From: Rhodospirillales bacterium
GTDB lineage: Bacteria; Pseudomonadota; Alphaproteobacteria; Rhodospirillales; JANQFP01
DNA length: 45,833 nt
Reading direction: 5' to 3'
Assembly: GCA_028277795.1 (NCBI GenBank)
Contig: JANQFP010000139.1
Span: 1-45,833 of the forward strand
Shown piece after piece: positions 1 to 45,833 of this stretch. The notes under the pieces are model-generated. The model searched no databases. It saw only the letters and a list, made by a program, of their open reading frames with translations, and had not been told where the DNA came from. The translations under genes were made by a program, and so were the position numbers. Every line of letters begins with the position of its first letter. The first letter of the stretch is position 1.

Positions 1-114
1 GCTTTTCGGCCCGCTCCTGGCGGGGCGGCCGCCGGGACGCGACGCAGACCGTGGTGGATGTGAGAAATGCGGGCTAGCCGATGTCACTGGCGCCTCACCA
101 GACCGTTCGTCCGT

Positions 115-164
115 CCGCCCCCCAATGCGACCCCGGCCCCGCTCACCGGCATATTGGGGGCGGG
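115..164. repeat. imperfect inverted repeat between left edge and bamF-like gene
   Basis: Two G/C-rich arms, CCGCCCCCCAATGC (115-128) and GCATATTGGGGGCGGG (149-164), can pair with one small bulge around a 20-base loop. The element lies just past the 3' end of the minus-strand DUF3035 gene, so it could act as an intrinsic terminator, but neither strand shows a clear T run after it. A shorter hairpin, CTAGT-CCCC-ACTAG (186-199), overlaps that gene's stop codon. Bases 1-195 contain no reading frame that I can support as a gene. Confidence 0.4.
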
Positions 165-195
165 CCCTCCCGACGCAAGCGGCGTCTAGTCCCCA

Positions 196-750
196 CTAGT
201 CGAAAATGCCTTCGAGGATGGCCTTGCGGCGGCGCTCGATGACCGGGGTGCCGCCTTCGGTCACGTCCCGCCCCAGCGCCTGGTTCTCCTGGATGCGCTT
301 GGCCTCACGCGCCGGGTCGACGACGGTCCCGTATTCGGTGCGGGTGCCCCAGAACATCAGTTGCTCGGTGAACGTCTTGTCTTCCTCGGCGAGGATGGTG
401 GTCTCGCGGTTGATCAGGTCGCGGATGTTGGGGTTGGTATCGACCGCCCCCGCCTGCTCAAGCAGGGCCTTGAGGCCGACGCTGGCCTCGATCGCCTCGC
501 CCCGCACCGAGACGTCGCCCATCACCGCCCGCGCCGCCTGATCGCGCGGCTCCACGTGCTGGGGCCGTTCGCTTCCGGGGGCCGGGGGCCGCAGCCCGAA
601 CTCGGGCGGCAGGCTGAGGGGGGCCCGCGAGTACACGGCGAACTCGTCCGGGGCCTTCTTGCTGTACCCCAGCGCCTTCTTGGTCTCCTCGCAACCGCCG
701 ACCAAAACCGAAGCGCAGAGGAGAACGGCCAGCCAACCGGTCGTTCTCAT
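196..750 (-). CDS. DUF3035 lipoprotein, BamF-like
   Basis: A 184-residue predicted outer-membrane lipoprotein. Residues 1-20 form a signal peptide with a lipobox ending VGGC (Cys20). The following segment, with the LPPEFGLRPPAPG stretch near residues 47-60, is typical of the DUF3035 family. That family has been described in alphaproteobacteria as BamF, an accessory subunit of the beta-barrel assembly machine. The start ATG overlaps the lspA stop as ATGA, and an AAGGA Shine-Dalgarno lies upstream. It is the last gene of ileS-lspA-bamF, and LspA would remove its own neighbour's signal peptide. The family assignment is fairly secure; the BAM role is by homology only. Confidence 0.8.
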   Translation of the reverse strand: MRTTGWLAVLLCASVLVGGCEETKKALGYSKKAPDEFAVYSRAPLSLPPEFGLRPPAPGSERPQHVEPRDQAARAVMGDVSVRGEAIEASVGLKALLEQAGAVDTNPNIRDLINRETTILAEEDKTFTEQLMFWGTRTEYGTVVDPAREAKRIQENQALGRDVTEGGTPVIERRRKAILEGIFD

Positions 751-1265
751 GGTTGGTCCTTCGCCCTGTCCTGCGGTCCCTTTTTATGCTTTTCCGCCGG
801 TCCGAACAAGGAATCTAGGACCAGAACCACCGCGCCGACGGTGATCGCGGAATCTGCCAGATTGAAGGCGGGCCAGTGGTAGCCGGCCACGTGGACGTCC
901 AAGAAGTCGGCAACGGCGCCGTACCGCAGGCGATCGATGACGTTGCCGATGGCCCCGCCGATGACCAAACCGATGGCCGCCGCTAGGCCACGGCGCGTGA
1001 CCCGACTCAGCCAGACGACGAGGGCGACGACGATGGCCGCGGCGAGGAGGGGAAGCAGCCACTGATTGACCGGCGAATCGGAGTTGAACAGGCCGAAGCT
1101 CACCCCCCGGTTCCACCCCATCACCAGGTTGAAGAAAGGCGTCACCGGGATGACCCGCGGCGGCTGCATCACGTGCTCGACGATCCACCACTTGAGCGCC
1201 TGGTCGAGCACCACCGTCACCGCGGCGACGCCCAGGCCGAGCCGCAGGACGGACGAAGGCGTCAC
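747..1265 (-). CDS. lspA: lipoprotein signal peptidase (signal peptidase II)
   Basis: A 172-residue inner-membrane aspartyl protease that cleaves the signal peptide of prolipoproteins after Lgt has modified the lipobox cysteine. Four hydrophobic segments are visible. The two catalytic aspartates sit in GNVIDRLRYG and in FNLADSAI, the family's NxxDR and FNxAD motifs. I chose the GTG at 1265 because it forms a GTGA overlap with the ileS stop and gives the normal family length; the open frame runs 35 codons further back into ileS but without conserved sequence. It is translationally coupled to ileS upstream and to the DUF3035 gene downstream. The ileS-lspA pairing is common in proteobacteria. 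Confidence 0.95.
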   Translation of the reverse strand: MTPSSVLRLGLGVAAVTVVLDQALKWWIVEHVMQPPRVIPVTPFFNLVMGWNRGVSFGLFNSDSPVNQWLLPLLAAAIVVALVVWLSRVTRRGLAAAIGLVIGGAIGNVIDRLRYGAVADFLDVHVAGYHWPAFNLADSAITVGAVVLVLDSLFGPAEKHKKGPQDRAKDQP

Positions 1266-4117
1266 GACACCGCGCCGTGGTGACGGACCGCGTCGGCGCA
1301 GCGGGCGCACAGCGTCGGATGGTCGCCGTCGCTCCCCACTTCGTCCAGGACCTTCCAACAGCGCTCGCACTTGCCGCCGGCCGCCTTGGCGAACACGACA
1401 CCCACATCGGCCACCTCGGGCAGGGTCTGGGCGTCGGCCGGCGGCGCCCCCTCGGTCAGGGTGAGGCCCGACGTGATGCAGATGTCGGCCATGTCGAGGC
1501 CGGCCACGGCATCCAGGTCGGCGCGCGGGGCGTGGACCACGGGATGGGCCTCGAGGCTTGACCCGATGGTCTTTTCCGCCCGCTGGACCTCCAGGGCCTT
1601 GGTCACCACCCGGCGCACCGTCCGCACCCGCTCCCAGCGGGCCGCCAAGGCGTCGTCCCGCCAGTCATTCGGGACCTCCGGGAACAGTCGCATGTGGACG
1701 CTTTCGGAGTTGTCGGGGTGGCGGGCCAGCCACGCCTCCTCGGCGGTGAAGCAGATGAACGGCGCCAGCCAGGCGGTGAGGCAGTCGAACAGGTGGTCGA
1801 GCACCGTCCGCGCCGCCCGCCGCCGTGGCGAATCGGCGCGGTCGCAGTAGAGGCTGTCCTTGCGCACGTCGAAATAGAAGGCCGACAGGTCGACGGCACA
1901 GAACTGATGCAGTTCGGTGAACAGCGGGTGGAAGTGGAAGTCGTGACACGCCTCGCGCACGAGGCGATCCAGCTCCCACAGGCGGTGCAGGACCCAGCGC
2001 TCCAGCTCCGGCATCTCCGCCACCGGCAGACGCTCGCCATCGTCGAAGCCGCTGAGGTTTCCCAGCAGGAACCGCAGGGTGTTGCGCAGGCGCCGGTACA
2101 CGTCGGCGTGCTGCTTGATGATCTCGGGGCCGATGCGCAGGTCTTCCGAATAGTCGGAGCCGACCACCCACAGGCGCAGGATGTCGGCACCGTGCTGGTC
2201 GACCACGTCCTGGGGCGACACGATGTTGCCCAGGGACTTGGACATCTTCTGGCCGTCCTCGCCCATGACGAAGCCGTGGGTGAGCACCGCGTCGTAGGGC
2301 GCGCGGCCGCGGGTGCCGCAGGACTCCAGCAACGAGGAATGGAACCAGCCGCGGTGCTGGTCTGTGCCTTCCAGGTACAGCGACGCGGGCCACTGCAGGT
2401 CGGGCCGGACCTCCAGGACGAATCCGTGGGTGCACCCGGATTCGAACCAGACGTCCAGGATGTCCATGACCTGCTCGTAGTCGTCCGGGTCGTATTCGGG
2501 AGACAGGAAGCGGCCCGGCGGCGAGGAATACCAGGTATCGGCGCCCTCCTGGCGCACGGCGTCGACGATGCGCTCGAGCACTGCCGGGTCGCGCAGGGGC
2601 TCGCCGCTCTTCTTGTCGACGAACACGGTGATGGGCACCCCCCAGGCGCGCTGGCGCGAGACGCACCAGTCGGGCCGGGTCTCGATCATGCCGTACAGGC
2701 GGTTGCGCCCCGAGCCGGGCACGAAGCGGGTGTCGTCGATGGCCTTCAGCGCCCGTTCCCGCAGCCCCGTCTTCTCCATGCTGATGAACCATTGGGGGGT
2801 GTTGCGGAAGATCAGGGGCGACTTGGACCGCCAGGAATGGGGGTAGCTGTGGACCAGTTGCTGGGTGGCCAGCAGGGCGCCGGTCCCGTCGAGCGCCTCG
2901 ACGACGGCGGCGTTGGCGGGGAACCGGCTCTTGCCGCGTTCGCGGAACTCCAGCACCGGCACGCCGGCGAACAGGCCCACGTGGTCTACGAAGCGGCCGT
3001 CCGGCCCCACCATCTCGGGCACCGGGACCCCGTGCTCCATGCCCAGCTCCCAGTCCTCCTGGCCGTGGCTGGGGGCGATGTGGACGAACCCCGAGCCGGT
3101 GTCCACGTCGACGAAGCCGGCCGGCAGCAGGCGCACGTCGAATCCGTAGTACTCGGCGTCGGCGTCGCGCAGGGGGTGGCGGCAGGTGTGCCCCGCCAGC
3201 TCCGCCCCCTTGAGACGACGGACGATGTCGTGGGCCGCGATCCCGGCGGCGGCCGCGACCTCGGGCATCAGGGCCTCGGCCAGCACCAGCTTTTCGCCGG
3301 TCCGGGCACGGCTGTCCTCGGCGGTCTCGGTGACCCGGATGACCACGTAGTCGATACCCTCGCCGTAGGCCACCGCGCGGTTGCCGGGGATGGTCCACGG
3401 CGTGGTGGTCCAGATCACCACCGAGGCGTCCACCAGATCCTCAGAGGGCGGATCGACCAGCGGGAAGCGGACGAAGATGGTGGTCGACGTGTGGTCGTAG
3501 TACTCGACCTCGGCCTCCGCCAGCGCCGTCTTCTCGACCACCGACCACAGGACCGGCTTGGCGCCCTTGTACAGCGATCCGTCCATGAGGAACCGCCCGA
3601 GCTCGCCGACGATGCGGGCTTCGGCGTCGAAGGACATGGTGGTGTAGGGCGAGTCCCAGTCGCCGATCACGCCCAGACGCTTGAACTCCTCGCGCTGGAC
3701 GCCGATCCAGGTGTCGGCGAAGTCGCGGCATTCCTTGCGGATCTGTTCGACGGGGACATCGTCCTTGTCCTTCCCCGCCTCCATGTACTGCTCCTCGATC
3801 TTCCACTCGATGGGCAGGCCGTGGCAGTCCCAGCCGGGGACATAGTTGGAGTCCTTGCCCAGCATCTGCTGGGAGCGGCTGATCACGTCCTTGAGGATCT
3901 TGTTCAGCGCATGGCCGATGTGCAGGTGGCCGTTGGCGTAGGGCGGCCCGTCATGAAGGATAAACTTCTCGCGCCCCTTGGCCGCCTCGCGCTGGCGGCG
4001 GTAGAGGTCCATGGCCTCCCAACGGGCCAGGGTCTCGGGCTCGCGGCGGGGCAGGCCGGCCTTCATGGGGAACCCGGTTCGGGGCAGGAAGACCGTGGAT
4101 TTGTAGTCGGCGCTCAT
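1262..4117 (-). CDS. ileS: isoleucyl-tRNA synthetase
   Basis: A 951-residue class I aminoacyl-tRNA synthetase that charges tRNA-Ile and edits misactivated valine. The HIGH signature reads GHLHIGHALN near residue 65, and the KMSKS loop reads GQKMSKSLGN near residue 620. The large insertion between them is the CP1 editing domain. The C-terminus carries the zinc-binding CERCW...CARC motif, which marks the bacterial IleS1 type. Length is normal. It starts with ATG at 4117 and is the first gene of ileS-lspA-bamF. The roughly 200-base space to ribF holds a candidate promoter and a GC-rich leader containing the palindrome GGGACCGGTCCC (4177-4188). Confidence 0.97.
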   Translation of the reverse strand: MSADYKSTVFLPRTGFPMKAGLPRREPETLARWEAMDLYRRQREAAKGREKFILHDGPPYANGHLHIGHALNKILKDVISRSQQMLGKDSNYVPGWDCHGLPIEWKIEEQYMEAGKDKDDVPVEQIRKECRDFADTWIGVQREEFKRLGVIGDWDSPYTTMSFDAEARIVGELGRFLMDGSLYKGAKPVLWSVVEKTALAEAEVEYYDHTSTTIFVRFPLVDPPSEDLVDASVVIWTTTPWTIPGNRAVAYGEGIDYVVIRVTETAEDSRARTGEKLVLAEALMPEVAAAAGIAAHDIVRRLKGAELAGHTCRHPLRDADAEYYGFDVRLLPAGFVDVDTGSGFVHIAPSHGQEDWELGMEHGVPVPEMVGPDGRFVDHVGLFAGVPVLEFRERGKSRFPANAAVVEALDGTGALLATQQLVHSYPHSWRSKSPLIFRNTPQWFISMEKTGLRERALKAIDDTRFVPGSGRNRLYGMIETRPDWCVSRQRAWGVPITVFVDKKSGEPLRDPAVLERIVDAVRQEGADTWYSSPPGRFLSPEYDPDDYEQVMDILDVWFESGCTHGFVLEVRPDLQWPASLYLEGTDQHRGWFHSSLLESCGTRGRAPYDAVLTHGFVMGEDGQKMSKSLGNIVSPQDVVDQHGADILRLWVVGSDYSEDLRIGPEIIKQHADVYRRLRNTLRFLLGNLSGFDDGERLPVAEMPELERWVLHRLWELDRLVREACHDFHFHPLFTELHQFCAVDLSAFYFDVRKDSLYCDRADSPRRRAARTVLDHLFDCLTAWLAPFICFTAEEAWLARHPDNSESVHMRLFPEVPNDWRDDALAARWERVRTVRRVVTKALEVQRAEKTIGSSLEAHPVVHAPRADLDAVAGLDMADICITSGLTLTEGAPPADAQTLPEVADVGVVFAKAAGGKCERCWKVLDEVGSDGDHPTLCARCADAVRHHGAVS

Positions 4118-4295
4118 GGCTCAGTGGCTCCGGTCGATCCGGTGGCGGTAGGACGAAGGGATCGTTCCCGCGCGCGGGACCGGTCCCCGGTCCCCGTCGC
4201 GGGTCAGGTAATTCGCGCGGTCTCCCGCGGCCGCGCCGCGCCACAGGGGAGTGCCGGGCGGAGCATCGGAGCGTCATCGGTCGTCATGGCCGCGG

Positions 4296-4325
4296 ACTAT
4301 ACTGCGCCGCGTCAATCCAAGACAA
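4296..4325 (-). promoter_or_regulatory. candidate sigma-70 promoter for ileS operon
   Basis: Reading the minus strand, TTGTCT (plus 4325-4320) and TATAGT (4301-4296) are separated by 18 bases. It lies just after the ribF stop and would leave a leader of about 170 bases before the ileS ATG. This is a pattern match only. Confidence 0.35.
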
Positions 4326-4329
4326 GGGA

Positions 4330-5271
4330 TCAGGTCCCGGCCAGGATCTCGCTTGCGCGGGTGCAATCGGCGGTGATCTGGGCTTTGAGGGCGTCGACGC
4401 CGTCGAACTTGGTCTCGGGCCGCAGGTAGTCGATGAGGGCGACCCGCAGGTGCTGGCCGTAGAGGTCGCCGTCGAAATCGAACAGGTGGGCCTCCAGCAC
4501 CAGATCGGTGCCGGCGAAGGTGGGCCGCCGGCCCAGGTTGGCGACGCCGTCGTGCCATTGGGTATGGGTCCCCTGGTCGATGCCGGCGCGCACCGCATAG
4601 ACGCCGACCGCCGGCCGCAGGTACTCGGCGAAATGGAGGTTGGCCGTGGGAAAGCCGATGGCGTGGCCGCGGGCGTCGCCGTGCTCGACCCGGCCCTCGA
4701 TCTCGAAGGGGCGGCCGAGGACGTGGGCGGCGCCGCGCGGGTCGGCGGCGACCAGGCATTGGCGGACCCGGGTCGACGAGTACGGCCGGCCGTCGCCGTC
4801 GTTGACGGCGGCCACGCAGGTGACGTCGAACCCCGCGTCGCGGCCCTCGTGCAGCAGCAGGTCGCAGTCGCCCCGCCGCCCGTGGCCGAAGACGAAGTCG
4901 TAGCCGGAGACCACGTGCCGGGCGCCGAGGCCGGCGACGAGGACGCCTTCGACGAAGTCCTCGGCCGGACGGCGCGAGAACTCGAGATCGAAATGGAGGA
5001 CGAACAGCTCGTCGACGCCGAGGGCCTCGATATGGCGGGCCTTGATGCGGAACGGGGTGAGGCGGAAGGGCTCGCCATCGGGCTTGAACACGGTGCGCGG
5101 ATGGGGCTCGAAGGTGAGCACCGCCCACGGCATGCCGGCGGAGCGGGCGATGCGCCCCGCTTCGCCGATCACCGCCTGGTGCCCCCGGTGGACGCCGTCG
5201 AAGTTGCCGACCGCCACCGCCGCACCGCGCGCATCGGCGGGCAGTTCATCGTAGTGACGAAAAATCCGCAT
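4330..5271 (-). CDS. ribF: bifunctional riboflavin kinase / FAD synthetase
   Basis: A 313-residue bifunctional cytoplasmic enzyme that phosphorylates riboflavin to FMN and then adenylylates FMN to FAD. The N-terminal nucleotidyltransferase half shows GNFDGVHRGHQ near residue 22. The C-terminal flavokinase half shows GFPTANL near residue 205 and the later NLGRRPTF segment. Length is normal for prokaryotic RibF. It starts with ATG at 5271. It lies upstream of ileS on the same strand, a common alphaproteobacterial order, but the 212-base gap with its own promoter candidate suggests ileS is transcribed separately. Confidence 0.95.
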   Translation of the reverse strand: MRIFRHYDELPADARGAAVAVGNFDGVHRGHQAVIGEAGRIARSAGMPWAVLTFEPHPRTVFKPDGEPFRLTPFRIKARHIEALGVDELFVLHFDLEFSRRPAEDFVEGVLVAGLGARHVVSGYDFVFGHGRRGDCDLLLHEGRDAGFDVTCVAAVNDGDGRPYSSTRVRQCLVAADPRGAAHVLGRPFEIEGRVEHGDARGHAIGFPTANLHFAEYLRPAVGVYAVRAGIDQGTHTQWHDGVANLGRRPTFAGTDLVLEAHLFDFDGDLYGQHLRVALIDYLRPETKFDGVDALKAQITADCTRASEILAGT

Positions 5272-5348
5272 GGGGGCAAGAAAGTGTCAGCGCCCCCCGG
5301 ACCGGTCAAGGACAAAGCGGGGCGCCGCACTGCGCCCGCCACCAGGCC

Positions 5349-5813
5349 TCACGATCCGGCGGACGGGAAACCATCGGTCTGGCGCAACGCCTCGCCGAGC
5401 ACCATGGCCGCGGCCACCGCCACGTTGAGGGACCGCACGCCCGCCGCCATGGGCACGCGGACGCTGGCATGGCAGGCGGCGCGCACATCGGCGGGCACGC
5501 CGGCGCTTTCCCGACCCACGACGAGCACGTCGTCGGCACGGTAGGAGAACGTCAGGTAGGACGTGTCGCCGCGGGCGCTGAGCAGCACCAGGCGCGCCGC
5601 GCCCCGCGGCTTGGCCAGGAAAGCCGACCACGACGGATGGCGCGTGAGGTCCACGCGCTCCAGGTAGTCGAGCCCGGCGCGCCGCAAGTGCCGGTCGGAG
5701 AAGACGAACCCGCACGGCTCGATCACGTCGGCGGGCACACCGAGGCAGGCGGCGGTCCGCAGCATGCTGCCCGCATTCTGGGGTATGTCGGGCTGATAGA
5801 GGGCCAAACGCAT
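5349..5813 (-). CDS. trmL: tRNA (cytidine(34)-2'-O)-methyltransferase
   Basis: A 154-residue SPOUT-class methyltransferase that 2'-O-methylates the wobble base of certain leucine tRNAs using S-adenosylmethionine. The N-terminus LYQPDIPQNAGSMLRTAACLG and the trefoil-knot segment GRESAGVPADV are characteristic of TrmL (YibK). Length matches the family. It starts with ATG at 5813 and is divergent from the petABC operon, with 250 bases of shared upstream DNA. It precedes ribF on the same strand with a 77-base gap. Confidence 0.93.
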   Translation of the reverse strand: MRLALYQPDIPQNAGSMLRTAACLGVPADVIEPCGFVFSDRHLRRAGLDYLERVDLTRHPSWSAFLAKPRGAARLVLLSARGDTSYLTFSYRADDVLVVGRESAGVPADVRAACHASVRVPMAAGVRSLNVAVAAAMVLGEALRQTDGFPSAGS

Positions 5814-5836
5814 GGCTGGGCTGCGGTCTCCGGCTG

Positions 5837-5865
5837 TTGTTCGTTAGGAGAATCTAATTTATATA
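5837..5865 (+). promoter_or_regulatory. candidate promoter upstream of petABC
   Basis: TTGTTC (5837-5842) and TATATA (5860-5865) are spaced by exactly 17 bases, in a patch far more AT-rich than its surroundings. A second, weaker pair, TTTCAA (5887-5892) and TATACG (5910-5915), also 17 apart, lies downstream. Either could drive petA, whose ATG is at 6064. Confidence 0.45.
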
Positions 5866-5877
5866 CCAGTAGAGTGA

Positions 5878-5907
5878 CCAAAACCCTTTCAAATGGGGCG
5901 GTTTTGG
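5878..5907. promoter_or_regulatory. inverted repeat, possible operator of petABC
   Basis: CCAAAACC (5878-5885) and GGTTTTGG (5900-5907) are perfect 8-base inverted copies separated by 14 bases. The element lies between two candidate promoters for the bc1 operon. It may bind a regulator or form a stem in the leader RNA; which regulator cannot be told from the sequence. Confidence 0.35.
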
Positions 5908-6063
5908 ACTATACGCTGCCCTTGTGTGCGGTGCAGCGAAACCGCGGGGGGCAGCGGGCGCGGAGTTGACGCGGGACCGGGACCGGGACCGGCCTGACGC
6001 TCACAGACGCGATCCGTGACGAGAGCGATTGGCCCACGCCTGTGGGCCAGGAAGGGGATTTCC

Positions 6064-6618
6064 ATGACTGACACGGCAACAACGGCTGCGCAGGCCTCCG
6101 GGCCGGACGAGACGCGCCGCGACTTCCTCCTGATGGCCACCTCGGCCGTCGGAGCGGTCGGCGTGGCCCTCGCCTGCTGGCCGTTCATCGACAGCATGAA
6201 CCCGTCGGCCGATGTGCTGGCGTTGTCGTCCACCGGAGTCGATCTCTCGGCGATCGAGGAAGGACAGAGCATCACCGTGGTGTGGCGCGGCAAACCGGTG
6301 TTCATCCGGCACCGCACACCCGAGGAGATCGAGACCGCCGGGGCGGCGCCCATGGATGACCTGATCGACCCGCAGGCCGACACCGACCGGGTGCTCAAGC
6401 CCGAGTGGCTGATCATGATCGGGATCTGCACGCACCTGGGGTGCATTCCCTTGGGCCAGAAGGTGGGCGATCCGCGCGGCGATTTCGACGGCTGGTTCTG
6501 CCCCTGCCACGGCTCCCACTACGACACCTCGGGGCGAATCCGCAAAGGGCCGGCACCGCGTAACATGGCCATCCCGCCCTACGAGTTCACCGACGAGACC
6601 ACCATCAAGATCGGCTGA
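6064..6618 (+). CDS. petA: ubiquinol-cytochrome c reductase Rieske iron-sulfur subunit
   Basis: A 184-residue Rieske protein of the cytochrome bc1 complex, which passes an electron from ubiquinol at the Qo site to cytochrome c1 on the periplasmic side. A twin-arginine motif (TRRDFLLMA, near residues 17-25) precedes one membrane helix. The 2Fe-2S cluster ligands are in CTHLGC and CPCHGS near residues 120-143. I chose the ATG at 6064, preceded by AGGAAGGGG, rather than the upstream TTG/ATG frame beginning at 6016, because it places the Tat motif normally. First gene of petABC, 11 bases before petB. Confidence 0.96.
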
Positions 6619-6629
6619 GGGACCCGAGC

Positions 6630-7865
6630 ATGACGAAGCCACAGTGGAACAACGGGCTGGTCCGGTGGATCGACGACCGGATGCCCATTTTCACGCTCAT
6701 GCACCATGAGCTGGTCGACTACCCGACGCCGAAGAACTTCAATTACTGGTGGAACTTCGGGTCCCTGGCCGGGATCGTGCTGGTGATCATGATCGTCACC
6801 GGCATCTTCCTGGCCATGAGCTACACGCCGCACGTGGACTACGCCTTCGAGAGCGTCGAGCGCATCGTGCGCGACGTCAACTACGGGTGGCTGCTGCGCT
6901 ACCTCCACATGAACGGCGGGTCGATCTTCTTCATCGTCGTCTACATCCACCTGTTCCGCGGCCTCTACTACGGCTCCTACAAGGCCCCGCGGGAGCTGCT
7001 GTGGATCCTCGGCGTGCTCATCATCATCGTCATGATGGCCACCGCCTTCATGGGCTACGTGCTGCCGTGGGGGCAGATGAGCTTCTGGGCGGCAACGGTG
7101 ATCACCAACCTGTTCTCGGCGGTGCCGGTCTTCGGCGAGGCCATCGTCACCTGGTTGTGGGGCGGCTTCTCGGTGGACAACCCGACGCTCAACCGCTTCT
7201 TCTCGTTCCACTACCTGCTGCCTTTCGTCCTGTTCGCCCTGGTGTTCCTGCACCTGTGGGCCCTGCATGTGCACAAGTCCAACAATCCGTTGGGCATCGA
7301 CGTCAAGGGGCCGCAGGACACCATCCCCTTCAGCCCGTACTACACCATCAAGGACCTGTTCGGGCTGGGCGTGTTGATGGTCTTCTACCTGTTCTTCGTG
7401 TTCTTCGCGCCGGACTTCTTCGGCGAGCCCGACAACTACATCAAGGCGGACCCGCTGGTGACGCCGACCCACATCGTGCCCGAATGGTACTTCCTGCCCT
7501 ACTACGCCATCCTCCGGGCCATTCCCGACAAGCTGGGCGGGGTGGTCGCCATGTTCGGCTCCATCCTCATCCTGCTGATCCTGCCGTGGCTCGACCGCTC
7601 CAAGGTGCGCAGCGCCCGCTTCCGGCCCATCTACAAGCAGTTCTTCTGGATCCTGGTGGTCGACTGCTTCGTCCTGGGCTGGATCGGCGCCAAGCCGCCG
7701 GAGGGCATCTACATCACCATCGGCCGGATCGCCACGGCCTACTACTTCCTGCACTTCCTGGTCATCATCCCGTTGATCAGCATGGTCGAGCGACCGAAAC
7801 CGTTGCCCGAAAGCATCAGTACGGCCGTCACCAAGGGCGGCGCCGCCGTGAAGGAGGCCACGTGA
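6630..7865 (+). CDS. petB: cytochrome b of the bc1 complex
   Basis: A 411-residue polytopic inner-membrane protein with eight hydrophobic helices, the core of complex III. It carries the two b haems and both quinone sites. Haem-ligand histidines lie in the helix with RYLHMNGGS and VVYIHLFRG, and in the helix with FHYLLPF and [10 protein letters not shown]. The Qo-site signature PEWY is present ([12 protein letters not shown]). The length shows the non-split bacterial/mitochondrial form, not the b6/subunit IV split. Its TGA shares one base with the petC ATG (TGATG). Confidence 0.97.
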
Positions 7866-8620
7866 TGGCAAGACTCACACTGATCGCCGCCGCCCTGGTC
7901 GTGGCCGCCGGGACCGCCACCGCCGCCGAGGCGCCGAAAGCACCGTCCCACGACTGGGGGTTCCAGGGCATTTTCGGCAGCTACGACCGCGCCGCCCTGC
8001 GCCGCGGATACCAGGTCTATGCGGAAGTCTGCGCCGGGTGCCATTCCCTGCGCCTGGTCGCCTACCGCAACCTGATGGAGATCGGCTTCACCGAGGACGA
8101 GGTGACCGAAATCGCATCGGAGTTCGAGGTCCTCGACGGCCCCGACGACGAGGGCGAGATGTTCACCCGCCCGGCCAAGGCGGCGGACTATTTCGTGCCG
8201 CCGTTCCCCAACGACAACGCGGCGCGCTTCGCCAACAACGGCTCTCTGCCGCCGGACCTGTCGCTGATCACCAAGGCCCGGAAAGGCGGCCCCGACTACC
8301 TCTACGCCCTGCTGACCGGGTACAGGGAGGAGCCGCCGGAAGGCTTCCAGATGATGGATGGCATGGTCTACAACGACTACTTCCCGGGCCACCAGATCTC
8401 GATGCCTCAGCCCCTGTTCGAAGACATGGTCGAGTACGCCGACGGCACCCCGGCGACGGTCGATCAGATGTCCGAGGACGTCACCGTGTTCCTGGCCTGG
8501 GCCGGATCTCCCGAGTTGGAGGCCCGCAAGAGCCTGGGGATCAAGGTGCTGCTGTTCACCATCGTGCTCACCGCCATGCTGTACGCCCTCAAGCGGCGCA
8601 TCTGGGCCGACGTGCACTAG
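7865..8620 (+). CDS. petC: cytochrome c1 of the bc1 complex
   Basis: A 251-residue periplasmic c-type cytochrome held in the membrane by a C-terminal helix. A cleavable signal peptide covers about residues 1-20 (ending TATAAEA). The haem is attached at CAGCH near residue 57. The C-terminal segment VLLFTIVLTAMLYALK followed by basic residues is the anchor. Start ATG at 7865 overlaps the petB stop, so translation is coupled. As the last gene of petABC it accepts electrons from the Rieske centre and reduces soluble cytochrome c. Its stop codon lies inside a palindromic repeat. Confidence 0.96.
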   Translation: MARLTLIAAALVVAAGTATAAEAPKAPSHDWGFQGIFGSYDRAALRRGYQVYAEVCAGCHSLRLVAYRNLMEIGFTEDEVTEIASEFEVLDGPDDEGEMFTRPAKAADYFVPPFPNDNAARFANNGSLPPDLSLITKARKGGPDYLYALLTGYREEPPEGFQMMDGMVYNDYFPGHQISMPQPLFEDMVEYADGTPATVDQMSEDVTVFLAWAGSPELEARKSLGIKVLLFTIVLTAMLYALKRRIWADVH

Positions 8621-8668
8621 AGTAAGTAAATCCGATCGAACGATTCCGTTTGATCGGATATTGCTCTA
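8618..8668. repeat. AT-rich palindromic repeat overlapping the petC stop
   Basis: The element begins TAGAG (8618-8622) and ends CTCTA (8664-8668). Its core is a 13-base-pair stem, ATCCGATCGAACG against CGTTTGATCGGAT (8630-8642 and 8647-8659), interrupted only by one G-T pair, around a 4-base loop. It is far more AT-rich than its surroundings. Similar TAGAG...CTCTA palindromes are dispersed in many alphaproteobacterial genomes as short non-coding repeats. The first three bases are the petC stop codon. Confidence 0.65.
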
Positions 8669-8697
8669 ACCGGCGACAGCGCCGACGCCACAACGAG

Positions 8698-8730
8698 AAA
8701 CGGACCCGACACTGTCGGGGCCGTTTTCTT
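8698..8730 (+). terminator. intrinsic terminator between petC and convergent cytochrome gene
   Basis: AACGG-A-CCCGAC pairs with GTCGGG-G-CCGTT around a 3-base loop (8699-8725), followed by TTTTCTT on the plus strand. The minus strand also ends in a short T-rich run, so it may serve both convergent transcripts. Confidence 0.75.
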
Positions 8731-8747
8731 GCGCCGTCGCGCCGGGA

Positions 8748-9146
8748 TCAGTTGTTTTCGGCGCCCTGGTTGACCCAGCGCCGCAGGATGTCGATCTCGC
8801 AGTTGGTCAGCTTCTTCTTGCCGTGGGGCATGCGCAGTTCGGGCGCCGCCTTGCCTTCGACCAGCCGGTTGAGGTTGCTCAGCATGGAATCGCCGGGTAC
8901 CACGATGGGGCCGTGCTTGGTGCCCTTCATCAGGCTGTCGTAGGTGCGCAGATCGAGGCCGCTGGTGTCGTACCCCTCCTGGCCCGGCGCGTGGCATTCA
9001 AGACAGCGGATCTGGATGATCGGGTAGACGTCCTCGCTGTAGGTAATGACGTCCTTCGCCGCGGCTTGTGACGACCACGGGCCGCCCAGCAACACGGCCA
9101 CGGCGACGGTGGATGCCAGCGGGAGGAACAAAGTGCGCATGACCAT
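8748..9146 (-). CDS. small periplasmic c-type cytochrome (planctomycete-type domain)
   Basis: A 132-residue exported monohaem protein. A signal peptide spans roughly residues 1-29 (ending SSQAAA). The haem-binding motif is CLECH near residue 50. The pattern around it (YPIIQIRCLECH, then LDLRTYDSLMKG and a late MPHGKKKL) resembles the PSCyt1 family first noted in planctomycetes, also found in proteobacteria. The late Met is a plausible axial ligand. The ATG at 9146 follows GAGG; a second ATG two codons later is possible. It converges on petABC and has no obvious operon partner. Likely an electron carrier, partner unknown. Confidence 0.75.
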   Translation of the reverse strand: MVMRTLFLPLASTVAVAVLLGGPWSSQAAAKDVITYSEDVYPIIQIRCLECHAPGQEGYDTSGLDLRTYDSLMKGTKHGPIVVPGDSMLSNLNRLVEGKAAPELRMPHGKKKLTNCEIDILRRWVNQGAENN

Positions 9147-9267
9147 CGTGACCTCTATGGTTCGAAGCGAAACGAGGGGCGAATATTAGCAGTTCCTTGG
9201 GCGATTCCCAAATGCGTTCCCATCCATACCCGGTTTTCGCCCGGCGGTGGAGGCGTTTCCCTCGGGT

Positions 9268-11313
9268 TCAGCGGAGGGCGGCGGCGATGTTGCCGCCGTC
9301 GACGGTGAGCACGGCGCCGGTGGTGCGGCGCGCACACGCCAAGTCGACGAAGGCGCGGGCCACGTCGTCCGCCGTGACTTCCCGGCCCAGCAGGTTGCCG
9401 GACATGTAGTCGGTCTCGCTGATCCCGCGGGCCTGGGACCGTGAGGCGATCATGTCGTCGGTGAGCAGGCCGGAGCGGATGCGGTCGGCGTTGACCGCAT
9501 TGGACCGGATGCCGTCGGCCCCGTAGTCCACCGCGTACTGGCGCATCAGGAACAGGGTGGCCGCCTTGGGCAGGCCGTAGGGCCCGAAGGCGGGCCCCGG
9601 GTTGATGGCCTGCTTGGAGGTGTTGAACAGCAGGCAACCGCCGGTGCCCTGGGCGCGCATGACCCGTACCGCGTGCCGGGCCACCGACTGATGGGCCCAG
9701 AAATTGAGCTCGAAGCTGCCCCGCAGGACGTCCTCGGACACGTCGGCGATGCGGCCCTGCCAGGCGGCGCCGGCATTGGACACCACGATGTCGACGCCGC
9801 CGTAGGCCTGGCATACGGCATCGAAGGCGGCACCCACGGCGTCGGCGTCGGTGACGTCGCAGACCACCGGCAGGCCTTTCACCGCCGCCGCAGCGCCCTC
9901 GACGCCGGCGACCACGTCGAGCACCGCCACCTCGGCGCCGGCGGCAGCCAAGGCGGCGGCTGTGGCCCGCCCGATGCCCGAGGCGCCGCCGGTCACCACG
10001 GCCACGTGGCGCGCCAGGGGCTTCTCCGCGCCCTTGCCCAATTTGGCCTGCTCCAGGGACCAGTACTCGATGTCGAACACATCGGGCTCGGGGATGACCC
10101 GGTAGCCGCCCAGGGCTTCGGCATCGGTGATGACGGCCACGTTGGTCTCGGCGATGTCGGCGGCGATGCGTGCGTCCTTGGCCGACGCGCCGATGCCGAA
10201 CAGGCCGAGCCCGGGGACCAGGATCACCCGCGGCGCCGTGTCGAGTTCCGTCTTCGGCACCGCTTGGTGGGCGTTGTTGCGGGCGAAATAGGCATGGTAG
10301 TCGGCCGCATAGGCGTCCACCGCCTGGCGCGCCGCGGCGGCGAACGCGTCCAGCCGGTCGGCCTCCGGCGCCGGCACCATGAGAGGCTTCTGCTTGGTGC
10401 GGATGACGTGATCGGGGGTGGCCGTTCCCTGCTGGCTGTAGCGCCCCAGGTCGGTGCCGCCGACGAAAGCCAGGATGTCGGGTCCGGTGCGGAAATCCAG
10501 GATCCAGCGTCCATAATTGCCGTCACCCCGATCGAGGGCACAGGCCCCGCGCAGGATGGGCGCCACCTCGGCCGCCGTCGCCAGGTGCTGGGGCAGCGGG
10601 GCAACCGCGAACACCGTGCGGCCCGCTCCGGCGATGCGCGCCTCGGCCAAGCTGACCATCTCGATCATCCGGTCATAGGCCTCGCGGGCCGTCTCACCGT
10701 AGGTGAAGATGCCGTGCTTGAGCAGGATCAGGCCCTCGGTGTCGGGGGCCTCCCGGTACACGTCGAGGACCGTCTTCGACAGGTCGAAACCCGGCATCAC
10801 GTAGGGCACCAGCGCCATGCGGTCGCCGTACACCTCCCGGCACAGGTCCTCGCCATGCTCGGTGTCGGTGAGCGCCACGACGGCGTTGGCGTGGGTGTGG
10901 TCGATGAACTTGTGGGGCAGGAAGGCGTGCAGCAGGGTTTCCACCGACGGGTTGGGGGCGGCGGCATCGAGCAGGTTGATGCGCTGGGCGTTGACCATCT
11001 CCTCGTCGCTCAGGTGCCCCACATCGGCCATGCGGCGCAGGGGCTCGAGCCGCACCGCCGGCAGCCCCGGCGGCTCGATGGTCGCCATGTCCCACCCCGA
11101 GCCCTTGACGCACAGCACCTCGACCTCGTCGCCGGCGACGTCGGCCATGACCGTCTTCACCGAGGTGTTGCCGCCGCCGTGCAGGACCAGCCGCGGCTCG
11201 CCACCGAGCAAGCGCGTGGTGTAGACCCGCAGGGCCAGGTCCTCGTTCACCCCTTGCGCCGCGTAACGCTCGACCGCCGCCTTGGCGTCGCTGTCGGACC
11301 AAAGGTTATCCAT
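9268..11313 (-). CDS. class II aldolase / short-chain dehydrogenase fusion
   Basis: A 681-residue two-domain protein. Residues about 15-390 form a class II (zinc) aldolase/adducin domain, with metal-ligand histidines in HTHAN (139, 141) and KHGIF (200). Residues about 435-681 form a classical NAD(P) short-chain dehydrogenase: TGGASGIG (441-448), NAG (513-515), Ser566 and YGLPK (Tyr579, Lys583). Similar fusions are annotated as rhamnulose-1-phosphate aldolase/lactaldehyde dehydrogenase. Here the neighbours are mtnA and mtnP, so a more likely substrate is methylthioribulose-1-phosphate or 5-deoxyribulose-1-phosphate, giving DHAP plus an aldehyde that the SDR domain would convert. A strong AGGAGGGG precedes the ATG. 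Substrate is inferred from context. Confidence 0.85.
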   Translation of the reverse strand: MDNLWSDSDAKAAVERYAAQGVNEDLALRVYTTRLLGGEPRLVLHGGGNTSVKTVMADVAGDEVEVLCVKGSGWDMATIEPPGLPAVRLEPLRRMADVGHLSDEEMVNAQRINLLDAAAPNPSVETLLHAFLPHKFIDHTHANAVVALTDTEHGEDLCREVYGDRMALVPYVMPGFDLSKTVLDVYREAPDTEGLILLKHGIFTYGETAREAYDRMIEMVSLAEARIAGAGRTVFAVAPLPQHLATAAEVAPILRGACALDRGDGNYGRWILDFRTGPDILAFVGGTDLGRYSQQGTATPDHVIRTKQKPLMVPAPEADRLDAFAAAARQAVDAYAADYHAYFARNNAHQAVPKTELDTAPRVILVPGLGLFGIGASAKDARIAADIAETNVAVITDAEALGGYRVIPEPDVFDIEYWSLEQAKLGKGAEKPLARHVAVVTGGASGIGRATAAALAAAGAEVAVLDVVAGVEGAAAAVKGLPVVCDVTDADAVGAAFDAVCQAYGGVDIVVSNAGAAWQGRIADVSEDVLRGSFELNFWAHQSVARHAVRVMRAQGTGGCLLFNTSKQAINPGPAFGPYGLPKAATLFLMRQYAVDYGADGIRSNAVNADRIRSGLLTDDMIASRSQARGISETDYMSGNLLGREVTADDVARAFVDLACARRTTGAVLTVDGGNIAAALR

Positions 11314-11399
11314 GGGTATTCCCCTCCTGGGCTAACCGCGCGCCCCCACCGGCCGCCTTTATAGAAAGCACGGCGCGCCCGCCCAAGCCCCTTAAACGA

Positions 11400-11415
11400 G
11401 GAGGCCTGTGCCTCC
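11400..11415 (-). terminator. short hairpin at the mtnA 3' end
   Basis: GGAGGC and GCCTCC pair around a 4-base loop, immediately after the mtnA stop. On the minus strand it is followed by TCGTTT, giving a weak attenuator or terminator between mtnA and the aldolase gene, which are 103 bases apart. Confidence 0.35.
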
Positions 11416-11416
11416 C

Positions 11417-12511
11417 TCAGCGGTGTTCCGGATAGAGGTCCGCCAGCCCCTCGGCGGAGGCCGGGCAGACGCCGCGCTCGGTGATCAGGCCGGTGACCAG
11501 GCGCGCCGGCGTCACGTCGAAGGCATAGTTGGCGGCCGGTGTCCCGTCGGGCGTCACCGCCACGCTGACGATCTCGCCGCCGTCGGCCCGCCCGGTGACG
11601 TGGGTGACCTCGGAGGGGTCGCGCTCCTCGATGGGGACCTCGGCCAAGCCGTCGCGGATGGTCCAGTCGATGGTCGGCCCGGGCAGGGCCACGTAGAACG
11701 GCACGTTGTTGTCGGAGGCGGCCAGGGCCTTCAGGTAGGTGCCGATCTTGTTGCACACGTCGCCGGTGGCCGTGGTGCGGTCGGTGCCGGTGATGCACAG
11801 GTCCACCTGGCCGTGCTGCATCAGGTGGCCGCCGGCGTTGTCCACGATCACCGTGTGGGGCACGCCGTGGCGGCCCAGCTCCCAGGCGGTGAGCCCGTCG
11901 CCCTGGTTGCGCGGCCGGGTCTCGTCCACCCACACGTGGATGGGGATGCCGGCATCGTGGGCCTTGTAGACGGGCGCCAGAGCCGTGCCCCAGTCCACGG
12001 TCGCCAGCCACCCGGCATTGCAGTGGGTCAGCAGATCCACCCGGCCATTCCGGCCCTTGGCCTGCCACATGTCGCCGATCAGGGCGAGACCGTGGTCGCC
12101 GATGGCGCTGCAGATGGCCACGTCCTGATCGCAGATCTCGGCGGCGCGGGCGTAGGCGGCGGCGGTGCGCTCGGCCGGCGGCAGCGGCGCCAGCAGCGCC
12201 CGCATGTCGTCCAGCGCCCAGCGGAGGTTGACCGCCGTCGGCCGGGTCGCGATCAGGGTCTCGTAGGCCGCGCCCAGTCCGGCGTCCGAGGGGTCCTGGC
12301 GCATGGCCAGGGCGACGCCGTAGGCCGCCGTCACGCCGATCAGGGGGGCGCCCCGCACCAGCATGTCCTTGATGGCGCAGGCCGCCTCGGCGGCAGTGTC
12401 CAGGCGAACCGTGACGAACTCGTGGGGCAGCCGGGTCTGGTCGATGATCTCCACCGCCACCCCGTCGTCGGCCACCCAGATGGTGCGGTATGGGGTTCCG
12501 TCGACCTTCAT
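11417..12511 (-). CDS. mtnA: S-methyl-5-thioribose-1-phosphate isomerase
   Basis: A 364-residue cytoplasmic isomerase that converts methylthioribose-1-phosphate to methylthioribulose-1-phosphate in methylthioadenosine salvage. It belongs to the eIF2B-alpha/MtnA family. Typical stretches are [28 protein letters not shown] and [19 protein letters not shown], which includes the conserved catalytic-site Asp. I chose the ATG at 12511; the frame also opens with a TTG four codons upstream. It begins only four bases after the stop of the DUF4276 gene, so it appears to depend on read-through from mtnP and the inserted cassette. No mtnB, mtnC or mtnD is present in the window. Confidence 0.95.
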
Positions 12512-12515
12512 CGCC

Positions 12516-13142
12516 CTACCCAATCACCGACGGATAGACCATGTCGCCGGGCCGTCCGTTGTCCAATAGCCATTGCAGCAACGATTCGAGATGGCGGAAC
12601 GAGCGGCATTTCCGCCGTAGGCGATCGGGATCGATAGTGGCCGTGAACCGTGCCTGATCCAAGGTCGGCTTGTAGCGTCTCCCCGTCCTCATGAATCGGC
12701 TCAGCAACTCCTTGACCCCTCTCGGTTCCTCGTGATTGTCGTGCTGGCGCCAATCATCGAGACGCCAACCGTAGTTCGGGTAATCACGTGCGATGAAATC
12801 CAAGCAAGCCAGGAAGAACGCCTCGTATTCCCGCACAAACAAGCCCAGCCCTACTTTCTTCTCCGGCCCTAGCGCACGTAGACGTTCGGTCCAATCCATT
12901 GCGATATCCCTGGCGCAATGCTCGTCGGCATCAAGCAGAATGAGTACCGCGTCACCATCTCTTCTTAGAGCATAGGTCACGAACTTCTCTAATTCTCCTT
13001 GCCGGTTCAGTTTAACTACGTTTTGTTTGCGTATCGGGCTGGGAGTTGGAAATACAGCGTAGTCGGAAATCCGTCGAATCAGTTCGGGGACCGCTTCTGC
13101 ATCGCCAGGACCTTCGAGGATGAGAACAGGTCTCGACGCCAT
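12516..13142 (-). CDS. DUF4276 TOPRIM-like protein, partner of ABC ATPase
   Basis: A 208-residue protein of the DUF4276 type. Residues 8-20 ([13 protein letters not shown]) and 68-74 (ILLDADE) give the Glu and Asp-x-Asp pattern of a TOPRIM-like nuclease fold, and [11 protein letters not shown] (102-112) and the RSFRHLE segment (180-186) are typical of this family. Its ATG shares a base with the ATPase stop (TGATG), so the two are co-translated. TOPRIM plus ABC ATPase pairs occur in OLD and PARIS-type anti-phage systems. The gene is AT-richer than mtnA and mtnP on either side. Family call is fairly good; nuclease activity and defence role are inference. Confidence 0.75.
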
Positions 13143-14296
13143 CAGCCATGTAGCCCCTCGAAGGACATCAACTGCCCCAACGTGAACAGCTTGTCGCGAA
13201 CGGCTTCTTTCTGCGCCGCGGCGAGGGGGCGTGCCCGCGTTGCGCCGTCCTCGTATTCGACAGCGATGACTTGGTCTGGGTCGAACTGGTCCAGGAGTTC
13301 GGGGCTGTGAGTTGTCACCAGCACTTGTCGGGAATCGCTTACTTCTTTAATGGCGTCCGCGATCAAAGGCAGCACCCCAGGGTGGACGGTCAACTCCGGC
13401 TCCTCCAATGCGATGACCTCTGGTCCGGGGTCCTGGTACAAAGCGACCAGAATTCCGAGAATCCGAAGCGTCCCATCAGACATCTGATCTACGTCGAAGT
13501 AATGACCCTTTCCCTGCTCCGGTTTGATGAAAAACCGAGGAACGACATAACCGCCAAGTGCCTGGACCGTGACGTTTTCAAGATCGGGAACGACTCGCCT
13601 TAAAGCCGCAACGATCTCGTGCCTGGCCGCGCTTTTCCTTTTCGCACTCATTCTTTTCAGGATGGAAGCGATGTTGTCTCCGTGGGCTGTCAAGTGGGGT
13701 TCTGTGCTCGGCTTCTCAGGTTGCCGAAGCGTATTAGGAAAGATGGAATAGCTTTCAAAATCAGAGAATACCGCAGAAGAGAAAGGGGGGGCATGTTGTG
13801 ATGACATAAAGAGAATATCTTCATCTTCTCTAAACTTGAACGGACCATTTTGCCAATTTGCATTCACAGATTCGTTCTTATATCTAGAAAAATGAAGCTC
13901 CTTCAACTCTGACTCCTGTGGATCCATTATGAAGAAAGGGTAAGGACTCCTCCATCTCCCCTCTTCTCGATGGACTTTGTAAGAGTTTTCCGAAGAAGAA
14001 AGCGTAAAGCAAAACGAGTCTGCGGCCGTATCGTCTTGCTCTCTATGACGTACTTGCAATCCGACCGAGACATGATATGGCCTCGTCGGAGCCCACTGCC
14101 GGATGTTCTCGATGCCGTGTCGTTCCGTCACGGCCCAATCGAGCCCGTTTCTGAGAGCGTCGCGGACAAACTTGATGGCGTCGATAATATTGCTCTTCCC
14201 GGCGCCGTTGGGGCCAACGAATAGGGTCACAGGCCCCAACTCCAGGTCTAGGTCCTCAATGCTCCGGAAGTGCTGGATCGTAAGCTTGGTGATCAT
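13142..14296 (-). CDS. ABC/SMC-like AAA ATPase (OLD/AriA-like)
   Basis: A 384-residue ATPase with no membrane segment. Residues 1-40 contain KLTIQHFRSIEDLDLELG and the Walker A motif GPNGAGKS (28-35). The ABC-like signature is MSDGTLR (272-278), Walker B is VIALEEPE (294-301) and the switch histidine is TTHSPE (328-333). The arrangement matches RecF/OLD-type AAA_21 ATPases. The middle, residues 90-200, is variable and AT-rich in sequence. Start ATG is six bases after the mtnP stop. With the DUF4276 gene it looks like a split OLD nuclease. The substrate or trigger cannot be read from the sequence. Confidence 0.85.
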   Translation of the reverse strand: MITKLTIQHFRSIEDLDLELGPVTLFVGPNGAGKSNIIDAIKFVRDALRNGLDWAVTERHGIENIRQWAPTRPYHVSVGLQVRHREQDDTAADSFCFTLSSSENSYKVHREEGRWRSPYPFFIMDPQESELKELHFSRYKNESVNANWQNGPFKFREDEDILFMSSQHAPPFSSAVFSDFESYSIFPNTLRQPEKPSTEPHLTAHGDNIASILKRMSAKRKSAARHEIVAALRRVVPDLENVTVQALGGYVVPRFFIKPEQGKGHYFDVDQMSDGTLRILGILVALYQDPGPEVIALEEPELTVHPGVLPLIADAIKEVSDSRQVLVTTHSPELLDQFDPDQVIAVEYEDGATRARPLAAAQKEAVRDKLFTLGQLMSFEGLHG

Positions 14297-14302
14297 TCGC
14301 GA

Positions 14303-15190
<888 letters not shown>

Positions 15191-15340
15191 GCCTGTCCTC
15201 CCTGTCCCCTGGTCCGGTGCCCGTCGCGGCGCACAGTCTTTCAACAAACCGGCGCCGGATCAACCGACCGCACCGAGGTCTACGATTCGGCGACCACCGG
15301 CCGCCTCGCCGCGGCGGCGGCGTTCTACCCGCGCCTGGTG

Positions 15341-15577
15341 ATGGGGCTCTACGTGTTCGAGGTGCTGGGCACCCTCCTGGCCTTCCTGCCGCGGGGCCGT
15401 CTCCGCCCGGTCGTGGCGCGTGTGTTCGGCGAGGAGGGGCCGCCGGTGACGGCCCTGCTCCAGCCCCGGCGATTGCGGCAGATCCGAATCGACGCCGCCG
15501 TCGTCCTCCTCCTGTTCGCTGTCAGCGGCATGGCCTACGGCGCCGACTGGCCCTTCCTGGCAGCTATGTCCGCCTAG
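15341..15577 (+). CDS. possible small membrane protein, start uncertain
   Basis: A 78-residue frame with two hydrophobic segments (MGLYVFEVLGTLLAFLP and AAVVLLLFAVSGMAYG) separated by a basic linker. The hydrophobic character already begins upstream of the ATG (AAAAFYPRLV), yet no ATG or GTG with a ribosome site exists there, so the gene may begin with an unusual codon or be a 5'-truncated remnant. It is divergent from mtnP. I do not recognise the family. Confidence 0.35.
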   Translation: MGLYVFEVLGTLLAFLPRGRLRPVVARVFGEEGPPVTALLQPRRLRQIRIDAAVVLLLFAVSGMAYGADWPFLAAMSA

Positions 15578-15800
15578 TCTTGCAACAGTTTCGGGGCCCC
15601 ATTCCGGCGCAGCGACTGGAACAACTCCAGATTTCTCAAAAGACTTCTTAAGAGTCTCCAAAATGAAACAAAAACGCAACCAAACCTTTTATTGATCCTC
15701 ACCGAACTCGCTAGCGATTATCCGTGCCGCCAGCCCTTGGTGGGCGAATACGCCCCCGCGTGATGCTGATCTGCCGCTGTGCGCAGAGGAGAGACCATCC

Positions 15801-16607
15801 GTGAGAGTCCTTCATTTCAACAGCCTGGAGGTCCGCCTCGCCGAGACCGAGGAGGAGATCGTGGCCGCCCAGGCCCTTCGTTACCGGGTCTTCTACGAGG
15901 AGATGGGTGCCCGCGCGACGCCGCGCATCCGCGCCAGCCGCCTGGACTTCGACCCCTACGACGAGTTCTACGACCACATCCTGGTCATCGACCGGGCGAC
16001 CGAAGGTCCCGGCCCGCACGTGGTCGGCACCTACCGGATGATGCGGCGCACCGTCGCCGAGGAGAACGCGGGCTTCTATTCGGAAGGCGAGTTCGATGTC
16101 GGGCCCCTGCTCCGCTATCCGGGCGAGGTCCTGGAGCTGGGCCGGTCGTGCATCGACGCCGCCTACCGCAAGCGGGGCGCCATGCAGATCCTGTGGCGGG
16201 GCATCGCCGAGTACGTGTTCCACCATCGCATCCAGGTGATGTTCGGCTGCGCCAGCCTGCCCGGCACCCGCCCCGAGGACATGGCGCGGCCCCTGTCCTA
16301 TCTCTATCATCATCATCTGGCGCGCCGGGAGCTGCGGCCACGGGCCTTGGACAGCCGGTACGTGGACATGCAGTTCATCGCCAAGGATGCGCTCGACATG
16401 CAGGCCGCGCGCAGCGAGTTGCCGCCGCTGATCAAGGGCTACCTGCAGCTCGGCGGGTGCGTCGGCGACGGGGCGGTCGTCGATGCCCAGTTCAATACCC
16501 TGGACGTGTGCATGGTCGTGGAGACGGACCAGGTCACCGACAAGTACCTGCGCCACTACATGAACGCGGCCCGGACCGATCGTCCCGAGGACCAGGTGGC
16601 GACTTGA
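15801..16607 (+). CDS. olsB: ornithine-acyl-ACP N-acyltransferase
   Basis: A 268-residue GNAT-fold acyltransferase that transfers a 3-hydroxyacyl chain from ACP to the alpha-amine of ornithine, making lyso-ornithine lipid. The sequence has the OlsB features: early QALRYRVFYEEMGA, central VVGTYRMMRR and LELGRSCID, then GCASLPGTRPE and a conserved C-terminal LGGCVGDGAVVD. It starts with GTG at 15801, preceded by AGGAGAG. The stop overlaps the TTG start of olsA. Upstream, 15578-15800 holds an AT-rich patch with an imperfect palindrome around CTTAAG (15643-15659) but no obvious Pho box. Confidence 0.88.
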   Translation: MRVLHFNSLEVRLAETEEEIVAAQALRYRVFYEEMGARATPRIRASRLDFDPYDEFYDHILVIDRATEGPGPHVVGTYRMMRRTVAEENAGFYSEGEFDVGPLLRYPGEVLELGRSCIDAAYRKRGAMQILWRGIAEYVFHHRIQVMFGCASLPGTRPEDMARPLSYLYHHHLARRELRPRALDSRYVDMQFIAKDALDMQAARSELPPLIKGYLQLGGCVGDGAVVDAQFNTLDVCMVVETDQVTDKYLRHYMNAARTDRPEDQVAT

Positions 16608-17440
16608 CCCATTCGGTTCCGCGCGCGACGTTGCGCGTTCTGCTGTTCCTGACCATGACGGGCGTGCTGCTGCCGCCCTATCTGGTCACCTACCCCCTGG
16701 GCGGTCGGGCGCGACGCGCCTTCCAGAAGGTCTATTTCGCCGGCTGCTGCCGACTGTGCCGCATCGCGGTGGTCACGGTGGGCGTGCCCGCGCACGGCTC
16801 GCGGCTGTTGTACGTGGCCAATCACGTCTCCTATCTCGACGTCCCCATCCTGGGGAAGCTCCTGGACGCGGTCTTCGTCGCCAAGAGCGAGGTGGCGGGC
16901 TGGCCCTTCTTCGGGTTCCTGGCCCGCATCGCCCGCGCCGAGTTCGTCGACCGCAGCGCCGGCCAGGCCCTGGCCCAGCGGGACCGCCTGGCGCGCCGCT
17001 TGGCGGGCGGCGACAACATGGCCCTGTTCCCCGAGGGCACCAGCAGCGACGGCACCGGCGTGCTGCCGTTCAAGAGCGCCCTGTTCGCCGTCGCCATCGC
17101 CGCCGTGGAGGGCCGCCCGCCCACCGTGCAGCCGGTCTCCATCGCCTACGTGCGGCTGCGTGACGGGACACCCCTGACCCCGACGACGCGGCGCCTGTTC
17201 GCGTGGTTCGGGGACATGGACCTGGTGCCGCACCTGTGGACGGTGCTGGGCCTGCGCGGCGCCGTCGTCGAGGTGCGGTTCCACGACCCCGTGACGGCGG
17301 ACCGGTTCCCATCGCGCAAGGCCATGGCCACCCACTGCCATGCCGAGGTGGCCCGCGGCCTGACCACCGCCCTGGCCACCGCGGCCTCGACCGCACCGCC
17401 GCCGCGCCGCCGCCTGTGGCGCCGCCGCTCGGCCGCCTGA
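16604..17440 (+). CDS. olsA: lyso-ornithine lipid O-acyltransferase
   Basis: A 278-residue membrane-associated acyltransferase of the PlsC family. It would add the second fatty acid to lyso-ornithine lipid, and some OlsA proteins also acylate lysophosphatidic acid. An N-terminal hydrophobic segment (LRVLLFLTMTGVLLPPY) is followed by the catalytic NHVSYLD block (H-x4-D) and the FPEGTSSDG block that binds the acyl acceptor. The start is TTG at 16604, overlapping the olsB stop as TTGA; no ATG fits. The C-terminus is Arg-rich (RRRLWRRRS). A strong hairpin follows the stop. Confidence 0.88.
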   Translation: MTHSVPRATLRVLLFLTMTGVLLPPYLVTYPLGGRARRAFQKVYFAGCCRLCRIAVVTVGVPAHGSRLLYVANHVSYLDVPILGKLLDAVFVAKSEVAGWPFFGFLARIARAEFVDRSAGQALAQRDRLARRLAGGDNMALFPEGTSSDGTGVLPFKSALFAVAIAAVEGRPPTVQPVSIAYVRLRDGTPLTPTTRRLFAWFGDMDLVPHLWTVLGLRGAVVEVRFHDPVTADRFPSRKAMATHCHAEVARGLTTALATAASTAPPPRRRLWRRRSAA

Positions 17441-17451
17441 GAGTCAAGAAA

Positions 17452-17480
17452 GGGGGCCGACACCGGGGCCCCCGTCTTCT
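17452..17480 (+). terminator. intrinsic terminator of olsB-olsA
   Basis: GGGGGCC and GGCCCCC pair around an 8-base loop (17452-17473), followed by GTCTTCT. It starts 12 bases past the olsA stop. Confidence 0.7.
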
Positions 17481-17767
17481 GAAAAGCCGTGTCGGAGTAT
17501 CACTCAGGAGCCGACGTTGGTATGAGTCAGCCAAATGTAGCGGTCTGACCCGTGCCGGACGTCAGGCAATCGTGGACTGGTCCCTCGTAGCGACGTATGT
17601 TCTCCCGACACGCTAATTAGATAACCGAATGAACATCCATAGCTTGTTTTGGGCCATGAACCGAACGACCACCGTCTCAAATAACACTAATCTGCCACAA
17701 TCGCCGTACGACCGTTCATGCGGATCACCTAACATGTGGTCGGGCTCAAGGGGCGGTAGAATCTTTC
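17481..17767. other. AT-richer gene-free interval
   Basis: No supported gene or RNA. Base composition drops visibly from the surrounding GC-rich DNA from about 17484 onward and stays lower to about 18980, which marks the left part of an accessory stretch. No clear promoter hexamer pair was found for the gene starting at 17768. Confidence 0.5.
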
Positions 17768-18385
17768 GTGAGTGATAGTCCAAAGAATTTGTGGGATCGC
17801 GCTCTATCGTATCTCAGCAACGGCTTCGTGCTGTTATTGGTCGGGTCCCTGATTACCTCGGTTCTTGTCCCGCGATATCAAGCGGCACGCGACGCCGAGG
17901 AAAGGCGAACGGCTCTGATGCGCGAATCGTTTTCTCAGTTTCTCCTTTATTCGAACTCCATCTGGGAAGAATACTACTTGATGTTTCCGCTAATCCAGGA
18001 GTCGTCCATCGACAAAACGCGTTACAACGAATACCTTCGGGATATCGGCGACATTAAACTGAAGCGCTACAATGCCTATGCGCGCGTACAATCACTTGCG
18101 ATTGCCTTCCGCGACGAGGAGGGGCGGACAGACGTCGAAGATTCCGTCCGCGCCTACGCCGTGGAGGTGAACGGGGTTTCGGCCAAGATCGACGTATGGC
18201 TCCGCGATCTTTATTGTTTCCCTAATCAGTGTTTTTCCGCGGAGGGCCTCGGCACGGACATCGATTTCAACTCCTACAATACCTTCCTCAAGGTGGCGCA
18301 ATCAATGCAAACACTCAAGGCAAGAGCCGAGGAGGTTTCGACGCTGATGGTATCGCGTTTAGAGAAAGGAGGTGCAAACCGATGA
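17768..18385 (+). CDS. unknown protein with one N-terminal membrane helix
   Basis: A 205-residue protein I do not recognise. Residues about 17-35 (SNGFVLLLVGSLITSVLVP) form one membrane helix. The rest is mostly helical and charged, with an aromatic-rich piece (SIWEEYYLMFPL) and a pair of cysteines five residues apart (YCFPNQCF). If the N-terminus stays cytoplasmic the bulk would face the periplasm. It starts with GTG at 17768. The stop overlaps the ATG of the next gene (ATGA). Codon use is more AT-tolerant than in neighbouring housekeeping genes, pointing to horizontal acquisition. Confidence 0.65.
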   Translation: MSDSPKNLWDRALSYLSNGFVLLLVGSLITSVLVPRYQAARDAEERRTALMRESFSQFLLYSNSIWEEYYLMFPLIQESSIDKTRYNEYLRDIGDIKLKRYNAYARVQSLAIAFRDEEGRTDVEDSVRAYAVEVNGVSAKIDVWLRDLYCFPNQCFSAEGLGTDIDFNSYNTFLKVAQSMQTLKARAEEVSTLMVSRLEKGGANR

Positions 18386-18879
18386 GAGTCAACATTTCGT
18401 CAGTATTGTGGCTGGCTGCAGTGTCTGCAATCACCACCATGGTGGTGTTGTCTCCCGTGTTGGCGAACGGCAGATCGCCTGGCGTGCGACTGTTGGATGT
18501 AGATGTTAAGGCGACCTGCGTCGACGCGACGGATACCGAGCATGCAATTGTTCGAGCGAAGATTGACGGAAAACGCGCGCTGACGATCAAAGCCGGGATC
18601 GCTGAGATAGAGCTTCCACTTGCGCAGGCTCGCGTAGTTTCCTTCCTGCCGCCTGAACAAGCGAGCGGCGACTATCTGGCCGCGACGCTTGATTTTGAGG
18701 GCAATCACGAAGAAAGCATGGTTAAGGTGAAGAAGGAAGGGCAGGCCGTAATGCTGAGCGGCTTCGACTCCTCTGGACTAAAGTTGCGAGTTCCGCTCAT
18801 GCAGTGCAAGTCAATTTCCTTTGAGCCAATGATTACGGGTGGCAGCACGCCTTCTGTAGCTCCTGTCTCCGCCAACTAA
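18382..18879 (+). CDS. unknown exported protein
   Basis: A 165-residue protein with an N-terminal signal peptide (VLWLAAVSAITTMVVLSPVLA, about residues 8-28). The mature part is short, beta-strand-like and contains two cysteines (ATCVDAT and LMQCKS) that could form a disulfide. The ATG at 18382 follows an excellent AAAGGAGGTG and overlaps the stop of the preceding gene, so the two are translated together and may form a membrane plus periplasmic pair. No known family recognised. AT-richer than its surroundings. Confidence 0.7.
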   Translation: MRVNISSVLWLAAVSAITTMVVLSPVLANGRSPGVRLLDVDVKATCVDATDTEHAIVRAKIDGKRALTIKAGIAEIELPLAQARVVSFLPPEQASGDYLAATLDFEGNHEESMVKVKKEGQAVMLSGFDSSGLKLRVPLMQCKSISFEPMITGGSTPSVAPVSAN

Positions 18880-19545
18880 AGCATCGTTCACCAGGATTTC
18901 TCCGCTTCTGGTGATGCGCAACCAAATGCGGCATTCGTCCGGTGCCAAGCGGTCGCGCTCTCTTCGATCGATTCAATGACGAGAGAGAAATTTGCCACGC
19001 CTACGGTCGCTAATGGCTATGGGCGCGCATTCGGGGAAGGGCAGAGGGCTTCCGCCCTGCCCCAGTGATCAGACCTCGATCTGCCCGGCGATGGCGAGGG
19101 CGTCGTCCGCCTCGAATCCGAGGGACCGGAGCCGCTGCGTCAGGAACGCCGAAGCCGTGTCCATCCATGTCCATCCGTGCCGCCGGATACCGCCGCTGTC
19201 CGGGGCAAGGCGGCCGCCAGAAAGGTTGATTATTCCTATATAATGTGATAATGTTCCTTTTTCGGGTTTGCCGAGACTGGGCGGTGGTGGTCGCAGCCGC
19301 GGTGTCGCAAAAAGGAAGGGGCGCATCACATTGCTTTCAAATCATTTTTCCGGGTCAGGCTGACATATGCCGACATCCGCTGACAGATCCGTGGCAGGCC
19401 GCCGTTCCTATCAGGTCTCGGGCCGAATTCGCGTGATGAGTCAACCCGCAAGCGCCGCCGGCACGGATGAACACCGGTGAGCAAAGCGTCGCGGACGTCA
19501 GCGCCGGTGTCGCATGCCCGCGTCCGCCGTTCCGGTGTCCCGGGA
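18880..19545. other. 666-base gene-poor interval with gene remnant
   Basis: A CACCAG / CTGGTG hairpin lies soon after 18880 and may end the preceding operon. On the minus strand, 19069-19164 encodes a 31-residue piece (starting MDTASAFLTQRLRSLG) with strong GC at third positions, which looks like the tail of a lost gene. Around 19220-19260 there is a very AT-rich patch with TATAAT at 19239-19244 but no matching -35. I can support no complete gene here. Confidence 0.45.
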
Positions 19546-20211
19546 TTACCCCAGGTGCCGGGCGTAGAACTCCAGGGTGCGGGTCAGCGCCAGGGCGGCA
19601 CTGGCGGGATGGAACGACGCGCGGCGGTCGCAGTTGAAGCCGTGGCCGGCCGGATAGAGATGCATGGGCACGTCCGGGTAGCGGGCCTTGACCGTGTCCC
19701 GGTTCTCCTCCGGGATCAGGTCGTCCGATTCGCCGAAATGGATGATCGCCGGGCAGCGGGGCGCATCGTCCGGGAACTCGGGGATGTGGCGGCCGTAGTA
19801 GACGACGGCGCAGGCCACGTCGGTGCGGCAGGCGGCCAGCCACGACCACGAGCCGCCCCAGCAGTAGCCGACGGTCCCCACCTTGCCTTGCGGATGCAGG
19901 GCCATGGCGGCGGCCCAGATGTCGGTCATCGGGTGGTCCCAGCCGATGGCCGCCGCCAGCTCCCGGCCGCGGGCGACGCCGGCCTCGTCGTAGTCCAGCT
20001 CGACGCCCCGCTCGACGCGGTCGAACAGGGCCGGGGCGATGGCCGAGAACCCGTGTCCGGCGAACCGGTCGCAGACGTCCCGGATGTGGGGATTGACCCC
20101 GAACACCTCCTGGATGACGACGATCCCGCCCTTGGCGGGTCCCGTCGGATCGGCCCGGTATCCGGCCAACGTGTGCCCGTCCGCCGCCTGCAGCGTGATG
20201 GTGTGGCCCAT
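19546..20211 (-). CDS. dienelactone hydrolase family protein
   Basis: A 221-residue cytoplasmic alpha/beta hydrolase. The catalytic triad of dienelactone hydrolases is visible: Cys117 in GYCWGG, an Asp in GESDD (163 or 164) and His190 in AGHGF, plus the conserved Glu35 in IQEVFG. The family opens cyclic esters such as dienelactone from aromatic degradation, but most chromosomal members have unknown substrates and no catabolic genes are nearby. I chose the ATG at 20211 (MGHTITLQ), which fits the domain; the frame extends 19 codons upstream without conserved sequence. Divergent from the fragment at 20275. Confidence 0.85.
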   Translation of the reverse strand: MGHTITLQAADGHTLAGYRADPTGPAKGGIVVIQEVFGVNPHIRDVCDRFAGHGFSAIAPALFDRVERGVELDYDEAGVARGRELAAAIGWDHPMTDIWAAAMALHPQGKVGTVGYCWGGSWSWLAACRTDVACAVVYYGRHIPEFPDDAPRCPAIIHFGESDDLIPEENRDTVKARYPDVPMHLYPAGHGFNCDRRASFHPASAALALTRTLEFYARHLG

Positions 20212-20274
20212 GGCCCGCGCCCCCTGCCGATGCCAGACGCACTCTACCGGCGCCGGCGACCCGGCCAAAGGGAA

Positions 20275-20370
20275 ATGCGCCTCCTGCTGGCCAACCTGGA
20301 CGCCGCCGCGGCGGGTGCCCTGCGAACCCGGGTCGAGACCCTTGAGGATCGACTGCGGGCGGACGCCTCC
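20275..20370 (+). pseudogene. possible 5' fragment of the split protease gene
   Basis: From an ATG preceded by AAAGGGAA, 32 codons with strong GC third positions encode a helical piece starting MRLLLANLDAAAAG and ending DRLRADAS. After 20370 the sequence becomes AT-richer and loses coding character. The coding look resumes at about 21110 in the trypsin-like gene, which lacks a proper start of its own. My reading is that these are two parts of one gene separated by an inserted lipoprotein gene. The link rests on composition and position only. Confidence 0.35.
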
Positions 20371-20417
20371 TTTTCTACCACTCCCGCCGTGGCGAAAACG
20401 GAGCGTCTGGCGGGGCC

Positions 20418-21008
20418 CTATCCCGCGACCTTTGCCCTCTCGCGCCGCTCCTCGATCTTACCCAGGTCAGAATCACGCTCTTCCCTAAGTTTCCCAAGCT
20501 CCACGTCGCAATGCATAGGTAGGTTCTCTTCCCCGCAACGGCTGATCACTGGCGCCATCTTCTCCTGCCACTCCGCTTCCACGACCTTCTTGCGAGCATC
20601 GAACCAAGCGTCACGCGCTTCGGCACTGGCAAAAGTCTCAGGCTGTAGCACCACTGTGAACCGCGGTGGGTACTGTTCGCCGGCGTCACGCGCTGCATCG
20701 ATCAGGAACCCGATGCCCCCGCCCAGTAGGATGTTGCCGAAAATCCAGCCGTCGATCTCGGTGTCCAGCTCCTCAGCCGTCGTTATGAAACCGTCGGCGC
20801 TGCACGAGACCGTCAACGGCGCCGCTGACGCCGGCAGGTGCAAGCTGTCCGGTGTCATGACCACTCGCTTGAAGTCCTGGCCATGGAGGACACACTTCGC
20901 GACCTCTGGGTCCGTTTCGATGTACGTGGTCGACTCGTTGTCGCTGACGATGCTCGCGCAGCCACCGACCGCCAACAGCAATAGGCTCGCTATTGCGAAG
21001 CGCTGCAT
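20418..21008 (-). CDS. unknown lipoprotein, probably an inserted gene
   Basis: A 196-residue predicted lipoprotein. Signal peptide residues 1-16, lipobox AVGGC with Cys17, then a beta-rich domain with two more cysteines (AKCVLHG, VSCSADGF), a glycine-rich hydrophobic hairpin (FGNILLGGGIGFLIDAARD) and a charged helical C-terminus (KLREERDSDLGKIEERRERAK). The IFGNILLGGGIGFLID piece resembles small lipoproteins annotated as stress or PEGA-like, but I cannot name the family. ATG at 21008 follows GGAGGGGGG. Lower GC than the neighbours, and it lies between two plus-strand coding pieces. Confidence 0.7.
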   Translation of the reverse strand: MQRFAIASLLLLAVGGCASIVSDNESTTYIETDPEVAKCVLHGQDFKRVVMTPDSLHLPASAAPLTVSCSADGFITTAEELDTEIDGWIFGNILLGGGIGFLIDAARDAGEQYPPRFTVVLQPETFASAEARDAWFDARKKVVEAEWQEKMAPVISRCGEENLPMHCDVELGKLREERDSDLGKIEERRERAKVAG

Positions 21009-21097
21009 ATCCCCCCTCCATTTCCCCTCGACGCTGAGAACCATCACCCCAGCGCACGAATCGTCTTGCCACTTTCGCGTCAGAGTCAAGGTAATTT

Positions 21098-21937
21098 TTG
21101 CTACCTTTCCGGCGACGCGAAGCCCGGTTCCACTGTTCCGACCACCGGGCTTTCTACGACACCGAGCGGTCCGCCGACGACTGGGAGGACGCGCCGGTGG
21201 CCGTGGCCCTGTCGCAGATCATCGAGGACTATCTGCGCCACCAGGCCGACGCCACCCCGTTCACCGACGAGTTGGCCCTGCGCCGGCAGATCCTCGCCGA
21301 CACCAACGTCGCCCTGGCCCGCGCCGAGTCCGACCGCTTCACCTACGCCGAGGCCAGCGACCCCCGCCTGGACAGCGTGGTCGCCGTGTACCGTGGCGAC
21401 GGCGGCATGGGCAGCGGCTTCTACGTGACCTCGGACGTGGTGCTCACCAACTGGCACGTGGTCAAGGACTTCCGGTTCGTCGAGATGAAGCGGTTCGACG
21501 AGATCGAGACCTTCGGCCGGGTCATGGCCAAGGACGTGCGTCTGGACCTGGCCCTGGTGGAGGTTCAGGACCGCGGCAAGCCGGTGCGCTTCTACGGCAA
21601 GAACAGGATCGACCTGGGCGCCACCGTCGAGGCCCTGGGTCACCCCCACCGCCGCCTGTTCAGCGTCACCCGTGGCGTGGTCAGCACGGTGCGCGAGGAG
21701 TACAGCATCAACCTGCCCGAGCGCAGCGGCAAGAAGGTCCTCTACATCCAGACCGACGCCTCCATCAACCCCGGCAACTCGGGCGGTCCGCTGTTCCTGG
21801 GCGACGAAGTGGTGGGGGTCAACACCTGGGGCATATCGGCGGACGTGTCCCAAGGGCTCAGTTTCTCGGTCCACTACTCGGAGGTGCTGGGCTTCCTGCG
21901 CCGGAACCTGCCGGGCTTCGTGGCCCGCGCCAACTAG
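21098..21937 (+). CDS. trypsin-like serine protease, N-terminus probably disrupted
   Basis: A protease of the Trypsin_2 type, 279 residues if counted from the TTG at 21098. The triad is His120 (LTNWHVV), Asp150 (RLDLALVEV) and Ser228 (PGNSGGPLF). About 90 residues of helical sequence precede the protease domain. There is no signal peptide, no ATG before the protease domain, and an in-frame TAA two codons before the TTG. A GTG at 21197 behind GGGAGG is an alternative start giving 246 residues. The missing start, and the coding-like piece at 20275, suggest the gene was broken by insertion of the lipoprotein gene. It may still make an active domain. The TraT-like gene follows after 12 bases. Confidence 0.75.
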   Translation: MLPFRRREARFHCSDHRAFYDTERSADDWEDAPVAVALSQIIEDYLRHQADATPFTDELALRRQILADTNVALARAESDRFTYAEASDPRLDSVVAVYRGDGGMGSGFYVTSDVVLTNWHVVKDFRFVEMKRFDEIETFGRVMAKDVRLDLALVEVQDRGKPVRFYGKNRIDLGATVEALGHPHRRLFSVTRGVVSTVREEYSINLPERSGKKVLYIQTDASINPGNSGGPLFLGDEVVGVNTWGISADVSQGLSFSVHYSEVLGFLRRNLPGFVARAN

Positions 21938-21949
21938 GGGGGGACGGAC

Positions 21950-22711
21950 GTGAGACGACTCCTGACGACGGTCGCGGCGGCCGGGTTCGCCATCGGCGTC
22001 CTCGGCGCCTGCGCGCCCAGCCATCAGCAGAGGCTGGGCCTGGTCACCGATCCCGACAGCGGGCTCGCCTACGGGTCCGTGGTCGACGGCACCCTGGTCA
22101 CCGATCCCGCGTTCTACGACAACCGGCGCATCAAGATCCGCATCCGCAACACCTCGGGGGACGCCGCCTTCGACCTGCACGGTTTCCGGTCCCGGCTGGT
22201 GGAGGCCTACCGGGCCAAGGGCTACGAGCCCACCGACGGCGACGACTTCGGCCTGCTGCTCGACGTCAACGTCGCCTACAGCGGCCTCATCCAGGACGAC
22301 CTGCGCCGCGAGTTCGCCTTCCTCGGGGCCGCCTGGGGCGGCGGCGTGGGCGCCGTCAAGGGCGCCGAATCGGGCCGCCCCCACGGCACCCCGGCGGGTG
22401 CCGCCATGGGCACCGTCACCGGCGCCGCCATCGGCGCCGTCATCGGCAGCTTCGTGCGCGAGAACACCTACGTGGTGGTCAGCCGGGCCACCTTCGGCGT
22501 GCGCCGCAAGAAGGCCAAGACCGGGCGCGTGGTGACCTTCAGCCGCAGCCTCAAGGTGGAACGGGACCCGCAGCGCCTGGTGGACGGCCTGCGCAAGGCC
22601 TTCGACATCGACGTGGCGGTCTACGGCGGCGCCCGCACCAACGTGCAACAGGCGGAGGTGAGCGACGAAGTGCGCCACCGATTGGTGCGCATCGTCAGCG
22701 ACGTGTTCTGA
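21950..22711 (+). CDS. TraT-like complement resistance lipoprotein
   Basis: A 253-residue predicted outer-membrane lipoprotein: signal peptide residues 1-20, lipobox VLGAC (Cys21). The body matches the TraT family pattern, with IRIRNTSGDAAFDL early, then DVNVAYSGLI and a glycine/alanine-rich membrane-like hairpin (GTVTGAAIGAVIGSF). TraT on F-type plasmids gives surface exclusion and serum resistance; chromosomal copies have no settled role. GTG start at 21950. It follows the protease after 12 bases, so the two are probably co-transcribed. No conjugation genes are nearby. Confidence 0.8.
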   Translation: MRRLLTTVAAAGFAIGVLGACAPSHQQRLGLVTDPDSGLAYGSVVDGTLVTDPAFYDNRRIKIRIRNTSGDAAFDLHGFRSRLVEAYRAKGYEPTDGDDFGLLLDVNVAYSGLIQDDLRREFAFLGAAWGGGVGAVKGAESGRPHGTPAGAAMGTVTGAAIGAVIGSFVRENTYVVVSRATFGVRRKKAKTGRVVTFSRSLKVERDPQRLVDGLRKAFDIDVAVYGGARTNVQQAEVSDEVRHRLVRIVSDVF

Positions 22712-22741
22712 GCCGCCGGCGGGCCCTATACTCTCGTCCCC

Positions 22742-23215
22742 ATGGCCAAGCCCGAACCGCCGCCCGACCTGGACGCCATCCTGGCCGCCTTCGACCGCGT
22801 CCCCCATTGCCGCGAGCTGGGCATGACGGTGGTCGAGGTCGAGCCGCGGCGCGGCATCGTCCGCCTCGAGTATCAGGAGCGCCTGGTCGGCAACCCGGAG
22901 ACCGGCCACCTGCACGGCGGCGCCGTGACCGCCCTGCTCGATACGGCCTGCGGCATGGTGGCCATGGCGTCGGTGCCGCCGGGGGTGTCCGTGGCCACCC
23001 TCGACCTGCGCATCGACTACCTCAAGCCGGCGGAACCGGGACGGCCCCTGTTCGCCTTCGCCGAATGCTACCGGCGCACGGCCAGCGTCGCCTTCATCCG
23101 CGGCGGCGCCTACCACGAATCGCCGGGCAGCGCGGTGGCCAACTGCGTCGGCACCTTCATGCTGGGCGGCACCGGCTACGCCGCCGCCGACGCTCCCGAG
23201 ACGCCCATATGCTGA
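22742..23215 (+). CDS. PaaI-family hotdog thioesterase (first of two)
   Basis: A 157-residue cytoplasmic hotdog-fold thioesterase that would hydrolyse an acyl-CoA. The family signature GHLHGGAVTALLDTA holds the catalytic region, followed by VATLDLRIDYLKPA. ATG at 22742. Its 3' end overlaps the next thioesterase gene by 7 bases. The paired arrangement suggests a heteromeric or functionally linked pair. Substrate unknown. Confidence 0.85.
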   Translation: MAKPEPPPDLDAILAAFDRVPHCRELGMTVVEVEPRRGIVRLEYQERLVGNPETGHLHGGAVTALLDTACGMVAMASVPPGVSVATLDLRIDYLKPAEPGRPLFAFAECYRRTASVAFIRGGAYHESPGSAVANCVGTFMLGGTGYAAADAPETPIC

Positions 23216-23634
23216 AGGACATCACCGCGCTCAAGCGGGCCGGCAACATCGCCGCCATCAACCGGCTGATCCCCTATGCCGCCACGGTCGGCCTGGAGGC
23301 GTTCGTCGAGGACGGCGGCATCGTCACCGTGCTGCGCCAGCGCGACACCAACATCGGCAACCCGGTGATCCGCGCCGTTCACGGCGGCGTGGTCGGGGCG
23401 CTGATGGAGCACGCCGCCGTCCTCCATCTGCTGATGGAGACAGAGGTCAAGGCGGTGCCGAAGGTGATCAACGTGTCCATCGACTTCCTGCGCCCGTGCC
23501 TGGCCGCCGACACCTTCGCCCGCGGCGTGCTCATCCGCCAGGGCCGCCGAATCGCCAACGTCCGGGTCGAGGCCTGGCAGGACGATCCCCGCCGCCCGGT
23601 GGCCGCCGCCCACGCCCACTTCCTGGTCGGATGA
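23209..23634 (+). CDS. PaaI-family hotdog thioesterase (second of two)
   Basis: A 141-residue hotdog-fold protein with the PaaI pattern AVHGGVVGALMEHAAVLHLL and VINVSIDFLRPC. The usual HGG is kept, but the aspartate or glutamate position after it differs from the first copy (MEHAA here, LDTAC there). ATG at 23209 lies inside the end of the first gene (7-base overlap), so translation is coupled. The two copies are clearly diverged, so this is not a recent duplication. Substrate unknown. Confidence 0.82.
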   Translation: MLKDITALKRAGNIAAINRLIPYAATVGLEAFVEDGGIVTVLRQRDTNIGNPVIRAVHGGVVGALMEHAAVLHLLMETEVKAVPKVINVSIDFLRPCLAADTFARGVLIRQGRRIANVRVEAWQDDPRRPVAAAHAHFLVG

Positions 23635-23655
23635 CCGCGTGCCGTCCGTGCGCGG

Positions 23656-23677
23656 CTGTCATCAAACTGTCACTTGT
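23656..23677 (+). promoter_or_regulatory. Pho box upstream of glycosyltransferase
   Basis: Two CTGTCA half sites (23656-23661 and 23667-23672) are exactly 11 bases apart in the same orientation, each followed by an A/T-leaning tetramer (TCAA, then CTTG). This closely matches the PhoB-binding consensus of tandem 11-base repeats. It lies about 57 bases before the TTG start of the glycosyltransferase. Confidence 0.7.
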
Positions 23678-23734
23678 CCCGTAGGCCGGATTCCTCAATA
23701 GGCCACCTGGGGTCCACCGGAACGGGTTCGCGAG

Positions 23735-24757
23735 TTGCGCATCGCCATCGCTACCGACGCATGGCATCCCCAGCCCAACGGGGTGGTGCGGGTGCTGGAG
23801 AGCGTCATCGCCCATCTGCGCGGGCACGGGCACGACGTCTTCGTGATCGAACCCAACGCCTTCCGCACCGTTCCCTGCCCCACCTATCCGGAGATCCGAC
23901 TTACCTTTCTCGCCCGTGACCGGGTGGCCCGGATGCTCGACGCCTACCGGCCCGAGGCCATCCACGTCGCCACCGAAGGGCCGCTGGGCGCCGCCGCCCG
24001 GTCCCACTGCCTGGCCCGCGGCCTGCCCTTCACCACCGGCTACCACACCAAGTTCCCGGAGTACGTCCACGCCCGCACGGGCCTGCCGGTGTCGTGGTTC
24101 TACATCCTGATGCGACGGTTCCACGCGCCGTCCCGCGCCGTCCTGGCCCCGTCGCCGTCGGTCTACCGGGAGCTGGAGGCGCGGGCGTTCCCCAACGTCC
24201 GCCTGTGGTCCCACGGCGTCGATACCGACGTGTTCCGTCCCCAGCCCAAGGACGCCCTGCCCTACCCCCGGCCCATCTACATGTACGTCGGCCGGGTGGC
24301 GGTGGAGAAGAACCTACCGGCCTTCCTGGATCTCGCTCTCGGCGGCACCAAGGTGGTCGTGGGCAGCGGTCCCGCCCGGGCGTCCCTGATGAAACGCTTC
24401 CCCGAGGCCCGCTTCCACATCGCCAACGGCGACCAGGAGCTGTCCCGCTACTACGCCGCCGCCGACGTCTTCGTCTTTCCCAGCCGCACCGACACCTTCG
24501 GACTCGTCATGCTGGAGGCCTTGGCGTCCGGCGTTCCGGTCGCCGCCTTCCCGGTCACCGGGCCCCTCGACGTCCTGGGCCTGAAGACGGCGGGGGAGAC
24601 CAGCGTAGGATGCCTCGACGAGGACCTGGCCGCCGCCGCCCGGCGGGCGCTGGGCCGGTCGCCGGAAGCCTGCCGGGCCTTCGCATCCCGGTTCTCCTGG
24701 GACACCGTGGCCGAGCAGTTCCTGCGATTCCTGCAGCCGATCCCGGCTACACGTTGA
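23735..24757 (+). CDS. GT4-type glycosyltransferase, possibly for membrane glycolipid
   Basis: A 340-residue GT-B fold glycosyltransferase. The N-terminus RIAIATDAWHPQPNGVVRVL and the central GYHTKFPEYV, RLWSHGVDTDVF and C-terminal FVFPSRTDTFGLVMLEA (the E-x7-E donor-site region) place it in GT4, near enzymes such as Agt and SqdX that make phosphorus-free glycolipids on diacylglycerol. It starts with TTG at 23735; no ATG fits. A good Pho box lies upstream, supporting a role in phosphate starvation. The usual partner phospholipase PlcP is not in the window. It converges on ychF with an 11-base overlap of the coding ends. Confidence 0.8.
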   Translation: MRIAIATDAWHPQPNGVVRVLESVIAHLRGHGHDVFVIEPNAFRTVPCPTYPEIRLTFLARDRVARMLDAYRPEAIHVATEGPLGAAARSHCLARGLPFTTGYHTKFPEYVHARTGLPVSWFYILMRRFHAPSRAVLAPSPSVYRELEARAFPNVRLWSHGVDTDVFRPQPKDALPYPRPIYMYVGRVAVEKNLPAFLDLALGGTKVVVGSGPARASLMKRFPEARFHIANGDQELSRYYAAADVFVFPSRTDTFGLVMLEALASGVPVAAFPVTGPLDVLGLKTAGETSVGCLDEDLAAAARRALGRSPEACRAFASRFSWDTVAEQFLRFLQPIPATR

Positions 24758-25847
24758 AGCGGAACAGGATGATGTCGCCGTCCTGGACCGGGTAGTCGCG
24801 GCCCTCCGACCGCAGGCGGCCGGCGTCGCGGGCGCCATGCTCGCCGCCGTGGGCGACGAAGTCGTCGTAGCCCACCACCTCGGCGCGGATGAAGCCGCGT
24901 TCGAAGTCGCTGTGGATGACGCCGGCCGCCTCGGGCGCCTTGGCCCCCCGGCGCACGGTCCAGGCGCGGGCCTCCTTGTCGTTGTGGGTGAAGAAGGTGA
25001 TCAGGTCGAGCAGCCGGTAGCCGGCGCCGATGACCCGCGCGAGGCCGGTCTCGGCCAGGCCCAGGGCGGCGAGGAACTCGTCGCGCTCGGCGGCGTCGTC
25101 CATCTGGGCCAGCTCCGCCTCGATCTTGGCCGAGACGACCACGGTCCCGGCGCCGGCCCGGCCGGCGTGCTCGGCCACCGCCCGGGTCAACGTGTTGCCC
25201 GCCGCCGCATCGTCCTCGTCCACGTTGCACACGTAGAGGACCGGCTTGGCGGTCAGCAGATGCAGCATCCGGAAGCCCTTTTGCTCCTCGGGGGCCACGG
25301 TCACGGTGCGCGCCGGACGGCCGTCGCCGAGGACCGCCATGGCGCGCTCGACCAGATTGAGTGTCGCCTTCGCCTCCTTGTCCCCGCCCCGGGTCTTCTT
25401 GACCAGGGCCTCGGCGCGCCGCTCCAGGCTCTCGAGGTCGGCCAGCATCAGCTCGGTCTCCACCGTCTCCGCGTCGCGCACCGGGTCGATGGTGGCCTCC
25501 GCATGGGCCACGTTGGCGTCGGTGAAGCAGCGCAGCACGTGGGCGATGGCGTCCACCTCCCGGATGTTGGCCAGGAACCGGTTGCCCAGGCCCTCGCCGG
25601 TGCTGGCGCCGCGCACAAGGCCGGCGATGTCCACGAACTCGAGCTGCGTCGGCACCACCCGCCCCGGCTTGGCGATGTCGGCGATGTGCCCGAGCCGCGG
25701 GTCTGGGACCGGCACCCGGCCGACGTTGGGCTCGATCGTGCAGAATGGGTAGTTGGACGCCTCGGCCGCCGCCGTCGCCGTCAGGGCGTTGAACAGGGTG
25801 GACTTGCCCACGTTGGGAAGGCCGACGATGCCGCAGTTGAAGCCCAT
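24747..25847 (-). CDS. ychF: redox-regulated ribosome-binding ATPase YchF
   Basis: A 366-residue Obg-family P-loop protein that binds ribosomes and prefers ATP over GTP. The P loop is GLPNVGKSTLF near residue 8, the G3 region is DIAGLVRGAS, and NVDE lies near residue 210 in place of the usual NKxD, as expected for YchF. The C-terminal TGS-like domain includes the motif around FFTHNDKEARAW. Full length. It lies downstream of pth on the same strand, a common bacterial pairing, though here a small opposite-strand gene separates them. Confidence 0.95.
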   Translation of the reverse strand: MGFNCGIVGLPNVGKSTLFNALTATAAAEASNYPFCTIEPNVGRVPVPDPRLGHIADIAKPGRVVPTQLEFVDIAGLVRGASTGEGLGNRFLANIREVDAIAHVLRCFTDANVAHAEATIDPVRDAETVETELMLADLESLERRAEALVKKTRGGDKEAKATLNLVERAMAVLGDGRPARTVTVAPEEQKGFRMLHLLTAKPVLYVCNVDEDDAAAGNTLTRAVAEHAGRAGAGTVVVSAKIEAELAQMDDAAERDEFLAALGLAETGLARVIGAGYRLLDLITFFTHNDKEARAWTVRRGAKAPEAAGVIHSDFERGFIRAEVVGYDDFVAHGGEHGARDAGRLRSEGRDYPVQDGDIILFRFNV

Positions 25848-26082
25848 GGGTCCGTGCCTCGCTTGACGCGCCGCGCCCCTTACAGGAGCCCGGCCGCTCG
25901 GTCAACGCCGACGCCGGGAACGCCCGGTGGCGCTGTGATTCCGGTCACTGCACCGGCGGGCGCCGTGCAGCATGGTGGGGGCGCGGACGCGGCATGGGGC
26001 CGACCGACAGGGTTAACCAAATCCTAAGGCCCCTCTGGCACCGTCGCCCGCAACGGAGACCGACAGATTGACGAGGCAGGTC

Positions 26083-26514
26083 ATGGACAACGGCAACTCC
26101 ACCCCCGAGGACCGACTGGTCCCCCTGATCCGGGAGCGCGACGCCCTGACGGGCGAGGCCGGCCCCGACCACCGGGCGGCGGAGCTGGACGACCGCATCT
26201 CCGCGGTGCGGCTGCAGGTGGTGCTGCGCGGGCTGCGCGCCGGCCTGCTGTCCCTGGCGGACGGGGAACAGGCCGACCCGCGCTGGCACGATGGCACGCC
26301 GGTCGCCACCGCCCTGCGCGAAGCCATCGAGAGCACGGGGCGGGAGATTGCGCTCAGACTCAATCGGGCCGAGCTGGCGCGGCTGACCCGGTCGCGGAAC
26401 GGCGGACCCCGACCGCCCGAAGTCGACCGCCGCATCGCCGGCCTGCGCTCCGTCATCCAGCGCATGGAGTGGGAAGCGGCGGCGGCCCAACGCCCCGTCA
26501 CGTCCCCCATCTGA
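26083..26514 (+). CDS. small unknown soluble protein
   Basis: A 143-residue, charged, helical protein with no membrane segment and no signal peptide. It carries many Arg, Glu and Leu residues and probably forms coiled or bundled helices (RLQVVLRGLRAGLLSLADGE). I chose the ATG at 26083, which has GAGGCAGG upstream, over the TTG at 26068. It lies between ychF and pth on the opposite strand and ends 19 bases from the pth stop. I do not recognise the family. Confidence 0.6.
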   Translation: MDNGNSTPEDRLVPLIRERDALTGEAGPDHRAAELDDRISAVRLQVVLRGLRAGLLSLADGEQADPRWHDGTPVATALREAIESTGREIALRLNRAELARLTRSRNGGPRPPEVDRRIAGLRSVIQRMEWEAAAAQRPVTSPI

Positions 26515-26533
26515 CCCACCCGCGCGAAGAGGA

Positions 26534-27154
26534 TCAGGCGTCTCCCGGCTGCTCGCCCTCGTCTCCCGTCGCCGGACGGCGGCGGGGAGGCGCCATCACC
26601 AGCGCGATCTTGTTCATGAAGCCGGAATCGTCGCCCGCCGCCAGCAGCGGGAAATGCTCCGCCACCGCATCCAGCAGCTTGTCCCGCCACTCGGTGTCGA
26701 CCTTGGCGAAGTCCTTGAGCACGTGCGGGCTGACCGCCTCGCGATGCCCCGGATGGCCGATGCCGAACCGCAGGCGGCGGTAGTCGGGTCCCACGTGAGC
26801 GTGGATGCTGCGCAGCCCGTTGTGCCCGCCGTGGCCGCCGCCGCGCTTGACCCGGATCTTGCCGGCCGCCAGGTCGAGCTCGTCGTGGAGCACCAGGATG
26901 TCCGGGGGCGCGATGCGGTAGAAGCTCGCCGCCGCCAGCACGGCGCGGCCCGAATCGTTCATGTAGGTCATGGGCTTGAGCGCCAGGACGCGGCGCCCGG
27001 CCAGCCGCCCCTCGGCGATCTCGCCATGGAACTTGGTGCGGGCGGGGCCGAACCCGTGCCGGCGCATCACGGCGTCGAGCGCCATGAAGCCGATGTTGTG
27101 GCGATTGCCGGCGTAGCGGGGGCCGGGATTGCCGAGACCGACGACCAGCAGCAT
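26534..27154 (-). CDS. pth: peptidyl-tRNA hydrolase
   Basis: A 206-residue cytoplasmic enzyme that frees tRNA from peptidyl-tRNA dropped by the ribosome. The N-terminus [22 protein letters not shown] contains the catalytic His, and [24 protein letters not shown] and [12 protein letters not shown] are classic Pth motifs. I chose the ATG at 27154; the frame extends 14 codons upstream without conservation. A short disordered C-terminus ([18 protein letters not shown]) is typical of alphaproteobacteria. It lies 51 bases after rplY, the usual neighbour. Confidence 0.96.
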
Positions 27155-27205
27155 CCTGCCGCGGCCTCCGGCCCGGCGTTCGCGGAAGCCGCCCAAGAAC
27201 CGCGT

Positions 27206-27877
27206 CTACTCGCCCTCGGCCTCGCCTTCGCTCTCGCCTTCCGCCTCCGCGGCGGCCTCCTCCTCGGCGCCCTCCTCGGCTTCCGCCTCCTCTTCCTCTT
27301 CGGCGGTCATCAGGGTCGGCGCCACGATGGTGGCGATGGTGAAGTCGCGGTCGGTGATGGTCAGCTCCACCTCGGGCGGCAGGGTGACGTCGCTGATGTG
27401 GACCGTGTCGCCGATGTCGAGGCCGGTCAGGTCGACGGTGATGCTCTCCGGCATGCTGTCGGGGCGGCAGATCAGCTCGATGGTGTGGCTGACCACGTTG
27501 AGCACCCCGCCCTTCTTGAGGCCCGGCGACTCCTCTTCGTTCTCGAAGATCACCTGGACCTCGACGTTGACCCGCGTGGTGGCGCTGAAGCGCATGAAGT
27601 CCACGTGCAGGGGGCGGTCGGTCACTGGGTCCAGCTGCAGGTCGCGGGCCAGGACCCGATGCTTGGTCCCCTCCACATCGACCTCGAACACGCGCGAGAA
27701 GAACCCGGGCCCGCGGAGCTGGCGGTGGAGCTCCACCGGGTCCAGCGAGACCAGGACCGAGTCCTGCTTGTTGCCGTAGATGACGGCGGGTACGCGGCCG
27801 GCGCGGCGCACGGCACGGGCGGCCCCCTTGCCACTCCCGTGCCGCGGCTCGGCGGCGATTGGCGTTGCCTGAGCCAT
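27206..27877 (-). CDS. rplY: 50S ribosomal protein L25 / general stress protein Ctc
   Basis: A 223-residue long-form L25 that binds 5S rRNA. The N-terminal L25 domain reads RHGSGKGAARAVRRAG and VPAVIYGN; the C-terminal TL5-like domain follows (HVDFMRF, DTVHISDV). The tail from about residue 190 is almost wholly Glu and Ala with some Gly and Ser, an acidic disordered extension common in this group. ATG at 27877 follows AAAGGAGG. It sits between prs and pth, the standard prs-rplY-pth-ychF order. Confidence 0.95.
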   Translation of the reverse strand: MAQATPIAAEPRHGSGKGAARAVRRAGRVPAVIYGNKQDSVLVSLDPVELHRQLRGPGFFSRVFEVDVEGTKHRVLARDLQLDPVTDRPLHVDFMRFSATTRVNVEVQVIFENEEESPGLKKGGVLNVVSHTIELICRPDSMPESITVDLTGLDIGDTVHISDVTLPPEVELTITDRDFTIATIVAPTLMTAEEEEEAEAEEGAEEEAAAEAEGESEGEAEGE

Positions 27878-27942
27878 GATGGCCTCCTTTTCCTTGTCCT
27901 CTGCTCTGCCGCCGGCCTCCAGGGGTGCCGGCGGTTGCGTCC

Positions 27943-28875
27943 CTAGTCGAACAGGCTCGACACCGAGGACTCCTCGCTGATGCGGCGGATGGCCTCGGCG
28001 ATCAGGGGCGCGATGGTCAATTGCTCGATGTTGTGGGAGACGCGCACCGCCTCGGTGGCGGTGATGCTGTCGGTGATGATCAGGTGCTCCAAGGGCGACG
28101 AGGTGACCCGCGCCACGGCGCCACCCGACAGCACGCCGTGGGTGACGTAGGCCGATACCGACGTGGCCCCGGCCTCCCTCAGGGCCGACGCCGCGTTGCA
28201 GAGCGTGCCGGCGGAATCGATGATGTCGTCGACCAGGATGCAGCGGCGGTCGCGGATGTCGCCGATGATGTTCATCACCTCGGAGACGCCGGCGCGCTCG
28301 CGACGCTTGTCGATGATGGCGAGATCCGCATCCAGGCGCTTGGCCAGCCCGCGGGCGCGCACCACGCCGCCGGTGTCCGGCGAGACGATCATGATCTGCT
28401 CGCTGTTGAAGCGGTCGACGATGTCCTTGGTAAACACCGGCGCGGCGTAGAGGTTGTCCACCGGGATGTCGAAAAAGCCCTGAATCTGGCCGGCGTGCAG
28501 GTCCATGGTGAGCACCCGGTCGGCGCCGGCGACGGTGATCAGGTTGGCCACCAGCTTGGCCGAGATGGGCGTGCGCGCCCCCGACTTGCGGTCCTGGCGA
28601 GCATAGCCGAAGTAGGGCATCACGGCCGTGATGCGGCGCGCCGATCCGCGCCTCAGGGCGTCCAGGGAGACCAGCAGCTCCATCAGGTTGTCGTTGGTGG
28701 GGTACGACGTCGACTGGACGACGAACAGATCCTCGCCGCGCACGTTCTCCTGGATCTCGACGAAGATCTCCATGTCGGAGAACCGCCGGATGCTGGCTTT
28801 GGTGAGGGGCAGGTTCAGGTAGGCCGAGATCGCTTCGGCCAGCGGCCGATTGCTGTTGCAGGCGACGATCTTCAT
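27943..28875 (-). CDS. prs: ribose-phosphate pyrophosphokinase
   Basis: A 310-residue PRPP synthetase that transfers pyrophosphate from ATP to ribose-5-phosphate, feeding nucleotide, histidine and tryptophan synthesis. Motifs are [20 protein letters not shown] near the N-terminus, the ATP-site [10 protein letters not shown], the metal and ribose-phosphate site [18 protein letters not shown], and the PRPP loop [12 protein letters not shown]. Normal length. ATG at 28875. The 203 bases upstream (28876-29078) contain no gene I can support. Confidence 0.96.
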
Positions 28876-29078
28876 GACGAAAGGACCCTTCGGCGCCGCG
28901 GCCAGACCCTGCGGGGATCGGAACCGGGGAGCGATGCTCGCGTCCCGTGCGGAAATCCGGGACCCGCCCCGACCCGGACGCGGCGGAATGTATCAGCGTC
29001 CCCCCATCGTGTAAACGGCTTTCCTGGCGCCGACGGACCCGGGAAGACGCCGGATCCGGCCCGGCAAACCCATCGAAA

Positions 29079-29999
29079 TCAACGCGATGGCGCTGGCGGC
29101 GGCACGGCGCCAGCGGGCCCGTCGGCGCCGGCGACGATCTGGGCGATGCCGGGAACGGCGGCGGCGGCCACGTCGTCGGCCACCGCGCCCCAGGGTCCGT
29201 CGAGGCTGCCCGCCGGGACGTCGCTGTCCTGGCTGGCGGTGCCCAGCTCCTCGCCGTCGGCGGTGGCCACGGTCCACACGATGCGGACCCGCTGGCGGTC
29301 GCCGTCCGCGGGGTCCACGCGGACCGTGCCCGTGAGGGCGAGCTGGGCCGCCGACGCATCCTCGGTCACCGGGGCGCCGGCCGCGCGCAAGGCGGCCATC
29401 ATGGCCCGCAGCAAGGCCCGGTTGCCGTCGCCGGGGGCCCCGGTGACCGGGTTGACCGCCAGGGCCTCACCGTCCGCCGCCGGCGCCGCCTCGGGCGTCT
29501 CCACGGTGGGTCCGCCGACCCGCAGCAGTCCGGCGATGCGCCGGGCGGCGTCCTTGCCGACGGCGCGGATGATCCGCGGGTCGCCCATGTCCCATCGCCA
29601 CCGGGTGCCCTCGACCCCTTGCGTGTGCAAGGCGACCACGTCGCCGGAATCGTCGACCAAGTGCCAGTGGATGAGGTAGATGAAGCGCAGCGCCGGATCG
29701 TCCAGGTTGGCCACCGCCTGGCCGTGGAGGCGGAAGCGGCCCGGCTCACGGGGGTTCGCCGCCGCCGCGATGCCACGCCGGTTGAGCTCGTCGGCCACCG
29801 CGCGGGCGAGCAGCCGGGCCATGGGTCCGGGTGGCCCGTCCACCGGTTCAACCTGCACCTCGGGACGGAATGCCGGCACCGTCAGGGTGGCGCGATCCTC
29901 GTCGGTGCGCGGCTCGAAGGGCTTGGGCAACGCCCCGCAGGCGGTCACCGCCAGACACCAGAGAACCGCCAGGAACAGCCGGACGGGCATATTAGGCAC
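29079..29999 (-). CDS. unknown lipoprotein
   Basis: A 306-residue predicted lipoprotein: signal peptide and lipobox AVTAC (Cys21). The mature part has alternating strands with repeated features such as VADELNRRGIAA, RFIYLIHWHL and RIVWTVAT, suggesting two related alpha/beta repeats, and a Pro/Ala-rich C-terminus. I do not recognise a named family. Two starts are possible: the GTG at 29999, which overlaps the stop of the tiny ORF upstream as TAGTG, and an ATG three codons later at 29990. Neither has a clear ribosome site, which favours translational coupling from the tiny ORF. Confidence 0.7.
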   Translation of the reverse strand: MPNMPVRLFLAVLWCLAVTACGALPKPFEPRTDEDRATLTVPAFRPEVQVEPVDGPPGPMARLLARAVADELNRRGIAAAANPREPGRFRLHGQAVANLDDPALRFIYLIHWHLVDDSGDVVALHTQGVEGTRWRWDMGDPRIIRAVGKDAARRIAGLLRVGGPTVETPEAAPAADGEALAVNPVTGAPGDGNRALLRAMMAALRAAGAPVTEDASAAQLALTGTVRVDPADGDRQRVRIVWTVATADGEELGTASQDSDVPAGSLDGPWGAVADDVAAAAVPGIAQIVAGADGPAGAVPPPAPSR

Positions 30000-30067
30000 T
30001 AAAGGAGCGCGCAGGTGAACAGGAACACCAGCAGGGTGGCCAGAACCAGGATGATCATGTAGGGCAT
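29999..30067 (-). CDS. candidate 22-residue membrane microprotein
   Basis: An ATG frame of 22 codons plus TAG, starting MPYMIILVLATLLVF and ending with a Cys-containing hydrophobic tail. Nearly the whole peptide is one membrane helix. The stop shares a base with the GTG start of the next lipoprotein gene (TAGTG). A GGGGAC lies upstream as a modest ribosome site, and the ORF sits 30 bases after pgeF on the same strand. Too short to be found by usual gene callers. Confidence 0.45.
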   Translation of the reverse strand: MPYMIILVLATLLVFLFTCALL

Positions 30068-30097
30068 GCCGCGTCCCCGTCGCCGGTCAGGGGGCGA

Positions 30098-30865
30098 TCA
30101 CGGGGCGACGCCGATGGCCGACAGGCAGCGGCCGTAATCGGCCTCGCCGCGCAGCACCGACCGCCGATAGCTGAAGAAATGGTCCTGGTCGGCGCGGGTG
30201 TCCATGGGCACCAACTCGATGTCCTTGAGGCCGCGGGCGGCGAGGCGGCGCTGCACGTAGCCCGGCAGGTCGAACATGTAATGCCCGGGACGGTCCGATG
30301 ACATGAACAGGTCGGCGTTGCGGCCGGTGTCGGCGATGAAGGCGGCGCGCAGTTCCGGTCCGACCTCGTAGGAGGTCTGCTGAATGCACGGCCCCACGTC
30401 GGCGACGATGTGGTGGACCCGCGCCCCCAACGAGATCATGGCGTCCACCGTTGCCTCCAGGATGCCGGCCTGCGCCCCGCGCCAGCCGGCGTGGGCGACG
30501 CCGACCACGCCGGCGTCGGTGTCGGCGAACAGCACCGGCGCGCAATCGGCGGTCAGCACGCCCAGGGTGACGTCGGTGCGGCGCGTGGCCATGCCGTCGG
30601 CCTGGGGACCGTCGCCCGGTGCCCACGGCTCGTCGACGATGGTCGCGACCGCCGAATGGGTCTGATGGGCGGTGACCAGCGGCGCGCCGTCCCGCCCCAG
30701 CCGCTCCATGGCGCGGGCCCGGTTGGTGCGCACGCGCTCCGCTTCGTCGCCGGAGCCGTAGCCGCAGTTGAGGGACGCGAACACGCCGTCGCTCACCCCG
30801 CCCTTGCGGGTGAAGAAGCCGTGGCGAATGCCGGAGACCCGGCCCAGTGCCGCACCGGAAATCAT
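30098..30865 (-). CDS. pgeF: peptidoglycan editing factor / laccase-domain protein
   Basis: A 255-residue protein of the YfiH/PgeF (multi-copper polyphenol oxidase) family. PgeF in E. coli removes wrong L-Ser from muropeptide precursors, and the family also has purine nucleoside phosphorylase-like members. The metal-site motifs are TAHQTHSA, TADCAPVLFAD and GVAHAGWRG. Normal length, ATG at 30865. It follows the midA-like gene by 50 bases in lgt-midA-pgeF order, which is standard in alphaproteobacteria. Confidence 0.93.
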   Translation of the reverse strand: MISGAALGRVSGIRHGFFTRKGGVSDGVFASLNCGYGSGDEAERVRTNRARAMERLGRDGAPLVTAHQTHSAVATIVDEPWAPGDGPQADGMATRRTDVTLGVLTADCAPVLFADTDAGVVGVAHAGWRGAQAGILEATVDAMISLGARVHHIVADVGPCIQQTSYEVGPELRAAFIADTGRNADLFMSSDRPGHYMFDLPGYVQRRLAARGLKDIELVPMDTRADQDHFFSYRRSVLRGEADYGRCLSAIGVAP

Positions 30866-30915
30866 CGCCGCATTATGGAGCCGACGGCAGCGCCGTCAAC
30901 GGGACCGCCACCCGC

Positions 30916-32052
30916 TCAGGCGAACCCGGGAGGCGCCGGCAGGTCGTGGCGGGCAATGGCCAGCACCTTGAACAGCTCGCCCATCTCCTCGGCGTCGGTG
31001 AGCCGGCGCAGGGCCGCGGCGATGTCCTGGGCTTGGTCGGGGGTGGCGCCCTGCAACAGGGACTCGGCCCGCGCGGCGATGCCCAGGCGGCCCAGGAACG
31101 CGCCCTGGGAGACCGGACCGTGCACCGCGGCGCCGGCCTCGGCCGCCGCCTCCGCCAGCGCCTTGAAGTCCACGTGGGCGGTGAGGTCGGCCTCCCCCGG
31201 GGTCTCCAGCGGATCGTGGTAGGAATGGCCGCGCACCGCCTGCAGGGTCTCGCCGGCGCCGCTGCGGGCGTGGCCGTAATCGATGATCAGGGCGGCGCCG
31301 CCGAACCGCTCCACCCGATCGCCGACGGCATAGGCCAGATCGGTGGCCGCGGTCCCCACCTCGACCATGGACCCCACGGGCACGTCGAGCAGGTCTTCCG
31401 GGATGCCGGGCACCATGGAGACGGGCATGGACAGGCTGTGGCACAGCCGGTTGCCGGGGGCGACGTCCACCATGCGCTCGCACCATCCAGCCTCCATGCG
31501 CAGGAACTGGCGAATGGGAAGGACGTCGAAGAACTCGTTGGCGAGCAGCAGCAGAGGGCCGTCCGGGACCTCGGCGAAACGGCTGTGCCAAGTGGGCGCG
31601 CCGGCGGCGTCGCCGACGGGCAGGCCGGCATCGGTCAGGGTGGTCCGTTGGCGGTCGCGCAGGGCCGGGCTGGCCTCCACCAGGTGCGGTCGCACGGCGG
31701 CGGCGAACGGGGCGGCCGCCCGCGCCGCCCGCACGGCGTCGGCCATCATGGTGCCGCGGCCCGGTCCCAGCTCCACCAGGTGGACCGGGTCGGGCTGACC
31801 CATGGCCTGCCACGACACCACGCACCACAGGCCGAGCAACTCGCCGAACATCTGGCTCACCTCGGGGGCGGTGATGAAGTCCCCGGCGACGCCCAGGGGG
31901 TCGCGCCCCGTGTAGTACCCGAAACGGGGATTGCCGAGGGCCTCCTGCATGTACTGGGCGATGGTGAGGGCACCGTCGCTGGCAATGCGCTGGTGCAGGT
32001 GGGCCATGAGGTCGGCGGAGTCGTCCGTGGTTGTTTTCTTTTTGGGACTCAT
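30916..32052 (-). CDS. NDUFAF7/MidA-family SAM-dependent methyltransferase
   Basis: A 378-residue class I methyltransferase of the MidA family. The mitochondrial relative NDUFAF7 methylates an arginine of complex I subunit NDUFS2; the bacterial substrate is not firmly known. The SAM-binding motif is VELGPGRGTMMAD, and NEFFDVLPIRQF and IDYGHARSG are family blocks. The N-terminus has a run of lysines (MSPKKKTTT). I chose the ATG at 32052; the frame runs on into lgt in another reading frame. Lies between lgt and pgeF. Confidence 0.9.
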   Translation of the reverse strand: MSPKKKTTTDDSADLMAHLHQRIASDGALTIAQYMQEALGNPRFGYYTGRDPLGVAGDFITAPEVSQMFGELLGLWCVVSWQAMGQPDPVHLVELGPGRGTMMADAVRAARAAAPFAAAVRPHLVEASPALRDRQRTTLTDAGLPVGDAAGAPTWHSRFAEVPDGPLLLLANEFFDVLPIRQFLRMEAGWCERMVDVAPGNRLCHSLSMPVSMVPGIPEDLLDVPVGSMVEVGTAATDLAYAVGDRVERFGGAALIIDYGHARSGAGETLQAVRGHSYHDPLETPGEADLTAHVDFKALAEAAAEAGAAVHGPVSQGAFLGRLGIAARAESLLQGATPDQAQDIAAALRRLTDAEEMGELFKVLAIARHDLPAPPGFA

Positions 32053-32087
32053 GAGTGTGGTGTTCCTTCCTCCAGGGGTCGTGCGGG

Positions 32088-32894
32088 TCATCCCTCCTTG
32101 CCGGGCGCGGGCCGGGCGAGAACGATCAGAAGAAGCCCGACCACCGCCATGGGCAGGGACAGCCACTGCCCCATGGTGGTGCCGCCGCTCAGGAAGCCGA
32201 TGTGGGCGTCGGGCTGGCGAAAGATCTCGCCGACCGACCGAAACGCCGCGTAGCCGATCAAGAACGCGCCGATCAGCGCGCCGCGGCGGCGGCGCACGGC
32301 CTCGCGGCGCCACAGCAGGTACAGGAGCACGAACAGAACGATACCTTCCAAGGCCGCCTCGTAGAGCTGGCTGGGATGCCGCGGCTGGGGGCCGGCGCCG
32401 GGAATGACCATGGCCCAGGGAACGTCGGAGGGGCGTCCGACCAGCTCGCGGTTGATGAAGTTGGCCAGCCGACCCAGGAACAGGCCGATGGGCGCGGCGC
32501 AGGCCACCAGGTCGCCGAAGGCCAGCACGCCGACGCCGCGCCGCCGGGCATACAGGACGGTGGCGACAACGACGCCCAGGAGGCCGCCGTGGAACGACAT
32601 GCCGCCCCGCCAAACTTCGAAAATGGCCAGCGGCCGGTCCAGATAGTAGGGCAGGTTGTAGAACAGGATGTAACCCACGCGGCCGCCGAGGACCACGCCG
32701 AGGATGGCCCACAGCAGGAAGTCGTCGACGGTGCGGGCGTCGGCCACCTCGGGGGGGCGCCGGGCCAGCACCCGCATGTAGCGCCACCCGATCAGCAGCC
32801 CGGCGATATAGGCCAGCGCGTACCAGCGGATGGCCAGCGGCCCGATCTCGACGATCACCGGGTCGATGGTCGGGAACGGGATCACGAACGGCAT
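32088..32894 (-). CDS. lgt: prolipoprotein diacylglyceryl transferase
   Basis: A 268-residue polytopic inner-membrane enzyme that attaches diacylglycerol from phosphatidylglycerol to the lipobox cysteine. It is the step before LspA, also encoded in this window. The Lgt signature is GRLANFINRELVGRPSDVPWAM, with the essential Arg and Asn, and FHGGLLG is also present. ATG at 32894; 17 bases separate it from hldD upstream. Several lipoproteins in the window depend on it. Confidence 0.95.
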   Translation of the reverse strand: MPFVIPFPTIDPVIVEIGPLAIRWYALAYIAGLLIGWRYMRVLARRPPEVADARTVDDFLLWAILGVVLGGRVGYILFYNLPYYLDRPLAIFEVWRGGMSFHGGLLGVVVATVLYARRRGVGVLAFGDLVACAAPIGLFLGRLANFINRELVGRPSDVPWAMVIPGAGPQPRHPSQLYEAALEGIVLFVLLYLLWRREAVRRRRGALIGAFLIGYAAFRSVGEIFRQPDAHIGFLSGGTTMGQWLSLPMAVVGLLLIVLARPAPGKEG

Positions 32895-32910
32895 GGCGGG
32901 CGGCGACGCG

Positions 32911-33897
32911 TCAGCGGTTGGGGTCCGCGGTGTTCAGGTAGCCCTGGACGTAGCGGGCCATGCCGTCTTCCAACGACGTGAAGGGCCGGTCGTATCCGGC
33001 GGCGCGCAGGCGGGCCATGCCGGCCTGGGTGAAGTACTGGTAGCGGTCGCGGATGTCCTCGGGCGTCGGCACGTATTCGATGCGCGGCTCGGCGCCCAAG
33101 GCGCGGAACACGGCGGCGGCCATGTCGGCGAAGCTGCGCGCCTGGCCGGTACCGCAGTTGAACAGGCCGCTGATCTCGGGCTTGTCCAGAAACCACGCCA
33201 TGACGTCGGTGCAGTCGCCGACCCAGATGAAGTCGCGAAGCTGGCCGCCGTCCGCGTAATCCGGATGGTGGGACTTGAACAGCACCGCCGACTCCCCCGC
33301 CCGGGCCCGCGGGAAGATCTGCGCGGCGACGCTCATCTGGTTGCCCTTGTGATACTCGTTGGGCCCATAGACGTTGAAGAACTTGAGGCCGACCCACTGG
33401 GGCGGCGAGGCCTCGCCGTCGGCCACCATGCGGATCACCCGGCGGTCGAACAGGTGCTTGCTCCAGCCATAAGCGTTGAGGGGGCGCAGCCGCGCCAGGG
33501 CCTCCGGCGACGGGTCGTCGTCGAAACCCGCGCTGCCGTCGCCGTAGGTGGCCGCCGAGGACGCGTAGATGAACCGCGCCCCATGGGCGGCGCAGTAACG
33601 CCACAAATGCAGGGACAGCCGGAAGTTGGTGTCCACTACCAGGTCGGCATCGACGGCGGTGGTCGCCGAGATGGCGCCCATGTGGATGATGGCGTCCACG
33701 GCGCCGCGGTTGTCCTCGAGGAACGTGGCCAGGTCATCGGGGTGGACGATGTCGGCCAGTTCGCGCTTGGCCAGGTTGTGCCACTTGACGCCGCTGCGCA
33801 GGCGGTCGCAGACGACCACCGGGCCGATGCCGCGCTCCTCCAATGCCGCAACCATGTTGGAGCCGATGAAGCCGGCGCCGCCGGTGACCACGAACAC
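32911..33897 (-). CDS. hldD: ADP-L-glycero-D-manno-heptose-6-epimerase
   Basis: A 328-residue short-chain dehydrogenase-like epimerase that makes ADP-L-glycero-D-manno-heptose for lipopolysaccharide inner core. Motifs are VTGGAGFIGSN at the N-terminus, ASSAATYGDG and the catalytic YGWSK (Tyr, Lys). I chose the GTG at 33897, nine bases after GGGGGAGG; a GTG at 33906 is an alternative that touches the ribosome site. No ATG fits. Upstream and divergent is ubiK, 116 bases away. Confidence 0.9.
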   Translation of the reverse strand: MFVVTGGAGFIGSNMVAALEERGIGPVVVCDRLRSGVKWHNLAKRELADIVHPDDLATFLEDNRGAVDAIIHMGAISATTAVDADLVVDTNFRLSLHLWRYCAAHGARFIYASSAATYGDGSAGFDDDPSPEALARLRPLNAYGWSKHLFDRRVIRMVADGEASPPQWVGLKFFNVYGPNEYHKGNQMSVAAQIFPRARAGESAVLFKSHHPDYADGGQLRDFIWVGDCTDVMAWFLDKPEISGLFNCGTGQARSFADMAAAVFRALGAEPRIEYVPTPEDIRDRYQYFTQAGMARLRAAGYDRPFTSLEDGMARYVQGYLNTADPNR

Positions 33898-34013
33898 GGC
33901 CGTCACCCTCCCCCAAAAAAGCGCCCTGTTTATAGGACCGTGGCACTGCGTCGGCAAGCGGCCGGCACGCTCCCGCGGTTGCGCCGCCGGGTGCGCCGAC
34001 CCATAATGAGGGG

Positions 34014-34346
34014 ATGCAGACCTCCAACCGCTTCTTCGACGACCTGGCCCGGATGGCCGGCGGTGCCGCGTCGGCAATGACCGGGCTCAAGGCCGAGATC
34101 GAGGGTTTGGTCCGCCAGCAGATCGAGCGTCTGCTGTCCGAGATGCATCTGGTGCCGCGCGAGGAGTTCGAGGCCGTCAAGGCGATGGCCGCCAAGGCCC
34201 GCGCCGAGCAGGAGGCGCTGGCGCGGCGCGTCGCCGAACTGGAGGCCCGGCCGGCCCGTCCCGGACCGGCGAGGGCTACGACCGCGCGCAAGCCGCGGGC
34301 CGGCGCGGCCCGGACCACCCGCCCGCGGGCCAAGCCCAAGACCTAG
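34014..34346 (+). CDS. ubiK: UbiK-type ubiquinone accessory factor
   Basis: A 110-residue protein of the BMFP/YqiC family. UbiK helps assemble the Ubi complex that makes ubiquinone, the substrate of the bc1 complex coded earlier in the window. The N-terminal piece NRFFDDLARMAGGAASA is characteristic, followed by an amphipathic coiled-coil with heptads (FEAVKAMAAKARAEQEALARRVAELEARPA) and a disordered Pro/Arg/Lys tail. ATG at 34014 without a clear Shine-Dalgarno. It precedes the ybjN-domain gene and proC, a conserved alphaproteobacterial order. Confidence 0.87.
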   Translation: MQTSNRFFDDLARMAGGAASAMTGLKAEIEGLVRQQIERLLSEMHLVPREEFEAVKAMAAKARAEQEALARRVAELEARPARPGPARATTARKPRAGAARTTRPRAKPKT

Positions 34347-34543
34347 CGCCCGGCACTATCCACAGGCAATTCAATCCCTGTCCATTCCGGGCTTGCGCTC
34401 CGCTTGGCCTTTTGGCAGGCTAGCCCTTGTACATAAAGCCCACTGGTCCCACAACATATCGGGGCACACCCAATATCTCGCGTTTGACGACATTGACGAC
34501 CGATTCTTGGCCGGGGGCGTCAACGCGTGGGAAGGAGACGGGC

Positions 34544-35047
34544 ATGACAGGGATACGCGTTCGGGGTGAGTCGTCGCCCACCAACCCCTTCGACATCATC
34601 GAGAAACTGGTCAGCGACAACGACTGGCCCTTCGACCGCCGAAACGACGAGGAGATGGCGGTCCAGGTGCCCGGCCGGTGGTGCGACTACAGCCTCTACT
34701 TCACCTGGAACGAAAGCGCCGGCGCCATGCATTTCACCTGCGCTTTCGACATCCGCATCCCGGGTCCCCGCCGCTGCACCCTTTACGAGCTCCTGGCCAA
34801 CATCAACGACAAGCTGTGGCTGGGGCATTTCTGCGTGTGGGACGAAGAAGGCGTGCCCATGTTCCGTCACGCCCTGCCCCTGCGCGGCCTGTGCGGGCCC
34901 AGCGTCGAGCAGATCGAGGACTTGGTGGACACCGCGATCATCGAGTGCGAGCGCTTCTATCCGGCCTTTCAATACGTCCTTTGGGGCGGCAAGACGGCGG
35001 CCGATGCGGTGGCCGCGGCCATGGTCGATACCGTCGGCGAGGCCTGA
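34544..35047 (+). CDS. YbjN domain-containing protein
   Basis: A 167-residue protein with the YbjN fold found in type III secretion chaperone-like proteins. The recognisable stretch is NPFDIIEKLVSDNDWPFDR, then CDYSLYFTWNES and a C-terminal VDTAIIECERFYPAFQYVLWGG. The ATG at 34544 has GAAGGAGA upstream; the open frame continues 39 codons further upstream without conservation. Its stop lies 5 bases before proC, so they are co-transcribed. Exact role unknown. Confidence 0.88.
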   Translation: MTGIRVRGESSPTNPFDIIEKLVSDNDWPFDRRNDEEMAVQVPGRWCDYSLYFTWNESAGAMHFTCAFDIRIPGPRRCTLYELLANINDKLWLGHFCVWDEEGVPMFRHALPLRGLCGPSVEQIEDLVDTAIIECERFYPAFQYVLWGGKTAADAVAAAMVDTVGEA

Positions 35048-35052
35048 GTCCC

Positions 35053-35868
35053 GTGACTCCGTCGCTGGTCCTGGTGGGCTGCGGCAAGATGGGCGGCGCC
35101 CTCCTCGACGGTTGGCTCGACCGCGGCCTGGAGCGGAACCGGGTGGTGGTGGTGGAGCCCGAGGCGGCGACGGCCGATGCCGTGGCCCTGCGTTTCGGCG
35201 TCACCGTGATCGAGGGCCCCGGCCGCCTCGAGCGGGGCGCCCGCCCCGAGGTGGTCGTGTTCGCGGTCAAGCCGCAGGTCATGGACGGCGTGGTCCCCGC
35301 CTATAAGCCCCTCGCCGGCGGTGGCACCGTGTTCCTCTCCATCGCCGCGGGCAAGACCATCGAGGGATTCGAGCGCTATCTGGGAGACGGCGCCGCGATC
35401 GTGCGCAGCATGCCCAACACGCCGGCGGCGGTGCGTCGCGGGATGACCGTGGCCTGCGCCAACCGCAACACCTCGGCCGAGCAGATGCAACGGTGCCAGA
35501 CCCTGCTGGAGGCGGTGGGCGCCGTGGCCTGGGTGGACGACGAAGCCCTGCTCGACGCGGTGACCGCGGTCTCGGGGAGCGGGCCGGCCTACGTCTTCCT
35601 GCTGGTCGAATGCCTGGCCCGCGCCGGGGTCGCCGAAGGACTGCCCGAGGGGCTGGCGGCGCAGATCGCGCGCGCCACCGTCAGCGGCGCCGGGACGCTG
35701 CTGGACGCCGCCACCGAGCCGCCGGACATCCTGCGCCGCAACGTGACCAGTCCGGGCGGCACCACGGCGGCGGCCCTGGACGTGCTGATGGCCGAAGACG
35801 GACTCGCCCCATTGCTGGCCCGGGCCGTGGCCGCGGCGACGATCCGGTCCCGTCAGTTGGCAGGATGA
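35053..35868 (+). CDS. proC: pyrroline-5-carboxylate reductase
   Basis: A 271-residue NAD(P)H-dependent reductase that makes proline from pyrroline-5-carboxylate. The Rossmann motif is VGCGKMGGALL at the N-terminus; FAVKPQVMD, MPNTPAAVRRGMT and the C-terminal SGSGPAYVF and NVTSPGGTTAAAL blocks are diagnostic. GTG start at 35053, 5 bases after the ybjN-domain gene. Ends 13 bases from the convergent rpoH stop. Confidence 0.96.
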   Translation: MTPSLVLVGCGKMGGALLDGWLDRGLERNRVVVVEPEAATADAVALRFGVTVIEGPGRLERGARPEVVVFAVKPQVMDGVVPAYKPLAGGGTVFLSIAAGKTIEGFERYLGDGAAIVRSMPNTPAAVRRGMTVACANRNTSAEQMQRCQTLLEAVGAVAWVDDEALLDAVTAVSGSGPAYVFLLVECLARAGVAEGLPEGLAAQIARATVSGAGTLLDAATEPPDILRRNVTSPGGTTAAALDVLMAEDGLAPLLARAVAAATIRSRQLAG

Positions 35869-35881
35869 CCGCCGCGGGCGG

Positions 35882-36700
35882 TTACCGTTCCTCGCGGGCG
35901 AGGACCGGTCCCAGGCTGTCGCGCAATCGGGCCAGTGCCGCCGCCTCCAACTGACGCACCCGGTCCTTGGACAGATTCAGCTCGCGGCCAATGGCCTCGA
36001 AGGTGTGGCGCGCCTCCTCCAGGTAGCGCCGGCGGATGACGAGCTGCTCGCGGGGCGGCAGCATGGCCATGGCCTTGGCCACGATCTCACCGAGGAACCG
36101 GTGTTGGATGGCCGCCTCGGCGGCCTGCTCCGGAGTCGGGCCGTCGGCGGCCAGCCGCTCCCCCAGCCAGCCGCGCCCGTCGATGGAATGGTCGCCCGAG
36201 ATGCGCCGGGCCAGGGCCGCGACCTCGGACGCCGTGGTGCCGAACCCCTTGGCCAGCCGCGATGCGATCTCCTCGCTCAGGTCTTCGGCGCCGCCGATGA
36301 TCTGGCGCAGACGGAGGACCATGGCCTTCTGGGCGTTGGTGGTCCCGACCCGGACCAGGGACTGGGAACGCACCACGTAGTCCTGGATGGCGGCGCGGAT
36401 GGACCAGGCGGCGTAGGTGGACAGGCGCACGCCCCGGTCGGGATTGAACTTGCGCACGGCGCGGATCAGACCCAGCGTCCCCTCCTGAACCAGGTCGGCC
36501 ATGGGCTCGCCCCAGCCCCGGTAGCCGCGGGCGATCTTGACCACGAAACGCAGGTGCGAGGCGACCAGCCGATGCGCCGCTTCGTCGTCGCCGGCCCCGG
36601 TGCGCAGGGCCAGGCGGCGCTCCTCGTCGGCGTCGAGCATGGGTTGGCGTGCCGCGCTCCGCAACAGGGCGTCGCTGGCGCTTCTTGTCGGCGAGTCCAT
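35882..36700 (-). CDS. rpoH: RpoH-like sigma-32 family RNA polymerase factor
   Basis: A 272-residue group 3-type sigma-70 relative. Region 2 is HLRFVVKIARGYRG through DLVQEGTLGLIRAVRKFNPDRGVRLSTYAAWSIRAAIQDYV, and region 4 is ILPPREQL-like with EAIGRELNLSKDRVRQLEAAAL. The RpoH box reads AQKAMVLRLRQ, which differs from the enteric QRKLFFNLR but keeps the Gln and LR. Many alphaproteobacteria have two RpoH paralogues, and this could be the second. I chose the ATG at 36700; a GTG at 36733 is possible. TATAAT on the minus strand at 36765-36760 may be its promoter. Confidence 0.88.
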   Translation of the reverse strand: MDSPTRSASDALLRSAARQPMLDADEERRLALRTGAGDDEAAHRLVASHLRFVVKIARGYRGWGEPMADLVQEGTLGLIRAVRKFNPDRGVRLSTYAAWSIRAAIQDYVVRSQSLVRVGTTNAQKAMVLRLRQIIGGAEDLSEEIASRLAKGFGTTASEVAALARRISGDHSIDGRGWLGERLAADGPTPEQAAEAAIQHRFLGEIVAKAMAMLPPREQLVIRRRYLEEARHTFEAIGRELNLSKDRVRQLEAAALARLRDSLGPVLAREER

Positions 36701-36759
36701 GGGCGTTCGTCCAGTGGTTTCCTTGCGGCGCACCGTGTCTGCGCCTTCAAAGCACCCAT

Positions 36760-36776
36760 ATTATACCTTACAATTC
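36760..36776. promoter_or_regulatory. AT-rich divergent promoter region of rpoH and tetR-like gene
   Basis: TATAAT reads on the minus strand at 36765-36760, and TTCAAA with TACAAT 17 bases later reads on the plus strand around 36747-36775. The patch is the only AT-rich stretch between the two divergent genes. Either strand lacks a full consensus -35. Confidence 0.35.
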
Positions 36777-36821
36777 CCTGCACATGGGGGCGCGTTGACC
36801 ATCTTGGAAGGGGAGAGGGCG

Positions 36822-37517
36822 ATGGCCGGCGAAAGCAAGGACCGAGGAGGCGGCGCCAAGGGCGGAGCCCGCCGCAAAACCGCTGCAAGCGGCGCCAAGG
36901 TCGATACCGCGGACAGGGTGGTGGCGGCCGCCTTCGACATGGCCGTGGCCCGCGGGTGGCAGAGCGTCACCCTCAACGATGTTGCCGAGTCGACGGGCCT
37001 CAGCCTGGCCGAGGTGTACCGCCTGTTCCCCTCGAAGACCGCGATCCTCGACCGCTTCGTCGAATCCGTCGATGCCGAGGTGCTGGCGGCCGGCGCGGCC
37101 GACTTGGGCGAGCCGCCCCGCGACCGCCTGTTCGACGTGCTGATGCGCCGATTCGACGCCCTCAACCCGCGCAAGGACGCGGTCGCCTCCATCCTCAACG
37201 ACCTGGCCGGTGATCCGCTCGCCGCCGCGGCGAGCCTGCCTGCCTTCCTGCGGTCCATGGGGTGGATGCTGGAGGCCGCCGGGCTGTCGGCAAGCGGCGC
37301 CATCGGCGCCTTGCGCGTCAAGGGCTTGGCCGCCATCTGGCTCGACGCCCTGCGCGTGTGGCTCCACGACGACAGCCCCGACATGGCGCGGACCATGGCC
37401 GCCCTGGACCGCAATCTGCGCCGGGCCGAACGACTGGTCCGCATGTGCCCGCCCCTGCCCGGGATGGGCCGGCATTGCCGACCCCGGCGGTCGGATGAGC
37501 CGGCCGCCGCCGACTGA
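36822..37517 (+). CDS. TetR-family transcriptional regulator
   Basis: A 231-residue repressor-like protein. The first 27 residues are Gly/Lys/Arg-rich and disordered. The helix-turn-helix is SVTLNDVAESTGLSLAEVYRLFP (about residues 47-69), followed by SKTAILDRF. The C-terminal ligand-binding part is helical with a hydrophobic core (GLAAIWLDALRVWL). ATG at 36822 after GGGAGAGGGC. It lies just upstream of the phasin gene with 187 bases between; a regulatory link is likely but not shown. Confidence 0.85.
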   Translation: MAGESKDRGGGAKGGARRKTAASGAKVDTADRVVAAAFDMAVARGWQSVTLNDVAESTGLSLAEVYRLFPSKTAILDRFVESVDAEVLAAGAADLGEPPRDRLFDVLMRRFDALNPRKDAVASILNDLAGDPLAAAASLPAFLRSMGWMLEAAGLSASGAIGALRVKGLAAIWLDALRVWLHDDSPDMARTMAALDRNLRRAERLVRMCPPLPGMGRHCRPRRSDEPAAAD

Positions 37518-37601
37518 ATATCCCCTGAACGGCCCCCCGCGAGAGGGGCCGTAAGGCAGGCGGACCGGGCTTTTCGGAGGGGTCCGAGCTGGCCCGCGAA
37601 T

Positions 37602-37667
37602 GCCGTTGTGCGGCGCACAAATTCCTTGACAAGCCTTTCACTTGGAACCATATTGTCGCCGTTGTGC
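37602..37667 (+). promoter_or_regulatory. phasin promoter with repeated operator-like sites
   Basis: TTGACA (37626-37631) and CATATT (37649-37654) are 17 bases apart. The 10-base direct repeat GCCGTTGTGC occurs at 37602-37611, upstream of the -35, and at 37658-37667, over the expected start point. The upstream copy is part of a palindrome TTGTG-CGGCG-CACAA (37606-37620), and the downstream copy continues into ACCGCAG. PhaR-type repressors of phasin genes bind TGC/GCA-rich sites, so these may be PhaR operators. Confidence 0.55.
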
Positions 37668-37704
37668 ACCGCAGCATTTTCGATACATCTTCGGAGTAAG
37701 ACTC

Positions 37705-38184
37705 ATGGCTCAAAGTGGCGATCCCTTCTTCAACTTCGACATCACCAAGATGATGTCCGAGTTCGACCCCGCTAAGATCGCCGACGAGTTCGCCAAGATG
37801 GCGAGCCAGTACAAGATCCCCGGGGTCGACATGGACTCGCTGGTGGAAGGTCAGCGCAAGAACCTGGAGGCCCTGACCGCCGCTAACCGCGTGGCGTTCG
37901 AGGGCGTGCAGGCCGTGGCCAAGCGGCAAGCCGAGATCCTTCAGGAGACCATGAACGAGGCGGCCGGCGCCATGGACGCGGTGGCCAAGTCGGGCAGCCC
38001 GCAGGAAGCGGCGGCCAAGCAGGCCGAGCTGGTCAAGGGGGCCTTCGAGAAAGCCCTGGCCAACATGCGCGAGCTGGCCGAGATGGTGAGCAAGTCCAAC
38101 ACCGAGGCCACCCAGGCGATCAACAGCCGCATTACCGAGACCCTTGATGAAATCAAGGACATGGCGCTGAAGTTCAACAAGTAG
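37705..38184 (+). CDS. phasin family protein
   Basis: A 159-residue amphipathic helical protein that coats polyhydroxyalkanoate granules and controls their size and number. The N-terminus [22 protein letters not shown] and the long helical body ([25 protein letters not shown]) fit the TIGR01841-like phasins. ATG at 37705; GGAG nine bases upstream. The frame continues 21 codons upstream without conservation. A strong terminator follows, so it is a single-gene transcript. No PHA synthase is in the window. Confidence 0.9.
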
Positions 38185-38208
38185 CTTCGCGCTCTACACG
38201 GACACGTG

Positions 38209-38238
38209 ACGGCCGGCCCCGACGGGGACGGCCGTTTG
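38209..38238 (+). terminator. intrinsic terminator of phasin gene
   Basis: ACGGCC-G-GCCCC pairs with GGGG-A-CGGCCGT around a 3-base loop (38209-38235), followed by TTG. Very stable stem, short T run. Confidence 0.65.
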
Positions 38239-38264
38239 CGCGCCGGGTGGGACCGATTCCCGCC

Positions 38265-38600
38265 ATGACCATCGATTACGACGATTTCCTGCGCGTTGAC
38301 GTCAGGGTCGGCACCATCATCCGCGCCGAACCGTTTCCCGAGGCGCGGGCGCCGGCCATCAAGCTGTGGATCGATTTCGGGCCGGAGGTGGGCGAGAAGA
38401 AGACGTCCGCCCAGATCACGCGCTACTACGACCCCGGCTCCCTGGCCGGCCGGCAGGTGGCGGCAGTGGTCAACTTCCCGCCCAAGCAGATCGGCAAGTT
38501 CATGTCCGAATGCCTGGTCCTCGGGTTTCCCGACGAGGACGGAGAGGTGGTGCTGATCGCGCCCGACCGGCCGGTTCCCATCGGCGGCCGGCTCTTCTGA
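38265..38600 (+). CDS. CsaA-like tRNA-binding domain protein
   Basis: A 111-residue OB-fold protein of the CsaA/Trbp111 type. The signature [12 protein letters not shown] opens the domain, and [21 protein letters not shown] closes it. Members bind tRNA elbows or act as export chaperones. ATG at 38265; an ATG at 38247 is possible. It ends 6 bases before the convergent transporter stop. Confidence 0.88.
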
Positions 38601-38605
38601 CCGCG

Positions 38606-39544
38606 CTAACCCACCTCCAGCACAATCAGCAGCGCCGAGACGGTGACCACGGAGACCGCCGTCGACAGCACGATGGCCGCCGAGGCGCGTTTCACGTAGA
38701 CCTCGTATTGCTGGGCGACCACGAACACCAGCGCGCCGACCGGCAGCGCGGCCAGGATGATGGCGCTCTTGGCCCATAGCGGTTCCAGGTCGAAGACATA
38801 CCGCACCAGGATGAAGGTCGCGACCGGCTGAAAGGCGAGCTTCAGGAACACCAGCCAAGACACCTCGCCCACGTGCCCGAAGATGGACCGCCCGACCAGC
38901 GACAGCCCAAGGGCGAACAGGGCCGCCGGCGCCGCGGCCGCCGCCATCAGGTCGAGGAAGTTGCCGATGGGCTTCGGGATGGGGATGGCGAAGTACGAGA
39001 ACCCGATGCCGAGAAACGACGCCAACAGCAGCGGATTCCGCGCCAGCGTCGCGCCCACCTCCGCCGCCACATGGGCGATCGACGTCCCCTTGGCCCGGGT
39101 CGCCTCCAGGGCCGCGACCACGCCGCCGATGAGGACGATGTTGCCGGCCACCGTGGCCACGATGGCCGGCAGGGCGCCGCGCTCGCCCAACGCGATCTGG
39201 AACAGCGCGATGCCCATGTAGCCGGTGTTGGCGAACACCGCGGCGAAGCCGTGCACGGCCAGCGTGGCGACGCCGTGACCGAAGACGACGCGGCCCACGG
39301 CGAGGGCCAGGAGCAGGGTGGCCAGCGTGCCCAGCAGGAAGGCGGCGATGAAGGGCCAGTTCAGCACCTCGTCGATGGGCGAGCGGGCGGTGAAGACGAA
39401 CAGCAGCGGCGGCAGCGCGAAGAAGTAGACGAACCGGTTGAGGGCGGCGGCCGACTCGGCCCCGAGAACGCGCCAGCGACCGCTCAGGTAGCCGGCGGCG
39501 ATGATGGCGAAGACCGGAATGGCGACGTTGACGAGGGCTTCCAT
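38606..39544 (-). CDS. AEC (auxin efflux carrier) family transporter
   Basis: A 312-residue inner-membrane protein with about ten hydrophobic helices. The AEC pattern is clear: early VAIPVFAIIAAGYLSGR, ALNRFVYFFALPPLLF, FANTGYMGIALF and AAPAALFALGLSLVG. Bacterial members move malate, malonate and other organic acids. ATG at 39544. No clear operon partner; substrate unknown. Confidence 0.88.
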   Translation of the reverse strand: MEALVNVAIPVFAIIAAGYLSGRWRVLGAESAAALNRFVYFFALPPLLFVFTARSPIDEVLNWPFIAAFLLGTLATLLLALAVGRVVFGHGVATLAVHGFAAVFANTGYMGIALFQIALGERGALPAIVATVAGNIVLIGGVVAALEATRAKGTSIAHVAAEVGATLARNPLLLASFLGIGFSYFAIPIPKPIGNFLDLMAAAAAPAALFALGLSLVGRSIFGHVGEVSWLVFLKLAFQPVATFILVRYVFDLEPLWAKSAIILAALPVGALVFVVAQQYEVYVKRASAAIVLSTAVSVVTVSALLIVLEVG

Positions 39545-39710
39545 GACCGTCGGGTGCGTTGCCAACCACGCCGGGGGAAGGTAGCAGGGCAGGCGTCGAT
39601 GGTCACACCCGGGTGGATGATGGCCGGCCGCGCCACGAGGCCGCTGCGGTTCCAACGGCCGAGTCGTCCCCCTATAGTGAGCCACGGGGGTCCCAGCTAG
39701 GAGGACGGAA

Positions 39711-42611
39711 ATGAACCGTTGGCCGGTCCTGGCATTGGCCGTTCTGGCGGTCTGGCCCGGCGGCGCCGGGGCGACGCACCACGAGACCGAGTCCCGGTTC
39801 CTGAGTGGGGTCCGTCAGCTCACCTTCGAGGGCCGGCGGGCCGGCGAGGGGTACTTCAGCAGCGATGGCCGCTCGATGATCTTCCAGAGCGAGCGCGAGC
39901 CGGGCAACCCGTTCTACCAGATGTACGTCCTGGATCTGGAGACCGGCGACACCCGCCGCGTGTCGCCGGGCCACGGCAAGACCACCTGCGGCTGGATTCA
40001 TCCCGACGGGCACCGGGTGCTGTTCGCCTCCACCCAGGACGACCCGGAGGCCCGCGCCAAGCAGCAGGCCGAGCTGGACTTCCGCGCCTCGGGTCAGAAG
40101 CGACGCTATTCCTGGGACTACGACGAGACCTACGACATCCAGGAGTACGACCTGGAGAGCGGCCGCTACCGCAACCTGACCCGGACCCCCGGCTACGACG
40201 CCGAAGGCGCCTACTCCCCGGACGGGACGCGCATCGTCTTCGCCTCCAACCGTGCCGCCTATGGCCGTCCACTTACCGCCAACGAGGCCCGCCGCCTCGA
40301 TCACGACAAGTCCTATTTCATGGACCTCTACGTGATGAACGCCGACGGCTCGGACGTGCGGCAGCTCACCGATGCCCCGGGCTACGACGGCGGGCCGTTC
40401 TTCAGCTTCGACGGCCGCAAGATCGTGTGGCGGCGGTTCTCACCGGACGGGTCGCGGGCCGAGGTCTTCACCATGAATGCCGACGGCTCGGAGCAGCGCC
40501 GGATCACCCGTCTCGGCGCCATGTCGTGGGCGCCGTTCTTCCACCCCTCGGGCGCCTACGTGATCTTCGCCACCAACCTACACGGGTTCGGCAACTTCGA
40601 GCTCTACCTGGTCGACGCCGAAGGACGGAAGGAGCCGGTGCGGGTCACCCACACAGACGGCTTCGACGGGCTCGCCGCCTTCTCCCCCGACGGCCGGACC
40701 CTGACCTGGACCAGCAACCGGACCGCCGACAAAACGTCGCAAATCTTCGTCGCCGATTGGGACCACGCCGCCGCGCTGGCGGCCCTCGGCCTCGACGGCG
40801 CCCCGGCGGCCCCGGCGACAGCGGACACCGCGGACGATATCGCCGCCGCCGATCTGCGCCGGCACGTCGAGGCCCTGGCCTCCGAGGCCATGGACGGGCG
40901 CCTCACCGGCACCGACGGGGAACGCCGCGCCACCGAGTACGTCGCAGCCGCCTTCCGCGCCCTCGGCCTGGCCCCGGCCGGCGAGGACGGGACCTACTTC
41001 CAGGCGTTCACGTTCACCGCCGGCTCGTCCCTTGGCCCTGGCAACACCCTGACCGTGGATGGCGACGCCGCCTTCACCGTGGACGACGATTGGCGGCCGC
41101 TCGGGTTTTCGCGCGGCGGAGAGATCGGGCCGGCCGGCGTCGCTTTCGCCGGCTACGGCATCGTCGCCCCGGGCACCGAGGCGTTCCCGCGCTACGACTC
41201 CTACGCCGGGCTGGACGTGTCCGGCCGCTGGGTGCTGGTTTTCCGCGGCCTGCCCGAAGACGCTCCCCCGGCCCTGAGGACGCACCTCAGCCGCTACGGC
41301 GACCTGCAGTACAAGGCGGCGGTGGCCAAACGCGCCGGCGCCCTGGGCCTGATCGTGGCCCCCGGCCCCACGTCCGGCTATCGGGAGCCCCTGGTGCGCC
41401 TCGCCTACGACGCCGCCGGCGGCACCGCCGGCATCGCGGCGGTTTCGGTCACCGATGCCTTGGCGCGTCGGTTGCTGGCGCCGTCGGGCAAGGACCTGGC
41501 CGACCTGCAGGCGGCATTGGACGGGGGCAGGCCGGAGCCGGGATTCGCGGTGCCCGACATCCGGGCCTCGGCCCGCATCGACATAGTTCGTCATAAGAGA
41601 ACAGGCCGCAACGTCATCGCCCGCCTGGACACCGGTGCGCCACAGGACGCGCCGGCGTTGGTGATCGGCGCCCACGTGGACCACCTGGGCCGCGGCCAAG
41701 CCAGCGGCTCGCGTGCCCTCGGCGAGGAGAAGGACCGCATCCATCCCGGCGCCGACGACAACGCCTCGGGGGTCGCCGCCCTGATCGAGATCGCCCAGGC
41801 GCTGGTCGCCGAGCGGGCGGGCGGCCGCCTGAAGGCCAAGCGCGGCATCCTGTTCGCCGCGTGGTCGGGGGAGGAGCTGGGACTGCTCGGCTCGACCCGC
41901 TTCACCCGGGACCTGGCTGAGCGGCTGGGCGGCAAGTCCATCGCCCCGGCAGTCGCCGCCTATCTCAACATGGACATGGTGGGACGGCTGGACAAACACC
42001 TGTATCTGTTCGGCACCGGCTCCAGCACCGTCTGGGGACGCGAGATCGAGCGCCGCAACGTGCCGGTGGGCCTGTCCATCGTCACCAAGGCCGACAGCTT
42101 CCTGCCCACCGATGCGACCGCCTTCTATCTGGCCGGAGTGCCGATTTTGCATGCCTTCACCGGCAGCCATGCGGAGTACTCGACACCGCGGGACACCCCG
42201 GACCGCCTCAACTACGAAGGCCTGGCCAGGGTGGCACGGCTGATGGCCGGCATCGGGCGGGGCCTCGCCCGCGCGGACGAGGTCCCGGACTACGTGGAGC
42301 AGGACCGGCCCGAGGGCTCGGTGACGGGAAGCCGCCGCCGTTCGACCGTGTACCTGGGCACCATCCCCGACTATGCCGAGGAAGGCGTCACCGGCGTACG
42401 CATCTCCGGCGCCGCCAAGGGCGGGCCGGCCGATCGGGCGGGGCTGGCCGGTGGCGACGTCATCGTTCGCCTGGCCGGCACCGACATCGAGAACATCTAC
42501 GACTACGTCAATGCCCTCAACGGCTTGAAGGTGGGCACGCCGGTCGACATGGTGGTGGTGCGGGACGGTCGTCGGGTGACGCTGACGGTGGTGCCCACGG
42601 CCCGCGAGTAG
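39711..42611 (+). CDS. exported TolB-propeller / M28 exopeptidase / PDZ fusion
   Basis: A 966-residue exported protein with four parts. A signal peptide covers about residues 1-21. A TolB/PD40 beta-propeller runs to about residue 365, with repeats such as YSPDGTRIVFAS and FSPDGRTLTWTS. Residues about 380-620 form the first M28 segment and a PA-type insertion. The zinc exopeptidase core runs from about 630 to 850, with ligands in HVDHLG, GADDNASG, EELGLLGS, NMDMVGR and the late TGSHAEYS. A C-terminal PDZ domain (GGPADRAGLAGGDVI, about 880-965) completes it. ATG at 39711 follows AGGAGGA. Likely a periplasmic or surface peptidase; substrate unknown. Confidence 0.9.
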   Translation: MNRWPVLALAVLAVWPGGAGATHHETESRFLSGVRQLTFEGRRAGEGYFSSDGRSMIFQSEREPGNPFYQMYVLDLETGDTRRVSPGHGKTTCGWIHPDGHRVLFASTQDDPEARAKQQAELDFRASGQKRRYSWDYDETYDIQEYDLESGRYRNLTRTPGYDAEGAYSPDGTRIVFASNRAAYGRPLTANEARRLDHDKSYFMDLYVMNADGSDVRQLTDAPGYDGGPFFSFDGRKIVWRRFSPDGSRAEVFTMNADGSEQRRITRLGAMSWAPFFHPSGAYVIFATNLHGFGNFELYLVDAEGRKEPVRVTHTDGFDGLAAFSPDGRTLTWTSNRTADKTSQIFVADWDHAAALAALGLDGAPAAPATADTADDIAAADLRRHVEALASEAMDGRLTGTDGERRATEYVAAAFRALGLAPAGEDGTYFQAFTFTAGSSLGPGNTLTVDGDAAFTVDDDWRPLGFSRGGEIGPAGVAFAGYGIVAPGTEAFPRYDSYAGLDVSGRWVLVFRGLPEDAPPALRTHLSRYGDLQYKAAVAKRAGALGLIVAPGPTSGYREPLVRLAYDAAGGTAGIAAVSVTDALARRLLAPSGKDLADLQAALDGGRPEPGFAVPDIRASARIDIVRHKRTGRNVIARLDTGAPQDAPALVIGAHVDHLGRGQASGSRALGEEKDRIHPGADDNASGVAALIEIAQALVAERAGGRLKAKRGILFAAWSGEELGLLGSTRFTRDLAERLGGKSIAPAVAAYLNMDMVGRLDKHLYLFGTGSSTVWGREIERRNVPVGLSIVTKADSFLPTDATAFYLAGVPILHAFTGSHAEYSTPRDTPDRLNYEGLARVARLMAGIGRGLARADEVPDYVEQDRPEGSVTGSRRRSTVYLGTIPDYAEEGVTGVRISGAAKGGPADRAGLAGGDVIVRLAGTDIENIYDYVNALNGLKVGTPVDMVVVRDGRRVTLTVVPTARE

Positions 42612-42811
42612 ACCGCGGCCTCCGAGCACGTCGGCCGAAGGTGGCACTTGACCGCCCGGACGCCGGCTTGTTCTTATGGCCGACGCCGTGCCGACCCTGG
42701 TCCGGCCCCCGTTGACGCCGCGAGACGATCCAGCCATTGCCGACCGCCAAAGCACCGAGAGACGGCCGTTCCCGCGCCCGGGCGGCTGCGGGTGATGGCG
42801 AGAGCCCGCCC

Positions 42812-43987
42812 ATGCCGCTGATCACTGACACGCCGTCGCTGGAGGCATTCTGCCGGCGTCAGGCGGCGGCGGAGGTCATCACCGTCGATACCGAGTTCAT
42901 GCGGGAGCGGACCTACTGGCCGGTGCTGTGCCTGGTCCAGGTGGCGGGACCGGACGAGGCGGTGGCCATCGACGCGCTCGCCCAGGGCATGGACCTGGCA
43001 CCCCTGTTCGCCCTTGTGGCCGACCCGGGCGTGCTCAAGGTGTTCCACGCGGCGCGTCAGGACCTGGAGATCTTCTACCATCTGACCGGGCGCATCCCGG
43101 CGCCGGTGTTCGACACCCAGGTGGCGGCCATGGTCTGCGGCTTCGGGGATCAGACCGGCTACGAGACCCTGGTCGCCAAGCTGGCCCAAGCGCGCATCGA
43201 CAAGGCCTCGCGGTTCACAGACTGGGCGGCGCGGCCCCTGAGCGAGCGCCAGATCGCCTACGCCTTGGCCGACGTCACCCATCTGCGCACGGTCTACAGC
43301 AAGCTGCGCCGCCGCCTCGAGGCCAACGGCCGCGAGGGCTGGCTGGATGAGGAGATGGCGGTGCTGACGGCGGCGGAGACCTATGCGGTCGATGCCCGCC
43401 AGGCCTACCGCCGCATCCGCAGCCGCGCCGCCAATCCGCGTTTCCTTGCCGTCCTCCGGGAGGTGGCGGCGTGGCGCGAGACGGAGGCCGAACGGCGCGA
43501 CGTGCCGCGCAACCGGCTGCTGCGCGACGAGGCGCTGACCGAGATCGCCCATCACGCCCCGACCACCGTCGCCGAGTTGGCGCGCACCCGCGGGCTGGGG
43601 AGGAAGGCGGCGGAAGGGCCCGTCGGTTCCGCCCTGCTGACCGCCGTGGCCGCGGGCCTGGCGGTGCCCGACGACGAGTGCCCGACGCCGCTGCAGAAGG
43701 CCGAGCTGCCGCGACGGCTGGGCCCGGTCGCCGACCTGCTCAAGGTGCTGCTGAAGATGAAGTGCGCCGAGTGGGAGGTGGCGCAGAAGCTGGTGGCCTC
43801 GGCCGACGACGTGGAACGCATCGCCGTCCTCGGCCCGGACGCCGACGTGCCGGCGCTGCACGGCTGGCGGCGCCAATTGTTCGGCGAGGACGCCCTGCGC
43901 CTGCGGCGCGGCGACATCGCCCTGGCCGCAGGCGACCGCGCGCTGCGGCTGGTCGAGGTGGAGGCCCCTCCGCCTGACACGGACTGA
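42812..43987 (+). CDS. rnd: ribonuclease D
   Basis: A 391-residue 3'-5' exoribonuclease that trims tRNA and other small RNA ends. The DEDD residues are visible in VDTEFMRERTYWPVLCLVQ, FHAARQDLEIFYH and YALADVTHLRTVY. The C-terminal part holds an HRDC domain. I chose the ATG at 42812 (MPLITDTPSL), the family start; the frame runs 25 codons further upstream. The ppx/gppA gene lies on the opposite strand after a repeat pair; rnd and ppx are often neighbours in alphaproteobacteria. Confidence 0.95.
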   Translation: MPLITDTPSLEAFCRRQAAAEVITVDTEFMRERTYWPVLCLVQVAGPDEAVAIDALAQGMDLAPLFALVADPGVLKVFHAARQDLEIFYHLTGRIPAPVFDTQVAAMVCGFGDQTGYETLVAKLAQARIDKASRFTDWAARPLSERQIAYALADVTHLRTVYSKLRRRLEANGREGWLDEEMAVLTAAETYAVDARQAYRRIRSRAANPRFLAVLREVAAWRETEAERRDVPRNRLLRDEALTEIAHHAPTTVAELARTRGLGRKAAEGPVGSALLTAVAAGLAVPDDECPTPLQKAELPRRLGPVADLLKVLLKMKCAEWEVAQKLVASADDVERIAVLGPDADVPALHGWRRQLFGEDALRLRRGDIALAAGDRALRLVEVEAPPPDTD

Positions 43988-44006
43988 CATCCCGGACCCC
44001 CTGGCC

Positions 44007-44070
44007 ACTCCCGCGCAGGCGGGAGTCCACGGTTCGCACGCTGTTTCTGGATTCCCGCCTGCGCGGGAAT
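44007..44070. repeat. inverted pair of REP-like palindromes
   Basis: ACTCCCGC-GCAG-GCGGGAGT (44007-44026) and ATTCCCGC-CTGC-GCGGGAAT (44051-44070) are two 8-base-pair hairpins in opposite orientation, 24 bases apart. The second, reversed, matches the first including flanking TCCA/TGGA, except for one base pair that changed on both sides (C:G in one, T:A in the other). This is a REPIN-like arrangement, and the element family is common in GC-rich proteobacteria. It separates rnd from ppx/gppA. Confidence 0.75.
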
Positions 44071-44100
44071 GACGGGAGAAGGTCGCCCGACGCAGCTAGG

Positions 44101-45633
44101 TCAGGTGGAAATACGGCCTTCGAGGCCCATGGCGCGGGCCACGGTGTGGAACCGGCGCTCCACCGTCTCGCTGACGAACACGTCGTTGTCTTCCGGCAGG
44201 TCCAGGGTCAGGGTCGAATCGTTCACCACCAGCGGCGCCCGCGGCAACAGGCCCGGCGCACTGCCGGCGATGGTGTGCCCCAGGCGCAGGGCCAGGCCGA
44301 TGATCTCGGCCCGCTCGATCTGCCGCTCGTCGAGGAGACGCAGCACGGGCGCCGGCACCGGCGAGTAGGGATCGCCGTTGTAGCGCACGAACACCGCCAA
44401 GGCGAGGAACACCCGGTCGGGATGGCTGAGCCCGGCGTAGGGGATGCGCAGCACCCGGTGGAAGGCATGCTCGGCCCGGTAGTCGGGATGCTCGCTCCAG
44501 CCGATGTCGCTGAGCAGGCAAGCGGCCAGCCGCAACCGCCGCTCGGCCGGCGGCTCGTCGGGAAACAGCGGCGCCATCCACGCCAGGATCTCGTCGCCGT
44601 TGATGCTGAACCGGCCGGTCCGCTCGGCCGTCCCCGTGCAGCCGCTGATCAGCGGGTCCTGGCCGCGCAGCTCCTCGGGCAACAGCTTCATCATCTGCCC
44701 CTCGCGCATGCCGAAGCCGGAGAACACCACCTCGCGCGGCCGCGCGATGTCGAGCAGCGCCTCCAGCACCATGGCCGCGTAGGGCAACTGGGCCATGCGC
44801 CGCCGCGGCACGCCGCGGATCTTCTCCGACGTGCCCAGGCTCAGATGGGCCACCACGTCGGACAGGGTCAAAACCTGGTCGCGGGCGATGGTGAAGTTGT
44901 CCACCACGTGCAGGGGATAGCCGATCTGGTCGATGAACACGCGGGCCAGCGCCCGCCAGGCGCCGCCCACGGCGTACAGGCTGCGGCCGGTCATGGTCTC
45001 CAGCCACGGCAGCTTGGACAACCGCTTGTCGATCACCTTGGCCGCCTTCTGCGGCTCGTCGCCGGCCGCCTCGGCCAGCCGCAGATGACCCAGCGGCAAG
45101 GTGGCGTACTCGCCGAAGGCGCCGCGGTCGAGGGCCACCAGGTCGAGGCTGCCGCCGCCCAGGTCGCCGAGCAGCCCGTCCGCATGGGGCACGCCGCTGA
45201 GCAGACCCAGGGCCGCCGACCGCGCCTCCTCCTCGCCGCTCAACACCTGCACCGGTAGGCCGAAGGCGTCCTCCACATTGGCGACGAAGTCGGGGCCGTC
45301 CTCGGCGTCGCGCACCGCCGCTGTTGCCACCAGGGTCAACCGTTCCACGCCCATGGCCTCGGACAGTCGCACGTAGCGCGCCAGGCTGCGTTTGGCCTCC
45401 ACCACACCGTTGGGGTTGAGGCGTCCGGTATGGTCCATCCCCAATCCGAGGGCGCACTGGACCTTTTCGTTGAACATCGGGATGGGCAGCCGGGCCGGCG
45501 CGTCGTAGACCACCAGACGCACCGTGTTGGAGCCGATGTCGACGACCCCGATGCGGCCGGGCAGGATTTCGGCCGTCAGTTCGCTCACAGCTAAGGCGGG
45601 GGCCGCCCCGCCGACACCCCCGGACTGCGGCAT
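44101..45633 (-). CDS. Ppx/GppA family exopolyphosphatase
   Basis: A 510-residue enzyme of the ASKHA superfamily. Alphaproteobacterial members hydrolyse polyphosphate and may also act on pppGpp. The phosphate loop motifs are DIGSNTVRLVVYD near residue 32 and LGDLGGGSLDLV near residue 158, with the conserved Glu in SGEEEARSAALG. The C-terminal half from about residue 320 is the HD-like helical domain (FPDEPPAERRLRLAACLLSDIGW). ATG at 45633 lacks a Shine-Dalgarno; a GTG 15 codons later (SELTAEIL) is an alternative. Converges on rnd. Confidence 0.92.
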   Translation of the reverse strand: MPQSGGVGGAAPALAVSELTAEILPGRIGVVDIGSNTVRLVVYDAPARLPIPMFNEKVQCALGLGMDHTGRLNPNGVVEAKRSLARYVRLSEAMGVERLTLVATAAVRDAEDGPDFVANVEDAFGLPVQVLSGEEEARSAALGLLSGVPHADGLLGDLGGGSLDLVALDRGAFGEYATLPLGHLRLAEAAGDEPQKAAKVIDKRLSKLPWLETMTGRSLYAVGGAWRALARVFIDQIGYPLHVVDNFTIARDQVLTLSDVVAHLSLGTSEKIRGVPRRRMAQLPYAAMVLEALLDIARPREVVFSGFGMREGQMMKLLPEELRGQDPLISGCTGTAERTGRFSINGDEILAWMAPLFPDEPPAERRLRLAACLLSDIGWSEHPDYRAEHAFHRVLRIPYAGLSHPDRVFLALAVFVRYNGDPYSPVPAPVLRLLDERQIERAEIIGLALRLGHTIAGSAPGLLPRAPLVVNDSTLTLDLPEDNDVFVSETVERRFHTVARAMGLEGRIST

Positions 45634-45657
45634 GGCCTAGTGGTCCAAATCAGACAT

Positions 45658-45833
45658 ATGGCACCCATACGACGGCCTTCCGAGGTCAGCCGGCCAGGCG
45701 CGCGGCGCGCCGTGATGCTGGAACATCGCAAGCGCCGCGCAACCCCGCCGGGGGGCTCGGAAAGCCGCCCGCAGGGTCGCGTTTCCCGTTTCCTCGGGGC
45801 GTCGGACACGCTGGACGATGGAAAGCCATCGCC
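45658..45833 (+). CDS. possible 5' end of a gene cut by the window edge
   Basis: From the ATG at 45658 the frame stays open to the last base (58 codons), encoding a basic, Pro/Arg-rich stretch (RRPSEVSRPGARRAV). It is divergent from ppx/gppA. No domain can be recognised in this part and no ribosome site is clear, so it may be chance. Confidence 0.2.
   Translation, partial: MAPIRRPSEVSRPGARRAVMLEHRKRRATPPGGSESRPQGRVSRFLGASDTLDDGKPS

Follow-up and report, generated by a model that had tools for sequence, protein, structure and literature searches.

A HEC-01-family ATPase/DUF4276 gene pair inserted at a repeatedly occupied junction of the mtnP-mtnA operon in a Rhodospirillales bacterium

The window analyzed here is a 45,833-nt stretch of DNA from a Rhodospirillales bacterium. 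On its minus strand, mtnP is followed by a gene for an ABC-type ATPase, a gene for a DUF4276 protein, and mtnA, in that order and with very little DNA between them (Table 1). An earlier note on this DNA, made from the sequence alone, had given the coordinates, the spacings, and the coupling of the two central genes, and all of these proved exact to the base. The two central genes (here called the cassette) are also AT-richer than the genes around them, as had been noticed: GC content is 0.53/0.555 in the cassette versus 0.71/0.72 in mtnP/mtnA, and GC3 is 0.605/0.617 versus 0.966/0.953. Scanning the region, with promoter detection confined to the sigma-70-like consensus, revealed no promoter- or terminator-like site.

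Table 1. Features of the cassette and its host operon (window coordinates)
Feature	Position	Strand	Basis
mtnP, S-methyl-5'-thioadenosine phosphorylase, upstream gene of host operon	14303..15187	-	NCBIfam PRK08931, 525 bits; TIGR01694, 304 bits
Spacer, mtnP stop to ATPase ATG, 6 nt	14297..14302	-	Sequence
OLD/Rad50-type ABC ATPase, HEC-01A, 384 aa	13142..14296	-	PADLOC, Pfam AAA_21, motifs, AlphaFold model
TGATG stop/start overlap coupling the ATPase and DUF4276 genes, one shared base	13140..13144	-	Sequence; likewise TGATG in G515 and G602
DUF4276 protein, HEC-01B, Toprim-like putative nuclease, 208 aa	12516..13142	-	PF14103, PDLC04196, motifs, model
Spacer, DUF4276 stop to mtnA ATG (12511), 4 nt	12512..12515	-	Sequence
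mtnA, S-methyl-5-thioribose-1-phosphate isomerase, downstream gene of host operon	11417..12511	-	TIGR00512, 402 bits

Directly after mtnA, the minus strand encodes a class II aldolase fused to a short-chain dehydrogenase (positions 9268 to 11313; PF00596 + PF13561), and a fusion gene of this kind also follows mtnA in several relatives. It may serve as the 5-methylthioribulose-1-phosphate aldolase and dehydrogenase of a DHAP-type MTA shunt. On the other side of the operon, GC content drops locally to ~0.52 within positions 17500 to 18900 (at 17500 to 17999), a region that holds open reading frames of ~200 aa at 17768 to 18385 and 18280 to 18879 with no Pfam matches.

The ATPase matched Pfam AAA_21 (2e-33) and, over residues 2 to 382, the PADLOC HEC-01A model PDLC04178 (E = 1.8e-91; 305 bits); the PADLOC models for AriA (118 bits) and AbiLi (87 bits) were matched as well. 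Its motifs comprise Walker A (K34/S35), the signature SDGTLR (273 to 278), Walker B (E298/E299), and H330, and an alignment of 64 relatives keeps the Walker A Lys, the signature Ser and Gly, the catalytic Glu, and the H-loop. The AlphaFold model (pLDDT 92.7) aligned to SMC, Rad50, and PtuA heads with VIA-align Z values of 20 to 22, and its Foldseek matches also included T. scotoductus OLD and GajA. By motifs and predicted fold, the protein is an SMC/Rad50/OLD-type ABC head with its motifs intact.

The product of the coupled gene matched PF14103 (1.6e-14) and, over residues 6 to 193, the PADLOC HEC-01B model PDLC04196 (E = 2.6e-33; 113.7 bits). The motif 1 Glu and the motif 2 DxD (71/73) of Toprim domains are present, and across 69 DUF4276 proteins E10 is found in 68, D71 in all 69, and D73 in 63 (Glu or Asn in the rest); the invariance of E105 and E107 in the same alignment is partly built in, since the scan pattern included both. 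For the AlphaFold model (pLDDT 89.8), the best fold matches were the OLD Toprim domains 6nk8/6njv (Z 9.1; rmsd 4.0 to 4.6; 168 to 173 residues), tied with an atypical asparaginase that is not a Toprim protein (Z 8.9; 127 residues), so the fold alone cannot settle the assignment. Foldseek alone returned nothing for this model at E < 0.001, and a search of the PDB for sequence relatives of the DUF4276 family gave none beyond chance. The protein had no match in 50,697 phage records; two distant matches lie on Streptomyces plasmids and one distant match on a viral contig. Taking motif, fold, and partner together, we infer that the DUF4276 protein is likely a Toprim nuclease. Chance does not explain this pair of reading frames, since both match profiles, their ABC and Toprim-type motifs are intact, and the same order recurs in a second genome (G515, see below).

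With the HEC-01A model matched by the ATPase and the HEC-01B model by the adjacent, TGATG-coupled gene, the cassette is, by its profile matches, a member of PADLOC HEC-01, an already catalogued candidate defense system. HEC stands for Hma-embedded candidate, and these candidate defense systems come from guilt-by-embedding (PMC12988326, PMC10855318). Activity has been reported for some HECs, e.g., HEC-06, and HEC-01 is not named among those (PMC12988326); in the literature searched here, no paper mentioned DUF4276, and none mentioned both HEC-01 and PADLOC. The cassette agrees with HEC-01 in matching both models (305 and 114 bits), in gene order, adjacency, and coupling, and in being embedded in another operon. 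It differs in that its host operon is metabolic rather than Hma, restriction-modification (R-M), or BREX, and the moderate score against the HEC-01B model marks it as a divergent subtype.

The earlier note had called the cassette a split OLD/PARIS-like module, and of this description the pairing of an ATPase with a Toprim-like protein on two genes stands, while neither PARIS nor a canonical OLD protein fits. In the profile search that it had suggested, AAA_21, DUF4276, and AriA were matched but the AriB model was not. PARIS, in which both genes are needed and Ocr is the trigger, is detected by AAA_15/AAA_21 plus DUF4435 (PMC9122126). Like the cassette, it consists of an adjacent OLD-type ABC ATPase and Toprim-like nuclease (AriA and the DUF4435 Toprim RNase AriB), and the AAA_21 and AriA matches reported above fit its ATPase half. 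However, the partner here is a DUF4276 protein that hits only PF14103 at E ≤ 1 and has no AriB among its PADLOC matches; without a DUF4435 partner, the cassette is not PARIS. Class 1 and class 2 OLD proteins (P2 Old, Gabija GajA) share the ATPase superfamily, and OLD Toprim domains are the best structural matches of the partner, but the ATPase and Toprim-like parts lie here on separate genes with a stop between them and with no GajB helicase alongside, which rules out the canonical single polypeptide. Separate ATPase and Toprim genes have been termed class 4 OLD, for PARIS (PMC10568477). A place in MADS was likewise rejected: the ATPase matches mad3 at 110 to 127 bits, but its 126.7 bits compare with an NCBIfam cut-off of 420, mad4 reaches only E = 0.015, and other mad genes are absent, the flanks being mtnP and mtnA only. 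WonAB, which aborts infection (PMC12137116), is also a two-gene system of an OLD-ABC ATPase and a nuclease effector, but its described relatives are pairs whose nuclease has a restriction-enzyme fold instead of Toprim.

The annotation of AAA_21 as "putative AbiEii toxin" and the AbiLi match of 87 bits raise the question of an AbiEii/AbiL-like toxin-antitoxin pair kept by addiction, and WonB alone is indeed toxic (PMC12137116). We consider this reading highly improbable, given that the HEC-01 match, at 305 bits, is far stronger, that deleting either single gene of PARIS is nontoxic (PMC9122126), and that the locus has no small antitoxin-like gene.

Querying 84,980 species genomes with five aligned family members yielded 79 loci (a single-sequence query of the genome contig collection had found no relative), spanning Proteobacteria, Chloroflexi, Planctomycetota, Actinobacteria, Verrucomicrobia, Acidobacteria, and others. 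Pairing of the two genes is near-obligate: in 77 of the 79 relatives, the gene immediately upstream, on the same strand, encodes a homologous ATPase. In 15/74 loci, the pair has same-strand genes on both sides at distances below 60 nt. Neighbors checked with PADLOC, at gaps of a few nucleotides, include HsdR of type I R-M (L168), PglZ of BREX (L174), and HmaC (L133), and the commonest neighbor family is that of type I specificity subunits. This survey agrees with a report that BREX operons contain OLD-ABC/TOPRIM pairs that act as backup effectors (PMC12839542). Together with the HEC-01 match, the embedding of relatives in R-M, BREX, and Hma operons upholds the anti-phage kinship that had been proposed for the cassette.

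The same distribution bears on whether the pair has a housekeeping role in DNA or RNA processing (RecF/RecN/Rad50-like repair) rather than in immunity. SMC and Rad50 heads are the best structural matches of the ATPase, and one archaeal ATPase of the OLD family is reported to function in progression of the cell cycle, not in antiviral defense (PMC12796447). Against such a role, presence is patchy (65 HEC-01A-like loci in 44 of 317 genomes of the order), relatives are scattered over phyla, and embedding in restriction operons is repeated; a housekeeping pair is therefore distinctly unlikely. The window's own genome holds a second OLD-type pair on another contig (C158, L111), with a HEC-01A-like ATPase at 1319 to 2554 (PDLC04184; 183 bits) and an overlapping partner gene at 2508 to 3149 whose 213-aa product has no Pfam or PADLOC match.

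Among 100 genomes of the same order with mtnP and mtnA on one contig and strand, the gap between the two genes is at most 60 nt in 56, many of them checked directly, and a junction of 13 nt with nothing in it is present in G016 and G037, the two genomes closest to the window by mtnP+mtnA. Since the junction is empty in most relatives and the composition of the cassette is deviant (GC3 of ~0.6 versus 0.95), the cassette is an insertion into the mtnP-mtnA operon, in line with the earlier note; the four-gene arrangement is not common to the order. Among the refuting observations that the note had named, none of those that could be checked here was made. The survey of related genomes that had been proposed also turned up HEC-01 pairs at this junction in four other genomes, all confirmed on DNA. 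In one of them, an alphaproteobacterial metagenome-assembled genome (G515; contig JADFZP010000031.1), the pair is of the window's subtype (52% identical for the ATPase and 54% for the DUF4276 protein) and both genes are open. The other three (G602, G604, and G038) carry a second subtype, with ATPases 27 to 28% identical to that of the window and 85 to 92% identical to each other, and with a DUF4276 partner by Pfam; tested for G602, this subtype scored 520 bits against HEC-01A and 242 bits against HEC-01B. In G515 and G602, the ATPase and DUF4276 genes meet at TGATG, as they do in the window. At the downstream end, the last stop overlaps the mtnA start codon (ATGA) in all four other genomes, compared with a distance of 4 nt in the window. 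The mtnA genes of the order usually begin with ATGA, so an upstream frame that enters this start in the right register ends there.

In a tree of mtnP+mtnA, the window groups with G016 and G037, and G515 groups with G535 (gap of 112 nt); a sister relationship of the window and G515 was rejected, if modestly (AU P = 0.037), and an mtnP-only tree was poorly resolved. Because the two carriers stand apart in the mtnP+mtnA tree, the first subtype was probably gained twice. Identity between cassette pairs does not rise at the flanks, leaving no trace of recent exchange through flanking genes; co-transfer of the whole operon between the window's genome and G515 was rejected on this flat identity toward the junction and on the same AU result. 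In the topology of the mtnP+mtnA tree, G602/G604 and G038 did not group, and the second subtype may represent two gains or a single one, perhaps ancient and inherited within one family. HEC-01 has thus entered the junction in at least two, probably three, lineages and as two divergent subtypes.

HEC-01 pairs are one kind of cargo among several at this site. More than 400 nt lie between mtnP and mtnA in 36 of the 100 junctions, and when the conserved rplY-pth junction of the same relatives served as a control, inserts of that size were present in 9/48 genomes at mtnP-mtnA versus 0/48 at rplY-pth (Fisher P = 0.0026). Other cargo in the examples fetched comprises GNAT acetyltransferases, a PEMT-type methyltransferase, DUF1330, a glycosyltransferase, and an MCP-type protein, several of them tightly packed. 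Five of the 65 HEC-01A-like loci in the 317 genomes of the order lie at mtnP-mtnA, compared to 0.02 expected if there were ~3,500 equal junctions, and under this crude null of equal junctions, whose number is assumed, the probability of three or more arrivals independent of one another is near 1e-6. The best reading is that, within this order, the mtnP-mtnA junction acts as a permissive slot for cargo, reused by HEC-01 pairs and by unrelated genes.

Individual junctions show further variety. GNAT, PEMT-like, and DUF1330 genes occur in varying combinations, mostly at a GC content of ~0.5 to 0.65 (L101 to L108, L193, L195, L202, and L209), and several of the GNAT genes run into mtnA with an ATGA overlap. 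One junction (G673; L096, 3792 to 5492) holds a 566-aa open reading frame with a GC content of 0.52 and no Pfam match.

A slot that accepts many unrelated genes, and a cassette whose composition is far from that of its host, might suggest a neutral or decaying passenger, foreign DNA tolerated because mtnA expression is unbroken. This is unlikely in view of how well the pair is kept. Neither frame is broken and every catalytic motif is present, G515 keeps both genes open at 52 to 54% identity, G602, G604, and G038 retain the pair at 85 to 92% ATPase identity, and the stop/start coupling is kept at the joints.

The earlier note had also speculated that the cassette might be tied to its host genes through phage SAM lyases, which yield MTA. 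The idea is not absurd, since phage SAMases do yield MTA (the T3 enzyme is an anti-restriction enzyme; PMC7877911) and the module sits elsewhere in SAM-dependent defense operons (type I R-M, BREX, and Hma); moreover, two divergent HEC-01 subtypes lie at exactly mtnP-mtnA in at least two, probably three, lineages. The pair would then monitor or use MTA/SAM status, as a guard beside MTA salvage that senses or survives a phage SAMase. Nevertheless, 78 of the 79 relatives are not near mtn genes, the sole exception in the genome scan being G515 of the same order; the junction also holds the unrelated genes listed above; and in most genomes of the order, mtnP-mtnA lacks the pair. The proposed tie is consequently not supported, and we regard functional coupling as very unlikely. 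There is a very slight chance that the pair was repeatedly and independently recruited to the operon for a function tied to SAM/MTA, for example as a SAM-lyase guard with MtnP/MtnA modulating its trigger, but a recurrent landing place does not by itself show a functional link with salvage. Most likely, cargo in the slot serves itself and not salvage.

The reading we favor, and hold to be probable, is that the cassette is a HEC-01-family, abortive-type OLD-ATPase/Toprim defense pair that uses a permissive operon slot for its expression. By analogy with related families, the ABC ATPase would act as a sensor-clamp whose dimer keeps the nuclease inactive until an infection cue releases or activates it. 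The Toprim nuclease would then cut tRNA (as in PARIS) or DNA and so stop phage spread, as PARIS/WonAB-type systems do. The pair would be coexpressed with the salvage genes from a promoter upstream of mtnP, as no internal promoter- or terminator-like site was recognized, and the tight stop/start spacing would keep mtnA translated.

The HEC-01 family itself is already catalogued; what is new is that one metabolic operon junction is repeatedly occupied by it. Defense genes are usually sought in defense islands, prophages, and known hotspots, and here a candidate pair lies in a metabolic operon. The junction can be tested as a case in which an operon slot supplies immune cargo with ready expression, and it is a cheap place to seek undescribed defense genes in this order. 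The data suggest that being embedded is a property of the HEC-01 module as such, not evidence on the function of the host operon.
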